Source: Pseudodonghicola flavimaris (GTDB taxonomy: Bacteria > Pseudomonadota > Alphaproteobacteria > Rhodobacterales > Rhodobacteraceae). From it: DNA of 64,000 nucleotides. The stretch spans positions 62,001 through 126,000 of the forward strand of contig NZ_JASNJD010000009.1 of assembly GCF_030164425.1 (NCBI RefSeq). The letters run 5' to 3'. A program made the translations under genes and the position numbers. The notes beneath the pieces were generated by a model. That model saw only the letters and a list, made by a program, of their open reading frames with translations. It made no database searches and was not told where the DNA came from. Below are positions 1 through 64,000 of the stretch, one piece after another; positions within the stretch are counted from its first letter, which is position 1; each line of letters opens with the position of its first letter.

Positions 1-815
1 AAAAAATGTCGGCGGGTCTGGCCCGTCTGGCAGCCGAGGACCCCTCCTTCCGCGTCGAAACCGACCTCGAGTCCGGTCAGACCATCATGAAGGGCATGGG
101 CGAACTTCACCTGGACATCCTGGTCGACCGCCTGAAGCGCGAATTCAAGGTGGAAGCGAACATCGGTGCGCCGCAGGTGGCCTATCGCGAAACCATCTCG
201 CACAAGGTCGAGCACTCCTACACCCACAAGAAACAGTCGGGTGGTTCGGGTCAGTTCGCTGAGGTCAAGCTGGAAATCACCCCCACCGAGCCGGGCGAAG
301 GTTACTCCTTCGAATCGCGCATCGTGGGTGGTGCCGTGCCGAAGGAATACATCCCCGGCGTGGAAAAAGGCATCAACTCGGTCATGGACTCCGGTCCGCT
401 CGCCGGCTTCCCGGTGATCGACTTCAAAGTGGCGCTGCTCGACGGTAAGTTCCACGACGTCGACTCCAGCGTTCTGGCCTTCGAGATTGCCGCCCGCATG
501 TGCATGCGCGAAGGCATGAAGAAAGCCGGCGCGAAGCTGCTGGAACCGATCATGAAGGTCGAAGTGATCACCCCGGAAGAATACACCGGCGGGATCATCG
601 GCGACCTGACCTCGCGTCGGGGCCAGGTGACCGGTCAGGAAACCCGCGGCAACGCGATCGCGATCAACGCCTTCGTGCCGCTGGCGAACATGTTCGGCTA
701 CATCAACACCCTGCGCTCGATGTCCTCGGGCCGCGCGCAGTTCACGATGCAGTTCGATCACTACGATCCGGTGCCGCAGAATATCAGCGACGAAATCCAG
801 GCGAAATACGCCTAA
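1..815 (+). CDS. fusA: Elongation factor G, C-terminal part (5' end outside window)
   Basis: Ribosomal translocase GTPase. Only the last ~270 residues are present, covering the end of the central region and domains III-V. The reading frame is open back to base 3, and the first visible Met lies inside a conserved stretch ([14 protein letters not shown]) that is internal in EF-G, so it is not the start. The GMGELHLDI motif of domain III and the later [15 protein letters not shown] segment of domain IV identify the family. The GTPase domain lies upstream of the window. The stop is 70 bases before tuf, the usual str-operon arrangement, so the two are probably cotranscribed. Confidence 0.97.
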
Positions 816-885
816 GTCAACACGAGATGCAGCGGGCGCGGGTCTTTGAGGTCCGCGCCACGCTCCAATTTTAAAGGAGGCCATC

Positions 886-2061
<1,176 letters not shown>

Positions 2062-2085
2062 TCAGCGAAGCTGATGTTCCTACGG

Positions 2086-2117
2086 AAAGGGCCTCCTTCG
2101 GGAGGCCCTTTTTGTTT
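2086..2117 (+). terminator. Intrinsic terminator after tuf
   Basis: An 11-bp perfect stem (AAAGGGCCTCC / GGAGGCCCTTT) with a TTCG tetraloop runs into a T-rich tail. It lies 25 bases after the tuf stop and closes the fusA-tuf transcript. Confidence 0.9.
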
Positions 2118-2610
2118 GGATGCGGTGATCTCGGGACAGGCACATGAGGGTGGTGTCGAAGCTCATCGCATAATCGCGGCGGGTTTCCCCACCCACAGAG
2201 AGGTCCTCAGAAAGGGCCGCGCCACTGCCCCCGGTGCGAACCGGCGGTCCGCCGGTGCCTTCGGCGAGAGTATTTGGGCAGAGAAGAAGCGCCGGGTGTA
2301 CTCTGCTCGAACCGGTGCCCTCCCTCAGGCTCTTTTCTTGGCTGAAAATATCCTCGGGGGTGAATTGGCCCTTCAGGGCCAAGAGGCGGAAGACTGCCCC
2401 CCCGCCCGGGGCGGTTCCTTGTGCGGCGGGTAAGGTTTTCTGGGCCTTTTTGCGGTTCCGTCTTGTCCCGTGGGGTTTTGCCGTGTATGTGGCGCGGGTT
2501 CGCGACTGCGAATGAAGGCGGGATGATTCCCGCCTTTTGGGTTCGATGAGGGATCGCGATGAGCGCGAGCCCTCCTCTCAACCCCAACGCCTGGATAAAA
2601 AGGCAATACG
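2118..2610. other. Non-coding gap between tuf and rpsJ
   Basis: About 490 bases with no supported gene. Short ORFs exist in several frames, but none has family features or a convincing ribosome binding site. The stretch contains one copy of the palindromic intergenic repeat (2262-2360). Near the end there is a hairpin with a 9-bp stem (AAGGCGGGA / TCCCGCCTT, 2515-2536, TGAT loop) followed by a short T run, about 75 bases before rpsJ. This probably forms the leader and promoter region of the S10 operon. The hairpin could be an attenuator or an r-protein feedback site, but nothing in the sequence decides this. No tRNA cloverleaf was recognised. Confidence 0.6.
2262..2360. repeat. Palindromic intergenic repeat, copy 1 (inverted pair)
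   Basis: The left box at 2265-2289 reads GAGTATTTGGGCAGAGAAGAAG. An imperfect inverted copy at 2332-2360 reads CTTTTCTTGGCTGAAAATATCC followed by a G run. Related boxes occur near 7940, 52800, 60060 and 62290, always between genes. Function unknown; the inverted pair could fold into a long hairpin in RNA. Confidence 0.65.
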
Positions 2611-2925
2611 ATGCAAAGCCAAAACATCCGTATCCGGCTTAAGGCGTTCGATTACCGCGTGCTCGATGCCAGCACGCAGGAAATCGTCAACACCGCCAAG
2701 CGGACCGGCGCCAGTGTGCGCGGCCCGATCCCGCTGCCGAACAAGATCGAGAAGTTCACCGTTCTGCGTGGGCCTCACGTCGACAAGAAATCCCGTGACC
2801 AGTTCGAGATCCGCACCCACAAGCGGCTCCTGGACATCGTTGATCCGACCCCGCAGACGGTGGACGCGCTGATGAAGCTCGACCTCGCCGCCGGCGTGGA
2901 CGTCGAGATCAAGCTGCAGTCGTAA
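2611..2925 (+). CDS. rpsJ: 30S ribosomal protein S10 (NusE)
   Basis: Small-subunit head protein that also acts as the NusE antitermination partner of NusB. Its 104 residues match the family length, and the conserved N-terminus [14 protein letters not shown] and the central [22 protein letters not shown] segment are intact. An AAAAGG ribosome binding site lies about 9 bases before the ATG. It is the first gene of the S10 operon, preceded by a long untranslated leader region, and is followed by rplC after 18 bases. Confidence 0.97.
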
Positions 2926-2943
2926 GGTCGGAGGGTAGTAGAT

Positions 2944-3666
2944 ATGCGCTCTGGTATTATCGCAAAGAAAGTCGGCATGACCCGGCTGTTCATGGAAGAC
3001 GGCAAGCAGATCCCTGTGACCGTGCTGCATCTGGACAACCTGCAGGTCGTGGCGCAGCGCACCACCGAGAAAGACGGCTACACCGCCGTTCAGCTCGGCG
3101 CAGGCAGCCCGAAAGTGAAACGCGTGAGCAAAGCCATGCGCGGCCATTTCGCCGCCGCCAAGGTCGAGCCCAAGCGCAAGCTGGCCGAATTCCGCGTCGA
3201 CCCGGACAACCTGATCGAAGTGGGCGCCGAAATCTCGGCCGAGCACTTCCTGGCAGGTCAGAAGGTGGACGTTTCCGGCACCTCGATCGGTAAAGGCTTT
3301 GCCGGTGCCATGAAACGGCACAATTTCGGCGGTCTGCGCGCCTCGCACGGTGTGTCGATCTCGCACCGCTCGCACGGCTCCACCGGTCAGTGTCAGGAAC
3401 CCGGCAAGGTGTTCAAAGGCAAGAAAATGGCCGGCCACATGGGTGCCGCCCGTGTGACCACCCAGAACCTGGAAGTGGTCCGCACCGATGCCGACCGCGG
3501 CCTGGTCTTCGTCAAGGGCGCCGTTCCCGGCTCCAAAGGCGGCTGGGTGACGGTCAAGGATGCGGTCAAGAAGAAACTGCCCGAAGGCGTGCCGTTCCCG
3601 GCCGGTCTGAAAGCAGCGGCTGCGGCCGAAGCAGCGGAAGCCCCCGCGGAAGGTGGTGAAGCATGA
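2944..3666 (+). CDS. rplC: 50S ribosomal protein L3
   Basis: Early-assembly 23S rRNA-binding protein reaching toward the peptidyl-transferase centre. It has 240 residues, longer than the E. coli protein because of an Ala/Glu-rich C-terminal tail common in alphaproteobacteria. The conserved loop [20 protein letters not shown] is present; in E. coli a Gln in this loop is methylated by PrmB. A GGAGGG site at 2930-2935 precedes the ATG. The stop overlaps the rplD start (ATGA), implying translational coupling. Confidence 0.97.
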
Positions 3667-4280
3667 AACTGGACGTGATCAATCTGGACGGCGGTAAAGC
3701 CGGCGACATCGAGCTCTCGGAAGAGCTGTTCGGTCTGGAGCCGCGCGCAGACATCCTGCACCGCGTCGTCCGCTGGCAGCGTGCTGCCGCGCAGGCCGGC
3801 ACCCACAAGGTGAAGACCCGCTCGGAAACCAGCTACTCGACCAAGAAGCTGTATCGCCAGAAAGGCACCGGCGGCGCCCGTCACGGCGACCGCAACGCGC
3901 CGATCTACCGTAAGGGTGGTATCTACAAGGGTCCGACCCCGCGCAGCCACGCCCACGACCTGCCGAAGAAATTCCGTAAGCTGGGCCTGCGTCACGCGCT
4001 GTCGGCCAAGGCGAAAGCCGGTGAGCTGGTGGTGATCGAGTCGGCCGAGTCGGAAGGCAAGACCGCAGCGCTGGCCAAACAGGTGAAGAACCTGGGCTGG
4101 AAGCGCGCCCTGATCATCGATGGCGCTGCCGTGAACGAGGGCTTCGCCCGCGCCGCGCGCAACATCGAAGGGCTGGACGTGCTGCCGACCATCGGCGCAA
4201 ACGTGTATGACATCCTGAAGCGTGACACCCTGGTGATCACGAAGGCGGGTGTCGAAGCTCTGGAGGCTCGACTGAAATGA
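3663..4280 (+). CDS. rplD: 50S ribosomal protein L4
   Basis: L4 binds 23S rRNA domain I and sends a long loop into the exit tunnel. In gammaproteobacteria it also represses the S10 operon; whether it does so here cannot be seen. It has 205 residues. The basic tunnel loop around residues 55-90 ([25 protein letters not shown] region) is recognisable. The start overlaps the end of rplC by 4 bases and the stop overlaps rplW by 4 bases. Confidence 0.97.
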
Positions 4281-4573
4281 GCGCGAAAGCAGAACACTAC
4301 GATGTGATCCGCAAGCCGGTCATCACCGAGAAGGCCACCATGGCGTCGGAAAACGGCGCGGTCGTCTTCGAGGTCGCCATCGACAGCAACAAGCCGCAGA
4401 TCAAGGAAGCGGTCGAGGCGCTGTTCGGGGTCAAGGTGAAGGCTGTCAACACCACCGTCACCAAGGGCAAGGTCAAGCGCTTCCGCGGCCAGATGGGCAA
4501 GCGGAAAGACGTGAAAAAGGCCTATGTGACCCTGGAAGAGGGCAACACGATCGACGTGTCGACCGGCCTCTGA
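4277..4573 (+). CDS. rplW: 50S ribosomal protein L23
   Basis: Exit-tunnel rim protein that docks trigger factor and SRP. It has 98 residues, with the family start [14 protein letters not shown] and the basic hairpin [24 protein letters not shown]. It overlaps rplD by 4 bases. In most bacteria rplB follows almost directly. Here a terminator and roughly 590 bases of inserted DNA intervene, which splits the S10 operon. Confidence 0.96.
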
Positions 4574-4598
4574 TCAGACCTCAGGTCTGGAAGAATTG

Positions 4599-4632
4599 GA
4601 AAGCCCCTCGCCGTAAGGCGGGGGGCTTTTCG
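4599..4632 (+). terminator. Intrinsic terminator after rplW
   Basis: A GC-rich stem (AAAGCCCC plus CGCC pairing with GGCG plus GGGGCTTT) with a GTAA loop and a TTTT tail. It lies 26 bases after rplW, in the middle of what is normally one operon. Confidence 0.85.
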
Positions 4633-4682
4633 TTATGGGTTGAGGTTATGACCTTCCATTTTCACATGTCGGTGAGTGCTCC

Positions 4683-4749
4683 TAGCAACTGTATCTATCA
4701 GAAGCGACAGGAATGGGAGCCCAGCCGCCTCTGATAGATACAGTTGCTA
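4683..4749. repeat. Perfect 20-bp inverted repeat, 27-bp spacer
   Basis: The left arm 4683-4702 (TAGCAACTGTATC... to ...ATCAGA) and the right arm 4730-4749 are exact reverse complements over all 20 positions. There is no T tract, so it is not a standard terminator. The start of the small ORF at 4713 lies in the spacer. The arms contain CTGTATC/GATACAG words, so a dyad operator for a regulator is possible. It could instead be an RNA hairpin hiding the ORF start, or the remnant of a small mobile element. Confidence 0.8.
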
Positions 4750-4967
4750 AGCCGTGGATCGCGCACGTTATTCTAAGGACTGTCGCCGGATGTAGCGAAT
4801 TGGTGGAGAGCTTGGGGTCGGTGATTGACTTCGGACCTGAGATGTACCCGGAATACAGGGTGTTCCTTTGTGATCATGCGAATTTCGCACTGCTAGACCT
4901 TTTAAATGCGGCATCCGACGATGAAGTAGTCGCGACGAAGGCTGCCTTTTGGGAAACTCTCGCGTAG
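4713..4967 (+). CDS. Hypothetical small protein between rplW and rplB
   Basis: An 84-residue ORF that I do not recognise. Its DNA is visibly more AT-rich than the ribosomal genes around it, which suggests acquired DNA. The ATG lies inside the spacer of the 20-bp inverted repeat, and no clear Shine-Dalgarno precedes it. Later in-frame starts (GTG at 4821, ATG at 4842) would give about 48 or 41 residues. The C-terminal half (YRVFLCDHANFALLDLLNAASDDEVVATKAAFWETLA) looks like a normal acidic alpha-helical protein. It is bracketed by two terminator-like hairpins. It may be a real short gene, a fragment, or chance. Confidence 0.4.
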   Translation: MGAQPPLIDTVAKPWIAHVILRTVAGCSELVESLGSVIDFGPEMYPEYRVFLCDHANFALLDLLNAASDDEVVATKAAFWETLA

Positions 4968-5021
4968 GAAGTTCGCCCCCTAGACACCTCCCCCTAACCC
5001 TGCTAAATGCCACCAATCCTG

Positions 5022-5056
5022 AAGCCCCGGATTCGTTCCGGGGCTGCTTGATTTTG
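5022..5056 (+). terminator. Terminator-like hairpin after the small ORF
   Basis: A GCCCCGGA / TCCGGGGC stem with a short loop, followed by a T-biased but interrupted tail. It would separate the inserted small ORF from rplB. Immediately behind it are two CACCTTCGGGG-like direct repeats (about 5067-5102). No convincing promoter for rplB was found. Confidence 0.55.
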
Positions 5057-5167
5057 TAACCGGGGACCTTCGGGGCCCTTCAAACTGGCCACCTTCGGGG
5101 GGCTTTAACATAGCGGGTCCAAAGACAAGAACCTAAGGACCCGTGTGCTAGACGGAAGACAGAAAGC

Positions 5168-6010
5168 ATGGCACTCAAGTCGTATAAGCCGACGACGCCG
5201 GGCCAGCGCGGGCTGGTGCTGATCGACCGTTCGGAGCTGTGGAAAGGACGTCCGGTCAAATCCCTTACCGAGGGTTTGACCAAGTCGGGCGGCCGGAACA
5301 ACACCGGACGGATCACCTCTCGCCGCCGTGGTGGCGGGGCAAAACGCCTGTACCGGATCGTTGATTTCAAACGCAACAAATTCGACGTGGCGGCCACCGT
5401 TGAGCGGATCGAATATGACCCGAACCGGACCGCCTTCATCGCGCTGATCAAATACGAAGATGGCGAACAGGCCTATATCCTGGCGCCGCAGCGTCTGGCC
5501 GTGGGCGACAAGGTCGTCGCCGCCGCCAAGGCCGACATCAAGCCTGGTAACGCGATGCCCTTCTCGGGCATGCCGATCGGGACGATCGTTCACAACATCG
5601 AAATGAAACCCGGCAAAGGCGGCCAGATCGCCCGTGCCGCCGGCACCTACGCCCAGTTCGTCGGTCGCGACGGCGGCTATGCCCAGATCCGCCTGTCCTC
5701 GGGCGAGCTGCGCATGGTGCGTCAGGAATGCATGGCCACCGTCGGTGCCGTGTCGAACCCCGACAACAGCAACCAGAACTACGGTAAGGCCGGCCGTATG
5801 CGTCACAAGGGCATCCGCCCCAGCGTGCGCGGCGTCGTCATGAACCCGATCGACCACCCCCACGGCGGTGGTGAAGGCCGGACCTCGGGCGGCCGTCACC
5901 CGGTGACCCCCTGGGGTAAGCCGACCAAGGGTGCGCGTACCCGCAACAAGAACAAGGCGTCGCAAAAGCTTATTATCCGCTCGCGTCACGCCAAGAAGAA
6001 AGGCCGCTAA
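5168..6010 (+). CDS. rplB: 50S ribosomal protein L2
   Basis: Universal primary rRNA-binding protein needed for subunit association and peptidyl transfer. It has 280 residues, with the conserved [20 protein letters not shown]-like segment near residue 40 and the C-terminal [21 protein letters not shown] signature. It opens a tightly spaced run (rpsS 3 bases later). The gap from rplW and the terminators upstream mean it probably has its own promoter, which I could not place with confidence. Confidence 0.97.
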
Positions 6011-6013
6011 TCC

Positions 6014-6292
6014 ATGGCTCGTTCTGTTTGGAAAGGCCCCTTTGTTGACGCTTACGTGCTGAAAAAAGCCGAAGCGGCACGCGAAAGCGGGCGCAATGAA
6101 GTGATCAAGATCTGGTCGCGTCGTTCCACCATCCTGCCCCAGTTCGTCGGGCTGACCTTTGGTGTGTACAACGGCCAGAAACACATTCCCGTCAACGTCT
6201 CGGAAGACATGATCGGTCAGAAGTTCGGTGAGTATTCGCCGACCCGGACCTATTACGGTCACGCCGCCGACAAAAAAGCGAAGCGGAAGTAA
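6014..6292 (+). CDS. rpsS: 30S ribosomal protein S19
   Basis: Head protein that complexes with S13 near the A-site finger. Its 92 residues are the usual length. [12 protein letters not shown] at the N-terminus and the [33 protein letters not shown]-terminal block are diagnostic. It is spaced 3 bases from both rplB and rplV. Confidence 0.97.
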
Positions 6293-6295
6293 GTC

Positions 6296-6676
6296 ATGGG
6301 TAAGGAAAAGAATCCCCGCCGCGTGGCCGAGAACGAAGCGATGGCCAAGACCCGTATGCTTCGCACCAGCCCGCAGAAACTGAATCTGGTTGCGGCGATG
6401 ATCCGTGGCAAGAAGGTCGAAAAGGCTCTGACCGATCTGACCTTCTCGAACAAGCGGATCGCCGAGGACGTGAAGAAATGCCTTCAGTCCGCGATCGCCA
6501 ACGCTGAGAACAACCACAACCTGGACGTGGACGAGCTGATCGTGGCGGAAGCCTATGTCGGCAAGAACCTGACCATGAAGCGTGGTCGTCCCCGTGCCCG
6601 TGGCCGGTTCGGCAAGATCATCAAGCCGTTCTCGGAACTCACGATCAAGGTGCGTCAAGTCGAGGAGCAAGCCTAA
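6296..6676 (+). CDS. rplV: 50S ribosomal protein L22
   Basis: Exit-tunnel protein whose beta-hairpin lines the constriction with L4. It has 126 residues. The segment [20 protein letters not shown] and the loop with [15 protein letters not shown] are the family hallmarks. The stop shares one base with the rpsC start (TAATG), so translation is probably coupled. Confidence 0.97.
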
Positions 6677-7392
6677 TGGGTCAGAAAGTCAATCCGATCG
6701 GCATGCGCCTTCAGGTCAACCGCACCTGGGACAGCCGCTGGTACGCCGATACCAAGGATTACGGTGATCTTCTGCTGGAAGACATCAAGATCCGCGATTT
6801 CATCAAGGACGAGTGCAAGCAGGCCGGCGTGGCCCGCGTGATCATCGAGCGCCCGCACAAGAAGTGCCGCGTGACGATCCACACCGCACGTCCTGGCGTG
6901 ATCATCGGCAAGAAAGGCGCCGACATCGAGGTTCTGCGCAAGAAGCTGTCGAAAATGACCGACAGCGAACTGCACCTGAACATCGTCGAAGTCCGCAAGC
7001 CCGAGCTTGACGCACAGCTGGTCGGCGAGTCCATCGCCCAGCAGCTGGAACGCCGGGTGTCCTTCCGCCGCGCGATGAAACGGGCCGTGCAGAACGCCAT
7101 GCGCATGGGCGCCCTGGGTATCCGGGTGAACGTGGCTGGCCGTCTGGGCGGTGCGGAAATCGCACGGACCGAATGGTATCGCGAAGGCCGTGTGCCGCTG
7201 CACACCCTGCGCGCTGACATCGATTACGCCCATTCCGAAGCCACGACCCCCTATGGGATCATCGGCATCAAGGTCTGGATCTTCAAAGGCGAGATCATGG
7301 AACATGATCCGTCCGCGCGGGATCGCAAGGCACAAGAGCTGCAGGACGGCCCGGCCCCGCGTGGTGCCGGTGGCGGCCGCCGCGACCGTTAA
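6676..7392 (+). CDS. rpsC: 30S ribosomal protein S3
   Basis: mRNA-entry-site protein with helicase-like function. It has 238 residues, with the N-terminal [12 protein letters not shown] motif, a type-II KH domain carrying the [12 protein letters not shown] loop at about residues 75-86, and a short basic Gly/Arg-rich tail. It overlaps rplV by one base and is followed after 13 bases by rplP. Confidence 0.97.
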
Positions 7393-7405
7393 GGAGTAGC
7401 AGGAT

Positions 7406-7819
7406 ATGCTTCAGCCAAAGCGTACAAAATTCCGCAAGATGCACAAAGGCCGGATCAAGGGTCTGGCCAAGGGCGGTAGCGATCTCAACTTCGGTCACTA
7501 CGGTCTGAAGGCGCTCCAGCCGGAGCGCGTGACGGCCCGGCAGATCGAAGCTGCCCGCCGTGCCATGACGCGCCACATGAAGCGTCAGGGCCGCGTCTGG
7601 ATCCGCATCTTCCCGGATACCCCGGTGACCTCCAAACCCACCGAGGTCCGGATGGGTAAAGGTAAGGGCTCGGTCGATTACTGGGCCGCCAAGGTCAAAC
7701 CCGGCCGCGTGATGTTCGAGATCGACGGTGTCAGCGATGAAATCGCCCGCGAGGCCCTGCGCCTGGCCGCGATGAAGCTGCCGATCAAGACCCGCGTCGT
7801 GGTCCGCGAGGACTGGTAA
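7406..7819 (+). CDS. rplP: 50S ribosomal protein L16
   Basis: Organises 23S rRNA around the A-tRNA elbow. It has 137 residues and is nearly canonical from [16 protein letters not shown] to [10 protein letters not shown]. Arg82, in the VRMGKGKG segment, corresponds to E. coli L16 Arg81, which is hydroxylated there by the 2OG oxygenase YcfD. That is relevant because the next gene here is 2OG-oxygenase-like. The operon normally continues with rpmC; here an intrinsic terminator and two foreign genes follow. Confidence 0.97.
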
Positions 7820-7856
7820 TCCGGGCGCCGGGCGACGACCCGGTCCCATGAGATCG

Positions 7857-7889
7857 AAACCCCCGCCGGGCGACCGGCGGGGGTTTTTC
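7857..7889 (+). terminator. Intrinsic terminator after rplP
   Basis: A perfect 10-bp stem CCCCCGCCGG / CCGGCGGGGG (7860-7869 with 7874-7883), a GCGA loop and a TTTTT tail. It ends the rplB-rplP segment of the split S10 operon. Confidence 0.92.
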
Positions 7890-7901
7890 TTTGTTGCCGG
7901 C

Positions 7902-7967
7902 CGGGCAGGGGGCTCTGCCCCAATCGCCTGCGGCGATTCCCCCGGGATATTTCTGCCAGATCGAAGG
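7902..7967. repeat. Palindromic intergenic repeat, copy 2
   Basis: Two small hairpins, GGGCAG/CTGCCC (7903-7920) and AATCGCC/GGCGATT (7922-7938), are followed by the box CCCCCGGGATATTTCTGCC (7939-7957) and an A/G-rich tract. The architecture (two hairpins plus box) matches copy 4 at 60045-60111 in inverted orientation and copy 3 near 52760. Confidence 0.65.
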
Positions 7968-8012
7968 CGGGGCAATGCGCCTCTCGCGCCGGGCGGCGGG
8001 GCGCGCTAAGAG

Positions 8013-8639
8013 ATGAGCATGTCACAGATCGAATCTCTCTTCGTCACCCGCCTCTATCGCGCCGCGCTGCGCGAGCATGGGCCTGCCATCGATGCCGCCG
8101 AGCTGGAAGCGTCCTGCTACTCCATCGCCGAGGATGACGAGGCGGGACAGGAGTGGTGCGAGCAGAACGGCTATCCCGGCTATACGTCTTACGCGTCGTT
8201 GACCGATCTGCCCTGGCGGTTCCCGATCTTCGGCGATCTGGTGAAATCGCTGGATGCGCATGTGGCGGCCTTTGTCGAGGATTTGCAGTTCGATCTGGAC
8301 GGTCGGGCGCTGCAGTTGGAGGATCTTTGGATCAACATCTTGCCCGAAGGCGGGACCCATGCCTCGCATATCCATCCGCACAGCGTGATCAGCGGCACCA
8401 CCTACGTGTCGATGCCCGAGGGCGCCAGCGCGATCAAATACGAGGATCCGCGCTCGGCGATGATGATGGCGGCGCCGCCGCGGCGCAAGGAGGCGCGGCG
8501 CGAGCTGCAGAGCTTCGTCTATGTCGCCCCCGAGGTGGGGGAGGTGCTGCTGTGGGAAAGCTGGCTGCGCCATGAGGTGCCGCTCAACATGGCGGAAGAC
8601 GAGCGGATCAGCGTCAGTTTCAACTACAGCTGGGCGTAA
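8013..8639 (+). CDS. Putative 2OG-Fe(II) oxygenase, TIGR02466 family
   Basis: A 208-residue protein resembling the TIGR02466 / 2OG-FeII_Oxy_5 group, a double-stranded beta-helix fold. The HIHPHSVISGTTYVSMP segment (about residues 116-132) carries the expected first metal ligand. WLRHEVPLN supplies the distal His, and ERISVSFNY provides the Arg that should bind 2-oxoglutarate. The acidic ligand of the usual HxD triad is not obvious, so activity is inferred. It sits directly downstream of rplP and its terminator, an unusual place, and is followed by a thioesterase gene. The substrate is unknown; a ribosomal-protein target is one possibility suggested by position only. Confidence 0.7.
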   Translation: MSMSQIESLFVTRLYRAALREHGPAIDAAELEASCYSIAEDDEAGQEWCEQNGYPGYTSYASLTDLPWRFPIFGDLVKSLDAHVAAFVEDLQFDLDGRALQLEDLWINILPEGGTHASHIHPHSVISGTTYVSMPEGASAIKYEDPRSAMMMAAPPRRKEARRELQSFVYVAPEVGEVLLWESWLRHEVPLNMAEDERISVSFNYSWA

Positions 8640-8703
8640 CGCGCCCGGCGAGGGAGGATGTCTCAGGGGGCTGCGGCCCTCTCTTCTGCATGGGAAAGAC
8701 CGG

Positions 8704-9177
8704 ATGGATCCTCGCAAGCTTGAAATGACCGTTCTGATGACGCCGGACATGGCGAATTTCAGCGGCAAGGTGCATGGCGGTGCCTTGCTGAACCTCCTGG
8801 ACCGGGTGGCTTTTTCCTGCGCTTCGCGGTTCTCCAAACAATATGCGGTGACGCTTTCGGTCGATCAGGTGACCTTCAAGCAGCCGATCAACGTGGGTGA
8901 ACTGGTGACCTTCCGCGCCAGTGTGAACCATGCCGGGCGCACGTCGATGGAGATCGGCATCCGGGTCGAGGCGCAGGACATCCGCGCCGGCACCACCCGG
9001 CACACCAATTCGTGCTACTTCACCATGGTTGCGGTGGATGAGGCCGGAGAGCCGACCCCGGTGCCAGAGTTGGCGGTGCTGGACGAGACCGAGGCGCGGC
9101 GCCAGCGCGCGGCGGAAATGCGCAGGACCCTGCGGCGCCAGATCTCGGAAGAGATGAAGAAGGCCAGCCAGGGCTGA
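8704..9177 (+). CDS. Acyl-CoA thioesterase, hotdog fold (YciA-like)
   Basis: 157 residues when started at the ATG at 8704, which gives the family N-terminus MDPRKLEMTVLMTPDMANFSGKVHGG. The longer open frame upstream lies inside the preceding gene and is out of character. The HGG...D pattern (VHGGALLNLLDRVAF) is the hotdog thioesterase active-site region, predicted to hydrolyse acyl-CoA to free acid and CoA in the cytoplasm. A Glu/Arg-rich helical tail follows. It is separated from the oxygenase gene by 64 bases and precedes the rpmC promoter. Confidence 0.85.
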   Translation: MDPRKLEMTVLMTPDMANFSGKVHGGALLNLLDRVAFSCASRFSKQYAVTLSVDQVTFKQPINVGELVTFRASVNHAGRTSMEIGIRVEAQDIRAGTTRHTNSCYFTMVAVDEAGEPTPVPELAVLDETEARRQRAAEMRRTLRRQISEEMKKASQG

Positions 9178-9215
9178 GCCCCGCAGCGGCGCCTGCAGAA
9201 AGCCCAAGTAATCGC

Positions 9216-9244
9216 TTGCCCCGCGGGTGATCCTCACTTATAGA
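9216..9244 (+). promoter_or_regulatory. Predicted sigma70 promoter for the rpmC operon
   Basis: TTGCCC (9216-9221), a 17-base spacer and TATAGA (9239-9244). An imperfect hairpin at 9254-9282 (CACGGATTCCCGCC pairing with GGCGGGATTCGTG) would lie at the start of the leader. A new promoter here is expected because a terminator and two inserted genes separate rpmC from rplP. Confidence 0.6.
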
Positions 9245-9359
9245 GCCCCATCTCACGGATTCCCGCCTTGGCGGGATTCGTGTGTCTGCAATTCATCCAC
9301 CAGGTCCAGGGTGACCCGATCAGCGGGGCCTTCTGGTGTTTTGAGAAAAGGAAAAGGCG

Positions 9360-9566
9360 ATGAACGCCAAAGAACTGCGTGAAAAGACGCCGGACCAGCT
9401 GCGTGAAGAGCTGGCCAACCTGAAGAAAGAAAGCTTCAACCTGCGCTTTCAACAGGCCACCGGTCAGCTGGAAAGCACTGCCGGCATCAAAGCGGCCCGC
9501 CGCAACGCTGCCCGCGTGAAAACCATTCTGAACGAAAAAGCTGCTGCCGCAGCCGGCGACGCATAA
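9360..9566 (+). CDS. rpmC: 50S ribosomal protein L29
   Basis: Small helical protein at the tunnel exit next to L23. It has 68 residues, beginning [24 protein letters not shown] with the conserved [12 protein letters not shown] core. An AAAAGGAAAAGG stretch precedes the ATG. It opens the spc-type run through rpmD and is followed by rpsQ after 12 bases. Confidence 0.96.
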
Positions 9567-9578
9567 GGAGCCAGATAG

Positions 9579-9809
9579 ATGCCCAAACGTATCCTCTCCG
9601 GCACCGTGACCAGCGACGCCAACGCCCAGACCGTGACCGTGCTGGTGGAGCGCCGCTTCACCCACCCGGTTCTGAAGAAGACCATCCGTAAGTCCAAGAA
9701 ATACCGGGCTCACGATGAGAACAACACCTACAAGGTGGGTGACGCGGTCCGCATCATCGAATGCGCTCCGAAGTCGAAGACGAAACGCTGGGAGGTTCTG
9801 GAGGCGTAA
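9579..9809 (+). CDS. rpsQ: 30S ribosomal protein S17
   Basis: Early-assembly 16S rRNA-binding OB-fold protein. It has 76 residues. The motif [27 protein letters not shown] and the ending [14 protein letters not shown] are typical. A GGAG ribosome binding site lies about 10 bases before the ATG. Confidence 0.96.
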
Positions 9810-9886
9810 GTCTTCCGAACCTTTCGGCCTGATCGAAACCCTGGGGGACAGAAGAACACAAGCCCCCACAGGTCGGGAGAAACCAC

Positions 9887-10255
9887 ATGATCCAGATGCA
9901 GACCAATCTGGATGTTGCTGACAACTCCGGCGCACGCCGAGTTCAGTGCATCAAGGTCCTGGGTGGTTCCAAGCGGAAATACGCGTCGGTGGGTGACATC
10001 ATCGTCGTTTCCGTCAAGGAAGCCATTCCGCGCGGTCGCGTGAAAAAAGGGGACGTCCGCAAGGCCGTCGTCGTGCGCACCGCCAAAGAAGTCCGTCGTG
10101 AAGACGGTACCGCCATTCGCTTCGACCGCAACGCGGCCGTGATCCTGAACAACAACAACGAGCCGGTCGGTACCCGTATCTTCGGCCCGGTTGTTCGCGA
10201 ACTGCGTGCGAAGAACTTCATGAAGATCATCTCGCTGGCTCCGGAGGTGCTGTAA
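9887..10255 (+). CDS. rplN: 50S ribosomal protein L14
   Basis: Intersubunit-bridge protein contacting h14 of 16S rRNA and the target of the silencing factor RsfS. It has 122 residues, the standard length, with [17 protein letters not shown] at the start and [15 protein letters not shown] inside. The 77-base gap from rpsQ is slightly long for this operon. rplX follows after 2 bases. Confidence 0.97.
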
Positions 10256-10257
10256 TC

Positions 10258-10569
10258 ATGGCTGCGAAACTCCGCAAAGGCGACAAGGTCGTCGTGCTGG
10301 CCGGTAAGGACAAGGGCAAGGAAGGCACCATCGCCTCCGTTGACCCGAAAGCCGGCAAAGCCGTGGTCGAAGGCATCAACATGGCCATCCGCCACACCCG
10401 TCAGACCCAGACCAGCCAGGGTGGTCGCCTGCCCAAGGCCCTGCCGCTCGACCTGAGCAACCTGGCGCTGCTGGATAAGAACGGCAAAGCCACCCGCGTC
10501 GGCTTCCGCATGGAAGGCGACAAAAAGGTGCGTTTCGCCAAGACCACGGGGGACGTGATCGATGCTTGA
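10258..10569 (+). CDS. rplX: 50S ribosomal protein L24
   Basis: Assembly-initiating 23S rRNA protein with a KOW motif ([19 protein letters not shown], residues 7-25). It has 103 residues. It overlaps rplE by 8 bases, so the two are probably translationally coupled. Confidence 0.96.
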
Positions 10570-11125
10570 TGCTGCAACCTACACCCCGCGCCTCAAGACG
10601 CTTTACGCTGACACCATCCGCGCCGCTCTGAAAGAAGAGTTCGGCTACAAGAACGATATGATGATCCCCAAGCTGGAGAAAATCGTTCTGAACATCGGCT
10701 GTGGCGCCGAGGCGGTGAAAGACAGCAAGAAGGCGAAATCGGCTCAGGAAGACCTGACCGCCATCGCCGGCCAGCTGGCTGTCGTCACCAAGGCGAAGAA
10801 ATCCATCGCTGGTTTCCGGGTTCGCGAAGGCATGCCGCTGGGCGCCAAAGTGACCCTGCGCGGCGACCGGATGTATGAATTCCTCGATCGTCTGATCACC
10901 GTTGCGATGCCGCGTATCCGCGACTTCCGCGGCGTTTCGGGCAAGTCGTTCGACGGCCGTGGCAACTATGCCACCGGTCTGAAGGAACACATCGTGTTCC
11001 CCGAGATCGACTTCGACAAGGTCGATGAGACCTGGGGGATGGATATCATCATCGCCACCACAGCGAACACCGACGCGGAAGCGAAGGCACTGCTGAAGCA
11101 TTTCAACATGCCGTTCAACAGCTGA
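10562..11125 (+). CDS. rplE: 50S ribosomal protein L5
   Basis: 5S rRNA-binding protein of the central protuberance. It has 187 residues, with the conserved [20 protein letters not shown] and the C-terminal [26 protein letters not shown]. It starts inside rplX. rpsN follows after a short spacer carrying a GGAAGG site. Confidence 0.97.
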
Positions 11126-11143
11126 TCGCGGGAAGGATTGGAC

Positions 11144-11449
11144 ATGGCTAAAAAAGCAATGATCGAACGCGAGAAGAAGCGCGAACGGCTGGTGGCGAAA
11201 TACGCCGAGAAACGTGCCGCGCTGAAAGAGATCGCGAATGACGAGAGCCGCCCGATGGAAGAGCGTTTCAAAGCGCGTCTGAAACTGGCGAAACTGCCGC
11301 GCAACAGCTCGGCCACCCGGCTGCACAACCGCTGCCAGCTGACCGGCCGTCCGCATGCTTACTACCGTAAGCTGAAAGTGTCGCGGATCATGCTGCGGGA
11401 ACTGGGCTCGAACGGCCAGATCCCCGGTCTGGTGAAATCGAGCTGGTAA
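11144..11449 (+). CDS. rpsN: 30S ribosomal protein S14 (zinc-free type)
   Basis: Head protein, 101 residues when started at the ATG at 11144 ([10 protein letters not shown]). An in-frame TTG six bases earlier is unlikely to be used. It is the long, cysteine-poor form without the CxxC zinc ribbon, as expected in proteobacteria. The [27 protein letters not shown] signature is intact. GGAAGG at 11131-11136 is the ribosome binding site. Confidence 0.96.
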
Positions 11450-11462
11450 GGAGAGCATAGAG

Positions 11463-11855
11463 ATGAACGATCCTATCGGCGATATGCTCACCCGTATCCG
11501 CAACTCGCAGATGCGTGGCAAAAGCACCGTCCTCACACCGGCGTCGAAACTGCGCGCCTGGGTTCTGGATGTGCTGGCAGACGAAGGCTATATCCGCGGC
11601 TACGAAGCGGTGACCGGTGAAAACGGCCACCCGGCTCTGGAAATCAGCCTGAAATACTTCGAAGGCGAACCTGTCATTCGTGAACTGAAGCGGGTCTCCA
11701 AACCCGGTCGTCGCGTTTACATGGGCGTCAAGGACATCCCGCAGGTCCGTCAGGGCCTGGGCGTGTCGATTGTCTCCACCCCCAAGGGTGTGATGTCGGA
11801 CGCAAACGCACGCAGCGCCAATGTTGGCGGTGAAGTGCTCTGCACCGTCTTCTAA
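11463..11855 (+). CDS. rpsH: 30S ribosomal protein S8
   Basis: Central-domain 16S rRNA-binding protein, and the spc-operon translational repressor in E. coli. It has 130 residues. [20 protein letters not shown] at the start and [18 protein letters not shown] near the end are diagnostic. rplF follows 12 bases later with a GGAGG site. Confidence 0.97.
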
Positions 11856-11867
11856 GGAGGTCCAGAG

Positions 11868-12401
11868 ATGTCTCGTATTGGTAAGAAACCGGTCGAGCTG
11901 CCCAGCGGCGTGACCGCCACGATCTCGGGCCAGACCGTTGAAGTGAAGGGGCCGAAAGGCACCCGCAGCTTCACCGCCACCGACGATGTGACCATCAGCG
12001 TCGAAGAAAACGCTGTCAAAGTCGAGCCGCGCGGCAAGTCCAAGCGTGCCCGTCAGCAGTGGGGCATGTCCCGCACCCAGGTCGCCAACCTGGTGACCGG
12101 TGTGACCCAGGGCTTCAAGAAAGAGCTGGAGATCCAGGGTGTGGGTTACCGGGCTCAGATGCAGGGCAACGTCCTGAAACTGAACCTGGGCTACAGCCAC
12201 GATGTCGATTTCCAGATCCCGGACGGTGTCACCGTGACGGCTCCGAAACAAACGGAGATCGTGGTGGAAGGCATCGACCAGCAGCTGGTCGGTCAGGTCG
12301 CAGCGAACATCCGCGAATGGCGTGCGCCGGAGCCCTATAAGGGCAAGGGCATCCGTTACAAGGGTGAGTATATCTTCCGCAAGGAAGGCAAGAAGAAGTA
12401 A
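11868..12401 (+). CDS. rplF: 50S ribosomal protein L6
   Basis: Protein near the factor-binding centre, built of two similar RNA-binding domains. It has 177 residues, starting [15 protein letters not shown] with the C-terminal signature [14 protein letters not shown]. The ribosome binding site AAGGAGG at 11854-11860 overlaps the end of rpsH. Confidence 0.97.
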
Positions 12402-12412
12402 GGACGCTCAAA

Positions 12413-12772
12413 ATGGCAAACAGCAAACGGACCCTGTTTCTGAAACGCCGCCTGCGCGTTCGGAACAAACTTCGCAAGGTCAACGCCGGGCGGCTTCGCC
12501 TCTCGGTGCACCGGTCGAACAAGAACATCAGCGTTCAGCTGATCGACGACGTGCGCGGCGTGACCCTGGCCTCGGCCTCCAGCCTGGAAAAAGATCTGGG
12601 CGTTGTCGGCAAGAACAACATCGACGCGGCTGCAAAAGTGGGCGCGGCGATTGCCGAGCGCGCCAAGAAGGCCGGTGTCGAAGAGGCATACTTCGATCGG
12701 GGTGGCTTCCTCTATCATGGCAAGGTGAAGGCTCTGGCCGACGCCGCGCGTGAAGGTGGCCTGAAGATCTAA
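12413..12772 (+). CDS. rplR: 50S ribosomal protein L18
   Basis: 5S rRNA-binding protein of the central protuberance. It has 119 residues with the basic N-terminus typical of the family and the C-terminal [24 protein letters not shown]. It is followed by an unusually structured 115-base gap before rpsE. Confidence 0.96.
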
Positions 12773-12781
12773 GTTCAGCGT

Positions 12782-12828
12782 GGGCGGTGCCTGCACCGCC
12801 CCGATGATCCGGGGGCCTGCCGCCACGG
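12782..12828 (+). other. Two GC-rich hairpins between rplR and rpsE
   Basis: GGGCGGTGC/GCACCGCCC (12782-12801, 2-base loop) is followed by a second imperfect stem formed by GGGCCTGCCGCC and GGCGGTGGCCC (about 12813-12838). Neither is followed by a T run, so they are not obvious terminators. They may be RNA-processing or regulatory structures, or an mRNA stabiliser within the spc transcript. Confidence 0.5.
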
Positions 12829-12887
12829 CGGTGGCCCACCAGGATTGGATAAACCGGCGCCTGGCGCCTGGATGAAAGGAATGCCTT

Positions 12888-13466
12888 ATGGCAGAACGTG
12901 AAAACCGCCGGGGTAACCGTCGCGAACGCGAGGAAACCCCTGAATTTGCCGATCGTCTCGTCGCGATCAACCGGGTGTCGAAAACCGTCAAGGGCGGTAA
13001 GCGCTTCGGTTTCGCCGCGCTGGTCGTCGTCGGTGACCAGAAAGGCCGCGTCGGCTTCGGCAAGGGCAAGGCCAAAGAGGTGCCCGAGGCGATCCGCAAG
13101 GCCACCGAGCAGGCCAAGCGTCAGATGATCCGTGTGCCGCTGCGCGAAGGCCGCACGCTGCACCACGACATGCATGGCCGCTGGGGCGCCGGTAAGGTCG
13201 TCATGCGCGCCGCTCCGGAAGGGACCGGGATCATCGCCGGTGGTCCGATGCGCGCCGTGTTCGAGATGCTGGGTGTGAAAGACGTCGTTTCGAAGTCGAT
13301 CGGCTCGCAGAACCCCTACAACATGATCCGCGCCACCCTGGACGGCCTCAAGAAAGAGCAGTCGCCCCGTCTGGTGGCACAGCGCCGCGGCAAGAAAGTC
13401 GCAGACATTCTGCCCAAGCACGATCACCACGCGCCGGCCGCTGAGCCGGTCGCAGAGGAGGCGTAA
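12888..13466 (+). CDS. rpsE: 30S ribosomal protein S5
   Basis: Accuracy-related protein at the mRNA entry pore. It has 192 residues, with N- and C-terminal extensions beyond the double-stranded-RNA-binding fold. The core [20 protein letters not shown]-like segment and [15 protein letters not shown] are recognisable. GAAAGGAA precedes the ATG. It is followed by rpmD after 3 bases. Confidence 0.96.
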
Positions 13467-13469
13467 TCC

Positions 13470-13658
13470 ATGGCCAAGACCATTGTTGTGAAACAGATCG
13501 GTTCGCCGATCCGTCGCCCCGCCAAACAGCGTGCCACGCTGGTCGGCCTGGGCCTGAACAAGATGCACAAGACCCGCGAGCTGGAGGATACCCCCTCGGT
13601 CCGCGGCATGGTCAACTCGATCCCGCATCTGGTCGAGATCATCGAAGAGCGCGGCTGA
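13470..13658 (+). CDS. rpmD: 50S ribosomal protein L30
   Basis: Small 62-residue protein with the conserved [26 protein letters not shown] stretch. It normally leads directly into rplO. Here a terminator, an RTX gene and an oxidoreductase gene intervene. Confidence 0.96.
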
Positions 13659-13685
13659 GCCCGACCGGTCTTCGACGGACAGAGA

Positions 13686-13716
13686 AACGCCCCCGGACAC
13701 TCCGGGGGCGTTTTTC
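13686..13716 (+). terminator. Intrinsic terminator after rpmD
   Basis: A 12-bp stem AACGCCCCCGGA / TCCGGGGGCGTT with a CAC loop and a T run. It closes the rpmC-rpmD transcript in front of the third inserted cassette. Confidence 0.92.
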
Positions 13717-13815
13717 GTTGGGGTGCGGGAGAAGGCGGTTGACAGAAATGGGGCGCGGGGCGGAGCATCGTGGTGAATTTCCGATTACCCATTTTCTGCG
13801 ACAGGGCTTCGAACC

Positions 13816-14901
13816 ATGGTCAAAACCACCCTTCTCGGCCGGCCGGATTTCAGCGGCTATCTGCGGGCCAATCCCTTTCACCTGTTCTACAACGACCGCA
13901 TCTTCGATGCCGATCTCTATGGCGACGGGCTGGCGTCCTATCTGCCGGCGTCGGGTAAATCTGCGGGCCGGATCATCCTGCGCGACACCTATGTCGAACC
14001 GGTGTTCGGGGCGGAGGACTTCACCCTGACCGTCAAGGTGATCCTGACCGGCGATTTCAGTCGCAAGGATGGTGAATGGTCCGGCGCGGTCGACAAGATC
14101 ACCTTCAAAGCCGACGGCGTGATCAAGGGGGCACTGGGCGGTTTCGACGGTGACCTGGAGCTGAGAGATTTTTCCCATCTGCCGCCCGGGGCGGCCTGGG
14201 ACGCCTTTGCGCTCGACGGGTTCAAGGGGCGCCTTTCGGGCAACAGCGACTACGCGGGGCTTTCGAATGGCGACGATGTGGTCGAGGGTGGCCGGGGCCA
14301 CGATACGATCAACGGTGGTCAGGGCAACGACCGGCTGTTCGGTGGCCCTGGCGACGATACCCTCTGGGTGTCGAACATCAGCGGTCACAACCTGCTGGAC
14401 GGCGGTGCCGGGCGCGATCATCTGGCCGGCGGGTTCAACACCGGCAATCTGCTGACGCCGGACATCCTGCGGGGCGGAGGCGGCGCCGATGTTCTCGACA
14501 TGGGCATGACCGTCACCGCCACCGGCGGGCGCGGCGCGGATACGTTCAAGCTCACCTCGACCAGATTCTACGACAGCTACTATATCCATGAGGCGGGCAG
14601 CCCGGCCTATTACGCCGAGGACGTCGGCAGCATCATCACCGATTTCAACCGGCGCCAGGGCGACATGCTGGAGATCGACTCCTTCATCGTCTTCGATCTG
14701 CCGGAGGAGGCCCGTTATCGCGCCAGGAAGGATTTCAGCGCCACCGGCCGGTTCGAGGTGCGGATGCAGGATGGCGTGGTTGAGGTCGACGCCGATGGCG
14801 ACGGAAATACCGATGTCAGTGTCTGGCTCGAAGGGCATGACACCTTTCGCGGCGATCTGTCGGACTGGATGGTGCTTCCCGGCGGGATGGACCTGATCTG
14901 A
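13816..14901 (+). CDS. RTX-type calcium-binding repeat protein
   Basis: 361 residues. The first ~140 are unlike any family I know. Residues ~150-245 carry glycine/aspartate nonapeptide-like repeats (GGRGHDTINGGQGNDRLFGGPGDDTL and later GGAGRD, GGGGAD, GGRGAD) that form calcium-binding parallel beta-rolls in type-I-secreted proteins. The tail contains DADGDGNTD, a second calcium-site-like loop. There is no N-terminal signal peptide, which fits C-terminal-signal type-I export, but no ABC exporter is adjacent. The ATG has a poor ribosome binding site. Its position between rpmD and rplO is very unusual. Confidence 0.75.
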   Translation: MVKTTLLGRPDFSGYLRANPFHLFYNDRIFDADLYGDGLASYLPASGKSAGRIILRDTYVEPVFGAEDFTLTVKVILTGDFSRKDGEWSGAVDKITFKADGVIKGALGGFDGDLELRDFSHLPPGAAWDAFALDGFKGRLSGNSDYAGLSNGDDVVEGGRGHDTINGGQGNDRLFGGPGDDTLWVSNISGHNLLDGGAGRDHLAGGFNTGNLLTPDILRGGGGADVLDMGMTVTATGGRGADTFKLTSTRFYDSYYIHEAGSPAYYAEDVGSIITDFNRRQGDMLEIDSFIVFDLPEEARYRARKDFSATGRFEVRMQDGVVEVDADGDGNTDVSVWLEGHDTFRGDLSDWMVLPGGMDLI

Positions 14902-15002
14902 CCTCCCCTTCCGTCGGGCGGTCGCACAGGTCTTGTGCGCCCGGTCCTCTGGTCGGTGGCGCGCGGACTGCCTAGCTTTGCCACAGATATGAGGAGACGG
15001 TC

Positions 15003-16031
15003 ATGGAAGTGGGTCTTTATACCTTCGGCGATCTTGGCACCGATCCGGTGACCGGCCATCGGGTCGACGCTCAGGAACGGCTGAACAACCTGATGGAGGA
15101 GATCGAGCTGGCCGATCAGGTTGGGCTGGATGTCTTCGGTCTCGGCGAACACCACCGGCCGAATTACGCGATCACCGCGCCGGCGGTGGTGCTGGCGGGG
15201 GCGGCGCGCACCACCCGGACGATCCGCCTCAGCTCCGCCGTCACCGTCCTGAGCTCGGACGATCCGGTCCGGGTCTATGAGCAGTTCTCCAGCCTCGACA
15301 ACCTCAGCAACGGCCGGGCCGAGCTGATGGTGGGGCGCGGCAGCTTCATCGAGAGCTTTCCTCTCTTCGGCTACGACCTCGACGATTACGATGCGCTGTT
15401 CGAGGAGAAGCTGCAGATGCTTCTGGCCATCGACGAGGCGGAAAAGCTCAGGTGGGCGGGTTCGGATCACACCCAGCGGGTCGAGGGGCTGGGGGTCTAT
15501 CCGCGCCCGGTTCAGGGCCGGCTGCCGGTCTGGATTGCCGCCGGCGGGACGCCGAACAGCATGATCCGCGCCGGTGTGCTGGGCTGCCCGCTGGCGCTGG
15601 CCATCATTGGCGGTGAACCGCGCCGGTTCAAGGCGCTGGCAGACCTCTATCGCCGCGCCGCCGATCAGGCGGGCAACGCCGCCAAGGCCCGGGTGTCGCT
15701 GAACGTCCATGGCTTCGTGGGCGAGGATGGCAAGGCCGCCGCCGATCTGTTCTTCCCGGCGCAGAAAGCGGTGATGGATCAGCTGGGTCGCGAACGCGGC
15801 TGGCCGCCGCAGAGCCGGGCGCAATACGATGCCGCCATGGGGCCGGAAGGCGCGATGTTCGTCGGCTCCCCGGCGCAGGTGGTCGACAAGATCCTCGGGC
15901 TGAGGGAGGATTTGGGGTTCGACCGGGTGTCGATCCAGATGGCGATCGGGGTGATCGATCACAAGGAGATGCTGAAGGCGATCGAGGTGCTGGGCACCAA
16001 GGTGGCGCCCGAGCTGAGGAAGGCGGGGTAG
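15003..16031 (+). CDS. LLM-class flavin-dependent oxidoreductase
   Basis: A 342-residue luciferase-like monooxygenase fold protein. The N-terminal [11 protein letters not shown] strand, the [20 protein letters not shown] motif (about residues 40-60) and the [19 protein letters not shown]-terminal block are typical of this superfamily, which uses FMNH2 or F420. GAGGAG precedes the ATG. The natural substrate cannot be told. With the RTX gene it forms the cassette inserted between rpmD and rplO. Confidence 0.85.
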
Positions 16032-16117
16032 GGGCTGCCGTGATCTGTCCCCGGATCGCCTGCGACCCGGTACCCGCCTCGTCGACCGCTCGGGGCAAGG
16101 GGCTTTCCACCAAATCC

Positions 16118-16146
16118 TTGCAACGGGCCGCCCCAGCGTCTATACG
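16118..16146 (+). promoter_or_regulatory. Predicted sigma70 promoter for rplO-secY-adk
   Basis: TTGCAA (16118-16123), a 17-base spacer and TATACG (16141-16146), about 95 bases before rplO and 87 after the oxidoreductase gene. It restores transcription after the inserted cassette. It resembles the promoter before rpmC (TTGCCC-N17-TATAGA). Confidence 0.6.
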
Positions 16147-16240
16147 CCCCCGGTGGCCTCTCGGCCCGACTCAGCAACAAGCAAGAAACGCCGTGGTCGT
16201 CCCATCCGCTTCGGGGGCGCATCCGGCAAGGAGAAGCGAT

Positions 16241-16714
16241 ATGAAACTCAACGAACTGCGCGACAATCCCGGCGCCGCCGCCAAACGCAAACGCGTCGCC
16301 CGTGGTCCGGGCTCCGGCAAGGGTAAAACCGCCGGTCGCGGTATCAAAGGTCAGAAATCCCGTTCGGGTGTGGCCATCAACGGCTATGAAGGCGGCCAGA
16401 TGCCGCTCTATCAGCGTCTGCCGAAGCGTGGCTTCAACAAGCCGAACCGCAAGGCCTACGCCGTTGTGAACCTGGGCCTGATCCAGAAATTCATCGAAGC
16501 CGGCAAGCTGGACGCCAGCGCTGCGATCACCGAGGATGCGCTGGTCGCCTCCGGTCTGGTGCGCCGCAAGCTGGATGGTGTCCGCGTCCTGGCCAAGGGC
16601 GAATTCAACACCAAAGCCACCATCGAAGTCACCGGCGCCTCGCAATCGGCAATTGCTGCCGTCGAGGCAGCGGGCGGCTCGCTGAAGGTCGCAACCGTCG
16701 CTGCTGAAGCGTAA
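16241..16714 (+). CDS. rplO: 50S ribosomal protein L15
   Basis: Late-assembly 50S protein. It has 157 residues from the ATG at 16241 ([22 protein letters not shown]), preceded by AAGGAGAAG; the frame is open further upstream but that part is not L15-like. The [18 protein letters not shown] motif and [17 protein letters not shown] are intact. Confidence 0.96.
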
Positions 16715-16800
16715 GCGGTTGTGAGCGGCGCGCCAGCCGCTTACATAGACCTCAGTTTTCCATGACGCCGCCCGAGCCGGAAAACGGCTCCGGGCGGCGC
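16712..16800 (+). other. Structured leader between rplO and secY
   Basis: Two inverted repeats occupy this gap. GTAAGCGG pairs with CCGCTTAC (16712-16744), overlapping the rplO stop. A long GC stem, GCCGCCCGAGCCG pairing with CGGCTCCGGGCGGC with one bulge and a GAAAA loop, spans 16767-16798. The second stem has no T tract and ends about 24 bases before the secY ATG. It could lower readthrough or control secY translation relative to the r-protein genes. No experimental parallel is known to me. Confidence 0.6.
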
Positions 16801-16822
16801 AGTCATAAGAGAGACCTCTTTC

Positions 16823-18193
16823 ATGGTATCAGCAGCAGAGCAGATGGCGGCCAACACCAGTTGGGCCGCGTTGGGCAAAGCCACCGATCTGCGCAACCGC
16901 ATTCTCTTCACCCTCGGCCTGTTGATCGTCTACCGGCTTGGCACCTTCATCCCGGTCCCGGGGATCGACGGAACCGCCCTGCGGCAGTTCATGGAGGGTG
17001 CAGGCCAGGGCATCGGCGGCATGGTGTCGATGTTCACCGGCGGCGCATTGGGGCGCATGGGGATCTTCGCGCTGGGGATCATGCCTTATATCTCCGCCTC
17101 GATCATCGTGCAGCTGCTGACCGCGATGGTTCCGTCGCTGGAACAGATGAAGAAAGAGGGCGAACAGGGCCGCAAGAAGATCAACCAGTACATGCGCTAC
17201 GGTACCGTGGCGCTGGCGACGGTGCAGGCCTACGGGCTGGCGGTTTCGCTTGAGACCGGCGATCTGGCGACCGACCCGGGGCTCTATTTCCGCTTCTCCA
17301 CCGTCATCACCCTGGTGGGTGGTACCATGTTCCTGATGTGGCTCGGCGAACAGATCACTTCGCGCGGGATCGGCAACGGCACCTCGCTGATCATCTTCGT
17401 CGGCATCATCGCCGAGGTCCCGGCCGCTCTGGCACAGTTTCTGGCTTCCGGTCGCTCCGGCGCGCTGAGCCCGGCGATCATCGTCGGCGTGATCCTGATG
17501 GTGATCGTGGCGATCACCTTCGTCGTCTTCATGGAACGCGCGCTGCGTAAGATCCACATCCAGTATCCGCGCCGCCAGGTGGGGATGAAGGTCTACGACG
17601 GCGGCTCCAGCCATCTGCCGATCAAGGTGAACCCGGCCGGCGTGATCCCGGCGATCTTCGCCTCGTCGCTGCTGCTGCTGCCGACCACGATCTCGGCCTT
17701 CTCCGAAAGCGCCGCCAGCGGCTCGGTGATGTCTTGGCTGCTGGCCTACTTCGGGCCGGGCCAGCCGCTCTATCTGCTGTTCTTCTGCGCGATGATCGTG
17801 TTCTTCGCGTATTTCTACACGTTCAACGTGTCGTTCAAACCCGATGACGTGGCTGATAACCTGAAGAGCCAGAACGGCTTTGTTCCCGGTATCCGTCCCG
17901 GCAAGAAGACCGCGGAATATCTGGAATATGTGGTCAACCGCATCCTGGTTCTGGGCGCCGCCTATCTGGCGTTCATCTGTCTGATGCCCGAGGTGCTGCG
18001 CGGCCAGTTCCACGTGCCCTTCTACTTCGGGGGGACCTCGGTTCTGATCATCGTGTCTGTGACCATGGATACGATCCAGCAGGTCCAGAGCCACCTTCTG
18101 GCCCATCAATACGAAGGGCTGATCGAGAAATCGCAGCTGCGTGGGCGCAGCGGCAACAAGAAACGGGCAAAACGAGGGCCGGCACGGCGATGA
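16823..18193 (+). CDS. secY: Protein translocase subunit SecY
   Basis: Channel-forming inner-membrane subunit of the Sec translocon. It has 456 residues and about ten hydrophobic segments. The first cytoplasmic motif and TM1 ([25 protein letters not shown]), the [14 protein letters not shown] segment of TM4/5 and the conserved [11 protein letters not shown]...[16 protein letters not shown] loop are clear. The stop overlaps the adk start (ATGA). Confidence 0.97.
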
Positions 18194-18780
18194 AAACGGC
18201 GATGAACATCATTCTCTTGGGCCCGCCGGGAGCGGGCAAAGGCACCCAGGCAGCACGTCTCGTGGCGGAACGCGGCATGGTGCAACTGTCGACCGGGGAC
18301 ATGCTGCGTGCGGCCCGGACCTCTGGCACGGAAATGGGCCAGAAGGTTGCCGCCATCATGGACGCCGGCCAGCTGGTGACCGATGAGATCGTGATCGGCC
18401 TGATCGCCGAGCAGCTGGAAAAGGGGTCTGAAGGCGGGTTCATCTTCGACGGCTTCCCGCGGACCCTGCCGCAGGCCGATGCGCTGGCCGCGCTGCTGGC
18501 CGACAAGGGCCAGACCCTCGATGCGGTGATCCAGCTCGAAGTCGATGACGAAACGCTGGTGCAGCGCATCGTCAACCGCGCCAAGGAAGCGGCGGCCGCC
18601 GGCCAGCCGGTGCGCGCGGACGACAACGAGGACAGCGTCAAGATCCGCCTGATGGAATACTACAAGAAGACCGCGCCGCTGATCGGCTACTACTATGCCG
18701 GCGGCAATCTGACCGCGGTGGATGGTCTGGCCGAGATCGACACGGTGCACGATGCGATCGCGGCCGTGCTCGACGCCTGA
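18190..18780 (+). CDS. adk: Adenylate kinase (short-LID form)
   Basis: Catalyses ATP + AMP = 2 ADP. It has 196 residues. The P-loop GPPGAGKGT is at 11-19, with the AMP-site [10 protein letters not shown] and GFPRTLPQA. The LID region is short and lacks the zinc-binding cysteines of the long form, as in many alphaproteobacteria. It overlaps secY by 4 bases; a start at the in-frame ATG 12 bases later is possible. map and infA, often next in other bacteria, are absent here. Confidence 0.95.
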
Positions 18781-18813
18781 CCCCGCTTTGGGGCAGGATT
18801 TCGATGGCGGGGG

Positions 18814-18842
18814 TTGACCCAAGGGTCAAAACCCCATATCGA
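18814..18842 (+). promoter_or_regulatory. Possible promoter for rpsM-rpsK-rpoA-rplQ
   Basis: TTGACC (18814-18819), a 17-base spacer and TATCGA (18837-18842), in the 215-base gap after adk. The spacer also forms an inverted repeat (GGGGTTGACCC with GGGTCAAAACCCC), which may instead be a weak terminator for the secY-adk transcript. The rpsM leader would be about 150 bases. Confidence 0.4.
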
Positions 18843-18995
18843 CCCGCATCCCTCATGGGAATCACACGCGCGACGGGATTCGCCCGCCGCGCGGATCACC
18901 TCGCAAAAGTGTCGGCCACCTGGGGCAGCTCAGCGGTCGCGCGTTGTGAAAAAAGGTTCTGGAGCTACGGAACCGCAACGAAAGGAAAGTGACAC

Positions 18996-19364
18996 GTGGC
19001 ACGTATTGCCGGCGTAAACATCCCGACCTCCAAACGGGTCCCGATCGCCCTCACCTATATCACCGGTATCGGCCATACTTCGGCCAAAGCCATCTGCGAA
19101 GCGGTCGGCATCGACGCCACCCGCCGCGTCAATGAGCTGAGCGATGCCGAAGTTCTGCAGATCCGCGAACACATCGACGCCAACTACACCGTCGAAGGCG
19201 ACCTGCGCCGCGAAACCCAGATGAACATCAAACGCCTGATGGACCTGGGCTGCTATCGCGGTCTGCGCCATCGTCGCAACCTGCCCGTCCGTGGTCAGCG
19301 CACGCACACCAATGCGCGCACCCGCAAAGGCCCGGCGAAACCGATCGCCGGCAAGAAGAAGTAA
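18996..19364 (+). CDS. rpsM: 30S ribosomal protein S13
   Basis: Head protein contacting P-site tRNA and bridge B1. It has 122 residues with a GTG start at 18996 ([14 protein letters not shown]), supported by an AAAGGAAAG site. The conserved C-terminal [23 protein letters not shown] is intact. First gene of the alpha operon. Confidence 0.96.
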
Positions 19365-19378
19365 GGGGAGGCTGATCA

Positions 19379-19768
19379 ATGGCACGTGATAAGACTCGCA
19401 TGAAGCGCAAAGAGCGTAAGAACATCGCCGCTGGCGTGGCGCATGTGAACAGCTCGTTCAACAACACCAAGATCCTGATCTCCGATGTGCAGGGCAACGC
19501 GATCTCCTGGTCGTCCGCCGGCACCATGGGCTTCAAAGGGTCGCGCAAATCGACCCCCTATGCCGCTCAGATGGCCGCCGAAGACGCTGGCCGCAAGGCA
19601 CAGGAACATGGTGTGAAAACCCTGGAAGTCGAAGTGCAGGGCCCCGGTTCGGGCCGTGAATCGGCGCTGCGCGCTCTGGCCGCCGTCGGCTTCAACATCA
19701 CTTCGATCCGGGACGTCACCCCGATCGCCCACAACGGCTGCCGCCCTCCGAAGCGCCGCCGCGTCTAA
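19379..19768 (+). CDS. rpsK: 30S ribosomal protein S11
   Basis: Platform protein. It has 129 residues, with the typical [46 protein letters not shown] run and the ending [19 protein letters not shown] site lies before the ATG. rpsD, which lies here in some bacteria, is absent. A hairpin (GGGGCTGTGC/GCACGGCCCC, about 19787-19811) lies between it and rpoA without a T run. Confidence 0.97.
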
Positions 19769-19881
19769 GGGCTGAACGATTTTAACGGGGCTGTGCCTGT
19801 GCACGGCCCCGGTACGTCATTTGAAACCTCGGGCGTCTGGGCTTTTCGGACATGGAGCGCAGACAGGAATGGAGGGACTGC

Positions 19882-20898
19882 ATGATCCACAAGAACTGGG
19901 CTGAACTGATCAAGCCGACGCAGCTTGAGGTGAAGCCGGGCAACGATCCCGCACGTCAGGCCACTCTGGTCGCCGAACCGCTGGAACGCGGCTTCGGTCT
20001 GACTCTGGGCAACGCTCTGCGCCGTATCCTGATGTCGTCGCTGCAAGGCGCCGCCATCACCAGCGTGCAGATCGACAACGTGCTGCACGAATTCTCGAGC
20101 GTCGCCGGCGTTCGCGAGGATGTAACCGACATCATCCTGAACCTCAAGGGTGTGTCGCTGCGGATGGAAGTCGAAGGGCCGAAGCGCCTGTCGATCTCCG
20201 CCAAAGGCCCGGCCGTGGTCACCGCCGGTGACATCAGCGAGAGCGCAGGGATCGAGATCCTGAACCGCGATCACGTGATCTGCCACCTCGACGACGGTGC
20301 CGACCTGTTCATGGAACTGACCGTGAACACCGGCAAGGGCTATGTCTCCGCCGACAAGAACAAGCCGGAAGACGCCCCCATCGGTCTGATCCCGATCGAC
20401 GCGATCTATTCGCCGATCAAGCGCGTCAGCTACGATGTGCAGCCCACCCGTGAGGGCCAGGTGCTGGACTATGACAAGCTGACCATGAAGATCGAAACCG
20501 ACGGGTCGGTGACGCCCGATGACGCCGTGGCCTTCGCCGCGCGCATCCTGCAGGACCAGCTGTCGATCTTCGTGAACTTCGACGAGCCGGAGGCCGCCGG
20601 TCGCCAGGATGAGGACGACGGGCTGGAATTCAACCCGCTGCTTCTGAAGAAGGTGGACGAACTGGAACTGTCTGTCCGGTCCGCGAACTGCCTGAAGAAC
20701 GACAACATCGTCTATATCGGCGACCTGATCCAGAAAACCGAAGCCGAGATGCTGCGCACCCCGAACTTCGGCCGCAAGTCGCTGAACGAGATCAAGGAAG
20801 TGCTGTCGGGCATGGGCCTGCACCTGGGCATGGATGTCGAGGACTGGCCGCCGGACAACATCGAGGATCTGGCGAAGAAATTCGAAGACAGCTTCTGA
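19882..20898 (+). CDS. rpoA: RNA polymerase subunit alpha
   Basis: Assembles the polymerase core and contacts UP elements and activators. It has 338 residues from the ATG at 19882 ([17 protein letters not shown]), which has a GGAGGGA site; the open frame extends 10 codons further but that part is not conserved. The NTD ([25 protein letters not shown]) and the CTD helix-hairpin-helix region ([41 protein letters not shown]) are both complete. Confidence 0.97.
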
Positions 20899-21046
20899 TC
20901 TTCGGAAAGACTTTCGGGGGAGGGCGCCAGCTCTCCCCCAAATTCCCGGGTCTTGCCGGGGACGATCTGGGCAATCCCGCCCCAAGGAGAGCGGCTGACA
21001 CGCATCGGCCGTCGGACAAAGCAAAACCTGTAGAAGGATTTAGAAA

Positions 21047-21466
21047 ATGCGTCACGCACGTGGTTACCGCCGCCTGAACCGCACGCACGAGCACCGCAAG
21101 GCGCTCTTTGCCAACATGGCCGGCTCGCTGATCGAGCATGAGCAGATCAAGACCACCCTGCCCAAAGCCAAAGAACTGCGTCCGATCGTTGAAAAACTGA
21201 TCACGCTGGCCAAACGCGGCGATCTGCACGCCCGCCGTCAGGCCGCTGCGCGTCTGAAGCAGGATCAGCACGTTGCCAAGCTCTTCGAAGTGCTGGGCCC
21301 GCGCTATGCCGAGCGTCAGGGCGGTTACATCCGTGTCCTGAAAGCCGGCTTCCGCTATGGCGACATGGCACCGATGGCGATCATCGAATTCGTCGACCGC
21401 GATGTCGACGCCAAAGGCGCAGCCGACAAGGCCCGCGTCGCGGCAGAGGAAGCCGTGGAGGAGTAA
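21047..21466 (+). CDS. rplQ: 50S ribosomal protein L17
   Basis: Exit-tunnel-side protein of 139 residues. [34 protein letters not shown] and [30 protein letters not shown] are diagnostic. It has an acidic/Ala-rich tail. Last gene of the alpha operon, followed by a strong terminator. Confidence 0.97.
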
Positions 21467-21491
21467 TCCCCACCGCATCCGGTTCGAATTC

Positions 21492-21526
21492 AGGGGGCGC
21501 GGCCTGCGTGGGCCGCGCCCCTTTTT
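21492..21526. terminator. Intrinsic terminator after rplQ
   Basis: A stem of about 12 bp (AGGGGGCGCGGCC / GGCCGCGCCCCT) with a short loop and a TTTTT tail. It lies between rplQ and the convergent host-attachment gene and may serve both strands. Confidence 0.88.
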
Positions 21527-21546
21527 CGTGGCCGACAGGTCCGCGC

Positions 21547-21993
21547 CTACATCGCGTCCAGCGCCGCCTTCAGTTCGCTCTCGATCTTCGGGCGGGGGTG
21601 GTTGGTCAGCGTCTTGGGGATCTCCGCTACCACGCGGCGGCGAACCTCGCTGTGCAGCTCTTCGCGCAGTTGCCCCAGCAGCTTGGGATCGGCGGCAATG
21701 ACCAGCCGGTCGAATGCGCCCCGGTGGGCATGGGCATAGAGCAGCGCCGCAAGTTCCTTGGCGAAGCGCTCGCGCACCAGCACATGCCAGTCCGCCGCCT
21801 CCATCGCCGACATCTGGTTGGGGCCGCCATCGGCACGGCGTCCGGGGCGGTCGGCGTCCTGCGGCACCTCCGGGTGATCCTCGCGGGCGATGACCTCGAA
21901 ATTCGGATCGGCGTGATCCGTGAGGTTGCGCATCAGCAGGGCCTTTTCGCCGTCCGCCACCACAACCCAGGTTCCGTTCGTCAGTTCCGGCAT
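21547..21993 (-). CDS. Host attachment family protein
   Basis: 148 residues resembling the 'protein required for attachment to host cells' family (PF10116 type). It starts WVVVADGEKALLMRN, and its C-terminal part has FDRLVIAADPKLLGQLREEL...VVAEIPKTLTNHP, the pattern that recalls archaeal release-factor/Pelota-like central domains. The name comes from an Agrobacterium attachment phenotype; the biochemical role is unknown. It is cytoplasmic with no signal peptide. It is a single gene convergent with rplQ and divergent from the protease gene. Confidence 0.75.
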   Translation of the reverse strand: MPELTNGTWVVVADGEKALLMRNLTDHADPNFEVIAREDHPEVPQDADRPGRRADGGPNQMSAMEAADWHVLVRERFAKELAALLYAHAHRGAFDRLVIAADPKLLGQLREELHSEVRRRVVAEIPKTLTNHPRPKIESELKAALDAM

Positions 21994-22147
21994 ATCCGTC
22001 TCCCCTCTCTCTATGCTACCCGATCAATGTAGGAATGCGCCGCTGCTCAACCAACCGTCACCGGCCGTGAGCGCTGCGGGGGCGGCGGCCGTCTTGCATT
22101 CGCGGAATGCCGGGCGCATATCCGGAGGCAACGGAAAAGGAGGCCCG

Positions 22148-23530
22148 ATGTTCCGCATTCTCCTGATTATGCTGGGCTTGTCGCTGACACAGCCGGCCCT
22201 GGCCGAGACCCGCGTTCCCCAATCGCAGAGCGAGATTTCGCTGGGCTTCGCGCCGCTGGTAAAGGCGGCCGCCCCGGCTGTCGTCAACATCTATGCCAAG
22301 ATCGTGACGCAGGGCTATGACAGCCCCTTTGCCGGCGATCCGTTCTTCCGCGATTTCTTCAAGGGCTTCGGCACGCCGCGGCAAAGGGTGCAGAATTCGC
22401 TGGGCTCGGGGGTGATCCTCTCGTCCGACGGGATCGTGGTGTCGAACTATCACGTGGTGGCGGAGGCGACAGAAATCCGCGTCGCCACCAACGACCGCAA
22501 GGAATACGACGCCAAGGTGGTGCTGGCCGACAAGGCCGCCGATCTGGCCATCCTGCAGCTGCAGGGGGCGCAGGACCTGCCGCATCTGACCCTGCGCAAT
22601 TCCGACCGGGTCGAGGTGGGGGAACTGGTGCTGGCGATCGGCAACCCCTTCGGCGTCGGCCAGACTGTCAGCAGCGGCATCGTCTCCGGCCTGGCGCGGA
22701 CCGGCGGAGCCAGCGGTGGCGGGCTGGGCTATTTCATCCAGACCGATGCGCCGATCAACCCGGGCAACTCCGGTGGTGCGCTGATCGACGTCAACGGCGA
22801 TCTGATCGGCATCAACTCGCGTATCCTGTCGCGGTCGGGCGGGTCGAACGGCATCGGCTTTGCCATCCCGGCCAATCTGGTGGCGCAATTCGTCAAGCAG
22901 GCGCAGGCGGGCGAGCAGAGCTTTCAGCGCCCCTGGGCCGGCATGGCGGGTCAGCCGGTGGATTCCGATCTGGCCCATTCCTTGGGTCTGGACCTGCCCG
23001 AGGGCATCGTGATCTCCGATTTGCACCCCGACAGCCCCTTTGCCAAGGCCGGGTTCAGGGTCGGCGACGTGATCACCCAGGTCGACGGGCTGCCGGTGAA
23101 CTCTGCGCCAGAGATGGTGTTCCGCATGACGGTGACCGGCATCGGCGAGACCGCGAAATTCACCCGCGTCCGCGATGGTCAGCCCGAGGAGATCGCCGTC
23201 AGGATGATCCCGGCTCCGAACAAACCGGCGGCAGAGCCGATCACGCTGGGCGACAAGACGGTGCTGCCCGGCCTGTCGGTGGCGCGGATCAATCCGGCGG
23301 TGATCACCCGGGTCGACCTGCCGCTCTCGGCCGAGGGGGTGGTGATCACCGACCCCGGCCGATATGGCGCCCGCGCCGGGCTGAGGCCGGGCGATGTGAT
23401 CGTCAGCATCAACGACGTGGCAATCAGCCGGACCGGGGATGTGAAAAAGGCGCTGACCGATCCGGGCCGATGGCTGAAGATGGATTTGCTGCGCCACGGT
23501 CAGCAGGTCAGCCTGCGGTTCCGGCTCTGA
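22148..23530 (+). CDS. DegP/HtrA-type periplasmic serine protease
   Basis: Envelope quality-control protease/chaperone, 460 residues from the ATG at 22148. A Sec signal peptide of about 19 residues ends at ALA. The trypsin-like domain has the triad His102 (SNYHVV), Asp132 (AADLAIL) and Ser208 (NPGNSGGAL). Two PDZ domains follow, about 245-335 and 370-455. GGAGG lies upstream. The gene following it, rarA, starts 3 bases after the stop. Which Deg paralogue (DegP, Q or S) it is cannot be assigned from the sequence alone; two PDZ domains argue against DegS. Confidence 0.92.
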   Translation: MFRILLIMLGLSLTQPALAETRVPQSQSEISLGFAPLVKAAAPAVVNIYAKIVTQGYDSPFAGDPFFRDFFKGFGTPRQRVQNSLGSGVILSSDGIVVSNYHVVAEATEIRVATNDRKEYDAKVVLADKAADLAILQLQGAQDLPHLTLRNSDRVEVGELVLAIGNPFGVGQTVSSGIVSGLARTGGASGGGLGYFIQTDAPINPGNSGGALIDVNGDLIGINSRILSRSGGSNGIGFAIPANLVAQFVKQAQAGEQSFQRPWAGMAGQPVDSDLAHSLGLDLPEGIVISDLHPDSPFAKAGFRVGDVITQVDGLPVNSAPEMVFRMTVTGIGETAKFTRVRDGQPEEIAVRMIPAPNKPAAEPITLGDKTVLPGLSVARINPAVITRVDLPLSAEGVVITDPGRYGARAGLRPGDVIVSINDVAISRTGDVKKALTDPGRWLKMDLLRHGQQVSLRFRL

Positions 23531-23533
23531 TCG

Positions 23534-24850
23534 GTGGCCGATCTCTTTGACAGTCCCGGCGGGGGAGAGGCCCCCGCCGCCCCGAACCGGCCGCTGGCAG
23601 ACCGCCTGCGGCCGAAAGCGTTGAGCGAGGTGATCGGTCAGGGCCAGATCCTCGACCCTGACGGGCCGCTGGGGGCGATGCTGGCGGCGCATTCGCTGTC
23701 GTCGCTGATCCTCTGGGGGCCTCCCGGGGTGGGCAAGACCACCATCGCCCGGTTGCTGGCGGAAAAGAGCGATCTGCATTTCGTCCAGATCAGCGCCATC
23801 TTCACCGGTGTCGCCGATCTGAAGAAGGTGTTCGAGGCCGCCAAGTTGCACCGCAGGGCCGGCAAGGGCACGCTGCTCTTCGTCGACGAGATCCACCGCT
23901 TCAACAAGGCGCAGCAGGACGGCTTCCTGCCCTATATGGAGGATGGCACCATCCTGCTGATCGGGGCGACCACCGAAAACCCGTCGTTCGAACTGAACGC
24001 GGCGCTTCTGTCGCGCGCGCAGGTGCTGGTGCTGGAACGCCTCAGCCTGGCCGACCTGGAACGCCTTGCCCAGCGGGCGGAGAAGGAACTGGGCCGGCCG
24101 CTGCCGCTGGACGGTCCGGCGCGCGAGGCGCTGCTGGAGATGGCCGATGGCGATGGGCGGACGCTGCTGAACCTGATCGAACAGGCAATGGCCTGGAAGG
24201 TCGAGGGCAAGCTGAACACCGATCAGCTCGCCACCCGGCTGATGCGGCGGGCGGCGAAATACGACAAATCCGGGGATGAGCATTACAACCTGATCTCGGC
24301 GCTGCACAAATCGGTGCGCGGGTCGGACCCGGACGCGGCGCTCTACTGGTTCGCGCGGATGCTGGAGGGGGGCGAGGACCCCCGCTATCTGGCCCGCCGG
24401 CTGGTGCGCATGGCGGTGGAGGATATCGGTCTGGCCGATCCGCAGGCGCAGACCCATTGCCTGCACGCCTGGGAGACCTATGAACGTATCGGCTCGCCCG
24501 AAGGGGAACTGGCGCTGGCGCAGGCGGTGATCTATCTGGCGCTGGCCCCGAAATCCAACGCCGGCTACGTCGCCTACAAGGCCGCGCGCAAGCTTGCCAA
24601 ACAGAGCGGCAGCGCGCCGCCGCCCAAGCATATCCTGAACGCGCCCACCGCGATGATGAAGGATCAGGGCTATGGCGCCGGCTATGCCTATGATCACGAC
24701 GCGGAAGAGGGGTTCTCGGGCCAGAACTACTTCCCCGAGGAGATGCGGCGGCCGGTGATCTATTCCCCGGTTGAGCGCGGGTTCGAGCGGGAACTGAAGA
24801 AACGGCTCGATTTCTTCACCCGGCTCAGGCTGCAGCGGCAGGGAAACTAG
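23534..24850 (+). CDS. rarA: Replication-associated recombination ATPase RarA
   Basis: AAA+ ATPase (MgsA/RarA, Mgs1/WRNIP1 family) acting at stalled replication forks. It has 438 residues with a GTG start (MADLFDSPGGGEAP). Walker A GPPGVGKTT, Walker B LLFVDEIHRFNKAQQD and sensor 1 IGATTENPSFELNAALLSR are intact, followed by the tetramerisation/C-terminal domain (HYNLISALHKSVRGSDPDAALYW). It is packed 3 bases behind the protease gene. Confidence 0.95.
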   Translation: MADLFDSPGGGEAPAAPNRPLADRLRPKALSEVIGQGQILDPDGPLGAMLAAHSLSSLILWGPPGVGKTTIARLLAEKSDLHFVQISAIFTGVADLKKVFEAAKLHRRAGKGTLLFVDEIHRFNKAQQDGFLPYMEDGTILLIGATTENPSFELNAALLSRAQVLVLERLSLADLERLAQRAEKELGRPLPLDGPAREALLEMADGDGRTLLNLIEQAMAWKVEGKLNTDQLATRLMRRAAKYDKSGDEHYNLISALHKSVRGSDPDAALYWFARMLEGGEDPRYLARRLVRMAVEDIGLADPQAQTHCLHAWETYERIGSPEGELALAQAVIYLALAPKSNAGYVAYKAARKLAKQSGSAPPPKHILNAPTAMMKDQGYGAGYAYDHDAEEGFSGQNYFPEEMRRPVIYSPVERGFERELKKRLDFFTRLRLQRQGN

Positions 24851-24892
24851 GCTGTGCTTGACTCTGTTGCGCCTGCGCGCGACAGACCGGCC

Positions 24893-25273
24893 ATGATGTA
24901 TTCGGTTGCACTTGTGGCCGCGGGCGGCGCGATCGGCGCCTCGCTGCGGTATCTGACGGGGCTGGCGGTCACCTGGGCGCTGGATCACCCGACCTTCCCC
25001 ATGGCGATTATCACCGTCAATATCCTGGGATCCTTCATCATGGGGGTTTTCGTGGTGCTTGCCGCGCATAAGGGGCTGACCCATCTGAGCCCGCTGATCG
25101 TGACCGGGTTTCTCGGCGGCTTCACCACCTTCTCCTCCTTCTCGCTGGAGACGGTGAACCTGATCGAACGCGGCGCCGTCGGGCAGGCCGCGCTTTATGT
25201 GCTGCTCTCGGTCGGGGTGTCGATCCTGGCGCTGGCCGGCGGCATGCTGCTGACACGGGGGGCCGTCGCATGA
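24893..25273 (+). CDS. crcB: Fluoride ion channel CrcB/Fluc
   Basis: Dual-topology fluoride exporter, 126 residues when started at the ATG at 24893 (MMYSVALVAAGGAIGASLRYL); a GTG 39 bases upstream is less likely. Four hydrophobic segments are present. The signature GxxGAxxRY at the start and GFLGGFTTFSSFSLE near residue 78 are intact. No fluoride riboswitch fits in the 42-base gap upstream. The stop overlaps the next gene (ATGA). Confidence 0.93.
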   Translation: MMYSVALVAAGGAIGASLRYLTGLAVTWALDHPTFPMAIITVNILGSFIMGVFVVLAAHKGLTHLSPLIVTGFLGGFTTFSSFSLETVNLIERGAVGQAALYVLLSVGVSILALAGGMLLTRGAVA

Positions 25274-26316
25274 GCAGGGTTCAAACCATTACTGTGGCCG
25301 AGGGCGATGGCGATCAGCGGCTGGACCGTTGGCTGAAGCGGCAGTTCCCGCATGTCAGCCAGGGCCGGATCGAGAAGATGTGCCGCAAGGGCGAGCTGCG
25401 CGTCGACGGTGCCCGCGCCAAGGCCTCGACCCGGGTCGAGGTCGGCCAGCAGGTGCGCGTTCCGCCGCTGCCGGATGCCGATCAGCCGGCGCCGCCGCCG
25501 ACCCGCACCCGGGTGAGCGAGGCGGATGCGCGGATGATCCGCGACTGCGTGATCTATCGCGACGACGACATCATCGCGCTGAACAAGCCGCCGGGGCTGG
25601 CGGTGCAGGGCGGGTCCGGCACCACCAAACATGTCGATGGCCTGGGCGAGGCGCTGCGCTTCGGGCTGGAGGAAAATCCGCGGCTGGTGCACCGTCTGGA
25701 CAAGGACACCTCTGGCGTGCTGCTGCTGGCGCGGCGGCGCGAGGTGGCGGCAGCGCTGACCGCCTGTTTCCGCCACAAGGCGACGCGCAAGATCTACTGG
25801 GCGGTGGTGGCCGGTGTGCCGACCCCCTATCTAGGCGAGATCAAGGCCGGGTTGGTCAAGGCGCCGGGCCATGGGGCCCGCGGCGAGGGGGAGAAGATGA
25901 TCGCGGTGCATCCGCGCGACATCGACGACACCCCCGGCGCCAAGCGCGCCCACACGCTCTATGCCACGCTCTACCGTGTCGGCAGCCGTGCCGCCTGGGT
26001 GGCGCTGGAACCGCTGACCGGGCGGACCCACCAGCTGCGGGTCCATATGGCCGAGATGGGCCATCCGATCGCCGGCGACGGCAAATACGGCGGCTCCGGG
26101 CAGGAGAACATGGGGGACGGCTGGGGCGCGCAGATCGGCGGCATCATCAGCAAGAAGCTGCACCTGCATGCCCGCAGCCTGACCTTTGAGCACCCCGTCA
26201 CCCGCAAGGAGATGACGATCACCGCCGAGCTGCCAGAGCATATGAAACAGACGTTCGAGACCTTCGGCTGGACCGAGGATCTGGCCGAGGACGACCCCTT
26301 CGAGGCGATCCGATGA
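25270..26316 (+). CDS. RluA-family 23S rRNA pseudouridine synthase (RluC-like)
   Basis: 348 residues. An N-terminal S4-like domain (QRLDRWLKRQFPHVSQGRIEKMCRKGELRVDG) is followed by the catalytic domain with the RluA motif RLVHRLDKDTSGVLLLAR, in which the Asp is the nucleophile, and LTGRTHQLRVHMAEMGHPIAGDGKYG. The S4-plus-catalytic layout suggests RluC/RluD type; the exact target uridines are not deducible. It is coupled to crcB and to the following HAD gene by 4-base overlaps. Confidence 0.92.
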   Translation: MSRVQTITVAEGDGDQRLDRWLKRQFPHVSQGRIEKMCRKGELRVDGARAKASTRVEVGQQVRVPPLPDADQPAPPPTRTRVSEADARMIRDCVIYRDDDIIALNKPPGLAVQGGSGTTKHVDGLGEALRFGLEENPRLVHRLDKDTSGVLLLARRREVAAALTACFRHKATRKIYWAVVAGVPTPYLGEIKAGLVKAPGHGARGEGEKMIAVHPRDIDDTPGAKRAHTLYATLYRVGSRAAWVALEPLTGRTHQLRVHMAEMGHPIAGDGKYGGSGQENMGDGWGAQIGGIISKKLHLHARSLTFEHPVTRKEMTITAELPEHMKQTFETFGWTEDLAEDDPFEAIR

Positions 26317-26990
26317 GCCTGCGGCTGGCAATCTTCGACGTCGACGGCACGCTGGTCGACAGCCAGGCCGCCATCGTCGCGGCGATGGAGGGGGCCTTTG
26401 GCGGTGCTGGCCTGCCGGTGCCCTCGCGCGCCGCGATCCTGTCAATCGTCGGGCTGTCGCTGGACCACGCGATGCTGCGGCTGGTGCCGGAGGCGGAGGC
26501 GACGACCCGCGCCGGTCTGGTCGATGGCTACAAGGCGACCTATCACGCCAACCGTCTGGCCCAGGGCGCGGCCCATTCACCGCTGTTTCCCGGCGCGAGG
26601 GAGATGCTGGAGGCGCTGAACGCGCAACCCGACACGCTGCTGGCGGTGGCCACCGGCAAATCGCGCCGCGGTCTGGACGCGCTGATCGAGGCGCATGGGC
26701 TGGAGCAGCTCTTCATCTCGCGCCAGGTGGCGGACGATCATCCCTCCAAGCCGCATCCCTCGATGATCGAGGCGGCGCTGGCCGATGCCGGTGTCGGACC
26801 GGCAGAGGCGGTGATGATCGGCGACACCACATATGACATGGACATGGCGCGCGCCGCGGGGGTTCCCGGGCTGGGCGTCGGCTGGGGCTATCACCCGGTG
26901 GAGGCGCTGGCGCCGACGGCGCGGCGTGTGATCGCGGGGATGGACGATCTGGTCCCGGCGCTGGAAGACATCTGGAAAGACCCGACATGA
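26313..26990 (+). CDS. HAD-IA family phosphatase (phosphoglycolate phosphatase-like)
   Basis: 225 residues. HAD motif I is DVDGTLVDSQ near the N-terminus, motif II is the Thr in VATGKSRRG, and motifs III/IV are in SKPHPSMIE and MIGDTTYDMDMA. Substrate uncertain: phosphoglycolate or another small phosphomonoester. It overlaps the pseudouridine synthase and the ATP12 gene by 4 bases each. Confidence 0.9.
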   Translation: MSLRLAIFDVDGTLVDSQAAIVAAMEGAFGGAGLPVPSRAAILSIVGLSLDHAMLRLVPEAEATTRAGLVDGYKATYHANRLAQGAAHSPLFPGAREMLEALNAQPDTLLAVATGKSRRGLDALIEAHGLEQLFISRQVADDHPSKPHPSMIEAALADAGVGPAEAVMIGDTTYDMDMARAAGVPGLGVGWGYHPVEALAPTARRVIAGMDDLVPALEDIWKDPT

Positions 26991-27691
26991 GCGAATGGAA
27001 ACGCAAACGGTTCTGGGACGCGGCCACGGTGGAGGCGGCGGAGGACGGCTTTACCGTCCTGCTGGACGGCCGCGCGGTGAAAACCCCGGCCAAGGCCGCG
27101 CTGATCCTGCCGACCGCCCGCATGGCCGAGGCCGTCGCCGCCGAATGGGCAGCCCAGGGCGAAGAGATAGATCCGCTTGCGATGCCTTTCACCCGCTCGG
27201 CCAATGCGGCGATCGACAAGGTGCGCCCACAGCAGGCCGAGGTCGCCGACATGCTGGCCGATTACGGCGACAGCGATCTGCTGTGCTACCGGGCCGATGC
27301 CCCGCGTGAGCTGGCCGACCGGCAGGCAGAGCTCTGGGATCCGGCGCTGGACTGGGCGGCCACGGCATTGGGCGCCCGGCTGGAGCCGCGGGCCGGCATC
27401 ATGCACCAGCCGCAGGCCCCCAAGGCGCTGGCGCGGCTCAGGGCGCAGGTCCATGCACTGGACCCGTTCCGGCTGGCCGCGTTTCACGATCTGGTGAGCC
27501 TGACCGGCTCTCTGGTGCTGGGATTTGCCGCCGCCGAAGGCTGGCGCGACGCCGAGAGCATCTGGCAGCTGTCGCGTCTGGACGAGCTCTGGCAGGAGGA
27601 GCAATGGGGCCGCGACGACGAGGCCCATGCCACCGCAGAGCACAAGCGCAGGGCCTTTCTGCACGCCAAGGATTTCTTTGATTTTTCATAA
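26987..27691 (+). CDS. ATP12 family F1-ATPase assembly chaperone
   Basis: 234 residues. It is homologous to mitochondrial Atp12/ATPAF2, which holds the F1 alpha subunit during assembly; the family is characteristic of alphaproteobacteria. It starts MSEWKRKRFWDAATV and has the VLLDGRAVKTPAKAALILPT motif and the LxxYxDSDLLCYRAD block. It ends a coupled operon crcB-rluA-HAD-ATP12. Confidence 0.92.
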   Translation: MSEWKRKRFWDAATVEAAEDGFTVLLDGRAVKTPAKAALILPTARMAEAVAAEWAAQGEEIDPLAMPFTRSANAAIDKVRPQQAEVADMLADYGDSDLLCYRADAPRELADRQAELWDPALDWAATALGARLEPRAGIMHQPQAPKALARLRAQVHALDPFRLAAFHDLVSLTGSLVLGFAAAEGWRDAESIWQLSRLDELWQEEQWGRDDEAHATAEHKRRAFLHAKDFFDFS

Positions 27692-27889
27692 GTGTTCAGC
27701 GACTGGGCGCGGCCCGGGGACGGGCCCGTAACCCATTCGTTTGTCTGATCGCGCCCTTGACGTAGCTTGATGAATCCGACCACACTTACGCATGCTGAAG
27801 GGGAGCAATCCATTTCGGTTAGGGATCCGGTATGATTTCTGCCGGCAAATCCATCACCGAAGGTGGTGGGAAATCAGGAAGAGGTGAAA

Positions 27890-28906
27890 ATGAAAAAATC
27901 CGTATTTTTCGGGGCGCTGACGCTGGCTGGCCTGGCCGCTGGCGCAGCCGCCGCGGGTACGATGGACGACGTCAAGGCGCGCGGTAAGCTGAACTGCGGC
28001 GTGTCGACCGGTCTCGTCGGTTTCTCGGCACCCGATGCGAATGGGGAATGGGGTGGTTTCGATGTGGCGGTTTGCCGCGCGGTGGCCGCGGCGGTCCTGA
28101 GCGATCCGTCGGCTGTCGAATTCGTTCCGACCACCGGCAAGACCCGCTTTACCGCCCTGGCGTCGGGCGAAATCGATCTGCTGGCGCGGAACACCACCTG
28201 GACGTTCTCGCGCGATGTCGATCTGAAGTTCGAATTCGTCGGCGTGAACTACTACGACGGTCAGGGTTTCATGGTTCCCAAGGAACTGGGCGTGAGCTCG
28301 GCCAAGGAACTGGACGGCGCCACCGTCTGCATCCAGACCGGCACCACCACCGAGCTGAACCTGGCCGATTTCTTCCGCGCCAACAACATCAGCTATGAGC
28401 CGGTGCCGATCGAGACCAATGCAGAAGCGCAGCAGCAGTATCTGGCCGGCGCCTGCGACGTCTACACCACCGATGCCTCCGGCCTGGCCGCGACCCGTGC
28501 CACCTTCGAGAACCCGGGCGATCACGTGATCCTGCCCGAGATCATCTCGAAAGAGCCGCTGGGTCCGCTGGTCCGTCACGGCGACAACGAATGGGGCGAT
28601 GTGGTCCGCTGGACCCTGAACGCGCTGATCGCAGCTGAAGAATATGGCATCACGTCCGCCAATATCGAAGAACTGTCGAAAGGCACCAATAACCCGGAAA
28701 TCAACCGCCTGCTGGGGACCGAAGGCACCCTGGGCGAAATGCTCGGCCTGGACAAGGAATGGGCCAAGCGCGCGATTTCCGCCGGCGGCAACTATGGCGA
28801 AATCTTCGCCAAGACCATCGGCGAAAACACCCCCGTCGGCCTGGCGCGTGGTCTGAACGCGCAGTGGACCAACGGTGGCCTGATGTACTCGCCGCCGTTC
28901 CGGTAA
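27890..28906 (+). CDS. bztA: Amino-acid ABC transporter, periplasmic binding protein (BztA/AapJ)
   Basis: 338 residues from the ATG at 27890, preceded by GAGGTG; nine further upstream codons are open but not signal-like. The signal peptide MKKSVFFGALTLAGLAAGAAAAG is of Sec type. The mature domain starts TMDDVKARGKLNCGVSTGLVGFSAPD, typical of the general or glutamate/glutamine/aspartate/asparagine binding proteins. First gene of bztABCD. The promoter in the 200-base gap upstream could not be placed firmly. Confidence 0.94.
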   Translation: MKKSVFFGALTLAGLAAGAAAAGTMDDVKARGKLNCGVSTGLVGFSAPDANGEWGGFDVAVCRAVAAAVLSDPSAVEFVPTTGKTRFTALASGEIDLLARNTTWTFSRDVDLKFEFVGVNYYDGQGFMVPKELGVSSAKELDGATVCIQTGTTTELNLADFFRANNISYEPVPIETNAEAQQQYLAGACDVYTTDASGLAATRATFENPGDHVILPEIISKEPLGPLVRHGDNEWGDVVRWTLNALIAAEEYGITSANIEELSKGTNNPEINRLLGTEGTLGEMLGLDKEWAKRAISAGGNYGEIFAKTIGENTPVGLARGLNAQWTNGGLMYSPPFR

Positions 28907-28920
28907 CCAGAACAGCAATC

Positions 28921-28949
28921 AGGGCGCGGGGGATCCCGCGCCCTTTTTG
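28921..28949 (+). terminator. Terminator/attenuator between bztA and bztB
   Basis: A perfect 10-bp stem AGGGCGCGGG / CCCGCGCCCT with a TTTTT tail, 15 bases after bztA. Placed inside the operon, it would let the binding protein be made in excess over the membrane components. Confidence 0.85.
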
Positions 28950-29037
28950 CATTTTCATAAAACTGGTCCGGTCTTCCCTGAGCGGGGATCAACTCCGCCT
29001 GTGACAGAGACCGTGACGCACGGGGATTGCTACGGTC

Positions 29038-30306
29038 ATGACAACACTTACTGACCCGCCGAAGGATCAATTTCGGCTGTCCATGCTATTGTACGACACG
29101 CGCTACCGATCGGCGACGATCCAGGTGATTGCGCTGATCGCCTTCATGCTGCTGGCGGCCTGGCTGATCAGCAACACGGCGCAGAACCTGGCGGCACTGG
29201 GCAAGCCGATCGACTTCGGCTTTTTCAAGGAACCCGCCAGCTACGACATCAACCAGCGTCTGCTGGACTATACATCGCGTGACAGTCACCTCAGGGCCGC
29301 GCTGATCGGCCTGCTGAACACTCTTGTCGTTGCCGTTCTGGGCTGCGCGACGGCCACGGTGGTCGGGATATTCGTGGGCGTGCTGCGGCTGTCTCACAAC
29401 TGGCTGATCGCCAGGCTGATGACGGTCTATGTCGAGATGTTCCGCAACGTGCCGGTGCTGCTGTGGATCGTCTTCATCATGGCGATCCTGATCGAGACGC
29501 TGCCGGCCCCGCGCGCCTTCCGCGGTGCCGATGCCGAGGCCAGCATGCTGCTGGGCGACAGCGTGGCGCTGACCAATCGCGGTGTCTATATCCCCGAGCC
29601 GCTGTTCTCCCGCGGGCTTGGCGATTTGCATTTCCTCGGCGAGTCCAGCCTGCGCTTCAACGTCAGCCTCGACCTGGTCGCGGTGCTGATCGTGCTGGCG
29701 GTGGGATTCTGGGTCTCTCACATCATCAAGAAACGCGCCGACCGGCTGCAGGAGGAAACCGGCGTCCGCCCGGCGACCTGGTATCTGCGTCTGGGCGTGG
29801 TGCTGGTGCCGCTGCTGATCCTGTTGGCGATCCTGGGCTTTCACCTGGGCTACCCCGAGCTGAAGGGGTTCAACTTCTCCGGTGGCACTCATCTGCGCAA
29901 TTCGCTGATCGCGCTGTGGCTGGCGCTGTCGCTCTATACCGCCGCCTTCATCGCGGAAATCGTGCGCGCCGGGATCATGGCGATCTCCAAGGGCCAGACC
30001 GAGGCCGCCTCGGCGCTGGGGCTGCGCCCCAACCGGGTGATGGGGCTGGTGATCCTGCCGCAGGCGCTGCGCGTCATCGTGCCGCCGCTGATCTCGCAAT
30101 ACCTGAACCTGACCAAGAACTCCTCTCTGGCCATCGCGGTGGGCTATATGGACATCACCGGCACGCTGGGGGGCATCACCATGAACCAGACCGGGCGAGA
30201 GCTGGAATGCGTTCTGCTGCTGATGCTGGTCTATCTGGTGATCAGCCTCACCATCTCGGCGGTGATGAACTGGTACAACGAATCCGTGAAGCTGAAGGAG
30301 CGCTGA
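29038..30306 (+). CDS. bztB: Amino-acid ABC transporter permease (BztB/AapQ)
   Basis: 422 residues. It is longer than usual polar amino-acid permeases, as expected for the Bzt/Aap type, because of a large insert between the first TM helices and the conserved core. The EAA-like loop AISKGQTEAASALGLRPNRVMGLVILPQALRVIVPPL is intact. It forms the membrane channel with BztC. It is separated from bztA by the attenuator. Confidence 0.94.
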   Translation: MTTLTDPPKDQFRLSMLLYDTRYRSATIQVIALIAFMLLAAWLISNTAQNLAALGKPIDFGFFKEPASYDINQRLLDYTSRDSHLRAALIGLLNTLVVAVLGCATATVVGIFVGVLRLSHNWLIARLMTVYVEMFRNVPVLLWIVFIMAILIETLPAPRAFRGADAEASMLLGDSVALTNRGVYIPEPLFSRGLGDLHFLGESSLRFNVSLDLVAVLIVLAVGFWVSHIIKKRADRLQEETGVRPATWYLRLGVVLVPLLILLAILGFHLGYPELKGFNFSGGTHLRNSLIALWLALSLYTAAFIAEIVRAGIMAISKGQTEAASALGLRPNRVMGLVILPQALRVIVPPLISQYLNLTKNSSLAIAVGYMDITGTLGGITMNQTGRELECVLLLMLVYLVISLTISAVMNWYNESVKLKER

Positions 30307-30307
30307 G

Positions 30308-31609
30308 ATGAGCAAGCAAATTGCCTATGTCCGCACCGAAATGCTGCCGCAGCAGGCGCCGCCCTCCACGTCGGTCGGGGCGATCGGCTGGATGCGGGCC
30401 AATCTGTTCTCCGGCTGGCTCAACACGGCGATCACGCTGGTGTCGCTGCTGGTCATCCTCACCATCGCGGTCGAGATCCTGCCTTGGGTGCTGTCGCCGA
30501 CTTGGGGTGGCACCTCGCTGAACGAATGCCGCGAACTGCTGGCCGCCGCCGATCACGGCAGCGGCGCCTGCTGGGGCGTCATCCGGGAGCGCTGGATCCA
30601 GCTGCTGTTCGGGTTCTATCCGCCGGAGCTCTACTGGCGGCCGATCCTGGCCTTTGTCCTGCTGGCGCTGGCGCTGGCGCCGATCCTCTTCGCCGACAAG
30701 GTCCCGGCGAAGCTGTTGGTGTTCTCCGCCGCCTATCCCTTCATCTTCCCCTGGCTTCTGTGGGGCGGGATGATCTGGGGGCCGCTGGCCGCCGCCGCCG
30801 GCTTCGTGCTGGGGGCCATCGCCTATCGCGTCGTCTCCGGCGCCTTCAGCAGCCTGCTGGGGGTGATCGCCGGGGTCGTGGTGGCGCTGTTGTGGTGGCT
30901 GCTGCTGTCCGGTTTCATCACCGGTCTGCTCGACAGTATCCTGCCCATTGGCCTCGAGCCGGTGGAAAGCCGCAAGTTCGGCGGCTTCATGCTGTCGATC
31001 ACCATTGGCGTGGTGGCCATCGCCTGTTCGCTGCCGCTCGGCATCGTCTTGGCGCTGGGGCGGCAGTCCGATCTGATGATCGTCAAATACCTCTGCGTCG
31101 GCTTTATCGAGTTCATTCGCGGGGTGCCGCTGATCACGCTGCTGTTTGTCGCCTCGACGCTGCTGAACATCTTCATGCCGCCGGGGACCAACTTCGACAT
31201 CATCCTGCGGGTTCTGATCATGGTGACGCTGTTCGCCTCCGCCTATATGGCCGAGGTGATCCGCGGCGGTCTCGCTGCCCTGCCCAAGGGGCAGTACGAG
31301 GGCGCCGATTCGCTGGGGCTGAACTACTGGCAGGCACAGCGGCTGATCATCATGCCGCAGGCGCTGAAGATCTCGATTCCCGGTATCGTGTCGACCTTCA
31401 TCGGTGTCTTCAAGGACACCACGCTGGTGTCGATCATCGGTCTTCTCGACCCTCTGGGGCTCAGCAACGCGATCCGGGCCGATGCCAACTGGAACGGCAT
31501 CGTCTGGGAGCTTTACGGCTTCATCGCGCTGATCTTCTTCTTCTTCTGCTTCGGCATGTCCCGCTACTCCATGTATCTGGAGCGCAAGCTTCAGACCGGT
31601 CACAGATAA
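30308..31609 (+). CDS. bztC: Amino-acid ABC transporter permease (BztC/AapM)
   Basis: 433 residues, the second oversized permease of the system, with about eight hydrophobic segments. The permease core has IEFIRGVPLITLLF and the EAA loop ALPKGQYEGADSLGLNYWQAQRLIIMPQALKISIPG. It starts one base after the bztB stop codon. Confidence 0.94.
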   Translation: MSKQIAYVRTEMLPQQAPPSTSVGAIGWMRANLFSGWLNTAITLVSLLVILTIAVEILPWVLSPTWGGTSLNECRELLAAADHGSGACWGVIRERWIQLLFGFYPPELYWRPILAFVLLALALAPILFADKVPAKLLVFSAAYPFIFPWLLWGGMIWGPLAAAAGFVLGAIAYRVVSGAFSSLLGVIAGVVVALLWWLLLSGFITGLLDSILPIGLEPVESRKFGGFMLSITIGVVAIACSLPLGIVLALGRQSDLMIVKYLCVGFIEFIRGVPLITLLFVASTLLNIFMPPGTNFDIILRVLIMVTLFASAYMAEVIRGGLAALPKGQYEGADSLGLNYWQAQRLIIMPQALKISIPGIVSTFIGVFKDTTLVSIIGLLDPLGLSNAIRADANWNGIVWELYGFIALIFFFFCFGMSRYSMYLERKLQTGHR

Positions 31610-31618
31610 GGAAACGCT

Positions 31619-32410
<792 letters not shown>

Positions 32411-32431
32411 GACCGGGGACATGCAAGGTAA

Positions 32432-32459
32432 GGGCCGGGCAGAGCGCCCGGCCTTTTTC
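32432..32459. terminator. Terminator between bztD and the convergent phosphatase gene
   Basis: A GGCCGGGC / GCCCGGCC stem with an AGAGC loop and a TTTTT tail, ending 8 bases before the end of the convergent gene. Confidence 0.85.
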
Positions 32460-32466
32460 TATCGGC

Positions 32467-32964
32467 TCAGCTCTCCACCAGTTCGCGCGGCACGACGAAA
32501 TCCACCGCCTCGCCGCCGCGCCAGGCGGCCTGCGCCCAGTCGTCGATATCGAAATCCACCACCAGCGTGGCTCCGGTGGGATAGACGTGGAATTTCGGGT
32601 GCGTTGGCGGCTCCGCTAGGATTTCATGAGCGAATTGCGCGATCCCAGGGTTGTGGCCCAGCAGCAGGACGGTGTCGCCATGCGCCTGCGACAGCACCCG
32701 CAGGATCTGATTGGCGGTCACCAGATAGAGATGTTCGGTCACATCCGGCACCACATCGAGCTGCATGCGCCGCAGGGTGTCCTGGGTGCGCCGCGCGGAA
32801 GAGGTCAGCACCTGATCGGGCAGATAGCCGTTCCGGCGCAGCCAGTCCCCCAGTGCCTCGGCAGCGCGCTTGCCGCGTTTGTTCAACGGGCGGTCATGAT
32901 CGGGCAGCCCGGGTTTGTCCCAGGCGGATTTCGCGTGGCGGGTCAGGATCAGGCGGCGGGTCAT
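32467..32964 (-). CDS. Histidine phosphatase family protein (SixA-like)
   Basis: 165 residues from the ATG at 32964; the longer open frame upstream belongs to another gene's region. The catalytic RHAKSAW motif (LILTRHAKSAWDKPG) gives the phospho-accepting His, and LLLGHNPGIAQFA gives the second His. It is compact, like SixA, which dephosphorylates phosphohistidine in phosphorelays or the PTS; the actual target is unknown. It is coupled by a 4-base overlap to the ferredoxin-like gene upstream. Confidence 0.88.
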   Translation of the reverse strand: MTRRLILTRHAKSAWDKPGLPDHDRPLNKRGKRAAEALGDWLRRNGYLPDQVLTSSARRTQDTLRRMQLDVVPDVTEHLYLVTANQILRVLSQAHGDTVLLLGHNPGIAQFAHEILAEPPTHPKFHVYPTGATLVVDFDIDDWAQAAWRGGEAVDFVVPRELVES

Positions 32965-33620
32965 CGGTGAAAGGACCTCATGTGAAGGGCGGATTGCGCC
33001 GTGCGCCGTCCCGCGCCACGGCTGACCGGGCAGGCGCGGCGGACCGCGCACCCCTCCATCATACAGGATTTTCCGGCGCTGCGGTCCAGAAAGGCGTGAC
33101 ATCTTGGCACGTCGTAGGGGCCGCTGCCCGACAGCGCGCTCACCGGGCAGGCGCTGAGGCAGGGGCGGTCGGCGCAGCTGTCGCAGGGGCTGGCTGCGGC
33201 TGGGGCGGGCAGGGCGATCGCTTGCGGCAGATGCAGCGCCCCGCGATAGGAGATCATCATACCGACGCGATCGTGCACCAGCATGCCGGTCGGGCTGGAA
33301 AAGGCGCGGCCGGATTTCAGTGCCCAGTCGATGAACGGGGTATAGGGTGGCCCGCCGAAGGGGAAATGCGCGGCCCCGTCGAACTCTGCCGCCAGGGCGC
33401 CCACGACGCGTTGTGACCAGCGATCCACCGGATCGGGGGCGCCATCGGCCCATTCGGGGGAGGCGGTGAAGACCGGCCAGAATGCCGCCGCGGTGCCGAA
33501 GAGGATCAGCGTGCCGCCGGTCAGCCCCTTTGGCCGGTCGCGCGCGACATCGAGCGCGCCCATGACGATCAGCCCGGCGGTGTCCGCCGCCGCCGCGATG
33601 CGGTCATAGGCGGCGGTCAC
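32961..33620 (-). CDS. 4Fe-4S ferredoxin-like protein (QueG-like C-terminal layout)
   Basis: 219 residues. Two cysteine clusters lie near the C-terminus: C146, C149, C154, C158 (CDSCADRPCLSACPV), then C174, C186, C191, C197. This fits two iron-sulfur clusters. The N-terminal ~140 residues resemble the cofactor-domain remnant seen in epoxyqueuosine-reductase relatives, but the protein is much shorter than QueG and lacks a recognisable cobalamin site. Electron-transfer role probable; partner unknown. It follows argB by 4 bases. Confidence 0.75.
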   Translation of the reverse strand: MTAAYDRIAAAADTAGLIVMGALDVARDRPKGLTGGTLILFGTAAAFWPVFTASPEWADGAPDPVDRWSQRVVGALAAEFDGAAHFPFGGPPYTPFIDWALKSGRAFSSPTGMLVHDRVGMMISYRGALHLPQAIALPAPAAASPCDSCADRPCLSACPVSALSGSGPYDVPRCHAFLDRSAGKSCMMEGCAVRRACPVSRGAGRRTAQSALHMRSFHR

Positions 33621-33624
33621 AGGC

Positions 33625-34488
33625 TCAGCCCTTGCGGATCAGAGAGCCCGCGCCATGTTCGGTGAACAGCTCCAGCAGCACGGCGTTGGGGGCGCGACCG
33701 TCCAGGATCGCAACCGCCCGCACGCCGCCGGAAATGGCATCCAGCGCGGTTTCGGTCTTGGGAATCATGCCCCCGGCGATGACGCCGTCGCGGGTCATCT
33801 CGCGGATATGCTCGGCCGTCAGCTCGGTCACCACATCGCCTTCGGCATTCTTCACGCCGGCCACGTCGGTCAGCAGCAGCAGCCGGTCGGCCTTCAGCGC
33901 GGCGGCGATGGCGCCGGCGGCAGTATCGCCGTTGACGTTGAAGGTCTCGCCATTGCGGCCAGCGCCGATCGGGGCGATCACCGGGATGATGTCATGGGCA
34001 AAGAGGTCGCGCAGGATGGTCGGGTTCACATCCGCCGGGGTGCCGACGAAGCCGAGCGCCGCATCGGTCTGGTCGCAGACCATCAGGTTGGCATCCTTGC
34101 CGGACAGCCCCACGGCCATGCCACCCTGAGCATTCACCGCCTGCACGATGCGCTTGTTGACCCGGCCGGAGAGCACCATCTCGACCACCTCGACGGTGGC
34201 CTGATCGGTGACGCGCTTGCCGTTGACGAATTCCGAGGTCACGCCGAGCTTGTCCAGCATGGCGTTGATCATCGGCCCGCCGCCATGGACGATCACCGGG
34301 TTCACACCGACTTGTCGCATCAGCACCACATCGCGGGCGAAGCTGTCCATCGCCGCGTCGCTGCCCATGGCGTGACCGCCCAGCTTGATAACAACAATTG
34401 CGTCGTCATAGCGCTGCAGATAGGGCAGCGCGCTCGACAGCGTCTCGGCGGTGGCAATCCAGTCGCGGTTCATGTCCTGTGTCTTCAT
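33625..34488 (-). CDS. argB: Acetylglutamate kinase
   Basis: Second step of arginine biosynthesis (N-acetylglutamate to its 5-phosphate). It has 287 residues. The amino-acid-kinase motifs [12 protein letters not shown] and [14 protein letters not shown], the substrate loop [16 protein letters not shown], and [18 protein letters not shown] are intact. The first gene of a three-gene minus-strand operon argB - ferredoxin-like - sixA-like. An SDR gene diverges from it. Confidence 0.96.
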
Positions 34489-34607
34489 GGCGAATGTCCC
34501 TTTGGCGGCCTGTGTTACGCGGTTCTGCCGCTGCTGCCAAGTGGCGCGTTGCCGTTGGCGGGCGACCTGCTAGGCTGTGGCGCGGATTCTCCGCCAAAGG
34601 GACGATC

Positions 34608-35336
34608 ATGACACAGAAAACCCTGCTTCTGACCGGCGCCAGCCGGGGCATCGGCCATGCGACCGTGCAGCGTTTCAGCGCTGAGGGCTGGCGGGTGATC
34701 ACCTGCTCGCGCCAGCCGTTTTCGGACAAATGCCCCTGGCCGGGCGGTCGTGACAACCATGTGCAGCTGGATCTCTCCGACCCCGCCGACACCATCAACG
34801 CGGTGGGGGTGATTCAGGAGATGTTGAATGGCCGGCTGGACGCATTGGTCAACAACGCCGGTATCTCGCCCAAGGGGCCGGATGGTGAGCGGCTGAATAC
34901 GCTCGACACCGATCTCATGACCTGGGGCAAGGTGTTTCACGTCAATTTCTTCGCCTCCGTGGTTCTGGCGCGCGGGCTGAAGGACGAACTGGCTGCCGCA
35001 AAGGGATCGGTGGTCAATGTCACCTCGATCGCGGGCAGCCGGGTGCATCCCTTCGCCGGGGCGGCCTATGCGACGTCAAAGGCGGCGCTGGCGGCGCTGA
35101 CACGGGAGATGGCACATGATTTCGGCCCGCTTGGGGTACGGGTCAATGCCATCGCGCCGGGGGAGGTGGAGACCTCGATCCTCAGCCCCGGAACGGAAAA
35201 GATCGTCGAACAGCTGCCGCTGCGTCGGCTGGGCCAGCCGGCAGAGGTCGCCGCGGCGATCTATTTCCTCTGCTCGCAGGAAAGCTCCTACATCTCCGGG
35301 ACGGAGATCGAGGTGAACGGCGCCCAGCACGTCTGA
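34608..35336 (+). CDS. SDR family oxidoreductase
   Basis: 242 residues from the ATG at 34608, with AAAGGGA before it; the open frame upstream overlaps argB antisense and is discarded. The Rossmann glycine motif TGASRGIGHA (residues 9-18), the NNAGIS strand, catalytic Ser in VNVTSIAGSR, YATSK and the C-terminal SGTEIEVNGAQHV are typical of classical SDRs using NAD(P)H. The substrate is not identifiable. It separates argB from engB. Confidence 0.9.
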   Translation: MTQKTLLLTGASRGIGHATVQRFSAEGWRVITCSRQPFSDKCPWPGGRDNHVQLDLSDPADTINAVGVIQEMLNGRLDALVNNAGISPKGPDGERLNTLDTDLMTWGKVFHVNFFASVVLARGLKDELAAAKGSVVNVTSIAGSRVHPFAGAAYATSKAALAALTREMAHDFGPLGVRVNAIAPGEVETSILSPGTEKIVEQLPLRRLGQPAEVAAAIYFLCSQESSYISGTEIEVNGAQHV

Positions 35337-35360
35337 GCGCCGGCCGCCGGTGGGCGAAGG

Positions 35361-36014
35361 TCAGAGCAGGCCGTTGATGATCGCCCGCAGGGTGGCGATG
35401 CCATCGCCCTTCTCAGAGGAGGTCAGGACGATCTCCGGATAGGCGGCGGGGTGTTTGGCCAGCGCTCCGCGCACCTGGGTCAGGATCTTCTCGCGGTCGG
35501 AGGCCTTCACCTTGTCGGCCTTGGTCAGCACGCACTGGAAGGTCACAGCCGCGCTGTCGAGCAGCTTCATGATCTCCTCGTCGACGGGTTTGACCCCGTG
35601 GCGGGTGTCGATCAGCACGAAGGCGCGGCGTAGCGTCTGGCGGCCCGAGAGATACTGTTTCAGCAGCTTCTGCCATTTCTCCACCACCTTGAGCGGCGCA
35701 TTGGCATAGCCATAGCCGGGCAGGTCGACCAGATAGAGCTCGGGCCCCTGGGTGAAGAAGTTGATTTCCTGTGTGCGGCCGGGGGTGTTCGATGCGCGCG
35801 CCAGCCCTTTGGTGCCAGTCAGCGCATTGATCAGGCTGGACTTGCCGACATTGGAGCGGCCGGCAAAGCAGACCTCGATCCGGTCGGCGGCGGGCAGGCC
35901 GGACATGGCGACCACGCCCTTGACGAATTCCGACGGGCCGGCGAACAGCAACCGGCCGTTTTCGGCGGCCTGCGGATCCGGCTCTTCGGCCAGGGGGAAG
36001 GGAAGCTGGGTCAC
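35361..36014 (-). CDS. engB: Ribosome-biogenesis GTPase EngB/YihA
   Basis: Essential GTPase for 50S assembly (YsxC in Bacillus). It has 217 residues. G1 is GRSNVGKSSLINAL, G2 is around the conserved TPGRTQEINFF, G3 DLPGYGYA and G4 TKADK. It starts inside the end of the MOSC gene (4-base overlap), so yidC-MOSC-engB is one coupled transcript. Confidence 0.95.
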   Translation of the reverse strand: MTQLPFPLAEEPDPQAAENGRLLFAGPSEFVKGVVAMSGLPAADRIEVCFAGRSNVGKSSLINALTGTKGLARASNTPGRTQEINFFTQGPELYLVDLPGYGYANAPLKVVEKWQKLLKQYLSGRQTLRRAFVLIDTRHGVKPVDEEIMKLLDSAAVTFQCVLTKADKVKASDREKILTQVRGALAKHPAAYPEIVLTSSEKGDGIATLRAIINGLL

Positions 36015-36772
36015 GGCCGCACCTCAATGGGGTCGCCGGCACGGATCGTCCCGGCCTGGGTGACAACGGCATAGACGCCGCAGATCTGATGGCCCCAACC
36101 GCGTTTCAGCGCGCCGAGCGTGTCGGCATCGCGTTCGCCGGTAACGGGATTGGCGGTGGTCGCCATGCAGCGGACGATGGGTTCCACCACCTCCAGCTCG
36201 GCGCTGCCGATCTGCAGCCGCTTGCCGGGCCAGTCCATCTCGGCCCAGGGGGCCAGCCCCTCCAGCAGCAGGTTGCCGCGCCAGCGCAGCGGCGACAGCT
36301 CCTGCCCGACCTCCGCCGCCACGGCGGCGTGGGTGGCCAGGTTGATCAGCGAGATCGAGGGGAAATCGGTATCGGTCATCGCCTGATCCGGTGCCCGGAC
36401 CAGCCGTGCCGGCTGTGGCCGGTCGGGATTGGTGATCGGGCCCGCCCAGGCGATGAACCGCGCCGCATCGGCGGGATCGGCCGGGTCGATGCTGATTTCC
36501 GGCCGGTCCGGATGGGTCAGCCGGATACGCCCGCTTGCCTCGTCGACCTCGGCCTCGATCGCCATCAGCGACGGCGATCCGGCGGCGCGGGTGAAATTGC
36601 GGCAATGCGCCCAGGCGGGCGCGGCGTCGTCAAACCTGGCCGCCTCATGCGCCACCGCCCAGACCCGGTCCCAGGGCAGGGCGGCGCCGACGGTCAGGTC
36701 GACCTGCGCCAGCCGCTCGCGCCCGTGGGCCTTGATCGGGTGGCGCCAGATGTCCCTGACCGCGGCCGTCAC
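36011..36772 (-). CDS. MOSC domain protein
   Basis: 253 residues. An N-terminal beta-barrel-like part (VRDIWRHPIKAHGRERLAQVDLTVG) precedes the MOSC core. PIVRCMATTANPVTGERD carries the conserved cysteine that can ligate Mo in MOSC/mARC proteins. It ends GVYAVVTQAGTIRAGDPIEV. Probable molybdenum-cofactor sulfur-handling or reductase role; the substrate is unknown. Coupled to yidC and engB by overlaps; the same neighbourhood is common in Rhodobacterales as far as I recall. Confidence 0.85.
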   Translation of the reverse strand: MTAAVRDIWRHPIKAHGRERLAQVDLTVGAALPWDRVWAVAHEAARFDDAAPAWAHCRNFTRAAGSPSLMAIEAEVDEASGRIRLTHPDRPEISIDPADPADAARFIAWAGPITNPDRPQPARLVRAPDQAMTDTDFPSISLINLATHAAVAAEVGQELSPLRWRGNLLLEGLAPWAEMDWPGKRLQIGSAELEVVEPIVRCMATTANPVTGERDADTLGALKRGWGHQICGVYAVVTQAGTIRAGDPIEVRP

Positions 36773-38592
36773 TTCTTGTCCTCGGCGGGGGCCTTCTTGA
36801 AGGTCTGTTTGATGTTGCCGAAGACGTCGGGCTTATAGCCCTGGGTGCGCATGATCAGATACTGCTGGGTGAAGGTGATCGTGTTGTTGGTGATCCAGTA
36901 GACCACCAGCCCGCTGGCAAAGCGGCCCAGCATGAACATGAAGACCCAAGGCATCCAGGCGAAGATCATCTTCTGCGTCGGATCGGCGGGCGCCGGGTTC
37001 AGCTTCTGCTGCAGGAACATCGAGATGCCCAGCAGGATCGGCAGGATCCCCACCATCACGGTGGCCAGCATGGTGCCCGGCTCCGGACCGGCCCAGGGGG
37101 CCCAGCCGAAGAAGTTCATGATCGAGGTCGGATCGGGCGTGCTGAGGTCCTGGAACGGGCCGAACCAGGCGGTCTGGCGCAGCTCGATGGTGACGAAGAT
37201 CACCTTGTAGAGCGAGAAGAAGATCGGGATCTGCAGCAGGATCGGCAGACAGCCGGCGGCCGGGTTCACCTTTTCCTTCTTGTAGAGCTCCATCATCCCC
37301 TGTTGCAGCTTCTGGCGGTCGTCGCCGGCGGCTTCCTTCAGCGCCTCCATCTGCGGCTGCAGCTCCTTCATCTTCGCCATCGAGACGTAGGATTTGAAGG
37401 CCAGCGGGAACAGGATCGCCTTGAGGATCAGGGTCAGGCCGATGATCGACCAGCCCATGTTGCCGATCAGGTTGTGAATGTTGTGCAGCAGCCAGAAGAT
37501 CGGCTTGGTCAGGAAGAAGAACCAGCCCCAGTCGATCGAGTCGATGAAACCCTTGATGCCGGAATGCTCATAGGCGCGGATGGTCTCCCATTCCTTGGCG
37601 CCGGCGAACAGCTGGGTGGTGACGGAGGCGGATTGCCCGTCGCTGAGCGTTTCGGTCGGCAGCACGGCCTCGGTCTGATAGATGTCGCGGCGGTCGTCGT
37701 ATTTCGCAACCTGCTTGAAGGCGCTGCCCGGGGCCGGGATCAGCGTCGTCATCCAGTAGTGGTCGGTAAAGCCGATCCAGCCGTTTTCCTGCACCTGATG
37801 CACTTCGGCCCGGGCGCCTTCGCGGTCGGAATAGTCGAAGTCGGGCATCTTGGTGTAATCGGTCTCGGTCAGCTCCCCGTCGGCCATGGAGACGACGCCC
37901 TCATGCAGGATGAAGAACTTCTTGCGGCCGGCCGGTTCGCCGTGGCGGGCCAGCACCCCATAGGGGGCGAGCCCGACGGTGCCGCCGGAGCTGTTGGTGA
38001 CCGACTGGGTGATCGAGAACATGTAATTCTCGTCCACCGAAATCTCGCGGTGGAATTCCAGGCCCTTGCCGTTCGACCAGCTCAGGGTGACCGGGCTGTC
38101 GGTGCTCAGGGTCTGGCCGGCGCTCAGGCTCCAGCGGGTGTTGGGGCCGGGCACGTCGTCGGGGCCGAGCCCGGTGCCGGGCGCCCAGCCGTAGAGCGCG
38201 TAGTAGGCGCCGTCGTTGCCGACCGGCTGCAGCACCTGGACGATCGGCGAATCAGGCTCGACGGTCTCGCGGTAATCCTTCAGCGACAGCTCATCGATGC
38301 GTCCGCCCAGCAGCGAGATGCTGCCCGAAAGCCGCGGCGTGTCGATGGCGACGCGCGGCGCCTCGGCGACCGAGGCTTCCGGCGTGGTGGCAGCCTGCGT
38401 GCTGGTGGCATCGCTCGCAGCCGCGCTCGGGGTGGTGGCCATCTCGCCCTGGCCCTCGGTCGTCTCGGTGCTTTGCTGCGCCGTCTCAGGCACGGCTTCC
38501 GGTTCGGGGGGCGGGAAAAAGAAGAACCACCCGAGGATGACCAGGAAGCTAAGGACCGTAGCGAGGATGAGGTTCTTGTTCTGATTGTCCAT
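36769..38592 (-). CDS. yidC: Membrane protein insertase YidC
   Basis: 607 residues. An N-terminal TM anchor (about 9-27) is followed by a low-complexity Glu/Thr/Ala linker, the periplasmic beta-sandwich domain (about 80-360) and the five-TM Oxa1 core from about residue 370, with LYKKEKVNPAAGCLPILLQIPIFFSLYKVI and the final basic tail. It inserts membrane proteins alone or with SecYEG. rnpA and rpmH, its usual upstream partners, are not found within 1.7 kb upstream. Confidence 0.96.
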   Translation of the reverse strand: MDNQNKNLILATVLSFLVILGWFFFFPPPEPEAVPETAQQSTETTEGQGEMATTPSAAASDATSTQAATTPEASVAEAPRVAIDTPRLSGSISLLGGRIDELSLKDYRETVEPDSPIVQVLQPVGNDGAYYALYGWAPGTGLGPDDVPGPNTRWSLSAGQTLSTDSPVTLSWSNGKGLEFHREISVDENYMFSITQSVTNSSGGTVGLAPYGVLARHGEPAGRKKFFILHEGVVSMADGELTETDYTKMPDFDYSDREGARAEVHQVQENGWIGFTDHYWMTTLIPAPGSAFKQVAKYDDRRDIYQTEAVLPTETLSDGQSASVTTQLFAGAKEWETIRAYEHSGIKGFIDSIDWGWFFFLTKPIFWLLHNIHNLIGNMGWSIIGLTLILKAILFPLAFKSYVSMAKMKELQPQMEALKEAAGDDRQKLQQGMMELYKKEKVNPAAGCLPILLQIPIFFSLYKVIFVTIELRQTAWFGPFQDLSTPDPTSIMNFFGWAPWAGPEPGTMLATVMVGILPILLGISMFLQQKLNPAPADPTQKMIFAWMPWVFMFMLGRFASGLVVYWITNNTITFTQQYLIMRTQGYKPDVFGNIKQTFKKAPAEDKK

Positions 38593-38718
38593 AGGGGACT
38601 GCCACCTTGTGCTGTCTATGACAGGGTGGGTTCAACATCAGTAGCGCCCCAAAGGTCAAGCGGATTCCGGGAGGTTTTCCGGGCGCGGGAACCCTCTGTG
38701 GCCCGGAAAGCCGTTCCC

Positions 38719-40281
38719 TCAGCCGGTTTCACGGCCGATCCGGGGGGCGTCACGCAATTTTGCGTGATGGGTGGCGATCCAGTCGAGCGTTTGTTCGAAG
38801 GGCATCGGACGGCCGATGCCGAAGCCCTGGACGTGATCGCAGCCCAACTGCGCCAGCAGCGCGTGTTCGCCGACGGTCTCGACTCCCTCGGCCAGGGTTT
38901 CCAGCTCCAGCCGCTCGGCCATAGTGAGGATGGCGGCGATCATCCGCTGCTGTTCCGGATCACGGTCGGATTTCATCACGAAGGAACGGTCGATCTTGAT
39001 CCGTGACACGGCAAAGCGGCGGATCGAGGAGAAGGAGGCGTGGCCGGTGCCGAAATCGTCCAGATCGATGCCGCAGCCCAGCTTGGCCAGACCGGCGATG
39101 TTATGGGCGATGGTGTCGTCGGGATCGGTGCTGACCACGGATTCCAGGATCTCCACCGACAGCCGGTCGGCGGTCAGGTCGAAGCGGTCCAGTTCCCAGC
39201 GGATACGGTCCACCAGGCCGGGGTTACGCAGCTCTTCAGTGGCGAAGTTGACCCCGACGCTGGGCACGTCGACGCCGGCGCTGTCCCAGGCCTTGATCGC
39301 GGTCAGCGCGTGATAGAGGATCACTTGCCCCAGCCGTTCCAGTAGGCCGGCCTGTTCCAGCGCCGGCAGGAAATTGTCGGGCGTCAGCACGCCATGCACC
39401 GGGTGCACCCAGCGGGCCAGCGCCTCGAACCCGGTGATCTTGCCGGTGTCGGTGGAAATCTGCGGCTGATACCAGGGCTGGATCTGGCCGTTTTCCAGGG
39501 CAAAGGCGGCCTCTTCGCGCAGATCGTTGCGCGCTTGCGACCGGCGATGGGTATCGGCGCTGTAGACCCGGATGCCGGAGGGGCCGCTGCGCTGCGCCTC
39601 GGCCAGCGCCTCGGTCGCGGCCTGCAGCCAGGCGGCGGCATCCTGCCCGGGGGCGCGGCGGCGCATGCACAGGCCGACAGAGGCGGTCATGTAGACGGTG
39701 CTGGCGTCGAGAGAGATCGGATCCTCGACCGCCGCCTGCATCCGGCCGGCCAGCTGGATGCAAAGCTCCAGATCCAGCACCCGCACCGGTGACAGGCAAA
39801 CGGCGAAGCGGCTGTCGCCGATCCGCGCCACCACATCGTCGTTGCGCAGCGCGGCGCAGATGCGCTCGCCGGTCTGCTGCGCCACCAGATCGGCGGCGGC
39901 AATGCCATGGCGTTCGGTCAGGTCCTTGTAATCGTCGAGATCCAGCACGAAGCAGGCCGACCGCATGCCGGAGCGCTGGGTGTCGGCATAGGTCCGTTCC
40001 AGCGCGGTTTCGAAGCCTTCGCGCAGCATCAGCCCGGTCACCGCGTCGCGCGGGATCGATGGCTGGCGGGCGCGATCGTCGAAGGCGCCGATGAAGGCGA
40101 ACAGCAGCGGCAGGCCGAGAGAGGTGATGACCAGAGCGGCCTCGCCCCACAACCAGAAGGCCCCGAGGGTGAGCGCGGGCAGAAAAGCCAGAATCGGCGG
40201 CCCCATCAGGACCGGCAGGATCCTGTTGCGCAGCCGGGTCAGGGGGCTGGAATTCGGCAGTTGCATCACGAGGCCTTTCAC
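38719..40281 (-). CDS. Membrane-anchored GGDEF/EAL c-di-GMP protein (degenerate GGDEF)
   Basis: 520 residues; the start could also be the Met at codon 6. Two TM helices (about 20-68) precede a GGDEF domain (about 78-240) whose active motif reads GDSRF at 155-159 instead of GGDEF, so cyclase activity is unlikely. The EAL domain (about 255-510) keeps FEALARW (EAL at 286-288), NFATEEL, DLDDFGTG, KIDRSF and TLAEGVET, the metal and catalytic set, so it should be an active c-di-GMP phosphodiesterase possibly regulated through the dead GGDEF domain. Monocistronic, upstream of yidC on the same strand. Confidence 0.9.
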   Translation of the reverse strand: MKGLVMQLPNSSPLTRLRNRILPVLMGPPILAFLPALTLGAFWLWGEAALVITSLGLPLLFAFIGAFDDRARQPSIPRDAVTGLMLREGFETALERTYADTQRSGMRSACFVLDLDDYKDLTERHGIAAADLVAQQTGERICAALRNDDVVARIGDSRFAVCLSPVRVLDLELCIQLAGRMQAAVEDPISLDASTVYMTASVGLCMRRRAPGQDAAAWLQAATEALAEAQRSGPSGIRVYSADTHRRSQARNDLREEAAFALENGQIQPWYQPQISTDTGKITGFEALARWVHPVHGVLTPDNFLPALEQAGLLERLGQVILYHALTAIKAWDSAGVDVPSVGVNFATEELRNPGLVDRIRWELDRFDLTADRLSVEILESVVSTDPDDTIAHNIAGLAKLGCGIDLDDFGTGHASFSSIRRFAVSRIKIDRSFVMKSDRDPEQQRMIAAILTMAERLELETLAEGVETVGEHALLAQLGCDHVQGFGIGRPMPFEQTLDWIATHHAKLRDAPRIGRETG

Positions 40282-40334
40282 CTTTTGCGAGTAGTCCGCA
40301 ACGGTGACCCTAGCTGGATGTTCTGACCGGGATG

Positions 40335-41231
40335 TTAACGCAGACGCGGAATTTCGTCCTCAGTGCCGTTTTCCATGGCATTTTCGGGCAATTTCAGCCC
40401 GGCGAAGTCGAAAAGCTTGGGGTCGAGCATGTGCGAGGGGCGCACATTGGTCAGCGCCCGGAACATCACCTGGCGGCGTCCGGGGCTGTTTTTCTCCCAT
40501 TGATCGAGGATTTGCTTCACCTGCTGGCGTTGCAGCCCGTCCTGCGATCCGCAGAGGTCGCAGGGAATGATGGGATAGTTCATCGCCCGCGCGAACTTCT
40601 CGCAATCGGCTTCGGCGACATGCGCCAGCGGCCGGTAAACGAACAGATCGCCCTCTTCGTTAACCAGCTTCGGCGGCATCGTCGCCAGCCGTCCGCCGTG
40701 GAAAAGATTCATGAAGAAGGTTTCCAGGATGTCATCGCGATGATGCCCCAGCACCACTGCGGAACAGCCCTCTTCCCGGGCGATTCGATACAGGTTGCCA
40801 CGCCGCAGCCGCGAGCAGAGCGCGCAATAGGTCCGGCCAGCGGGAACCTTGTCCATCACCACAGAATAGGTGTCCTGATATTCGATCCGGTGTGGCACAC
40901 CCATCCGCTCTAGGAACTCCGGCAGCACCGTGGCTGGGAAGCCGGGCTGGCCCTGATCGAGGTTGCAGGCCAGCAGGTCGACCGGCAGAAGCCCGCGCCA
41001 TTTCAGCTCGTAAAGCACGGCAAGCAGGGTGTAGCTGTCCTTGCCGCCCGACAGGCAGACCAGCCAGCGCGGCGGCCTGGCGTCCTTGTCGTGGGCGGCG
41101 GGGTCGATCATGCCGTAATGCTCGATCGCCTCGCGCGTGGCCCGCACGATGCGTTTGCGCAGCTTCTTGAACTCGGTGGTCGAGGGCGCCCCGGCAAAAA
41201 GCGGATGGATATCGTCGGACTCGTCAAGCAT
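40335..41231 (-). CDS. ttcA: tRNA 2-thiocytidine synthetase TtcA
   Basis: Thiolates C32 of certain tRNAs, using ATP and a 4Fe-4S cluster. It has 298 residues. The PP-loop SGGKDS is at 61-66, the CALC motif (CxxC) occurs in [14 protein letters not shown], and the third Cys region is in [24 protein letters not shown] is highly conserved. Single gene on the minus strand. Confidence 0.94.
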
Positions 41232-41348
41232 GCGCCGGCTTTAGTGGAAACCGGCTGCCCGGGCAAGCGGCGGCAATGCGCAGGAATCGGGTCGCGCGGC
41301 CGGGTGGCGATCGGCGATCAAGGCCGGGTCACACCCCGGAGACCCCAG

Positions 41349-41939
41349 ATGGCCGACCTCACCCTGCCGCTGCTCGCCTTCCTGTTCCCGCTGGCCTACA
41401 GCCCGGGACCCGGCAACATGCTCTTCGCCGCTACCGGCGCCCGCTTCGGCCTGCGGGCCACCGCGCCGGCCAGCCTGGGCTATCACCTCGCCACCTGGAT
41501 CGTCACCGCCGGGCTCGGCTTCGGGATCGCCACCGCCCTGGCGCAGGCGCCGCTGCTGTTTGCGCTGCTGAAATGGGCCGGGGCGGCCTATGTGCTCTGG
41601 CTGGCGCTGGGGCTTTGGCGCGCCGGGGCGCTGGACGCGGCGCAGGAGGCCCGGCCGATGGGCGCGCGCGACGGCGTGGTGCTGTTGCTGCTCAATCCCA
41701 AGGCCTATGTGATCATCCTGCTGATGTTCAGCCAGTTCCTTGGCCCCGCCACAGGGCCTGCCGATGTCGTCTGGATCACCACCGTCTTCACCCTGAACAA
41801 CGCGATCGCCTTCGCGGTCTGGGCGCTGATCGGCGACCGGCTGGCGCTCCGCTTCCGCGATCCGCATCAGGCGCGGCGGCTCAATCGCGGGCTGGGCGTG
41901 CTCCTCGCCGGGGTGGCGGTCTGGATGGCGCTGGGATGA
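41349..41939 (+). CDS. LysE/RhtB family exporter
   Basis: 196 residues from the ATG at 41349. About six hydrophobic segments with the LysE family N-terminal motif YSPGPGNMLFAATGARFGLRA and the central LLLNPKAYVIILLMFSQF. Predicted efflux of an amino acid or related metabolite. It converges on hyuB, 22 bases from its end, and may or may not belong functionally to the catabolic island. A second, different LysE protein lies at 48819-49454. Confidence 0.88.
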   Translation: MADLTLPLLAFLFPLAYSPGPGNMLFAATGARFGLRATAPASLGYHLATWIVTAGLGFGIATALAQAPLLFALLKWAGAAYVLWLALGLWRAGALDAAQEARPMGARDGVVLLLLNPKAYVIILLMFSQFLGPATGPADVVWITTVFTLNNAIAFAVWALIGDRLALRFRDPHQARRLNRGLGVLLAGVAVWMALG

Positions 41940-41961
41940 GGCCGGGCCTGCGGGTAGGGCG

Positions 41962-43701
41962 CTATGCCTCTCCCCGCAGCCTCGCGGTTTCCGCCGCATC
42001 CACCTGCGGCGGGCTGCCGGTCACCGCCACGCCGAACAGCCGGGCCGCCTGTTTCGGTGTATAGCGTCCCATTTCCACGTCATAGCGTACCGCCTCCGGC
42101 GGACGCCGGAACGGATCGCCATAGCCGCCGCCGCCGGGGGTGCGCACGTGCACCCGGTCACCGGGGCCCAGCGGGATATCCTGATCCTTGGAAAGATGCG
42201 GCGGCACATAGGCCTCGCCATCGCGCCAGACGGTGACATGGTTGACCGCCCCGTCGCCGCCGCCGAGCGCGCCCTGCGGTCCGGTCCGGCCGTGATCCAT
42301 GACGAAGCTCGCCCGCGCCTCGCCGCGCCGCAGCTCCACCTCGTAATCCAGACCGAAACCGCCGCGGTGCAGTCCGGCCCCGCCAGAGCCCTCATGCAGC
42401 GCATAGCGGTGGTAGAGCACCGGATAGGCCTGCTCCATGATCTCGATCGGCGGTGCCTTGGAGATGCCGATGGTCGAACAGCCGTTCGACAGCCCGTCGT
42501 GATCGGCGTTGCCGCCATAACCGCCGCCGGAGATCTGATACATCACGTAATCCCGTCCCCGCGCCGGATCGTGGCCGCCCAGGGCGAAATTGCCGCTGGT
42601 GCCCGCTGGTGCCGCCGTCACCCGGTCGGGAAGGGGGGCGACGAGGGCGGCAAAGACCGCCTCGGCGATCCGTTGCGATACCTCCGCCGCGCAGCCGGAG
42701 ACCGGGCGGGGATATTGCGCATCGAGGAAGGTGCCTTCGATCCCTGTCACCTCCAGCGGTTCAAACGCCCCGGCGCTCATCGGTACTTCGGGGAAGATAT
42801 GGCGGATCGCCAGGTAGACGGCGCTGAGCGTGGTGGCGCGGACCGAGTTCATCGGCCCGGCGCAGGGGGCGCTGGAGCCGTTGAAATCGAAGATCAGCCG
42901 GTCCTCCACCCGGGTTACTGCCAGCCGGATCGTCAGCGGCTCGTTCACCACTCCGTCGCTGTCGATCAGCGCCGTCGCTTCATACCGCCCCTCGGGGATA
43001 TCGGCGATGAAGGCGCGCATCTGGGTGGCGGCGCGGCGGCGCAGTTCCCCGATCGCCTCGCTGACCGTGTCGTCGCCATAGCGGTCGAGCAGCGCGTTCA
43101 GTCGCTCCTCCCCCACCAGCAGGGCGGCGGCCTGCGCCTTGACGTCGCCGATCCGCTGGTCGGCCACCCGGATGTTGGAGCAGATGATGGCATAGATTTC
43201 CTGATCCAGTTCACCCTGCTTGAACAGCCGCACCGGCGGCAGCCGCAGCCCCTCCTGTTCGACGGCGGTGGCAGAGGCGGAAAAGCCGCCGGGCACCGAG
43301 CCGCCGGTATCGGGCCAGTGGCCGGTATTCGACAGCCAGCAATAAAGCGCGCCGCCCCGATAGAACGGCATGGCAAAGCGCACGTCCATCAGATGGGTGC
43401 CGCCCAGATAGGGATCATTAACGATATAGATATCGCCGGGGGAGGGCGCGGGCGTCACTCCGCGCCGGATGCGGTCGATCAGCTGCCGGGTCGAATCCTG
43501 CATGGTGCCGACAAAGACCGGCAACCCCTGTGCGCCCTGCGCGATCAGCGCGCCGTCCTCGGCCGCATAGATACCATCGGAGCGGTCGTTCGCCTCGGCG
43601 ATCACGGGGGAAAAGGCGGCGCGGGAAAAGCTCAGGTCCATCTCGTCGCAGACCTGTTGCAGGCCGGCCTGGATGACTGAGAGGGTGACGGGATCAAGCA
43701 T
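41962..43701 (-). CDS. hyuB: Hydantoinase B / oxoprolinase-type subunit
   Basis: 579 residues from the ATG at 43701 (MLDPVTLSVIQAGLQQVCDEMDLSFSRAAFSPVIAEANDRSD); the open frame further upstream is antisense-like. HyuB proteins pair with HyuA to hydrolyse cyclic amides such as hydantoins or 5-oxoproline, or to carboxylate ketones. The GDIYIVNDPYLGGTHLMD segment, metal-site-like, and the glycine-rich GGGGYGDPFRRPPEAV C-terminus are typical. The start shares one base with the hyuA stop (TGATG). Upstream hyuA carries a MarR-type operator in front of it. Confidence 0.9.
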   Translation of the reverse strand: MLDPVTLSVIQAGLQQVCDEMDLSFSRAAFSPVIAEANDRSDGIYAAEDGALIAQGAQGLPVFVGTMQDSTRQLIDRIRRGVTPAPSPGDIYIVNDPYLGGTHLMDVRFAMPFYRGGALYCWLSNTGHWPDTGGSVPGGFSASATAVEQEGLRLPPVRLFKQGELDQEIYAIICSNIRVADQRIGDVKAQAAALLVGEERLNALLDRYGDDTVSEAIGELRRRAATQMRAFIADIPEGRYEATALIDSDGVVNEPLTIRLAVTRVEDRLIFDFNGSSAPCAGPMNSVRATTLSAVYLAIRHIFPEVPMSAGAFEPLEVTGIEGTFLDAQYPRPVSGCAAEVSQRIAEAVFAALVAPLPDRVTAAPAGTSGNFALGGHDPARGRDYVMYQISGGGYGGNADHDGLSNGCSTIGISKAPPIEIMEQAYPVLYHRYALHEGSGGAGLHRGGFGLDYEVELRRGEARASFVMDHGRTGPQGALGGGDGAVNHVTVWRDGEAYVPPHLSKDQDIPLGPGDRVHVRTPGGGGYGDPFRRPPEAVRYDVEMGRYTPKQAARLFGVAVTGSPPQVDAAETARLRGEA

Positions 43702-45782
43702 CAGGCGGCGCCTCCGATTTCGACGATGATATTGCCGTCGGCGTCGCCGGTGGCGCGGTCGCCCGGGTCGATCAGCAGGGTGGTGTCCATCTGCTGGACG
43801 ATGGCGGGGCCGGTGATCTCGAAGCCTTCGGGCAAATAATCGCGCCAATAGACGGGCGTGTCGTGCCAGCCGCCGCCGGCGTCGCTGTCGGCGAACCAGA
43901 CCGGGCGCCGCGATTTCTCGGCCTCTGCCAGCGTTGCCTTCCGCTCCGCCGGGTCGATCAGCGACGACAGATCGAGTTCGGCCCGCGCGCCGATGACCGA
44001 GCAATTGGCATTGACCACATTGGCGCGGATATCGTCCAGCGCCACGCGGAAGCGTTTGTAATAGGCGGCTTCGAACAGCTCCTGCAGGGTCTCGACCGCC
44101 ACATCCGGACGGTCGAGCGGCACCCGCAGCAGATGGGTTTGTCCCTGGAACTGCATATCGACGCTGTAGAGCCGGCGGATCCCGCGGATTTCGATATTCT
44201 CCTTACCGATCAGCGCCTCACCTTCCGCCGTCTGAAGGGCGAAGACCCGCGCCAGGTGGTCGGGGTCGAGCGTGTCGAGCGGTCTGTTCACCGTGGTCAC
44301 GAAATCGTGGCGCAGGTCGGCGACCACGCAGCCCAAAGCGTTGGTGATGCCGGGGCGGGCCGGCACCAGCACACGCGGGATCGACAGCTCCCGCGCCAGC
44401 GCCGTGGCATGCAACGGCCCGGCGCCGCCGAAGGCGAAGAGCGCGAAATCGCGCGGGTCGGCGCCCAGCGACACCGACACCATGCGGATGGCGCCGGCCA
44501 TCTTGGTGTTGGCCATGCGGATCACGGCGGCGGCGGCCTCGGTCGCCTCCAGTCCCAGCGGCGCGCCCAGGTTGCGGGCGAAGACGTCGCGCACATGGTC
44601 GATGGAGATGCCGCCCTCCACCGCGTTCAGCCCGGCCGGATCCAGCCGGCCCAGCAACAGGTTGGCATCGGAAATCGTCGGGCGCTCACCGCCGCGGCCA
44701 TAGCAGATCGGCCCCGGCCGGGCGCCGGCGCTTTCCGGTCCGACCTCCAGTAGCCCGGCCGGATTGACCTGCGCGATGGAACCTCCGCCGGCCCCCACGG
44801 TGCGCACATCGACCATCGGCACATGGATCGGCATGGCATATTCGATCTCGATCTCGTTCGACACGGTGGGTTCTGCCCCGCGGATCAGCGCCACATCGGT
44901 GGAGGTGCCGCCCATGTCATAGGTGATCAGGTTTTCGTGCCCCGACCGCCGCCCGGTATAGGCCGCCGCCATCACGCCGGAGGCGGGGCCGGACATCACC
45001 GTCTTGGCAGCCTCCAGCGCCACGCGCCGGGCCGAGACCATGCCGCCGTTGCCGTTCATCACCAGAACCTCGCCCCCATAGCCGCCTGCGGCCAGATGAT
45101 CGGTGAGCCGGCGGATATAGCGATCCAGCAACGGCTGGACCGAGGCGTTGACCGCCGCCGTCACCCCGCGTTCGAACTCGCGGCTTTCGGACAGCAGCGC
45201 ATGGCCCAGGGTGATGTGGTCGTTGGGCCAGAGATCGCGCAGGATCTCGGCGGCGCGCAGCTCATGTGCCGGATTGGCGTAGGCGTGGAGGAAATGGATC
45301 ACCACCGCCTCGCAGCCCTGATCCAGCAGCGCTTGACCGGCGGCGCGCAACCCCGCCTCGTCCAGGGGCACCAGCACGGTGCCTGCGGCATCCATCCGCT
45401 CGGCCACCTCAAGCCGCAGGTTGCGCGGGATCAGCGGAGTGAAATCGCCCTTCATCCCATAGGCCTGCGGCCGGGTGCGGCGGCCCAGTTCCAGCACGTC
45501 GCGGAAGCCGGCGGTGGTGATCAGCCCGGTTTTCGACAACTTGCGTTCCAGCACCGCGTTGGTGGTCGTGGTGGTCCCATGCACGATCAGGTCGAGCGCG
45601 GCCAGATCGCAGCCCGCCTCGGTCAGCGCGGTCAGCACCCCATGGGCCTGATTGTCCAGTGTGCTCGCCACCTTGGCCAGCCGCACCCGGCCGGTGCCGG
45701 GGTCAAGCTCGATCAGATCCGTGAAGGTGCCGCCGACATCGACGCCGACCACCGCGCCCGAGGGGGATTTCGCCATGCCCAT
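43701..45782 (-). CDS. hyuA: Hydantoinase A / oxoprolinase-type ATPase subunit
   Basis: 693 residues; the second Met (45776) is an alternative start. The ASKHA-type ATPase fold has VVGVDVGGTFTDLIELD at the N-terminus, HGTTTTTNAVLERK and YDMGGTSTDVALI. HyuA couples ATP hydrolysis to opening of an amide ring with HyuB. First gene of a hyuAB operon. A 16-bp dyad (45800-45815) shared with two other promoters in the island lies 17 bases upstream of the ATG. Exact substrate unknown; context suggests a lactam produced from an N-heterocycle. Confidence 0.9.
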   Translation of the reverse strand: MGMAKSPSGAVVGVDVGGTFTDLIELDPGTGRVRLAKVASTLDNQAHGVLTALTEAGCDLAALDLIVHGTTTTTNAVLERKLSKTGLITTAGFRDVLELGRRTRPQAYGMKGDFTPLIPRNLRLEVAERMDAAGTVLVPLDEAGLRAAGQALLDQGCEAVVIHFLHAYANPAHELRAAEILRDLWPNDHITLGHALLSESREFERGVTAAVNASVQPLLDRYIRRLTDHLAAGGYGGEVLVMNGNGGMVSARRVALEAAKTVMSGPASGVMAAAYTGRRSGHENLITYDMGGTSTDVALIRGAEPTVSNEIEIEYAMPIHVPMVDVRTVGAGGGSIAQVNPAGLLEVGPESAGARPGPICYGRGGERPTISDANLLLGRLDPAGLNAVEGGISIDHVRDVFARNLGAPLGLEATEAAAAVIRMANTKMAGAIRMVSVSLGADPRDFALFAFGGAGPLHATALARELSIPRVLVPARPGITNALGCVVADLRHDFVTTVNRPLDTLDPDHLARVFALQTAEGEALIGKENIEIRGIRRLYSVDMQFQGQTHLLRVPLDRPDVAVETLQELFEAAYYKRFRVALDDIRANVVNANCSVIGARAELDLSSLIDPAERKATLAEAEKSRRPVWFADSDAGGGWHDTPVYWRDYLPEGFEITGPAIVQQMDTTLLIDPGDRATGDADGNIIVEIGGAA

Positions 45783-45799
45783 CCGCTCACACTATATAT

Positions 45800-45815
45800 A
45801 TTGTTCGTACACAAA
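45800..45815 (-). promoter_or_regulatory. Predicted MarR operator, site 1 (hyuAB)
   Basis: On the minus strand it reads TTTGTGTACGAACAAT, a TTGT-N6-ACAA dyad. It is immediately followed by an AT run (TATATATAG) that could hold the -10 element of hyuA. Twelve of 16 positions are identical in sites 2 (47458) and 3 (53394). Confidence 0.7.
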
Positions 45816-45969
45816 TGATCTGCGCAAGCGGGGGCCGCTGTCAACGCCGCTGAGGGGCAGGCGCCGACCGCCGCGCCGGCGCTGCCGAAAGCGGCAGCGG
45901 TTGCGGCGAATTGGGCAGGGCGCGGACAAGGTTCTTTCCCTGTCCGGGCGCCCGGCTAAGATCGCGGCC

Positions 45970-47421
45970 ATGAGAGCGTTTTCCTCCCCGCGCCGGATCG
46001 GCGCCGTGATTCTGTCCGCCGCCGTCCCGATCCTCGGGGCGCGGCAGGCGCTGGCCCATGCCTCGGAACAGGGGCTGGTGCTGCTCCTGCCCACGGATGT
46101 CTACATCGCCTCCGGCGCGGCGGCGGTGGCGCTGACGGTGCTGCTGATGGCGGTGCTGCCGGAACGGGTGCTGAGGGTGATCTTCGCCGCCATCCGGCTG
46201 GTGGTCCTGCCGAAAAGCCGGTTGCCGCTGGTTACCTCCACCCTGTCGGCGCTGATCTTCCTGGCGCTGGTGGTCGGCGGCCTCACCGGGCCGCGCGATC
46301 CAATGGAAAATCCGCTGACCCTGGCGGTCTGGACGGTGTTCTGGATCTGCGTTCTCGCCGTGCAGGGGCTGGTCTTCGATATCTGGCGCTGGATTTCCCC
46401 CTGGCGCGGGCCGGCGGCGCTGATCATGCGGGCCACCGGCGGCCGGCCGTTGCTACGGCTGTCGCCGCGGCTGGGGGCGGCGCCGGCGATCCTGACCTTT
46501 CTGGGGGTCGCGCTGTTCCTGATGGCCGATCCCGCGCCGGCCGATCCGGCCCGGCTGGCGGTCGTCGCCGGCGGCTACTGGCTGGCGACGCTGGTAGCGA
46601 TCGGTCTTTTCGGGCCGCGCTGGCTGCTGCGGGGCGAAGGGCTGAGCGTGCTGCTGCGCTGCTATGGCCGGATGTCGCTGCTGGCGCGCCGCGGCGGCCG
46701 GCTGCACCTGGGGCTCTGGGGGTGGCAGGTCCTGAAGACACGGGCGCCGCAGGGTGGGCTGGCGCTCTTCATGCTGGCGATTCTCGGCTCAGGCAGCTTC
46801 GACGGGGTGAATGAAACCTTCTGGTGGCTTCAGGTCCTGGGGATCAACCCGCTGGAGTTTCCCGGTCGCTCCGCGGTGGTCTGGCAGAACACCTTGGGGC
46901 TGTTGGCGGCCAATGCGCTGCTGGTGGCGGTCTTCGCGCTGACCCTGAAGTTGGGGCTGATGCTGAACCGGTCGGACCTCGGGCTGGGGCAGGCGGTGCG
47001 GGTCTTCGCCCCCACCGTCCTGCCGATCGCCCTGGGCTATCACATCGCGCATTACTACACCGCGCTGCTGGTCGACGGCCAATATGTGCTGGAGCTGCTG
47101 CGCGACTGGGCGGGGGCGCTGAGCCATGGGCTGGAGCACGGGCTGAGCCACGATCACCAGGGTCATGTCGAGCCTTTGGCGCATCTCTCCGTCACCACCG
47201 GGTTCTTCAACGCGCCCGATACGATGCGGGCGATCTGGCTGACCCAGGCCGGGGCGGTGGTGCTGGGGCATGTCGTTGCGGTGATGCTGGCGCATGCGGT
47301 GGCCTTGCGGGTTTTCGGCACCAACCGAAGGGCGTTGCTCAGTCAGGCGCCGCTGGCCCTCTTCATGATTGGCTATACATTTTTTGGGCTCTGGTTGCTC
47401 GCATCCCCCCGTGGCGTGTAG
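45970..47421 (+). CDS. Polytopic membrane protein of unknown function
   Basis: 483 residues from the ATG at 45970. The signal-like N-terminus ends ALA-HASEQG. At least ten hydrophobic segments follow. A His-rich extramembrane stretch, HGLEHGLSHDHQGHVEPLAH (about residues 385-404), could bind metal. The HASEQGLVLLLPTDVYI start vaguely recalls membrane proteins annotated as fenitrothion hydrolase, but this is a weak impression. It lies between hyuA (divergent) and the binding-protein gene, inside the catabolic island. It may be a permease or a membrane-bound hydrolase. Confidence 0.7.
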   Translation: MRAFSSPRRIGAVILSAAVPILGARQALAHASEQGLVLLLPTDVYIASGAAAVALTVLLMAVLPERVLRVIFAAIRLVVLPKSRLPLVTSTLSALIFLALVVGGLTGPRDPMENPLTLAVWTVFWICVLAVQGLVFDIWRWISPWRGPAALIMRATGGRPLLRLSPRLGAAPAILTFLGVALFLMADPAPADPARLAVVAGGYWLATLVAIGLFGPRWLLRGEGLSVLLRCYGRMSLLARRGGRLHLGLWGWQVLKTRAPQGGLALFMLAILGSGSFDGVNETFWWLQVLGINPLEFPGRSAVVWQNTLGLLAANALLVAVFALTLKLGLMLNRSDLGLGQAVRVFAPTVLPIALGYHIAHYYTALLVDGQYVLELLRDWAGALSHGLEHGLSHDHQGHVEPLAHLSVTTGFFNAPDTMRAIWLTQAGAVVLGHVVAVMLAHAVALRVFGTNRRALLSQAPLALFMIGYTFFGLWLLASPRGV

Positions 47422-47457
47422 GAATTACGCGAATCAACTGGACCGGATACCAGATCG

Positions 47458-47473
47458 TTTGCACACTAACAAT
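47458..47473 (+). promoter_or_regulatory. Predicted MarR operator, site 2 (binding protein-livHMGF)
   Basis: TTTGCACACTAACAAT, 50 bases before the binding-protein ATG and 36 after the membrane-protein stop. It matches sites 1 and 3 at 12 of 16 invariant positions, in the same orientation relative to the gene it controls. Confidence 0.7.
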
Positions 47474-47523
47474 CTAAGAAGCCGGAAAGCGGACGACCTT
47501 TTTTGTCGCATGGGGGATCAGCC

Positions 47524-48819
47524 ATGACCATCAAGACACCGAAATCCACAGGAACGACGCGCCGGGGCGCGCTGAAGACTCTGGCCGGCGGCGCCGCCGC
47601 GGCCACCAGCCTGCCGCTCTGGGCGCGCTATGCACAGGCGCAGACCTCCGAGCCGATCCGGGTCGGCTTCCAGATGCACCGCACCGGCATCGGCGCCGCC
47701 TATGGCCGTTGGTACGGCCGCACCACCGAGGCCGCCGCGCGGATCATCAACGAGGCGGGCGGCATCAATGGCCGACCGCTGGAAATCGTGGCCGAGGACG
47801 ATGGCACCGATCCCAAGCGTGGCGCCGAGGTGGTCGAGAAATTCGCCACCCAGCTTAAATGCGATATCGGCTACGGCACGCTGTTCAGCCATGTGGTCGC
47901 TGGCTCCGCCCCCCGCGCGGGGGAGCTGAAACTGCCCTATTTCATCGTTTCCGAAGGCCATCAGCTGGCCTCCGGCGGGCTCAACCGCTATACCGTGCAA
48001 CCCGGCATCACCGATGTGAAAAGCCAGGTGAAGGCGATGGCGCCCTTCGTCGCCTCGACGCTGGGCAAGAAGGTCACGATGATCTTCCCCGACTATGCCT
48101 TCGGCCACGATCACCGCGATTTCTTCTCCGAGGCGATCGAGGCGCAGGGCGGCGAAGTGGTGGCCAAGCTGGCGATCCCGCCGACCGAGACCTCCTTCAC
48201 CAAGTATTTCCCCAAGATCCCGCGCGAGACCGAGGTGATCTATCACGTCATGGTCGGCCCCGCCGTGCTGACCTTCGTCAAGGAGATGGGCGAATTCTTC
48301 GGGCCGAGCCGGCCGGAGATGTTCGGCTTCATCGACAGTCTGGAGGCGGTCGACATCTCCAGCCCGGGGCTGGAGTTCCTCGAAGGCACCTATTTCTGGG
48401 AAGGCATGCCGCGCTATGCGCAGGCCGATCAGACGCCTTATGACAAGTTCTTCCGCGAACAGGTCGGTGTCGATGCCAATGGCGCCTCGGTGGCCGATCC
48501 CAAGGACGTGGCGACCTATGCGCATATGTTCGCCTGCTGGGAGACGCTCTTCGTCATCAAGGCGGGGATGGAGGCCGCGGGCTATCAGTCCTTCAAGGAT
48601 CGCCCGGCGCTGATCGAGGCGGTCGAGGCGATGACCGAGATGCCGCAGTCGAACGAGCACCCGCAGGGGGCCAAGCTGTTCAACGGCAAGACCCACCAGG
48701 TGTTCGGGCCGCAGTACATCAGCCAGGTCACGGACGGTAAGCTGGTGGTGAAACACACGGCCTCGATCGAGGATACGCTCTATCCCGACGAGACCGACTA
48801 CACCACGCAGTCGTTCTGA
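47524..48819 (+). CDS. HAAT-type ABC transporter substrate-binding protein (Tat leader)
   Basis: 431 residues from the ATG at 47524. The leader TTRRGALKTLAGGAAAATSLPLWARYAQAQ has a twin-arginine pattern, so export of a folded protein is likely. The mature domain (PIRVGFQMHRTGIGAAYGRW...INEAGGINGRPLEIVAEDDGTDPKRGAEVV) is the periplasmic-binding type-I fold of Leu/Ile/Val, amide and urea binders. First gene of an importer operon. Ligand unknown, presumably the island's substrate. The next gene, a LysE exporter, starts at the last base of the stop codon. Confidence 0.88.
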   Translation: MTIKTPKSTGTTRRGALKTLAGGAAAATSLPLWARYAQAQTSEPIRVGFQMHRTGIGAAYGRWYGRTTEAAARIINEAGGINGRPLEIVAEDDGTDPKRGAEVVEKFATQLKCDIGYGTLFSHVVAGSAPRAGELKLPYFIVSEGHQLASGGLNRYTVQPGITDVKSQVKAMAPFVASTLGKKVTMIFPDYAFGHDHRDFFSEAIEAQGGEVVAKLAIPPTETSFTKYFPKIPRETEVIYHVMVGPAVLTFVKEMGEFFGPSRPEMFGFIDSLEAVDISSPGLEFLEGTYFWEGMPRYAQADQTPYDKFFREQVGVDANGASVADPKDVATYAHMFACWETLFVIKAGMEAAGYQSFKDRPALIEAVEAMTEMPQSNEHPQGAKLFNGKTHQVFGPQYISQVTDGKLVVKHTASIEDTLYPDETDYTTQSF

Positions 48820-49454
48820 TGGAGGTCCTGAGCCTCGCGCATCTGGTCTTTTTCGTGCCGGCGGCCATTCTGGTCGCCGCCACGCCGGGGGCCAATAACA
48901 TGCTGTCGCTGGTCAACGGCATCCGCTCCGGGGCCGGGGCAACGGTGCTGAGCCTGTCTGGCCGCATGGCGGCATTCCTGCTGTTGCTGCTGGGGGTGTC
49001 TCTGGGGCTCGGGACGCTGTTTGAGACCTCGGCGCTGCTGTTCAGCGCCGTGAAATGGGCCGGGGTCGCCTATCTGGGATGGATGGGCGTCGCCATGATC
49101 CGCCGCGGTTCTCTCGGTCTGGCGCAGGCCGGGGCCGTCGGCGCGCGCAGCGCCGGGCGGATGGCGCGGCATGAGTTTCTGGTGGCGATCACCAACCCCA
49201 AGGCGGTGCTGCTGTTCACCGCCTTTCTGCCGCAGTTCGTGCTGCCGGGGGCGGCGTTTGCAGGCCAGCTCTGGGCGCTGGGGCTGATTTATCTGGCGAT
49301 CGAATTCTCGGTGGCGAGCCTTTATGCCGCCACCGGCGCCCGGATGGGGCGGGTGGTGACCTCGCCCAGGCGTGAAACCTGGATGGCGCGGACCAGCGGC
49401 GCGGTGCTGCTGGCCATGGCCGGCCTGTTGGCCACGGCACGACGGGGCAGCTAG
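48819..49454 (+). CDS. LysE family exporter embedded in the importer operon
   Basis: 211 residues with six predicted TM segments. ATPGANNMLSLVNGIRSGAGATVLSLSGR near the N-terminus and FLVAITNPKAVLLFTAFLPQF are the LysE/RhtB hallmarks. The ATG shares one base with the stop of the binding-protein gene (TGATG). An exporter translated together with an importer suggests antiport or disposal of an amino-acid-like product of catabolism. Confidence 0.88.
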   Translation: MEVLSLAHLVFFVPAAILVAATPGANNMLSLVNGIRSGAGATVLSLSGRMAAFLLLLLGVSLGLGTLFETSALLFSAVKWAGVAYLGWMGVAMIRRGSLGLAQAGAVGARSAGRMARHEFLVAITNPKAVLLFTAFLPQFVLPGAAFAGQLWALGLIYLAIEFSVASLYAATGARMGRVVTSPRRETWMARTSGAVLLAMAGLLATARRGS

Positions 49455-49461
49455 CAGACAG

Positions 49462-50388
49462 ATGGATTTCGGACCTTACCTTTTGCTCGCCTCGCTTGAG
49501 GGCGCGGTGACCGCTGCTGTGCTGGCGCTGACCGCCGTCGGGCTCAGCCTTGTCTTCGGCGTCATGCGGGTGGTCAATGTCGCCCATGGCGAATTCTTCA
49601 TGCTGGGCGCGGTTCTGGCCTGGTGGATCGCCAGCCATATCGGCGGCGATCCGGCGCTGGGTTTCATCGCCGCGCTGATCCTGGCGCCGCTGGCGGTGGG
49701 CGCGCTGGCGGCGCTGGCCGATATGACGATCCTGCGGCGGGTGAACTACGACCCCGAACGCACCATCGTGGCCACCATCGGCATTCTCTATATCCTGCAG
49801 CAGGTCACCCTGATGACCTATGGCCCCGAGGCCCGGCCGGTCGAGCCGCCGTTCAACAGCCGTCTGGCGCTGCCCTGGTTCGAATGGGGCGAGACCGGGT
49901 TGCAGATGTATTTCCCCTGGGGGCTGAGCACCACCAGCTACAAGCTCTTCGTCATTGCCGCCGCGGCGGCGGTTCTGATGGGCGTCTGGGCGCTGATGGC
50001 GCGCACCCGGATCGGCCTGCTGATGCGGGCCACCCAGCTGGATCGCGACATGGCGCTGGCCTTCGGCATCCCGGTCGAGCGGGTCTATGCCATGGTCTTC
50101 GGTCTCGGCGGGGCGCTGGCGGCGCTGGGAGCGGTGCTGATCGTGCCGATCCAGCAGGCGCATTACCTGATGGGGGGCGATCCGCTGCTGCTGTCCTTTA
50201 TCGTGGTGATCATCGGCGGCCTGGGCAGCCTGCCCGGCACGGTGGTCGCCGCCATCCTGATCGGCCTCTCCGACGGGATCATCTCGGTCTTCTTCTCGCC
50301 GACGCTGGCCAAGATCCTTGCCACCCTGCTGGTAGCGCTGGTTCTGGTGTTCCGGCCCGAGGGCCTTTTCGGGATGAAAACACGATGA
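49462..50388 (+). CDS. HAAT ABC transporter permease (LivH-like)
   Basis: 308 residues from the ATG at 49462 (MDFGPYLLLASLEGAVTAAVLALTAVGLSLVFGVMRVVNVAHGEFFMLGA). The NVAHGEF motif and GGLGSLPGTVVAAILIGLSDG are typical of LivH. The frame is open upstream but inside the LysE gene. It overlaps livM by 4 bases. Confidence 0.92.
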   Translation: MDFGPYLLLASLEGAVTAAVLALTAVGLSLVFGVMRVVNVAHGEFFMLGAVLAWWIASHIGGDPALGFIAALILAPLAVGALAALADMTILRRVNYDPERTIVATIGILYILQQVTLMTYGPEARPVEPPFNSRLALPWFEWGETGLQMYFPWGLSTTSYKLFVIAAAAAVLMGVWALMARTRIGLLMRATQLDRDMALAFGIPVERVYAMVFGLGGALAALGAVLIVPIQQAHYLMGGDPLLLSFIVVIIGGLGSLPGTVVAAILIGLSDGIISVFFSPTLAKILATLLVALVLVFRPEGLFGMKTR

Positions 50389-51329
50389 GCGAGACCACCA
50401 AGATCGTTGCCCTGCACGGTGGGCTGCTGGTGCTGCTGGTGACGCTGCAGTTCCTGCTGCCGGCCTATCACCACGGCAACCTGGCCCGCATCATGGTGCT
50501 GGCGAGCTTCGCCATCGGCTATAACGTGATGTTCGGCTATACCGGTCTGCTCAGCCTCGGCCATGCGCTGTTCTTCGCCGCCGGCATGTACGGCATGGGG
50601 CTGGCGGTGCAATATGCCGGCGCCGGTCCGGTGGTGGCGCTGCTGGCGGGGCTCGCCGTCTCGGTCGTGGTGGCGCTGGTCGTGGGTCTGCTGGCGCTGC
50701 GCACTGCCGGGGTCGGCTTCATGATCGTGACGCTGATGTTCGCCCAGGCCGGCTATCTGACCATCCTCTATTTCACCACCTGGACTCGCGGCGACGAGGG
50801 GCTGGTGCTGCAGCAGGCGCAGCGGACGATCGGAAGCCTCGACCTGTCGCAGCCGGGGCCGCGCTATTTCGCGGCGCTGCTGCTGTTCGCGATCTGCTTT
50901 CTGGTGACGCTGTGGATGGTGCGGGCGCCCTTCGGCAAGGTGCTGATCGCCATCCGCGAGAACGAGGAACGCGCCCGCATGCTGGGCTATGACGTGTTCC
51001 GCTACAAACTCGCGGCGGTGGTGATCTCCGGCACGCTTTGCGGATTGTCCGGGGCCGCCTACGGGCTTCTCTTCGGCTATGTCGGGGCGACCTTCGCCTC
51101 GGTGCAATATTCGATCTTCCCGCTGCTCTGGGTGCTGCTGGGGGGCGCCGGCACGGTGATCGGGCCGCTGGTCGGGACGCTCTTCATGTTCTACCTGATC
51201 GATCTCTCCAGTTCGGTGACCAGTGCCTATATGCTGGTGGCCGGCGTGGTGCTGGTGCTGCTGACGCTCTTCGCGCCGCAGGGGCTGGTGGGCGAGCTGC
51301 GTGCCCGGGTCTGGAGGTGGCTGCCATGA
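50385..51329 (+). CDS. HAAT ABC transporter permease (LivM-like)
   Basis: 314 residues. The ATG at 50385 overlaps the livH stop. The LivM motif FGYTGLLSLGHALFFAAGMY and the IAIRENEERARMLGYDVFRYKLAAVVISG loop are intact, followed by GGAGTVIGPLVGTLF. Pairs with the LivH-like permease. Confidence 0.92.
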   Translation: MSETTKIVALHGGLLVLLVTLQFLLPAYHHGNLARIMVLASFAIGYNVMFGYTGLLSLGHALFFAAGMYGMGLAVQYAGAGPVVALLAGLAVSVVVALVVGLLALRTAGVGFMIVTLMFAQAGYLTILYFTTWTRGDEGLVLQQAQRTIGSLDLSQPGPRYFAALLLFAICFLVTLWMVRAPFGKVLIAIRENEERARMLGYDVFRYKLAAVVISGTLCGLSGAAYGLLFGYVGATFASVQYSIFPLLWVLLGGAGTVIGPLVGTLFMFYLIDLSSSVTSAYMLVAGVVLVLLTLFAPQGLVGELRARVWRWLP

Positions 51330-52036
51330 GCCTGCTGTCCACCCGCGGCCTGTCGCGCAGCTTTTCCGGCCTGCGCGCGGTGCATGAGGTCGATTTCGCC
51401 CTGCCCGAGGGCGAAATCCGCGCCCTGATCGGCCCGAACGGCGCCGGCAAGACCACTTTCGTCAGCCTGCTCTGCGGTCGCATCCCGCCCAGCTCGGGCC
51501 AGGTGATCTTCGACGGGCAGGACATCTCTGCCCTGCCGGCGCACCGGCGCATCGCACTGGGTATGGCCTATACCTTCCAGATCACCTCGGTGTTCTCACG
51601 GCTCAGCGTCTATGAAAACGTCGCCTTGGCGGCGCGGCGCCGGGTGGCCGGCCGCGCTGCGGTCGATCGGGCGGTGATGCGGGCGCTGGAGCAGGCGGGC
51701 TTGCACGATCGCCCCGATCAGGCCGCCGGCGATCTGAGCTATGGTCACCAGCGTCTGCTGGAAATCGCCATGGGGCTGGCGCAGGCGCCGCGCCTGCTGA
51801 TCCTCGACGAGCCGACCCAGGGCCTGGCCGACAGCGAAGTCGCCGCTTTCAAGGCGCTGATCCGCGAGCTCAAGGCGACCACCACCATTCTGCTGATCGA
51901 ACATAACATGAGCGTGGTGATGGAGACCGCCGACCGGGTCACGGTGCTGAACTTCGGTGAAATCCTGGCCGAGGGCACGCCGCAGCAGATCCACGCCAAC
52001 GCGGAGGTTCAGGCCGCTTATCTGGGGACCGGATGA
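51326..52036 (+). CDS. HAAT ABC transporter ATPase (LivG-like)
   Basis: 236 residues from the ATG at 51326, overlapping livM by 4 bases. Walker A GPNGAGKTT, signature LSYGHQRLLEIAMGLAQ, Walker B LLILDEPTQGLAD and the H-loop EHNM are intact. The LSYG variant of the signature is normal for LivG. Confidence 0.93.
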   Translation: MSLLSTRGLSRSFSGLRAVHEVDFALPEGEIRALIGPNGAGKTTFVSLLCGRIPPSSGQVIFDGQDISALPAHRRIALGMAYTFQITSVFSRLSVYENVALAARRRVAGRAAVDRAVMRALEQAGLHDRPDQAAGDLSYGHQRLLEIAMGLAQAPRLLILDEPTQGLADSEVAAFKALIRELKATTTILLIEHNMSVVMETADRVTVLNFGEILAEGTPQQIHANAEVQAAYLGTG

Positions 52037-52731
52037 TGCTGGAACTCGACAAGATCAACGCCGGCTACGGTCGCGCCCAGATCCTGCGCGACCTGAGCCT
52101 GACCGTCGCGCCCGGTGAAATCCTGTGCCTGCTGGGCCGCAACGGCGCCGGCAAGACCACGACGATGAAGGCGATCATGGGTCTGTTGCCGCTGATGTCG
52201 GGGACGGTCCGGCTGGCGGGGGCCGAGATCAGCGCGCTGCCCGCCCATAAGGTGGCGGGGCGGGGCATCGGCTATATCCCGCAGGGCCGCCGGCTTTTCG
52301 GCGAGCTGACGGTGGCGCAGAACCTTGAGATCGGGCTGCGCGCCGGCGCCTCGGGCCCCGAGGTGCTGGAAGATGCGCTGCAGCTGTTCCCGCGGCTGCG
52401 CGAGCGGCTGGCCCAGCGGGCGCAGACACTGTCGGGGGGCGAGCAGCAGATGCTGGCCACCGCCCGCGCGCTCTGCCTGCAGCCGCGCATCCTGCTGCTG
52501 GACGAGCCGACCGAGGGGCTGCAGCCGTCGATGATCGCGGCGATCCGCGATGTCACCACGCTGATGCGCGACCGTGGCGTCGGCATCCTGCTGGTCGAAC
52601 AGGGGGTCGACGCGGTGCTTTCGGTCGCCGACCGGGTGGCCTTCATCGAGAACGGCCGCAATCTGGAAACGCTGGAGGCGGAGGCGCTGCGGCGCGATCC
52701 CAGGCTGATCTCGAAGCATCTCGGCGTGTGA
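52033..52731 (+). CDS. HAAT ABC transporter ATPase (LivF-like)
   Basis: 232 residues, overlapping livG by 4 bases. Walker A GRNGAGKTT, signature LSGGEQQMLATARAL, Walker B ILLLDEPTEGLQP. Last gene of the importer operon; it is followed by a palindromic repeat and the convergent marR gene. Confidence 0.93.
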   Translation: MMLELDKINAGYGRAQILRDLSLTVAPGEILCLLGRNGAGKTTTMKAIMGLLPLMSGTVRLAGAEISALPAHKVAGRGIGYIPQGRRLFGELTVAQNLEIGLRAGASGPEVLEDALQLFPRLRERLAQRAQTLSGGEQQMLATARALCLQPRILLLDEPTEGLQPSMIAAIRDVTTLMRDRGVGILLVEQGVDAVLSVADRVAFIENGRNLETLEAEALRRDPRLISKHLGV

Positions 52732-52751
52732 AATGCGCCTGCCCGGGGCCA

Positions 52752-52880
52752 GGCCGGGGCAGGGGGCTCCGCCCCCCGCGCTGCGCGCTCCCCCCGGAGT
52801 ATTTTCGCAGAGAAGAACTGCGGGGCGCCGGGTTTTCGCCCCGGGCCTTCTTCTCTGTCCAAATACTCCCGCCGGAGGCA
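52752..52880. repeat. Palindromic intergenic repeat, copy 3 (inverted pair)
   Basis: A GGGGGC/GCCCCC hairpin (52762-52776) and a GCGC-rich mini-hairpin precede the box CCCCGGAGTATTTTCGCAGAG plus an AAGAA tract (52792-52817). The inverted counterpart, TTCTTCTCTGTCCAAATACTCC (52848-52869), follows. It lies between the convergent livF and marR genes and could act as a bidirectional terminator. Confidence 0.7.
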
Positions 52881-52902
52881 TGGCGCGGAGCGCCATTGAG
52901 GC

Positions 52903-53334
52903 TCAGGTCAGTTTTTCGAGCAGGCGCAGGAAAGTCGCGCGCTCGTCCTCGTCCAGCGGCTCCAGCGTCGCGGCGGTGATCTCATGCGCGGCGGGCACCA
53001 GCCGGGCATAGAGCGCGCGGCCCTCCGCGGTGGGGGTCAGGGTGCGGCGGCGCTGATCCTCCGGGTCGGGGGCGGCATCCACCAGGTCACGTTTGCGCAG
53101 CCGGTCGATCACCCCTTTGATGGTGGCTGCGTCCATCGCGGTGGCGCGGCCGAGGGCGTTCTGAGTCGCCTGCCCCAGCTCGCAGAGCTTCGCCAGCGCG
53201 GCGAATTGGGTCGAGGTCAGATCGGGGATGCCGCGGGCGAACAGCGCCAGATGCCGCTGGTTGGCGCGGCGCAGCAGAAAGCCCACCTGGGGATCGAGCC
53301 GGTAGCTGGGCAGATTGTCATCGCTCGGGCTCAT
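52903..53334 (-). CDS. MarR family transcriptional regulator
   Basis: 143 residues from the ATG at 53334; the open frame further upstream runs through the promoter region. Winged-helix DNA-binding segment: LTSTQFAALAKLCELGQATQNALGRATAMDAATIKGVIDRLRKRDLVDAAPDPEDQRRRTLTPTAEG. MarR proteins are usually ligand-released dimeric repressors. It is divergent from the molybdenum-hydroxylase operon, and the shared intergenic region contains the dyad at 53394-53409. It is the obvious candidate reader of all three dyads in the island. Confidence 0.92.
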   Translation of the reverse strand: MSPSDDNLPSYRLDPQVGFLLRRANQRHLALFARGIPDLTSTQFAALAKLCELGQATQNALGRATAMDAATIKGVIDRLRKRDLVDAAPDPEDQRRRTLTPTAEGRALYARLVPAAHEITAATLEPLDEDERATFLRLLEKLT

Positions 53335-53361
53335 CCGGCACCGCCTTTCGGGCACGTTTTG

Positions 53362-53390
53362 TTGACAGCGTGGGGCTGCTGCCCCAAAAT
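53362..53390 (+). promoter_or_regulatory. Predicted sigma70 promoter of the Mo-hydroxylase operon
   Basis: TTGACA (53362-53367), a 17-base spacer and CAAAAT (53385-53390). Transcription would start near 53397, so the operator at 53394-53409 covers the start site, a typical repressor position. Confidence 0.65.
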
Positions 53391-53393
53391 CCG

Positions 53394-53409
53394 TTTGTAT
53401 ACTAACAAT
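53394..53409 (+). promoter_or_regulatory. Predicted MarR operator, site 3 (marR / Mo hydroxylase)
   Basis: TTTGTATACTAACAAT, containing the TTGT-N6-ACAA dyad. It lies 60 bases upstream of marR and 22-28 upstream of the FAD-subunit gene, directly downstream of a good -35/-10 pair. Confidence 0.75.
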
Positions 53410-53431
53410 AATCCTGTCCAACAGCGAGGGT

Positions 53432-54280
53432 GTGGCCATGAGCCTGTATCTGCGCCCCAGCGAATTGCAAGAGGCGCTCGCCGCTTTGGCGGAGGCGCCA
53501 GTGACGATTGCGGCCGGTTGCACGGATCTGTTCCCGGCGACCGAGGCGCCGGCGCTGTCCGGGCCGGTGCTGGATATCACCGCGATCGGCGCACTGCGCG
53601 GCATCGTCCGGACGGCGGCGGGCTGGCGGATCGGTGCCACCACCAGCTGGACCGAGATCGCCGGGGCCGATCTGCCTGCCGGATTCGACATGCTGCGGCA
53701 GGCGGCGCGGCAGGTCGGCGCACTGCAAATCCAGAATGCCGGGACCATCGCCGGAAACCTCTGCAATGCCTCTCCTGCCGCCGACGGGGTGCCGCCGCTG
53801 CTGGCGCTCGGGGCGGAGGTGGAGCTGGCCTCCGCCCGGGGAACGCGGCGGTTGCCATTAGCGGCCTTTCTTCAGGGGCCGCGGCGCACCGCCCGGCAGG
53901 CCGATGAGCTGATGGTCGCGGTTCATGTGCCGGCAGAGGCCGGGCAGGGCGCCAGCCGGTTCCTCAAGCTCGGCGCGCGGAACTCTCTGGTCATCTCCAT
54001 CGCCATGGTGGCGGTACGGGTGGCGGCGGCGGAGGGGCGCGCCACCGAAGTCGCGCTGGCTGTCGGTGCCTGCGGGCCGCTGGCGGTCCGGCTGCCCGGG
54101 GCAGAGGCGGCGCTGCACGGGGTGTCGCTGGCCGATCTGGCGGCGGCCCTGCCGGCGGCGGAGGTGGCGGCGGCCCTGGCGCCGATCGACGATATCCGTG
54201 CTGACGCGGCGTATCGGGTGACAGCGGCGGACGAGTTGCTGCGCCGGGGTTTGGCAGAGGTCGCGGAGGCTTTGGCATGA
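53432..54280 (+). CDS. Molybdenum hydroxylase FAD-binding subunit (CoxM-like)
   Basis: 282 residues from the GTG at 53432, or 280 from the ATG two codons later. It belongs to the VAO/PCMH-type FAD subunit of the xanthine-dehydrogenase family: VTIAAGCTDLFP (FAD pyrophosphate loop) and QVGALQIQNAGTIAGNLCNASPAADGVPPLLALGA (second FAD motif) are intact. It carries electrons from the 2Fe-2S centres to the acceptor. The next gene overlaps by 4 bases, so the subunits are coupled. Confidence 0.9.
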   Translation: MAMSLYLRPSELQEALAALAEAPVTIAAGCTDLFPATEAPALSGPVLDITAIGALRGIVRTAAGWRIGATTSWTEIAGADLPAGFDMLRQAARQVGALQIQNAGTIAGNLCNASPAADGVPPLLALGAEVELASARGTRRLPLAAFLQGPRRTARQADELMVAVHVPAEAGQGASRFLKLGARNSLVISIAMVAVRVAAAEGRATEVALAVGACGPLAVRLPGAEAALHGVSLADLAAALPAAEVAAALAPIDDIRADAAYRVTAADELLRRGLAEVAEALA

Positions 54281-57012
54281 AGGATGCAGCGGGCATCACG
54301 GTGACGGTGAACGGCACCCCCACGGTTCTGGGGGTTGCCCCGGGGCGGCGGCTGTCCGAGGCGCTGCGCGAGGAGCTGGGTCTGCGCGGCACCAAGGTCG
54401 GCTGCGACGCCGGCGATTGCGGCGCCTGTACCGTTCTGCTGGACGGTGCCCCGGTCTGCGCCTGCCTGACCCCGTCGGTTCAGGCCGAGGGGCGCGATCT
54501 GCGCACCGTCGAGGGGCTTGCGGAGATCCGGTCAGAGTTGCAGGCGGCCTTCCTGCGTCATGGTGCGGCGCAATGCGGCATCTGCACGCCGGGCATGCTG
54601 ATGGCGGCGGCGGCGCTTTTGCAGGCCAATGCGGCGCCGACCCGGGCCGAGGTGGAAACCGCGCTGGGGGGCGTGCTCTGCCGTTGCACCGGCTATGCCA
54701 AGATCGTCACCGCGATCCTGGATGCCGCCGGTCAGGGGCTGCGACCGGCGCCGCAGGCGGCGCCGGCGGCGGGCCAGGCGGTGGGGGCGCGGATCGAACG
54801 GTTGGACGGCGGTCCCAAGGTCGATGGGCGCGAGGCCTTCGGCGCGGATATCGCGCCGGAGCGGGCGCTCTGGGTCCGGGCGGTGCGGGCGCCGCATTTC
54901 GCCGCGCGCTTCAGCCTCGGCGATGTCACCGGTTGGGCAGCGGCCAGGGGGGTGATGGTCTTCACCGCGGCGGATATGCCGGGGCGTAACCTCTTCGGGG
55001 TCATCCCCGATTGTGCCGATCAGCCGGCGCTGGCCGCAGGGCGGATCCGGATGCGGGGGGAGGCCGTCGCCGCGATCGCCGGAGAGCGGGCGCGGGTCGA
55101 GGCGCTGTCCTTCGACGATTTCCCGGTGGACTGGCAGGAGGAGACTGCGCTGCTCGACCCCGCGGCGGCGCGGGCGGGTGGGGCGGCGCTGCTGCATGCC
55201 GACCGGCCGGAGAATATCCTGATCGGCGGGCTGGTTCACAGCGGCGATCCCGAGGCGGGGCTGGCCGCCGCGGCGCATGTGGCCGAAGGCGCGGCGGAGA
55301 CCCCCTTTGTCGAACATGCCTATATCGAGCCTGAGGCCGGTGCCGCCTGGATGGAGGCCGGCACGCTGGTCATTCAGGCCTGCACCCAGGCGCCGGTGAT
55401 GGATCGCGACGATATTGCCGGGCTGATGGGGTTGCCGCCGGAGCAGGTTCGGGTGATCCCTTCGGCCATCGGCGGCGGCTTCGGATCGAAGCTCGACCTG
55501 TCGTTGCAGCCGCTGATCGGGCTGGTGGCGCTGAAGACCGGGCGGCCGGCGCGGATGATCTATTCCCGCCGCGAGAGCATGGCCACGACCACCAAACGGC
55601 ACCCGGCGCGGATGACCGCGCGGGCGGGGGTCGATGCGGCGGGCCGGTTGCTGGCGATGGAGTTCGACGGCGACTTCGACACCGGCGCCTATGCCAGCTG
55701 GGGCCCGACCGTGGCGGTACGGGTGCCGGTGCATGCCTCCGGCCCCTACCGGATCCCGAATTACCATGCCGAGGCACGGGCGGTGCACACCAACGGGCCG
55801 CCTTCGGGTGCGTTTCGCGGCTTCGGGGTGCCGCAGGCGGGTATTCTGCAGGAAACCCTGTTCGACGATCTGGCGGAGCGGGCGGGCATGGACCGGCTGG
55901 CCTTTCGCCGTCTCAACGCGCTTCGGGACGGTGATCGCAGCGTTTGCGGGCAGGAGATGCAGGGCGTCGGCATCGGCGATTGTCTGGAGGCGCTGCAACA
56001 GCCCTGGGACGAGGCGCTGGCGGCGGCCGAGGCCTTCAATGCCGCGCATGAAGGGCTGCGCCGGGGCGTCGGCGTCGCCTCCTGCTGGTATGGCTGTGGC
56101 AACACCGGCATGCCGAACCCCTCGACCATGCGGCTGGGGATCACCGTGGGCGGCCGGCTGCGGTTGCACCAGGGGGCGACAGATATTGGCCAGGGATCGA
56201 ATACGGTGATCCCGCAGATCTGTGCCGATGCGTTGGGGGTGCCGCTGGACCAGTTCGATTTCGTCGGCCCCGATACCGCGCTGACGCCGGATGCCGGCAA
56301 GACCTCGGCCTCGCGCCAGACGGTGGTGTCGGGCAATGCGGCGCTGAAGGCGGGGCAGGCGTTGCGGGCCAGGCTGCTGGCGATGACCAATATGGGGGCG
56401 GCGGCGGAGATCGGTTTCGCCCCCGGGGTGGTCATCGTCTCCGACGGGGCGCAGCGGCGGCAGATCGACCTCAAGGCGCTGCCGGTCGATGCCCATGGCT
56501 ATGCGATCGCGGTGGAGGAAAGCTACGACCCGCCGACCGAGGCGCTGGACGAGAATGGTCAGGGCCGTCCCTATGCCGTCTATGGCTATGGTGCCCATCT
56601 GGCGGAGGTCGAGGTGGATATGACCCTGGGCACCGTCCGGGTGATCCGGCTGACCGCGGCGCATGATCTGGGCCAGGTGATCAACCCGCTGCTGGCCGAG
56701 GGGCAGATCGAGGGCGGCGTGGCGCAGGGGCTGGGTCTGGCGCTGATGGAGGAATTCATTCCGGGCCGGACCGAGAACCTGCACGATTACCTGATCCCCA
56801 CGGTTGGCGACATGCCGGAGATCCGACCGATCCTGATCGAAACGCCGGACCCCGAGGGCCCCTATGGCGCCAAGGGTCTGGGCGAACACGCGCTGATCCC
56901 CACCGCGCCGGCGATCCTGAACGCGATCCGCCATGCCAGCGGCGCCAAGGTTACCCGGCTGCCGGCGCTGCCGCATCGGGTTCTGGCGGCCATCCGGGAG
57001 GCGCGGGGATGA
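54277..57012 (+). CDS. Molybdenum hydroxylase, fused 2Fe-2S + Mo-cofactor subunit
   Basis: 911 residues that join what are usually two proteins. Residues 1-155 form a CoxS-type domain with the plant-type cluster (C43, C48, C51, C61/C63) and the second 2Fe-2S cluster (C100, C103, C135, C137; CGICTPG and CRCTGY). From about 175 the CoxL/XdhB Mo domain follows, with GGGFGSKLD, the substrate-channel GAFRGFGVPQAG and the catalytic Glu870 in YGAKGLGEHAL. Family enzymes hydroxylate electron-poor carbons of N-heterocycles or aldehydes using water. Substrate here unknown; the neighbouring Hnr-like gene suggests a pyridine-type ring such as nicotinate or a relative. Confidence 0.9.
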   Translation: MKDAAGITVTVNGTPTVLGVAPGRRLSEALREELGLRGTKVGCDAGDCGACTVLLDGAPVCACLTPSVQAEGRDLRTVEGLAEIRSELQAAFLRHGAAQCGICTPGMLMAAAALLQANAAPTRAEVETALGGVLCRCTGYAKIVTAILDAAGQGLRPAPQAAPAAGQAVGARIERLDGGPKVDGREAFGADIAPERALWVRAVRAPHFAARFSLGDVTGWAAARGVMVFTAADMPGRNLFGVIPDCADQPALAAGRIRMRGEAVAAIAGERARVEALSFDDFPVDWQEETALLDPAAARAGGAALLHADRPENILIGGLVHSGDPEAGLAAAAHVAEGAAETPFVEHAYIEPEAGAAWMEAGTLVIQACTQAPVMDRDDIAGLMGLPPEQVRVIPSAIGGGFGSKLDLSLQPLIGLVALKTGRPARMIYSRRESMATTTKRHPARMTARAGVDAAGRLLAMEFDGDFDTGAYASWGPTVAVRVPVHASGPYRIPNYHAEARAVHTNGPPSGAFRGFGVPQAGILQETLFDDLAERAGMDRLAFRRLNALRDGDRSVCGQEMQGVGIGDCLEALQQPWDEALAAAEAFNAAHEGLRRGVGVASCWYGCGNTGMPNPSTMRLGITVGGRLRLHQGATDIGQGSNTVIPQICADALGVPLDQFDFVGPDTALTPDAGKTSASRQTVVSGNAALKAGQALRARLLAMTNMGAAAEIGFAPGVVIVSDGAQRRQIDLKALPVDAHGYAIAVEESYDPPTEALDENGQGRPYAVYGYGAHLAEVEVDMTLGTVRVIRLTAAHDLGQVINPLLAEGQIEGGVAQGLGLALMEEFIPGRTENLHDYLIPTVGDMPEIRPILIETPDPEGPYGAKGLGEHALIPTAPAILNAIRHASGAKVTRLPALPHRVLAAIREARG

Positions 57013-57121
57013 GCGGGAGACTCACCAACACAGGCAGAGAAGGAAGGTCGGGCGCGGCCCGGCGTAACCGCCGGGCGGAGCAGTTGATCAGCGTGCCCCC
57101 GGTTTCTCAGGAGGTGCACCC

Positions 57122-58582
57122 ATGACGGAGCGCGCCGAACGCCCCCGTGAGGAGAAGATCCGCTGCGATGCCTGCCCGGTGATGTGCTATATCGCTGAGG
57201 GCCGCGCCGGCGCCTGTGACCGCTATGCCAATCAGGGCGGCCGCATTGTCCGCTGCGATCCGCTCACCGTGCTGGACCGCCGTATCGCCAAGGGCGATGA
57301 AATCCGCCCCTTCCTCAAGGCCGAATGGGACGGGGCGCTGCTGAAGGATGACGATCTTTTCGTCACCGCGGTGGGCGCCGGCACCACCTATCCCGATTAC
57401 AAGCCCGCCCCCTTCATCGTCTCGCGCGCGGTCGATGGGGCCGATTTCGTCACCGTGGTGACCGAGGCGATCTTTTCCTACTGCGGGGTGAAGGTGAAGA
57501 TCGACACCGACCGTCACCTGGGCCACGAGGGCGCGGTGATCCGCGCCGGGGGTGAGGTGGTGGGGCTGATGATCACCTCGGAATACGGCTCGCAGATGAT
57601 GTCCCTGGGCGGGGTCGATCACCTCACTGGCGGGTCGAAACCGGAAGGGCGCGTCACCTGCGACACCCTCATGCGGCTCTGTAACCGCGAGGCGGTGGAG
57701 CTGGAGGTCGAGGGCGGCGCCACCGTCGTCGTGCAGGCCGGCCAGCCGCCCATCGTCGATGGCCACCGCGAGGAAAGGATGCGGGTCGGCTGCGGTTCTG
57801 CCACCATCGGCATGTTCGCATCGCAATGGCAGGGGCTGGTCGATGAGGTGGTGGTGGTCGACGATCACATCACCGGCGTGGTCAGCGAACATCAGGCAGG
57901 CAAGGTGCTGGGCTGGCCGGACACCGGCATCAAGATCAACGGCCGCCGGTCCACGCCGGGGCGCTATTTCCAGGTGGCCGATCCTGGGCTGGGCTGGGGC
58001 GGCACCGATATCACCGATCCGCTGACCATCCTCGGCGTCTGGAACCCGAAGAAGGGTGCGCGCCCGGGGCTGAGCCTGCTGATGGTCTCCACCACCGGGG
58101 AGCAATACGGATACTACGTGCTCGACGCCGAGCTGGTGCCGCAGCCGCAACCGCTGCCCGAGACACTGAAACCCTCGGTCGATCTGATCGCCGAGAATTG
58201 CGAACCCGCGCTCTGCACGGTGATGTTCATGGGGGGTGCCGGCGGTTCCCTGCGCTCGGGGGTGACGAAGAACCCGGTGCGGCTGACCCGCTCGGTTCAG
58301 GCGGACCGTACCCGGGTGACGGTGGGCGGTGCGCCCGCCTATGTCTGGCCTGGCGGCGGTATCACCATCATGGCCGATGTGACCCGGATGCCGGATAACG
58401 CCTTTGGCTATGTGCCCACCCCGGCCATCGTGGCACCGCTGGAATTCACCCTGTCGCGCGCCGAATACCGGGCGCTTGGCGGCCACGATGATCGCGCCCG
58501 CGCGGTGGAGGATATCCTTGAGCACGGCGGCGACTACGGTGCCGATGTCCGGGCGGTGCCCCCCGGCGACAAGGCGGGCTGA
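57122..58582 (+). CDS. 6-hydroxynicotinate reductase-like Fe-S protein
   Basis: 486 residues. An N-terminal cysteine cluster C15, C18, C22, C32 with C45 (CDACPVMC...) fits an iron-sulfur centre. The rest resembles proteins annotated as 6-hydroxynicotinate reductase. The Eubacterium barkeri enzyme of that name reduces 6-hydroxynicotinate to 1,4,5,6-tetrahydro-6-oxonicotinate and contains covalently bound flavin. Residues 379-382 read SGVT, close to the S/T-G-A-T site flavinylated by ApbE, and the next gene is ApbE-like. It lies 109 bases after the Mo hydroxylase with a GGAGG site (57110-57114). Homology is from memory; the substrate may differ. Confidence 0.75.
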   Translation: MTERAERPREEKIRCDACPVMCYIAEGRAGACDRYANQGGRIVRCDPLTVLDRRIAKGDEIRPFLKAEWDGALLKDDDLFVTAVGAGTTYPDYKPAPFIVSRAVDGADFVTVVTEAIFSYCGVKVKIDTDRHLGHEGAVIRAGGEVVGLMITSEYGSQMMSLGGVDHLTGGSKPEGRVTCDTLMRLCNREAVELEVEGGATVVVQAGQPPIVDGHREERMRVGCGSATIGMFASQWQGLVDEVVVVDDHITGVVSEHQAGKVLGWPDTGIKINGRRSTPGRYFQVADPGLGWGGTDITDPLTILGVWNPKKGARPGLSLLMVSTTGEQYGYYVLDAELVPQPQPLPETLKPSVDLIAENCEPALCTVMFMGGAGGSLRSGVTKNPVRLTRSVQADRTRVTVGGAPAYVWPGGGITIMADVTRMPDNAFGYVPTPAIVAPLEFTLSRAEYRALGGHDDRARAVEDILEHGGDYGADVRAVPPGDKAG

Positions 58583-58585
58583 ACG

Positions 58586-59440
58586 GTGAGCGGCCCGCAG
58601 ATCGCCTTTCTGCCCGACGGGCGGCGGCTGCACCTGCAGCACGGGCCGATCGACCTGATCATCGATGCCGAAGGGCCGGGACGCGCCGCCGCGCTGCGCG
58701 CCGCGGCGACCCGGTTCGAGACGGTGCTGGAGGAGCTGGTGGCGGAACTTTCCCTTCTGCGCGCCCCGGTCGGCCCCCGCCCCGGGGGGGAGATCGCCCG
58801 CGTCATGCAGGCCGCCACGCATCCCTTCGCCGCCGAGGTGATCACCCCGATGGCCGCCGTCGCCGGGGCGGTGGCCGAGGCGGTGCTGGCGGCGATGACC
58901 GGGGCCGGCGCGCTGACCCGCGCCTATGTCAACAACGGCGGCGATATCGCCCTGCACCTCGCCCCGGGTCAGAGCTTTGCCGCCGCCATCGTCTCCGACA
59001 GGTCCGGCGCGGTGCCGGCCCGGGCGCGGATCCCGGCGGCGAGCCCGGTGCGCGGCATCGCCACCTCCGGCCGTCACGGCCGCAGCCATTCCCTCGGTAT
59101 CGCCGACAGTGTCACCGTGCTGGCGGCCACTGCCGCCGCCGCCGATGCCGCCGCCACCATGATCGCCAATGCGGTGGACCTGCCGGGCAACCCGAAAGTC
59201 CGGCGTTGCCCGGCCCGCGCGCTTGCTCCGGACAGCGATCTGGGCGATCGGCTGGTGACCACCGGCCTCGATCCCCTGACCCCGGCGGAGGTGGCCCGGG
59301 CGCTGGCCCGGGGGCGTGGCTTTGCCGCGTACTGCCTTGAGCGGGGGTTGATCCACGCCGCGCTGCTCCACCTCGCCGGCCAGAGCCTGACGCTCGGCGC
59401 GGCTGACCTCATCTCATCGAAGGACCCCTGCCATGCCTGA
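58586..59440 (+). CDS. UPF0280 / ApbE-like protein, predicted flavin transferase
   Basis: 284 residues with a GTG start 3 bases after the previous stop. ApbE-superfamily features are the NNGGD segment at 116-120, GIATSGRHGRSHSLGIADSVTV (157-178) and the ADAAAT helix (186-191), matching the conserved GGD, ATSG...H and ADALAT blocks of FAD:protein FMN transferases. UPF0280 proteins have no assigned function. Its position directly behind an Hnr-like protein with a candidate SGVT acceptor site suggests it attaches FMN to that protein. Overlaps the next gene by 8 bases. Confidence 0.75.
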   Translation: MSGPQIAFLPDGRRLHLQHGPIDLIIDAEGPGRAAALRAAATRFETVLEELVAELSLLRAPVGPRPGGEIARVMQAATHPFAAEVITPMAAVAGAVAEAVLAAMTGAGALTRAYVNNGGDIALHLAPGQSFAAAIVSDRSGAVPARARIPAASPVRGIATSGRHGRSHSLGIADSVTVLAATAAAADAAATMIANAVDLPGNPKVRRCPARALAPDSDLGDRLVTTGLDPLTPAEVARALARGRGFAAYCLERGLIHAALLHLAGQSLTLGAADLISSKDPCHA

Positions 59441-60014
59441 GTTTCCGCTGCGCAAGACGATGATCTTCATCGAGGATATCCACCACGATGGCGGCCCGCC
59501 CCCGGCACTGCCCCGCCGCCGCGCCGCCATCGTCGCAGTGGTGAAGAACCCCTTTGCCGGCCGCTACGTCGCCGATCTGCAACCGGCGATGGAGGATCTC
59601 AAACCCCTGGGCCTGATGATGACCGACCGGCTGATCGAGGCGATGGGCGGGGTCGAGGGCATCGACGGCTACGGCAAGGCCGGGCTCGCCGGCGAGGCGG
59701 GAGAGCTGGAGCATACCGCGCTCTGGCATGTGCCGGGCGGCTACGCCATGCGCGCCAGGCTGGGCGAGGCCAAGGCGATCGTGCCCTCGGCGATGAAGGT
59801 GGGCGGCACCGGCACCCGGATCGACGTGCCGCTCGGCCATATCAACGCGGCTTACGTGCGCAGTCATTTCGACGCGATGGAGGTCGGTGTGCCGGACGGC
59901 CCGCGCGCCGATGAACTTCTCTTTGCCCTGGCGATGAGCCGGGGCGGCCGCATCCATGACCGGATGGGCGGGCTCACCGTGGCGGAGGTCAGGGGCGAAG
60001 ACGGGTTGCGCTGA
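59433..60014 (+). CDS. DUF1185 'amino acid synthesis' family protein
   Basis: 193 residues, starting inside the UPF0280 gene. It resembles the DUF1185 family, which is often labelled 'amino acid synthesis protein' without biochemical basis. Conserved-looking stretches are KTMIFIEDIHHDGG, AIVAVVKNPFAGRYV and VPSAMKVGGTGTRIDVPLGHINAAYVRSHFDAMEV. No cofactor motif is recognised. The coupling with the Hnr-like and UPF0280 genes implies a step of the same pathway, possibly hydrolysis or isomerisation after ring reduction. Last gene of the operon. Confidence 0.8.
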   Translation: MPEFPLRKTMIFIEDIHHDGGPPPALPRRRAAIVAVVKNPFAGRYVADLQPAMEDLKPLGLMMTDRLIEAMGGVEGIDGYGKAGLAGEAGELEHTALWHVPGGYAMRARLGEAKAIVPSAMKVGGTGTRIDVPLGHINAAYVRSHFDAMEVGVPDGPRADELLFALAMSRGGRIHDRMGGLTVAEVRGEDGLR

Positions 60015-60044
60015 GCCGCCGCCCGACAGATTCCGCTCCGCCAC

Positions 60045-60111
60045 GGTCTTTTTCTGGCCGGAAATATCCTGGGGGACTCGCCGCAGGCGAGGGGGGCAGC
60101 GCCCCCGTTCC
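60045..60111. repeat. Palindromic intergenic repeat, copy 4 (reverse orientation)
   Basis: CTTTTTCTGGCCGGAAATATCC plus a G run (60048-60075), then a TCGCC/GGCGA hairpin (60078-60090) and GGGGGC/GCCCCC (60092-60106). Read on the minus strand it has the same order, hairpin-hairpin-box-A/G tract, as copies 2 and 3. It lies between the convergent DUF1185 and hemC genes. Confidence 0.7.
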
Positions 60112-60125
60112 TCCGGTGGCCGGTG

Positions 60126-61085
60126 TCAGCTGCGCCAGTCGAAGAAGCCCCGCCCGGCCCGCTCCAGCAGTTCGCGGGCCAGTGCCTCGCCAAGGGCGGC
60201 GCCATCGGCGACCGGCCCGCTGCGCTCTCCGGCGATCGCCTCGGAACCATCGGGACGCAGGATCTCGCCGCGCAGCCGCAAGCCGCCCTCCACCAGGTCC
60301 GCCAGCCCGGCAATCGGGGTTTCGCAGGAACCGTCCAGGGTGGCGAGAAAGGCGCGCTCGGCGCCCAGCCGCGCCGCGGTCGGGGCATCGTGGATCGCCG
60401 CCAGCATCCCGGCCACCCGGCTGTCTTCGGCGCGCCGCTCGATGCCGATGGCACCCTGGGCCACCGCCGGCAGCATGTCCTCGGTGGCGATCGGGGTGGC
60501 GGGCACGTCGCTGCGGCCCAGCCGGTTCAGCCCGGCCATGGCGAGGAAGGTGCAATCAGCGACACCGTCGCCGAGCTTCTTCAGCCGGGTTTGCACATTG
60601 CCACGGAACTCCACCACTCTCAGATCGGGCCGCCGGTTCAGGAGCTGGGCCCGGCGCCGGAGGCTGGAGGTGCCGGCCACCGCGCCCTGCGGCAGATCGG
60701 CCCAGCCGCGGAGCCCGGGCGAGACGAAGGCGTCGCGCACGTCCTCGCGCGGCAGGTAGCAGTCCAGCAGCAGCCCCTCCGGCTGCGCCACCGGCATGTC
60801 CTTCATCGAATGCACCGCGATGTCGATGCCGCCGGCGATCAGCTGCTCCTCGATCTCCTTGGTGAACAGCCCCTTGCCCCCCAGCGTCTTCAGCGCGGTA
60901 TCCCGGGCGATCAGCGCGGCATCGTCGCCGGTGGTCTTGATCACCACGATCTCGAAGGCGGCCTGCGGCAGATCGAAGGCTGCGGCCAGCCGGTCGCGGG
61001 TTTCATGGGCCTGGGCCAGCGCCAGGGGCGAGCCGCGGGTGCCGATCCGGAGCGGCGCGGCGGGAGAGGGCAGATCGATTTTCAT
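60126..61085 (-). CDS. hemC: Hydroxymethylbilane synthase (porphobilinogen deaminase)
   Basis: Polymerises four porphobilinogens into hydroxymethylbilane for tetrapyrroles. It has 319 residues from the ATG at 61085, which has a GGGGAAG site; the antisense extension to hemE is discarded. IGTRGSPLALAQA, GKGLFTKEIEEQL, AVHSMKDMP and the dipyrromethane-anchoring Cys254 (GSCETPIAG) are intact. Divergent from hemE, a common arrangement in this group. Confidence 0.96.
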   Translation of the reverse strand: MKIDLPSPAAPLRIGTRGSPLALAQAHETRDRLAAAFDLPQAAFEIVVIKTTGDDAALIARDTALKTLGGKGLFTKEIEEQLIAGGIDIAVHSMKDMPVAQPEGLLLDCYLPREDVRDAFVSPGLRGWADLPQGAVAGTSSLRRRAQLLNRRPDLRVVEFRGNVQTRLKKLGDGVADCTFLAMAGLNRLGRSDVPATPIATEDMLPAVAQGAIGIERRAEDSRVAGMLAAIHDAPTAARLGAERAFLATLDGSCETPIAGLADLVEGGLRLRGEILRPDGSEAIAGERSGPVADGAALGEALARELLERAGRGFFDWRS

Positions 61086-61184
61086 GTCTTCCCCTTTAAT
61101 CTCGGGGTCGCAGGCTGACAACCGCGGGGTTGACAATCGGGCGCCTGACAGGGACCGGTAGCCCAGTTGCGAGAGAGGACGACC

Positions 61185-62228
61185 ATGGCCACGGAAAAGA
61201 CATTGCTGCGCGCGCTGAAGGGCGAGGTGCTGGAGGTGCCGCCGATCTGGATGATGCGGCAGGCCGGACGCTATCTGCCGGAATACCGTGCCACCCGGGC
61301 CAAGGCCGGGGATTTCCTGTCGCTCTGTTATACCCCCGATCTGGCGGCAGAGGTGACGCTGCAGCCGATCCGCCGCTATGGCTTCGACGCGGCGATTCTC
61401 TTCGCCGATATCCTGCTGGTGCCGCAGGCGCTGGGGGCGGATCTGTGGTTCGTGACCGGCGAGGGGCCACGGCTGTCGACGATCACCGCTGCGGCGGATT
61501 TCGAGGCGCTGAAACCGGCCGATGCGATTCACGAGACGCTGGCGCCGGTCTATGAAACCGTCCGCATCCTGGCGCGTGAGCTGCCTGCGGAAACCACGCT
61601 GATCGGTTTCGCCGGTGCGCCCTGGACGGTGGCCACCTATATGATCGCCGGTCGTGGCACCCCGGCGCAGGAACCGGCGCATGCGCTGCGCGAGGCCAAC
61701 CCGGCGCTCTTCGACGCTCTGATCGCGCGGATCACCGAGGCGACGATCGAATACCTCTCGGCGCAGATCGAGGCCGGTGCGGAGGTGGTGAAGCTTTTCG
61801 ACAGCTGGGCCGGATCGCTGACCGGCGCGGCTTTCGACAAATACGCGGTGGAGCCGGCGCGGGCGATCACCGCGGCGCTGAAGGCACGCCATCCACAGGT
61901 GCCGGTGATCGGCTTCCCGCGCGGCGCCGGCGAGAAATACGCGGGCTTCGCCCGTACCACCGGCGTCGATTGCGTCGCGCTGGATCAGGCGGTGGATGCG
62001 ACCTGGGCTGCGGCCCATGTGCAGATCGACGGCTGCGTCCAGGGCAACCTGGCGCCCGAGCATATGGTGACCGGTGGTGCTGCCCTGGTGGCGGAGACCC
62101 GGCGCATCGTCGAGGCTTTCTCTGGCGGGCCGCATATCTTCAACCTCGGCCATGGCATCACCCCGGACGCCGATCCGGAGAACGTGGCGCTGATGGTGGA
62201 GACGGTGCGGAGCACGCGTCGCGGCTGA
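61185..62228 (+). CDS. hemE: Uroporphyrinogen decarboxylase
   Basis: Decarboxylates uroporphyrinogen III to coproporphyrinogen III. It has 347 residues from the ATG at 61185 ([14 protein letters not shown]), with a GAGAGGA site. [24 protein letters not shown], the catalytic Asp segment [26 protein letters not shown] and [16 protein letters not shown] are all canonical. Confidence 0.97.
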
Positions 62229-62275
62229 TCCCGGATTTGCCGGCCGCTCGCGGAAGAGACCCGCGGGAGCCTCCG

Positions 62276-62339
62276 GCGGGAGTATTTGCAGCAGAGAAGA
62301 AGGGCACGCGCGCCTGCTTCTTCTCTGCCCAAATACTCA
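62276..62339. repeat. Palindromic intergenic repeat, copy 5 (inverted pair)
   Basis: The left box 62276-62302 reads GCGGGAGTATTTGCAGCAGAG plus AAGAAG. The right arm 62317-62338 reads CTTCTTCTCTGCCCAAATACTC and is nearly its reverse complement. It sits between the convergent hemE and the AraC-type gene and probably serves as a bidirectional terminator. Confidence 0.7.
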
Positions 62340-62342
62340 ATG

Positions 62343-63236
62343 TCAGACCTCGGGGCCGGGCGCAGCGTCGGTGCCGTCCTCGATCCGCTGGCGGAAGGCG
62401 CGCGGTGGCAGGCCGGTGCCGCGGGTGAAGACGCGGGAGAAATGCGCCGGGTCCGAATATCCAAGTTCATAGCCGATCTGTGCGGCGCTGAGAGTGGTGT
62501 AGATCAGCAGCCGCCGCGCCTCGCGCAGGCTGCGTTCGGCGATCAGGGCCGAGGCCGGACGGCCGGTGGCCCGGCGGATCACCCGGTTCAGATGAGTGGG
62601 CGAGACGGCGAGGCGGGCGGCATAGTCCGCCACCGGCAGGCGCTGGCGATAGTGCTGTTCGACGAGCGCCTCGAACCGGCGCAGGAGCGGTGTTTCGGCA
62701 TGCGGATCGGGAGGCGCCTGATCAGCATGGATCGCCCGCGCCACCAGCCCCAGCAGTGCCCCGGCCTGCGAGCGCAGGATCTGCGCCCGGGCGAAATCGC
62801 GGTTGTGATATTCGGTCAGGATCCGCCGCGCCAGTGTGGCCAGTTCCGGCGGCAGCTGCACCGCGCGCGGGCTGGAGAGCGGCTGGCGCAGGCCTTCGCG
62901 GTCATGCAGCGCCTCATCCATCAGATCGGCGCTGAGCGTGATCACCCAGCCCTCGGTGCCCTGCTGGAAGCGGAAGCCGTGGACAAAGCCGCGCGGCATG
63001 TTGAGGAGCACCGGCGGAGTGAGGGGCAGGGTCCGGTCCTCGATCCGGGCGCTGCCGCCGCCGGACTGCAGCATCAGCACCTGATGCAACCGGGCGTGGC
63101 GGTGCGGCCGCAGTTCCCAGCCGTAGAGCTGGGAGCGTTCGTGAATCGTCTCGCAATGCACCACATCGGGCACTTCGGCGGTTTCGCCGAACAGATTGTA
63201 ATTTCGGATCGCGGTGTTGTCGATGGGCGCGGACAT
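62343..63236 (-). CDS. AraC family regulator, PobR-like
   Basis: 297 residues from the ATG at 63236; an earlier in-frame Met (MDPLRNFLYISN) would add about 12 residues and enter the pobA promoter region. An N-terminal cupin-like sensor (HRHARLHQVLMLQSGGG) and a C-terminal double helix-turn-helix (RLPVADYAARLAVSPTHLNRVIRRATGRPASALIAERSLREARRLLIYTTLSAAQIGYELGYSDPAHFSRVF) are clear. It is divergent from pobA, 88 bases away, as expected for a 4-hydroxybenzoate-responsive activator. Confidence 0.88.
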   Translation of the reverse strand: MSAPIDNTAIRNYNLFGETAEVPDVVHCETIHERSQLYGWELRPHRHARLHQVLMLQSGGGSARIEDRTLPLTPPVLLNMPRGFVHGFRFQQGTEGWVITLSADLMDEALHDREGLRQPLSSPRAVQLPPELATLARRILTEYHNRDFARAQILRSQAGALLGLVARAIHADQAPPDPHAETPLLRRFEALVEQHYRQRLPVADYAARLAVSPTHLNRVIRRATGRPASALIAERSLREARRLLIYTTLSAAQIGYELGYSDPAHFSRVFTRGTGLPPRAFRQRIEDGTDAAPGPEV

Positions 63237-63324
63237 GTTCGAAATGTACAAGAAGTTGCGCAGTGGATCCATTCCGCATTGCGCCTTTCGAGGGCATGCT
63301 CCGGCCAGAGAAGGAGGAGCACCC

Positions 63325-64000
63325 ATGACACAATCCCGGAAAACCAAGGTCGGTATCATTGGCGGCGGCCCGTCGGGTCTGCTGCTGTCGCAGCTGCTGG
63401 ACCTGAAGGGAATCGACAATGTCGTGCTGGAAAAGCACAGCCGCGATTACGTGCTGGGGCGGATTCGGGCAGGCGTTCTGGAGCATGGTTTCGCCGCGCT
63501 GATGCGCGAGGCGCAATGCGGCGAGCGGATGGATCGCGAGGGCGAGATTCACGAGGGTTTCTTCATCGCCCATGACGGGGTGAAGGACCGGGTCGATCTG
63601 CACAAGCATACCGGTGGCAACTCCGTGATGGTCTATGGCCAGACCGAGCTGACCCGCGATCTTTACGAGGCGCGCGACAAGATGGGCGGCGAGGTGATCC
63701 ACGAGGCGCTGGATGTGACGCCGCACGATCTGACCTCGGACGCGCCCTGGCTGACCTATCGGCTGGGCGACGATCAGTACCGGATCGATTGTGACTACAT
63801 CGTCGGCGCCGACGGGTTCCACGGGGTCAGCCGCAAGTCGATTCCGAAAGAGGTGCTGACCGAATACGAGAAGGTCTATCCCTTCGGTTGGCTGGGGGTG
63901 TTGTCGCGCACCAAGCCGGTGTCGCCCGAACTGATCTATGCCAAGACGGAGCGGGGCTTCGCGCTCTGTTCGCTGCGCAGCCAGGTGCTGAGCCGCTATT
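63325..64000 (+). CDS. pobA: 4-hydroxybenzoate 3-monooxygenase, 5' part (cut by window end)
   Basis: NADPH- and FAD-dependent hydroxylase converting 4-hydroxybenzoate to protocatechuate. 225 codons are visible of a usual ~390. The ATG at 63325 has a strong AAGGAGGAG site. The FAD motif GGGPSG is at 13-18, LGRIRAGVLEHG is the typical PobA active-site segment, and CDYIVGADGFHGVSR is the DG motif. The frame is open to the end of the window. Confidence 0.95.
   Translation, partial: MTQSRKTKVGIIGGGPSGLLLSQLLDLKGIDNVVLEKHSRDYVLGRIRAGVLEHGFAALMREAQCGERMDREGEIHEGFFIAHDGVKDRVDLHKHTGGNSVMVYGQTELTRDLYEARDKMGGEVIHEALDVTPHDLTSDAPWLTYRLGDDQYRIDCDYIVGADGFHGVSRKSIPKEVLTEYEKVYPFGWLGVLSRTKPVSPELIYAKTERGFALCSLRSQVLSRY

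Follow-up and report, generated by a model that had tools for sequence, protein, structure and literature searches.

The Hnr-UPF0280 locus

The window (the whole stretch of Pseudodonghicola flavimaris DNA that was analysed, 64,000 nucleotides long) carries a gene for a protein resembling 6-hydroxynicotinate reductase (Hnr) and, directly after it, a gene of the UPF0280/COG2122 family. A molybdenum hydroxylase and an ABC importer lie upstream of Hnr and are read in the same direction. The genes are as follows.

41962-45782, minus strand: hydantoinase/oxoprolinase-like pair (HyuA at 43701-45782, HyuB upstream on the map; ORFs read directly)
47524-52731, plus strand: branched-chain-type ABC importer, comprising a binding protein, two permeases and two ATPases (ORFs read directly)
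53432-54280, plus strand: FAD subunit of the xanthine dehydrogenase family (PF00941, 3e-40; PF03450)
54277-57012, plus strand: hydroxylase subunit, fused [2Fe-2S] and molybdopterin parts (PF01799, PF02738, PF20256)
57122-58582, plus strand: Hnr-like N-heteroaromatic reductase, 486 aa, 39-45% identical to clostridial Hnrs of complete nicotinate clusters
57164-57217, plus strand: Cys15, Cys18, Cys22 and Cys32 of the Hnr-like protein, invariant in a 29-sequence alignment; presumed Fe-S ligands
58586-59440, plus strand: UPF0280/COG2122 protein, 284 aa, ApbE superfamily, Hnr-linked clade (NF003322; PDB 2O34; clade support 1.0)
59433-60014, plus strand: amino acid synthesis family protein (PF06684, AA_synth; Pfam 1e-67)

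The Hnr stop codon TGA is followed by ACG and then by the GTG start of UPF0280, and this gap of 3 bp agrees with the original prediction, made from the letters of the DNA, that the second frame (58586-59440) begins 3 bases after the first (57122-58582). The AA_synth gene in turn overlaps the UPF0280 gene by 8 bp. PF06684 genes also occur in the Hnr clusters of Desulfosporosinus and Desulfobacula; none was found near the Hnr locus of genome G707, and loci L250, L251 and L253 have two in tandem after UPF0280 where the window has one. A LysE-like ORF (48819-49454) sits among the importer genes, and importer and Hnr are arranged likewise in Fuscovulum ytuae.

Close homologues of the window Hnr-like protein bear the RefSeq name 6-hydroxynicotinate reductase, and its membership in the family follows from homology to Hnrs that lie in nicotinate gene clusters of Desulfosporosinus and clostridia; a figure of 42% identity has been reported for Hnr homologues (PMC3511419). 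It has no match above cut-off in Pfam and NCBIfam (Hnr hits to Pfam GCV_T_C, the best of them partial and at 0.0024, were judged too weak), and its predicted fold (pLDDT 71.6) has no match in the PDB at E <= 0.001. The hydroxylase at 54277-57012 presumably makes the hydroxylated ring that Hnr reduces. Electrons likely come from a ferredoxin-NADP reductase where the gene for one adjoins Hnr, as observed in Sagittula (L250:8039-8866) and on a Comamonadaceae plasmid (L251:7908-8681).

Hnr and UPF0280 occur together

A single sample of 398 Pseudomonadota genomes was searched with each of the two proteins: both were present in the same 32 genomes, neither in 366, and only one of the two in none. 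These carriers fall in 16 genera and are therefore not all independent; the pairing is nevertheless far above chance, and UPF0280 adjoins Hnr in 30/30 loci examined. Hnr is also found in 14 of 398 genomes of the phylum of Youngiibacter, most of these proteins being 39-45% identical to that of the window, and UPF0280 is adjacent in nearly all 14. Departures from this are a gene truncated by contig ends, a second copy with UPF0280 two genes off, and a divergent paralogue, L161. The pair was also seen in a Desulfobacula genome and spans three phyla in all. The paralogue L161 (L180:6639-10549), which has no UPF0280 nearby and two enamidase-like genes beside it, may reduce a different ring.

Several other candidates were set aside: two weak Hnr matches near UPF0280 genes proved to be radical SAM proteins, having in common with Hnr only the N-terminal Cys motif, and a set of ferredoxin-domain matches contains no Hnr save the Desulfobacula one. 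In the alphaproteobacterial genome G016 (C1:2969808-2971213), Hnr reads as two overlapping pieces in different frames; the gene may be frameshifted or split, or the assembly may be wrong there.

What surrounds the pair is more variable. The complete nicotinate cluster of Desulfosporosinus comprises split Ndh subunits, enamidase, Hnr, UPF0280, AA_synth, a hydroxyisobutyrate dehydrogenase-like protein and an aconitase-like protein (the last by inspection), and clostridial clusters likewise hold split Ndh subunits, enamidase, Hnr and UPF0280. No enamidase was found in the window or elsewhere in the same genome, and the HyuAB pair is a possible ring-opening enzyme in its place; such genes are found in other Hnr clusters, including those of Fuscovulum (HyuA) and Sagittula, and HyuAB seems to stand in for enamidase in several alphaproteobacterial clusters (the window, L249, L250, L252). 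The substrate of these Hnrs may therefore not be nicotinate. The ring-opening enzyme varies among Hnr clusters, being enamidase or HyuAB, while UPF0280 is constant.

UPF0280 as a distant relative of ApbE

The window UPF0280 protein scores 352.9 bits against NF003322/PRK04334 (cut-off 290), which places it in that family, and matches PDB 2O34 (Desulfovibrio DVU1097) at E 3.3e-5. Two stretches are of interest.

58931-58945, plus strand: N116-N-G-G-D120 (Asn116 in 31/31 Hnr-linked UPF0280s; Glu or Asp in 79/80 others)
59060-59158, plus strand: ATS161G...GR166S...AD187AAAT191 block (S161, D187 and T191 near-invariant in 110 UPF0280s)

It has no match to Pfam ApbE (PF02424); the best relative tested, a clostridial Hnr-linked UPF0280, reaches 25.3 bits against a cut-off of 25.6 (E 1.3e-5). 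Sequence comparison thus supports UPF0280 as a distant ApbE relative, and motif spacing against an ApbE of the same genome, judged by eye, would align Ser161 and Asp187 with Ser241 and Asp285 of V. cholerae ApbE. The ApbE-like blocks of the original prediction survive in part: NNGGD, ATSG and ADAAAT are present, but the His proposed to follow ATSG is Phe in most close relatives, and the conserved residue near ATSG is Arg166. The HxxDPxTG block that bears the ApbE catalytic His257 is missing, with Arg166 nearby in the Hnr clade; this loss need not be fatal because ApbE with His257 changed to Gly has lowered, not abolished, activity (PMC12052999). No signal peptide or lipobox is apparent in the UPF0280 sequence, as would fit a cytosolic partner.

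Two clades of UPF0280 are seen. The 31 Hnr-linked proteins, drawn from three phyla, form a single clade with support 1.0. The 80 comparison proteins came from a scan of genome contigs of Desulfobacterota, Chloroflexota, Bacillota, archaea and others; their flanks contain COG1900 (DUF39, PF01837) in 29 cases, a NIL-ferredoxin protein in 30 and Hnr in none. Position 166 is Arg in 31/31 members of the Hnr clade, and His in 68 and Pro in 9 of the 80 others. Since the Hnr-linked proteins form one clade with residues of its own, Hnr and UPF0280 have evidently travelled together, and the clade-specific Asn116 and Arg166 make the pattern that would be expected of partner-specific enzymes.

Purified Hnr of Eubacterium barkeri reportedly contained covalently bound flavin. 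A flavin-transfer role for UPF0280 is plausible, fitting both that covalent flavin and the distant homology to ApbE. Alternatively, the flavin of Hnr could be attached without UPF0280, either autocatalytically (through an 8-alpha histidyl or similar bond) or by a true ApbE, with UPF0280 acting as a subunit, a chaperone or a source of FMN by FAD pyrophosphatase activity. In its favour, two Hnr histidines, His249 and His257, are each conserved in 47/48 sequences, and the genome encodes two ApbEs, both scoring over the Pfam cut-off. We nonetheless consider this alternative rather improbable, since it leaves unexplained why UPF0280 alone stays with Hnr when the ring-opening enzyme differs (enamidase, HyuAB) and why the Hnr partners form a separate clade. 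The two ApbE genes (G000:C5:51126-51959 and G000:C19:20499-21332; L001 and L002) are near-identical with similar neighbours and likely represent a duplicated block.

COG1900, the second partner

COG1900/HcyBio (PF01837), the family of the L-aspartate semialdehyde sulfurtransferase L-ASST (MA1821) and of the coenzyme M synthase MMP16, is a constant partner of UPF0280, as Hnr is. In Desulfovibrio, COG2122 is needed together with DUF39 and NIL-ferredoxin for homocysteine synthesis, and the fitness profiles of COG2122 and DUF39 mutants correlate with r = 0.98 (PMC5764234). Desulfosporosinus has one UPF0280 beside Hnr and a second beside COG1900. Among 148 genomes of the archaeal phylum sampled, COG1900 was found in 119 and UPF0280 in 117; among the matches listed, the two genomes with COG1900 only are small assemblies, and none has UPF0280 only. 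An exception to the pairing is the control genome of Synechococcus elongatus, with a COG1900 match and no UPF0280 match. No COG1900 was found on plasmids, and an odd COG1900 in genome G865 is explained by contig ends that interrupt the gene. Two or four electrons, delivered by a ferredoxin-like partner, are required for the COG1900 reaction (PMC12068725); a flavin would therefore be reasonable in these proteins too.

The published view of COG2122 is a different one. Its likeness to ApbE seemingly excludes the flavin-binding region, and a persulfide proposal has been reported (PMC5764234); MA1715 was termed a sulfur-trafficking protein in 2025 (PMC12068725) and is needed at low sulfide (PMC12068725, PMC5764234). 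UPF0280/COG2122 could accordingly handle sulfur, through sulfide assimilation, persulfide delivery or Fe-S maturation, with an ApbE-like fold that has lost flavin chemistry. Its clients would then be the Hnr Fe-S clusters and the COG1900 Cys; each partner family consists of Fe-S proteins or of proteins that operate alongside them. Yet aerobic Rhodobacterales and Rhizobiales have UPF0280 only with Hnr, whose reaction needs no sulfur transfer, and there is no Cys among the conserved residues listed for 110 UPF0280s. Moreover, MMP16 does not require its conserved Cys, and COG1900s of the MMP16 type lack that residue and function without it (PMC12068725), yet their genomes keep UPF0280, most of them also holding a Cys-bearing paralogue. 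We regard sulfur handling as a serious contender that is unlikely on balance, and rank it below maturation of both partners by an ApbE-like UPF0280.

The proposed acceptor residue

Two stretches of the Hnr-like protein come into question as a flavin attachment site.

57443-57463, plus strand: candidate flavinylation motif D108-F-V-T111-V-V-T114 (D/E108, T/S111 and T114 each in 48/48 Hnrs)
58256-58267, plus strand: S379-G-V-T382, the site first proposed (382 is V, A or C in some UPF0280-linked homologues)

The original prediction had UPF0280 place FMN on Thr382 of an SGVT sequence said to be close to the S/T-G-A-T site of known ApbE substrates. SGVT does occupy residues 379-382 (nt 58256-58267), position 382 is T or S in 45/48 Hnrs, and an Ala-to-Val change in the ApbE motif is tolerated at about half efficiency (PMC12052999). 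However, the residue that ApbE modifies is the final one of D-x-x-[ST]-G-A-[ST] (PMC12052999), and the stretch lacks an Asp six residues upstream, position 376 being Ser in its place; position 379 is Ala in most sequences (41). Across 49 Hnrs with one gap, position 382 is T in 42, S in 3, and V, A and C in 1 each, and those with V, A or C all have an adjacent UPF0280. The COG1900 stretch that hhalign pairs with position 382 has T, S or A. Neither the conservation of SGxT nor its likeness to ApbE sites holds up, and the three UPF0280-linked Hnrs with Val, Ala or Cys at 382 tell against Thr382 in just the way the prediction had named as its refutation. The residue is very likely wrong, and FMN transfer to it by UPF0280 highly improbable; the wider proposal of UPF0280 as the flavin transferase of Hnr loses its site but keeps its distant ApbE homology and its constant partner.

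Thr114 is most likely the better acceptor candidate, judging from the alignments. The sole conserved [DE]xx[ST]xx[ST] in the Hnr alignment is DFVTVVT at 108-114, in which the D/E, S/T and T of the ApbE-substrate pattern are invariant and Gly-Ala is replaced by Val-Val; the sole one in the COG1900 alignment is DVVTTGT at 42-48. From column composition, 0.02-0.05 such motifs would be expected by chance per family (0.02-0.04 for Hnr), and one was conserved in 1/21 other families tested; the motif was spotted after the alignments had been seen, and these statistics are therefore post hoc. In COG1900, D42, T45 and T48 are invariant in 75/75 sequences and position 47 is Gly or Ala (D-x-x-T-x-[GA]-T). 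The catalytic Cys at 53 is lost in 19/75 COG1900s that retain the motif, which therefore outlasts the catalytic cysteine. The coenzyme M synthase-type COG1900d/MMP16 proteins (L213-L230, L111) lack Cys53 and keep D-V-V-T-x-[AG]-T without exception.

Distant homology of Hnr to COG1900 was also considered and has no statistical support. Whether the hhalign profiles were shallow, deep or aided by secondary structure, the P values, each for one comparison, lay at 0.05-0.3 with alternative registers, and 43 control neighbour families score equally. The best local alignment pairs the Hnr and COG1900 motifs (P 0.05 for one comparison, unrelated controls scoring as high), and the two families may have the motif in common by chance. 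The predicted COG1900 fold (pLDDT 91.3) has no PDB match at E <= 0.001; with both models lacking a match, structure offers no link between the families.

A model for UPF0280 function

The sequences show a conserved pair of genes, two clades of UPF0280 and the motif; from these we infer a chemistry, an acceptor site and a substrate. The Hnr-like protein would be a cytosolic flavin reductase with Fe-S clusters, and ferredoxin would supply the electrons with which it reduces an N-heteroaromatic ring that the molybdenum hydroxylase next to it has hydroxylated. UPF0280 would be the maturase devoted to this reductase, a divergent ApbE-superfamily protein of the cytosol that splits FAD and attaches FMN through a phosphoester to a threonine of its partner, most likely Thr114 of [DE]108-x-x-[TS]111-x-x-T114 and not Thr382. 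The second UPF0280 clade could do the same on COG1900, that is, on L-aspartate semialdehyde sulfurtransferase and coenzyme M synthase, at D-x-x-T-x-[GA]-T. That UPF0280 is such a partner-specific ApbE-like maturase of Hnr and, in the other clade, of COG1900, acting at the D-x-x-T-x-x-T threonine, is the reading we tentatively prefer, at a confidence somewhat short of even. Several features seen in the sequences weigh against it: the ApbE score below cut-off, the missing His257 block, the Val-Val of the Hnr motif, the two ApbEs of the genome itself and the Synechococcus exception.

More broadly, and more doubtfully, UPF0280/COG2122 may be a widespread second branch of protein flavinylation, cytosolic and acting on enzymes without an FMN_bind domain, which brings FMN to the last Thr of D-x-x-[ST]-x-x-T in two families of ferredoxin-linked reductases, Hnr and COG1900. 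The COG1900 enzymes are those by which anaerobes and methanogens form homocysteine and coenzyme M. Homocysteine synthesis in Desulfovibrio depends on COG2122, which is also important when Methanosarcina assimilates sulfide. If true, a single hypothesis would explain the role of COG2122, the electron carrier of COG1900 and how Hnr comes by its covalently bound flavin, and it names one threonine in either partner family.

Comparison with known systems

The window Hnr-like protein is homologous to the E. barkeri Hnr (EC 1.3.7.1) family. Clostridial Hnrs have an extra N-terminal 4Fe-4S dicluster domain that the alphaproteobacterial form lacks, and the window cluster differs from the E. barkeri system in lacking an enamidase; its substrate may be a different N-heterocycle. 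COG1900 resembles Hnr in its ferredoxin-linked reduction and differs in that there is no significant profile similarity between the two. Among UPF0280 proteins, that of the window combines NNGGD with Arg166, whereas those linked to COG1900 carry [ED]NGGD, with His or Pro at 166 in most. Unlike ApbE (PF02424), UPF0280 has no apparent lipobox or signal peptide, a Pfam score below cut-off and no HxxDPxTG, and its partner carries no FMN_bind domain; like ApbE, it has a redox protein as operon partner, and the similarity between the two extends over the middle of the protein, with the NGGD-type motif, the Ser of TSG and the Asp and Thr of AD..AT. The motifs of Hnr and COG1900 in turn resemble the D-x-x-[ST]-G-A-[ST] that ApbE modifies, with Val-Val standing for Gly-Ala in Hnr.
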